Assembly (NCBI GenBank): GCA_004124535.1
Contig: SCKQ01000074.1
Span: 1 to 6,936, forward strand
Direction of reading: 5' to 3'
DNA length: 6,936 nt
Source: Fidelibacterota bacterium
GTDB lineage: Bacteria > Marinisomatota > Marinisomatia > Marinisomatales > TCS55
Shown here piece after piece: positions 1 to 6,936 of the stretch (the first letter of the stretch is position 1; every line of letters begins with the position of its first letter). The position numbers and the translations under genes were made by a program. A model generated the notes under the pieces. The model ran no database searches, was not told the origin of the DNA, and was given only the letters and a program-made list of their open reading frames with translations.

Positions 1-862
1 TTTGAGAAGAATTTGAACCATTTTGCTTTTGGTCAATATATAAAGACTCTGTCATAATCAGAATTCCGCTGGCGAGGGGCAGTGTGTAATCGGCACCCAT
101 GGTGACCATTTTTATTTCAGAATTATCGGAAAAAATATAGGCTCCTTCCATCCATGATCCAATATATCCATCATAGCGAAGATCCATGGCAACACGCTGA
201 TGAGGTCCCGAAATAATGACCGGGAACTGCCCTGCTGACTGGGGTGTCACTGTTGGATCCTGGTGATAGGTCAAACCCCACTCCCCGAAACCTGTCGATA
301 GTTCTGCTCGTCCCCCAAATGAAATCGTATCCTGATTGGAGTTAATCAACCACGACCAGATAGATAATGAATTAGATGGAAAAACACGCAGCCGAAATGC
401 TTCCACACCATCCGTTTGACCCGTTGGATCTTTGAGTTCGATGGTATCAAACCAGGAGAGAGTCCGTAAAATTTGAGACGGCCCAAAAACAATTTTCTGC
501 AAGCCAAGTCGCGCTTCAATTTTTTCACTGGAATACCGCACCCACAAACGATGGTGATTTTCATGATTATTTAAAAGGGAATCTGCGGAATAACTGCGGT
601 CGAGACGATAGGCCCATTCCATATCAATAAATTGAGAAGCGGATAAATCTCGTGATAAAGAAAGAGTGGGAATGTATCCAATTGATGATTCAAATGAAGA
701 TTGATTTTGCGGCGGATCATTTCCTGTGAGTCCACTGACCCAAAATTGACCTTTTATTAAAAAGGGCTGTGCTGCAGTTGTTTCTTGCGGGATTAGCAAC
801 ATTAAGGCCAATATTATAAGAAGGTTGTTTATATTATTTGTATGATACAAAGAATTATTCAA
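1..862 (-). CDS. Outer-membrane beta-barrel-like protein, 3' end cut by the window
   Basis: Reading the minus strand from 862 gives one open frame of 287 codons that runs off the left edge. The first in-frame codon after a stop (TAG at 865..863) is TTG at 862; a second TTG lies at 850. The only early ATG (at 802, residue 21) falls inside the hydrophobic segment, so a TTG start fits best. Residues 13-31 form a signal peptide (NNLLIILALMLLIP core, probable cut TAA|Q near residue 31). The mature part alternates short aromatic/hydrophobic beta-strand-like stretches with polar loops, as in outer-membrane barrels. Residues 118-152 hold a segment (RLGLQKIVFG...SWFDTIELKDP...TDG) resembling conserved parts of porin-like proteins of FCB bacteria; this likeness is from memory. 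The substrate is unknown. It lies 119 bases downstream of the preceding minus-strand gene and has a candidate promoter of its own at 912-939, so it may be transcribed separately. Confidence 0.75.
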   Translation of the reverse strand, partial: MNNSLYHTNNINNLLIILALMLLIPQETTAAQPFLIKGQFWVSGLTGNDPPQNQSSFESSIGYIPTLSLSRDLSASQFIDMEWAYRLDRSYSADSLLNNHENHHRLWVRYSSEKIEARLGLQKIVFGPSQILRTLSWFDTIELKDPTGQTDGVEAFRLRVFPSNSLSIWSWLINSNQDTISFGGRAELSTGFGEWGLTYHQDPTVTPQSAGQFPVIISGPHQRVAMDLRYDGYIGSWMEGAYIFSDNSEIKMVTMGADYTLPLASGILIMTESLYIDQKQNGSNSSQ

Positions 863-911
863 CTAGTACTTTTCTGTTAATAATGGAAGTTATGCTATCA
901 ATAAAATTATG

Positions 912-939
912 ACTATAGCGGAACTATCCTGCTGTGCAA
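912..939 (-). promoter_or_regulatory. Candidate sigma70-like promoter for the outer-membrane protein gene
   Basis: On the minus strand a -35-like TTGCAC (939..934) is followed after 16 bases by TATAGT (917..912), which matches the -10 consensus at five of six positions. The -35 match is weak (three of six). It lies about 50 bases upstream of the TTG start at 862, leaving a plausible leader. A perfect 10-base palindrome, TGCAATTGCA (935-944), overlaps the -35 box and could be an operator half. This is prediction by eye only; promoters in FCB bacteria can depart from the sigma70 consensus. Confidence 0.3.
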
Positions 940-981
940 TTGCAGTTAGAAGGAAAAAGGCGGGAATGTGCATGGTCTAGT

Positions 982-1776
982 TTAGTCTCTAGCCCATTGC
1001 AGGTCCAGCAGGGGTAAAATATGCAGTTGGGTCATATAATCATTAGGATAGCCATCAGGATACAAACCATAAATTAGCTTATACCCAAAGGAAATATGAA
1101 AACGCGGCGATTTTTCCCAGGTCACCACGCTTTTATGCTCCAAGGCCATGGAACCTTTCATACCAGGAATCAGGAAAAGATCTCCATCCACAAGGTATGT
1201 CCAATTGCGCTTTAAACGACCATTCATGTCTGTGCCCAGCCGGAGGAGCCAGCTATTATAGTACACCGCTAAACGATGATAGACCAGCGGTAAATCTATA
1301 GTGGACTCCATTGCCAGATCTGCGCTGCCCAAGGCAATTGCAACACCGGCTTTTGCTGAAAACACCCGATCTTGATCCAGCGGTTTGCTGGCAACTATTG
1401 TGTTCCATAATGAAAACATATGTGGTATTTCAAACTCGGGTGATATCATGGCGAACATATTAGGCCCACCTATGTCCATGCCCAGGGGGCTTTGCAGTTT
1501 TTTAAGTAATGGTGTGGGATAATAAAATGAATGGACAGTTGATATAGTCCACTCGCCTTTCTGCGGCCAGCGCTGTTTTACTGTTACGTTCGGCATCAGC
1601 AATGAAGATAATTTGAAAAAGGAAATTTCCCTATTTTCACTTTGTCCCCAGCGCACCGGCTGAAAAAGTCCATATTCCCAGCGACCTTGCGGCAATGTAT
1701 ACGCTGTTCCGGACAGCCATTCTCCTTGTGCAAACACTTGGCTGAATAAAATAGTTAAGATAAGAATTTTTTTCAT
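982..1776 (-). CDS. Secreted or outer-membrane protein of unknown family
   Basis: This is a 264-residue protein with a clear Sec signal peptide (MKKILILTILFSQVFA|QG, cut after residue 16). An upstream in-frame ATG at 1797 would add MCNYIRV before MKK. The start at 1776 is preferred because it begins the signal peptide and overlaps the stop codon of the preceding lipoprotein gene by one base (TAATG), a usual sign of translational coupling. I do not recognise the family. The mature chain is rich in aromatic residues, with repeated short beta-strand-like stretches (for example LAVYYNSWLLRLG and FHISFGYKLIYGLYP), which suggests an outer-membrane barrel or a barrel-associated protein. It is the last gene of the compact run with the DUF1028 protein and the lipoprotein phosphodiesterase, all of which are exported, so a role at the cell envelope is likely. 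The function is unknown. Confidence 0.75.
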   Translation of the reverse strand: MKKILILTILFSQVFAQGEWLSGTAYTLPQGRWEYGLFQPVRWGQSENREISFFKLSSLLMPNVTVKQRWPQKGEWTISTVHSFYYPTPLLKKLQSPLGMDIGGPNMFAMISPEFEIPHMFSLWNTIVASKPLDQDRVFSAKAGVAIALGSADLAMESTIDLPLVYHRLAVYYNSWLLRLGTDMNGRLKRNWTYLVDGDLFLIPGMKGSMALEHKSVVTWEKSPRFHISFGYKLIYGLYPDGYPNDYMTQLHILPLLDLQWARD

Positions 1777-2879
1777 TACTCTAATATAATTGCACAACTG
1801 ACCGGCGCATGGTCTGATAGATGAATGGTTTCTTGTATTGCCCCCTGGTAAGTGGTTCCACTGCCGGATGCAACGTTTTTATTAGTAAAAATATAGTCCA
1901 GTTTACGATCCCACCATCTGTTCACAGATGTGCTGTGTGTATTATGGTTAGCTGTAACAACTTCCGTTAAAGAAATTGCTGAATTGTAAGTATCATACAA
2001 CGATTTCAGCAGCAGCGGTTCATTTTCAAAATTATTGAAATAACTGCCTTCCAAATGTGGTCCGCCATCCACGTCTGTGTGAAATATATCATTTTCACAG
2101 GCATCTTCATCACAATAATCTATATTCGCACCAGGAGGAACAGAATTCAAATCTCCTCCAGCGACAAAAACATATCCCGCTACATCTATTTCATCAAGAA
2201 CTTCCTTGAATTTATCAATATGTTTTTGTTTCGTGTCGTCCGTTGCAAAGGCGGTGGCATGGACATTCACAGCATAAAAATCATCTTGATCAGGGATAGC
2301 TATTTTTGCTTTCAAGATATTTCTGCGCAAGTAGAACAATAGGGTCAGGTCATCCTGGTCGCCCCTTAAGGGAAGCTGAACACGTTCAGCTGATTCTATG
2401 TCCCATTTGCTTAACACAGCGTTGCCAGCATCAATACGACCAATGCCATCGCTGGGAATTGTTTGCGCTTTCCACATGGACGCATAGGCGGCGTAATTCA
2501 TGTCTGTATGATCCAGCAACCATTGCACCTGGTCAATGTATTGTGTGCGTTTGGATTCTCGATCGATTTCCTGGAACAGAATAATATCCGGATTAATGAC
2601 ATCGATTTCTGCAGCAACAAGCTCCAGGGCATCGAGCACTTCATTTTCTGTAAAAATACTTCGATCTCCGCAAGAGTCGCCAAAAAATGGCAACCGGCCA
2701 ATGCCAAAGCGGATATTCCACGTGAGCACTTTTAAAGACCCTTCGGGCGATGAGGCAGTACTAATATTTTTGGCTTCGTATAAAACAGCTTTCTCCACAT
2801 CATCAAAAGTGGTGACCAGCGGGTCACAGCTAAAAAGGAACAACGCCAGTATATATAAAAATGGTTTACCTTGTCTCAT
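1776..2879 (-). CDS. Endonuclease/exonuclease/phosphatase-family lipoprotein
   Basis: This 367-residue protein has a lipoprotein signal peptide (residues 1-17, lipobox LFSC with lipidated Cys18), so it is probably anchored in the outer or inner membrane and faces the periplasm or the outside. The catalytic core of the EEP superfamily (Mg-dependent phosphodiesterases: DNase I-, sphingomyelinase- and inositol phosphatase-like) is complete. LTWNIRFG carries Asn55, LFQEIDRES carries metal-binding Glu104, VNVHAT carries His207, GGDLNS carries Asp243 and Asn245, LDYIF carries Asp328, and LSDHAPV carries Asp356 and His357. The length suits a single EEP domain with insertions. Cysteines at 255-261 (YCDEDAC) may form a disulfide or metal site. 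The substrate cannot be told; extracellular DNA, phospholipid head groups and other phosphodiesters are all possible. The gene starts 13 bases after the DUF1028 stop without a clear Shine-Dalgarno site and shares one base with the next gene. Confidence 0.92.
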   Translation of the reverse strand: MRQGKPFLYILALFLFSCDPLVTTFDDVEKAVLYEAKNISTASSPEGSLKVLTWNIRFGIGRLPFFGDSCGDRSIFTENEVLDALELVAAEIDVINPDIILFQEIDRESKRTQYIDQVQWLLDHTDMNYAAYASMWKAQTIPSDGIGRIDAGNAVLSKWDIESAERVQLPLRGDQDDLTLLFYLRRNILKAKIAIPDQDDFYAVNVHATAFATDDTKQKHIDKFKEVLDEIDVAGYVFVAGGDLNSVPPGANIDYCDEDACENDIFHTDVDGGPHLEGSYFNNFENEPLLLKSLYDTYNSAISLTEVVTANHNTHSTSVNRWWDRKLDYIFTNKNVASGSGTTYQGAIQETIHLSDHAPVSCAIILE

Positions 2880-2892
2880 TGGTAAGAACTTA

Positions 2893-3864
2893 TTAAAGAT
2901 TCATAACGCGTTGCAGTATTTCGTTATCGTCCGGGAAAAAGCCTGAAGGTATCAATCGTGGAATTAATTCTTTCAGTTTTGGACTGCGAGAAAACACATC
3001 CTCAAATATCGGCAATGCCATATCCAGATTTCCTGCCGTCACTAGCGTGACGGCTGTCCAAAATGGCAGTTCGGGATTTTCCGGATAGTATTTTGCTGAC
3101 AGTTTATATTCTGCTAGGGCTTTGTCCATTTCCCCTAATTCCAGATAATGATCACCTTGATTGGCATGTTCATAGGCCCTGTGAACTCTTATGAGTCGTT
3201 TCAATTCCTGTATTGGCTCTGGATGGTCCTCAATGCGCAGTTCCATTTTAATATCCTTCCACTCCACACCTGTAGGTTTTCCGCTTACAATTAATATAGC
3301 TGCAGATTGTTTACCCCGCAAATCACCCCCTTCCGCTTGGGCAGCTTCCAGCGCAGCCAGCATACGGTCAGCCAGATCACCCAAACTGTTTTCAAAGGCA
3401 TCTGCCATGGCGTCCCATACAGTAGCTTTTTCCATAATGTTTGCTTGGACAGTATAATTTTTACCTATTTTGAATCCTGCTTCGGCAATGCATTTTTCGC
3501 CAGTATGGCTGGCCACATTACCCTTAGCGTCCACCATCCCCACTTGGCGGACTGCAGCGCCTTCGTCTTTAGCTATTAGTTTAGCCAGTGCTTCATTGGC
3601 GGTTAATCCCTGTGCCATTAGTTCCAAGCCGTGAGGACCGTATTCCACCTTGACAATGGATTGTGTAGCCACTGCACCTACGCCTGCTTGCGCCCAGGTA
3701 ACAAGCGAACCCACAGAAAACCAATGGCTTTGCACAGCCACGCCCAGTTCACCCGTTTCTTCATCAAGGGCCACAATGGAATAGGTGTTCACCGGCCGAA
3801 TACCTTGAGCTGACATTATGTTGACTGTGATCAATAAAATGGATATTAAAATGTGTATACGCAT
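2893..3864 (-). CDS. Secreted DUF1028-family (Ntn-hydrolase-like) protein with TPR-like tail
   Basis: This is a 323-residue protein. The start at 3864 is chosen over an upstream in-frame ATG at 3915 because a strong Shine-Dalgarno AAAAGGAG lies 5 bases before it and a signal peptide begins there (MRIHILISILLITVNIMSA|QG, cut after residue 19). Residues 26-215 match the DUF1028 family: NTYSIVALDEETGELGVAVQ at the start, WAQAGVGAVATQS, YGPHGLELMAQGLTANEAL, and VRQVGMVDAKGNVASHTG. The family is related by fold to N-terminal-nucleophile hydrolases and has no settled substrate. From about residue 219 a helical tail resembles one or two TPR units (ALAEYKLSAKYYPENPELPF, then AGNLDMALPIFEDVF), which would bind a partner. 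It is the first gene of the envelope cassette, followed by the EEP lipoprotein after 13 bases, and ends in tandem TAA TAA. The conserved Thr27/Ser29 region lies behind the signal cut site. Confidence 0.9.
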   Translation of the reverse strand: MRIHILISILLITVNIMSAQGIRPVNTYSIVALDEETGELGVAVQSHWFSVGSLVTWAQAGVGAVATQSIVKVEYGPHGLELMAQGLTANEALAKLIAKDEGAAVRQVGMVDAKGNVASHTGEKCIAEAGFKIGKNYTVQANIMEKATVWDAMADAFENSLGDLADRMLAALEAAQAEGGDLRGKQSAAILIVSGKPTGVEWKDIKMELRIEDHPEPIQELKRLIRVHRAYEHANQGDHYLELGEMDKALAEYKLSAKYYPENPELPFWTAVTLVTAGNLDMALPIFEDVFSRSPKLKELIPRLIPSGFFPDDNEILQRVMNL

Positions 3865-3869
3865 ACTTG

Positions 3870-3877
3870 CTCCTTTT
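3870..3877 (-). promoter_or_regulatory. Strong Shine-Dalgarno site of the DUF1028 gene
   Basis: AAAAGGAG on the minus strand lies 5 bases upstream of the ATG at 3864. It decides that start against the longer reading frame from 3915, and it is the only near-consensus ribosome binding site among the minus-strand genes at 982-3864. Confidence 0.85.
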
Positions 3878-3886
3878 ATCAGATGG

Positions 3887-3915
3887 AGATTAAGGAAAAT
3901 TGGTCTTTTGATCAA
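3887..3915 (-). promoter_or_regulatory. Candidate promoter of the envelope cassette
   Basis: On the minus strand TTGATC (3915..3910) is followed after exactly 17 bases by TAATCT (3892..3887). Matches to the sigma70 boxes are partial (four and three of six). The position is right for a short leader before the Shine-Dalgarno site at 3877..3870. It lies in the 73-base divergent gap shared with the alkane monooxygenase gene. Confidence 0.25.
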
Positions 3916-3937
3916 TTCATGCCTACATTCTGGTATA

Positions 3938-5050
3938 ATGAAATATTTACGTTATCTGGGAATGCCCCTCCTTATTTTAATGGCTATTTATTTGGGCGCC
4001 AAGGGACAATATTGGGCCTGGGTATATTTGCTTATTTTGGATACCATTATCATTGCCGGGGACGCGTTTCTCGGTGATGATAAAACAACCCCGGAATATC
4101 GTTATCCAATGCTGCTGACTCTCCTTGTATATATTAACTTGCCTGTTTATCTCATTTTTCTAACGATTGCTATTTATATGAGTGGTAGCGTTTCACTGCC
4201 GAGTTTTGAGCAGATTGTTTATTTAGTGACCGGGAGTGATATTGCCTTAACTCGTCATGGAACTGCTGTCTGGCATTTAGCAGGTTATGTTTTTACTGGG
4301 GGGCTTCTCATGGGATCAGCGCTGACAATTCCAGCCCATGAACTGGTACACCATAAAAAGAAAAAAATAGATTGGTTGATTGGCAATTGGATGATGGCCT
4401 TTACCTGCGACAGCGCCTTTGCCATTGAACACGTTCATGGACATCATAAGAACGTTGGCCTGGCGACTGACCCTGCTACTGCCAAACGCGGTGAAAGTTT
4501 TTATCTGTTCTTTTTAAAGGCTTCACTCCAAGAGCACCGTGATGGCTGGAAGATCGAAAATGAACGTTTGAAAAAACGTGGACATGGGCTGATCAGTGTA
4601 TATAACCGCATGATTAGGGGCTACGCTCGCAGTTTTCTTATCTTGGCGGCTGCTTATTATATAGGTGGATTCGGCGGTGTTGTCGTGTTTTTGGGTATTT
4701 CCGTATTCGCCAAATTATTTCTGGAAATAGTGAATTATATGGAGCACTACGGTTTGGTCCGCGTGCCGGGCACGCCTGTGGCTCCCCATCATTCCTGGAA
4801 TACAAACAAACGTGTCAGCAGTATTCTGCTCTACAATCTTACTCGCCACTCCCATCATCATGAACAAGGCAGCCTGGAGTTCTGGAAACTGCGTCCTTAC
4901 CCTGATGCGCCGGAAATGCCTTATGGCTATCTGACAACGTTATATCTGGTAGCATTTTTTCCCGGGGTTTACCGCAGGATGATGGAACCACGCTTGGAAG
5001 ACTGGCGCAATACCTACGCCACGGAAGAAGAAAAAGTCTTAATGTCTTAA
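3938..5050 (+). CDS. alkB: AlkB-family membrane alkane 1-monooxygenase
   Basis: This 370-residue integral membrane non-haem di-iron enzyme is expected to hydroxylate the terminal carbon of alkanes using O2 and electrons from rubredoxin; neither rubredoxin nor its reductase is in this window. All AlkB histidine boxes are present: HELVHH (134-139), EHVHGHHKNV (164-173), NYMEHYGL (266-273) and LTRHSHHHEQ (301-310), followed by the family's LRPYPDAPEMPYGY segment. The NYxEHYGL box separates AlkB from ordinary fatty acid desaturases. Membrane segments lie near residues 6-22, 25-42, 58-80, 113-133, 232-257 and 332-344. The start at 3938 is preferred because the hydrophobic N-terminus begins there; upstream ATGs at 3818, 3839 and 3851 would overlap the divergent gene. 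There is no good Shine-Dalgarno site, and TATAATG spans the start. The length is slightly below the roughly 400 residues of classical AlkB. Only 11 bases separate it from the dioxygenase gene. Confidence 0.95.
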   Translation: MKYLRYLGMPLLILMAIYLGAKGQYWAWVYLLILDTIIIAGDAFLGDDKTTPEYRYPMLLTLLVYINLPVYLIFLTIAIYMSGSVSLPSFEQIVYLVTGSDIALTRHGTAVWHLAGYVFTGGLLMGSALTIPAHELVHHKKKKIDWLIGNWMMAFTCDSAFAIEHVHGHHKNVGLATDPATAKRGESFYLFFLKASLQEHRDGWKIENERLKKRGHGLISVYNRMIRGYARSFLILAAAYYIGGFGGVVVFLGISVFAKLFLEIVNYMEHYGLVRVPGTPVAPHHSWNTNKRVSSILLYNLTRHSHHHEQGSLEFWKLRPYPDAPEMPYGYLTTLYLVAFFPGVYRRMMEPRLEDWRNTYATEEEKVLMS

Positions 5051-5061
5051 ATTATAGCATA

Positions 5062-5970
5062 ATGAAAAGAAGACAATTTATCAAATTAGGTTTGCTGGGA
5101 ACCGCAGCGACCGGAATCGCGCCGGGAACTTTCCTAAAAGGAAGAGATTGTGATCTCACCAGTGATGATATCCTTGGGCCTTACTGGTCGCAAAACCACC
5201 CTTATAGAACCGTGCTTGCTCATACGGATGAACCTGGAACACGCATTTTTATTTCAGGTATGGTGCAGGCTAACGATTGTGAAACACCTCTGCACAATGC
5301 CATTGTTGATGTTTGGCATGCAAATGACAGCGGGTGTTATACTGTTTTCCAAGAGTGTAATTCAGGTAATCCGGAAGAAGATCCCTACAATCTTCGGGGG
5401 CAAATGCTCACCAATGAAAATGGCGAATATGCCTTTGAATCTATCTGGCCGGGACATTATGGAAGTAGGCCTAAACATTTTCATTATAAGATCACCACAC
5501 CTGAAAACCAGGAATTGGTGACTCAATGTTATTTTGAGGGTGATGCGCAAATTGATGAACAATGGGAAAACAACCATCCTGGACTGATCATACCTTTGGA
5601 AGAAAGTGACAATGGGCTTTATGGTGTATTTGACATTATAATGGACGAAGAGGCTCAAGTCGGAATAGAAAACGAGCTAGTGACTGTTCCGGAAAAAGCG
5701 TTTTTAAATCATAGCTATCCCAACCCTTTTAACAATTCGACTCAAATTGAATTTGGTCTCTCAAGATCGGGGCACGTCAGTATCAGTATTTATAATGTGT
5801 CCGGGAGATGGATCACTAATTTAACTGAGCAAAGTTGGCGGGCGGGAACCCACCTGTTAAAATGGAACGGACAAGATTCTTCTGGAAAGATGGTTCCTTC
5901 CGGTTCATATCTGGTGGTAATGAAAGCTGCCGGATTTACCGGATCGAAAAAGATTTTATTGCTTAAATAA
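5062..5970 (+). CDS. Tat-signal intradiol ring-cleavage dioxygenase with T9SS C-terminal sorting domain
   Basis: This 302-residue protein has three parts. Residues 1-28 are a twin-arginine signal (MKRRQFIKLGLLGTAATG; RRQFIK motif). Residues 30-205 form an intradiol dioxygenase domain of the short exported type: ILGPYW (37-42), a segment around VDVWHANDSGCY (82-93), and WPGHYGSRPKHFHYKI (129-144). The expected Fe(III) ligands Tyr93, Tyr133, His139 and His141 are all present, with the short Tyr-to-His spacing of this subfamily. Such enzymes open catechol-type rings between the two hydroxyls. Residues 214-302 are a T9SS type A sorting domain (SYPNPFNNSTQIEF, IYNVSGR, GTHLLKWNGQD, PSGSYLV, KKILLLK end). 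The protein should therefore be folded with iron before Tat export and then moved to the surface by T9SS. It has five cysteines. It follows alkB by 11 bases with no strong ribosome binding site, suggesting one transcript. The substrate is inferred only. Confidence 0.93.
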   Translation: MKRRQFIKLGLLGTAATGIAPGTFLKGRDCDLTSDDILGPYWSQNHPYRTVLAHTDEPGTRIFISGMVQANDCETPLHNAIVDVWHANDSGCYTVFQECNSGNPEEDPYNLRGQMLTNENGEYAFESIWPGHYGSRPKHFHYKITTPENQELVTQCYFEGDAQIDEQWENNHPGLIIPLEESDNGLYGVFDIIMDEEAQVGIENELVTVPEKAFLNHSYPNPFNNSTQIEFGLSRSGHVSISIYNVSGRWITNLTEQSWRAGTHLLKWNGQDSSGKMVPSGSYLVVMKAAGFTGSKKILLLK

Positions 5971-6456
5971 TCAAATCTCTTCAAAGACACCTGTTTTTTT
6001 ATTCTTTTGTACTTTATCATGATTAAAACACCGGCCATGCATGGCAATGTAGACGCCCTGTGGCAAGCTTTGCACAAAGCCCAAGGCTGCACCCAGATTA
6101 AATAACCCATCTGAACTGCCAAACTTAAATGGGATCATTGCGCCGGTGAGAACAATGGTCTTTTCCAAATTACCGCTTGCCAGAATCTTGGCTGTAGCGG
6201 TCATGGTGTCCGTCCCATGGGTAATTACGATCTGATCCTCTTCGGCCTGTTTACAATTATCGAGAATCAGTTGCCGGTCGTCATTAGTCATATCCAAACT
6301 GTCGATCATCATCAGGGTGCGGATATTGATATCAATACGGGCACGCCCCAGTTCCAATATTTCACGCACGTGTGTATCTTTGAAAAACAGCTTGCCTGTT
6401 ATTTCATTGTATTCCTTATCAAAAGTACCGCCGGTTATGAAAATTCTGGTGGCCAT
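5971..6456 (-). CDS. Single-domain L-asparaginase-like protein
   Basis: This 161-residue protein corresponds to the N-terminal, catalytic half of type I/II asparaginases, which are about 330 residues. Conserved elements are ITGGTFDKEY (7-16) with nucleophile Thr11 and Tyr16; IDSLDM (51-56) with Ser53; THGTDTM (79-85) with Thr82 and Asp83; and KTIVLTGAMIPFKFGSSDG (99-117) with Lys99. By alignment from memory these match Thr12, Ser58, Thr89, Asp90 and Lys162 of E. coli asparaginase II, so the active-site set looks complete. The C-terminal domain is missing, but the gene is not obviously truncated: it ends cleanly in TGA, and short one-domain members of this family exist. There is no signal peptide, so it is cytoplasmic. 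The ATG at 6456 comes 2 bases after the stop of the ArsC-family gene, suggesting translational coupling. The stop codon abuts the stop of the convergent dioxygenase gene. Asparagine or another amide may be the substrate. Confidence 0.9.
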   Translation of the reverse strand: MATRIFITGGTFDKEYNEITGKLFFKDTHVREILELGRARIDINIRTLMMIDSLDMTNDDRQLILDNCKQAEEDQIVITHGTDTMTATAKILASGNLEKTIVLTGAMIPFKFGSSDGLFNLGAALGFVQSLPQGVYIAMHGRCFNHDKVQKNKKTGVFEEI

Positions 6457-6458
6457 TA

Positions 6459-6809
6459 TTACAATAGTTTCAACACATTTTCCGGGGGACGACCTATAAC
6501 AGCTTTATCCCCTTTAACAACGATTGGGCGTTCAATGATCTTGGGGAAGTGGGTCATTGCCGCAATGAGAGCCCTATCATTGTCCAATGTTTCTTGCAAA
6601 TTGTTTTCCTTGAAATCTGCTTCGCCCTTACGTACAAATTCGTTAGGATGTTTTCCAAGTTTAGCGGCAAGATCTTTTAATATATCCCCCGTGGGGATGT
6701 CCTTTAAATATTCAATGATAGTCGGTTCAATACCGTTGTCACGCAACAGCTGCAGTGTCTGCCTGCTCTTGCCTCATCTGGGGTTATGATAGATTGTAAA
6801 TCCGTCCAT
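6459..6809 (-). CDS. arsC: Selenocysteine-containing ArsC-family (arsenate reductase-like) protein, in-frame TGA as Sec
   Basis: Translation from ATG at 6809 gives MDGFTIYHNPR, then TGA at 6776..6774, then GKSRQTLQLLRDNGIEP and on to TAA at 6461..6459: 116 residues with the TGA read as selenocysteine (U12). The parts on both sides of the TGA are in one frame and both belong to the ArsC thioredoxin-fold family: YHNPR-x-GKSRQTL, EPTIIEYLKD, FVRKGE and IIERPIVVKGDKAVIGRPPENVL. The TGA stands where the catalytic Cys12 of R773 ArsC stands, and His8, Arg60, Arg94 and Arg107 fall at the same residue numbers as the known active-site residues of that enzyme. The length is like that of short YfgD-type members. 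A gene caller that treats TGA as stop would start at the TTG at 6746 and lose the active site. A possible Shine-Dalgarno AAAGGA lies 10 bases before the ATG. Arsenate reduction is the family role; other oxyanion or thiol substrates are possible. It is cytoplasmic and coupled to the asparaginase-like gene. Confidence 0.88.
6732..6772 (-). promoter_or_regulatory. Candidate bacterial SECIS element within the ArsC-family gene
   Basis: Two overlapping hairpins can form just downstream of the UGA. Fold A (6750..6732) has a 7-bp stem GCUGUUG/CAACGGU with two G-U pairs and a 5-base loop CGUGA. The loop begins 30 bases after the UGA and has G in its second position, as bacterial SECIS loops usually do. 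Fold B (6772..6743) stacks three short helices: 4 bp (6772-6769 with 6746-6743), 3 bp (6767-6765 with 6750-6748) and 4 bp (6762-6759 with 6755-6752), with loop ACA. Fold B is longer and richer in GC pairs, but its loop lacks G and is nearer the UGA. The folds exclude each other; fold A fits the known SECIS pattern better. Folding was done by eye without energies. Confidence 0.5.
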
Positions 6810-6914
6810 TTGTGGTCAATCCTTTCTCGGTTAGGTGTGATTTGGACTGGTAAGTTAAGGATGTAATACCTATATCATCAACTGTGTCATTAAGGCTCAC
6901 TATGAGGTAGCATA
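6810..6914. other. Divergent intergenic region upstream of the ArsC-family gene
   Basis: This stretch separates the minus-strand ArsC-family start from a possible plus-strand start at 6915, so it should hold promoters in both directions. I could not pick a convincing -35/-10 pair on either strand. A minus-strand frame entering from the right edge ends in tandem stops (TAA 6892..6890, TGA 6889..6887) but is too short to judge as the tail of a gene. Confidence 0.3.
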
Positions 6915-6936
6915 ATGTCATTTGGAGCACAGGTAA
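6904..6936 (+). CDS. Possible start of a plus-strand gene with Shine-Dalgarno, cut by the window
   Basis: A GAGGT Shine-Dalgarno-like site (6904-6908) precedes ATG at 6915 by 6 bases, and the frame stays open to the edge (MSFGAQV). Seven codons are too few to identify a product. The ribosome binding site is among the better ones in the window, which is the only support. The coding part begins at 6915. Confidence 0.35.

Follow-up and report, generated by a model that had tools for sequence, protein, structure and literature searches.

The window, by which we mean the whole stretch of 6,936 nucleotides analysed, carries an ArsC-family gene on its minus strand together with seven other protein-coding genes (Table 1). 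The frame runs from the ATG at 6809 to the TAA at 6461..6459 and spans 116 residues, interrupted once by a TGA in frame at codon 12 (6776..6774). Its translation begins MDGFTIYHNPR-U-GKSRQTL, where U stands for the TGA. No matches were returned when the window was scanned by ARAGORN and by Rfam at gathering scores, and a blastn search with the arsC gene found no matching phage record.

Table 1. Positions of the arsC-family gene, its putative recoding signal and neighbouring genes in the window
Feature	Position	Strand	Basis
arsC-family gene (TIGR00014), 116 codons, UGA at codon 12	6459..6809	-	Translation, NCBIfam/Pfam matches, R773 ArsC alignment
UGA codon 12, probably read as selenocysteine, aligned with the catalytic Cys12 of R773 ArsC	6774..6776	-	Translation, codon survey, alignment
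SECIS-like hairpin, 7 bp, loop CGUGA, apical loop 30 nt 3′ of the UGA	6732..6750	-	Synonymous constraint (13 sequences), pairing and covariation (20)
Apical loop CGUGA, G second, then U	6739..6743	-	Codons CGT GAC in 13/13 sequences chosen by protein similarity
Possible ribosome-binding site GAAAGG, 11 nt 5′ of the ATG	6821..6826	-	By eye
Asparaginase N-terminal-half protein, 161 residues, start 2 nt 3′ of the arsC stop, ends in TGA	5971..6456	-	Matches type I asparaginase N-terminal half only
Intradiol dioxygenase-like protein with T9SS type A sorting tail	5062-5970	+	Family matches
Exported Exo_endo_phos protein and outer-membrane-like protein	1776-2879 and 982-1797	-	Recur downstream of Sec-arsC

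The asparaginase-like gene is a possible operon partner of arsC. Relatives of its product, 63-83% identical, occur in 18 of the first 80 arsC loci surveyed (one of them partial). Among the 20 loci that share the window's hairpin type, described below, six, the window counted, have such a relative 200-700 nt downstream, and 13 have one on the same strand within -3 to +8 kb. The Exo_endo_phos and outer-membrane-like pair accompanies 31 of 68 loci with TGA at codon 12 and none of 60 with a Cys codon. Judged by eye, the recurrent neighbours of the TGA loci resemble glutamine synthetase, an Lrp/AsnC regulator, an exported endonuclease/exonuclease/phosphatase and an outer-membrane-like protein. The sorting tail of the dioxygenase-like protein is of a type unusual outside Bacteroidota. 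PADLOC models gave no match to P0001 or to the exonuclease-like and asparaginase-like proteins.

The 116-residue protein matches the NCBIfam model TIGR00014 (arsC) over residues 5-116 with 133.7 bits (cut-off 106.05) and Pfam ArsC (PF03960) with 63.6 bits (cut-off 24); its score against the R773-type model NF007456 (PRK10026), 86.5 bits, falls below that model's cut-off of 242. R773 ArsC (PDB 1i9d) aligns with it without gaps, residues 1-116 onto 1-116, so that U12/C12, H8, R60, R94 and R107 are numbered alike in both proteins. These positions make up what we take to be the R773 active site, with Cys12 as the catalytic residue and His8, Arg60, Arg94 and Arg107 around it. The motif at the catalytic position is UxxS, here U-G-K-S, and the protein has no Cys elsewhere. 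The first-pass annotation had described an ArsC-family frame broken solely by this TGA, placed the TGA at codon 12 and assigned the four other active-site residues their R773 numbers; the translation, both family matches and the gapless alignment bear it out on each point.

Relatives of the gene carry one of only three codons at this position. A scan of species genomes gave 84 passing ArsC loci, of which 80 were kept; these have TGA (33), TGC (27) or TGT (20) at codon 12 and no other in-frame stop within the match. The nearest relatives of the window belong to Neomarinimicrobiota (SAR406), the closest being T3L19, whose ArsC is 95% identical and whose flanking region has matches to all seven of the window's other proteins but one, the asparaginase-like protein. 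This kinship suggests that the window itself comes from the same phylum. Across 245 genomes of this phylum, 81 ArsC matches were found in 80 genomes; 66 of the matches are interrupted by one TGA and no other stop, and 15 are free of stops. Combining the sets, the window included, gave 133 loci that reduce to 128 distinct ones, with TGA in 68, TGC in 33, TGT in 27 and never TGG or any other codon; no further stop interrupts a matched frame. The column thus holds TGA or Cys (68 and 60 loci) and nothing else, as had been anticipated for close homologues, and relatives with random stops or decayed frames, named beforehand as evidence against recoding, are absent from the 128 loci. One genome (G203) has arsC in both a TGA copy and a Cys copy (L140, L147).

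The machinery for selenocysteine insertion is present in most of the closest genomes. It was surveyed in 15 genomes with TGA-arsC (G001-G012, G016, G017, G020) and five with Cys-arsC. In the TGA group, selB scores over its cut-off in 13 genomes and selA in 12, with one further partial selA under the cut-off. A tRNA-Sec of at least 58 bits (Rfam cut-off 47) is found in 13, and selD likewise in 13, in 12 of which selD itself contains one in-frame TGA. T3L19 has all four, its selD with an in-frame TGA of its own. Among the five Cys-arsC genomes, selB and selA pass in one (G013) and tRNA-Sec in two (62.4 bits in G018, 47.8 in G019). On a broader count, selA is over the cut-off in 28/33 TGA-arsC vs 4/37 Cys-arsC genomes, with 10 Cys genomes standing outside the count and Fisher p 2.5e-10 uncorrected for kinship. 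Inside the phylum this contrast is gone (57/66 TGA and 12/14 Cys genomes at E <= 1e-30), since selA is common there (177/245 genomes). In the portion of PMC5029168 consulted, three SAR406 entries are listed with orphan SelD organisms.

The nucleotides that follow the UGA appear to be under constraint beyond that of the protein. In a set chosen by protein similarity (the window and its 12 relatives L001-L012), synonymous conservation is maximal at codons 15-24, where observed minus expected conservation is 0.306 vs a median of 0.077 across codon windows. Arg23 is CGT and Asp24 is GAC in all 13 sequences, and these two codons make up the loop and the first 3′ stem base of the 6732-6750 hairpin. 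Pairing was assessed in 20 TGA loci, the window among them, chosen for CGTG at the loop site, so that their agreement on CGTG is by construction. In these sequences, 139 of 140 cells of the stem are paired (99.3%), vs only 24-80% for shifted versions of the hairpin, and 18 cells are altered on both sides, a number reached by none of 500 shuffles (mean 5.8). The both-side changes fall in four of the seven pairs, which 57/500 shuffles match and which is no excess; nor do further pair types exceed the shuffles (500/500 reach the observed number). When each gene is compared with its own synonymous recodings, the hairpin ranks among the best 5% in 18/20 TGA loci vs 5/59 Cys homologues (one of the 60 excluded for N). 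The Cys homologues mostly lack a hairpin at this place, although two Cys loci (L027 and L117) nevertheless have CGTG there. A small additional hairpin closer to the UGA has 85% of its cells paired and some covariation.

The bacterial SECIS model quoted in the portion of PMC13188914 consulted has a loop of 3-9 nt, a stem of 4-16 bp, a G in the first two loop places, a distance of 16-37 nt from the UGA and an energy of -7.5 kcal/mol or less. The conserved hairpin of the window fits in its loop (5 nt), stem (7 bp), G place and spacing (30 nt), and its energy falls slightly short, at -6.1 kcal/mol alone and -7.1 with flanks. The 24-nt hairpin stretch attains -7.5 kcal/mol in six of the 20 sequences.

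Taken together, the gene is best explained as a selenoprotein form of the TIGR00014 ArsC family, in which UGA 12 is read as selenocysteine by way of the 6732-6750 hairpin and the chemistry is likely R773-like; we give this reading a probability of about 0.88. Its selenocysteine part, proposed in the first-pass annotation, is strongly supported by comparative sequence evidence, namely the restriction of codon 12 to TGA, TGC and TGT, the sel genes of the closest genomes and the covarying hairpin 3′ of the UGA. The ribosome would decode UGA 12 as selenocysteine using SelB, tRNA-Sec and the hairpin. The selenolate of Sec12 would then attack arsenate, which is likely held by His8, Arg60, Arg94 and Arg107 as in R773 ArsC. 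Because the protein has no other Cys, the resulting Se-As adduct would have to be resolved by an outside thiol, for which glutaredoxin, a small thiol and thioredoxin are candidates. Arsenate reduction with an outside thiol is our best guess from the active site.

The alternative that survives best shares the selenocysteine part and differs in the substrate: the protein would be an ArsC-like thiol/selenol redox enzyme whose main cellular job is not arsenate reduction, for which YfgD is presumably a comparable case. Its support comes largely from genomic context. None of the seven other proteins matches an ars family, and two of them match no family at all, in a window that ends 127 nt 5′ of arsC. 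Inspection by eye picked out no ars gene in the 22 largest clusters of neighbours at the TGA loci. Acr3 is not enriched alongside arsC, occurring in 9/66 TGA-arsC genomes, 3/14 Cys-arsC genomes and 49/165 genomes without arsC (Fisher p 0.012 for depletion). ArsB was found in 0/245 genomes of the phylum by a search that may be insensitive, as its control was positive in B. subtilis alone of 14. The low score against NF007456 points the same way, as does the presence of the GSH synthetase family PF02955 in just 6/66 TGA genomes (5/14 Cys genomes). Against a non-arsenate role stand the score above the arsenate reductase cut-off of TIGR00014, the retention of all five active-site positions, and the finding that 12 of the 13 genomes in the window's subgroup match glutaredoxin, one of these matches being weak and partial. 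On this evidence a substrate other than arsenate is a serious contender, and yet the less probable of the two. With no arsenic-resistance context recognised, the true substrate becomes a testable question.

A different alternative keeps the selenocysteine and moves its signal to a nearer, more stable hairpin. That structure is the minimum-energy fold of the window (-19.6 vs -12.7 kcal/mol with the conserved hairpin enforced), and its covariation score of 0.122, against a shuffled mean of 0.097, is reached by 9/500 shuffles. The conserved hairpin, for its part, appears in 11 of the 20 predicted folds. Conservation separates the two: only 77.3% of the cells of the nearer hairpin are paired across the 20 sequences and its eight both-side changes are reached by 66/500 shuffles, in contrast to the 99.3% and 18 changes (0/500) of the 6732-6750 hairpin. 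The nearer hairpin was rejected for this poor conservation and is an improbable signal.

Reassignment of UGA as a sense codon throughout the genome, for example to Trp, would be suggested by protein databases. A search in which 7999 candidates were scored listed 120 matches (P0002-P0121), of which 60 have Trp at position 12, 47 have Cys there and 13 start 3′ of the TGA and so lack it. However, one Trp12 entry (P0002) is identical to the window at 115 of 116 positions when the TGA is read as Trp, and another (P0056) is identical at 113 of 116 to a TGA locus (L009) read in the same way. These near-identities, taken from protein records rather than from the DNA of the entries, indicate that the Trp entries are probably TGA translated under another code. 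The absence of TGG from codon 12 in the DNA of 128 loci, the Sec machinery of the relatives and the TGA that terminates the adjoining asparaginase-like gene all run counter to a sense UGA, and the codon survey and that terminal TGA rule genome-wide reassignment out. The in-frame TGA, taken alone, could also be a chance nonsense mutation or a sign of gene decay, a reading of negligible probability that is ruled out by recurrence across the phylum, 68 of the 128 loci carrying TGA at codon 12 and none a second stop in the matched frame.

The Trp12 and late-starting database entries are probable annotation errors caused by the UGA. Database copies of arsC, often 95-residue forms or forms with Trp at the active site, most likely represent a whole selenoenzyme. 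One Cys protein (P0015) falls within the Sec clade of the ArsC tree, where its Cys could reflect either a reversion or an error. That tree has 116 columns and unresolved deep forks, and its tally of six changes overcounts by one label or more, P0025 having Trp and not Cys.

Somewhat unexpectedly, the 68 TGA loci fall into two types, with the apical loop either 30 nt (20 loci) or 17 nt (48 loci) after the UGA. In the 17-nt type, 37/48 loops start with CGUG and 46/48 have GU as their second and third nucleotides, and pairing in the stem columns ranges from 42/47 to 47/48. This hairpin is among the best 5% of recodings in 27/42 loci (six excluded for N) vs 9/59 Cys homologues. The downstream Exo_endo_phos and outer-membrane-like genes accompany both types, at 14/20 loci of the 30-nt type (window included) and 17/48 of the 17-nt type, vs 0/60 Cys loci, counts taken over flanks of differing length. 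In an ArsC tree of the 31 loci that share this block, a single split separates the hairpin types (94/92, with the bootstrap unsettled). For the exonuclease-like protein, the tree requires at least two changes of type, since two loci of the 17-nt type (L041 and L058) sit beside the window's group. The Parcubacteria label of L041 may reflect mis-binning.

The evidence leans, without great force, towards a single selenoprotein family that, even with a shared downstream block, has its SECIS at two alternative places, 30 or 17 nt from the UGA, with a GU-containing loop, in most cases CGUG. On this reading, either the SECIS was rebuilt at another site without loss of Sec, or Cys gave way to Sec twice in one phylum. 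A moved signal, a swapped gene or two origins of Sec may lie behind the distribution of the types. If the two places are real, they would form a natural test set for the reach of SelB from the UGA. With the Cys homologues as controls, they are also well suited to comparative work on selenocysteine recoding.

ArsC selenoproteins of the UxxS type have been known since 2005, so that the gene of the window is a further member of a known family. In the portions consulted, the Sargasso Sea survey of that year reports an arsenate reductase with UxxS as a selenoprotein, from 14 sequences (PMC1088965), and the GOS survey includes the family as 'ArsC 1', with 77 sequences (PMC2398784). The remark in the first-pass annotation that ArsC-like proteins appear in marine selenoproteome surveys was correct. 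Excerpts of two reviews, from 2022 (PMC9312934) and 2026 (PMC13188914), also list the UxxS arsenate reductase selenoprotein, the latter under TIGR00014; the portions consulted of PMC8938466 and PMC4150793 add nothing on Sec-ArsC. Searches of an open-access collection for Marinimicrobia/Neomarinimicrobiota/SAR406 and selenium, one of which listed 10 of 64 papers, gave no listing that links Sec-ArsC to the phylum.

Among solved structures, 3f0i and 3rdw, of 119-121 residues, match best, and both are of the Cys form, unlike the Sec form of the window. We presume these two to be YfgD-like. R773 ArsC (1i9d) shares the gapless alignment and the catalytic positions, but has Cys12 in place of Sec12, is longer (141 vs 116 residues) and belongs to a type whose model the window's protein does not pass. 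The arsenate reductase-like selenoprotein NF041106 is also related to ArsC; it carries UxxC, with a second thiol in the motif, and is treated as a separate family in the portion of PMC13188914 consulted. The UxxS proteins of the marine surveys are of the same family, have Sec at the same motif position (here UGKS) and are likewise marine. The excerpts of those surveys leave the host phylum unnamed, whereas here the family is placed in Neomarinimicrobiota genomes and with hairpins at two positions. A family known from marine surveys is now tied to a widespread uncultured phylum.
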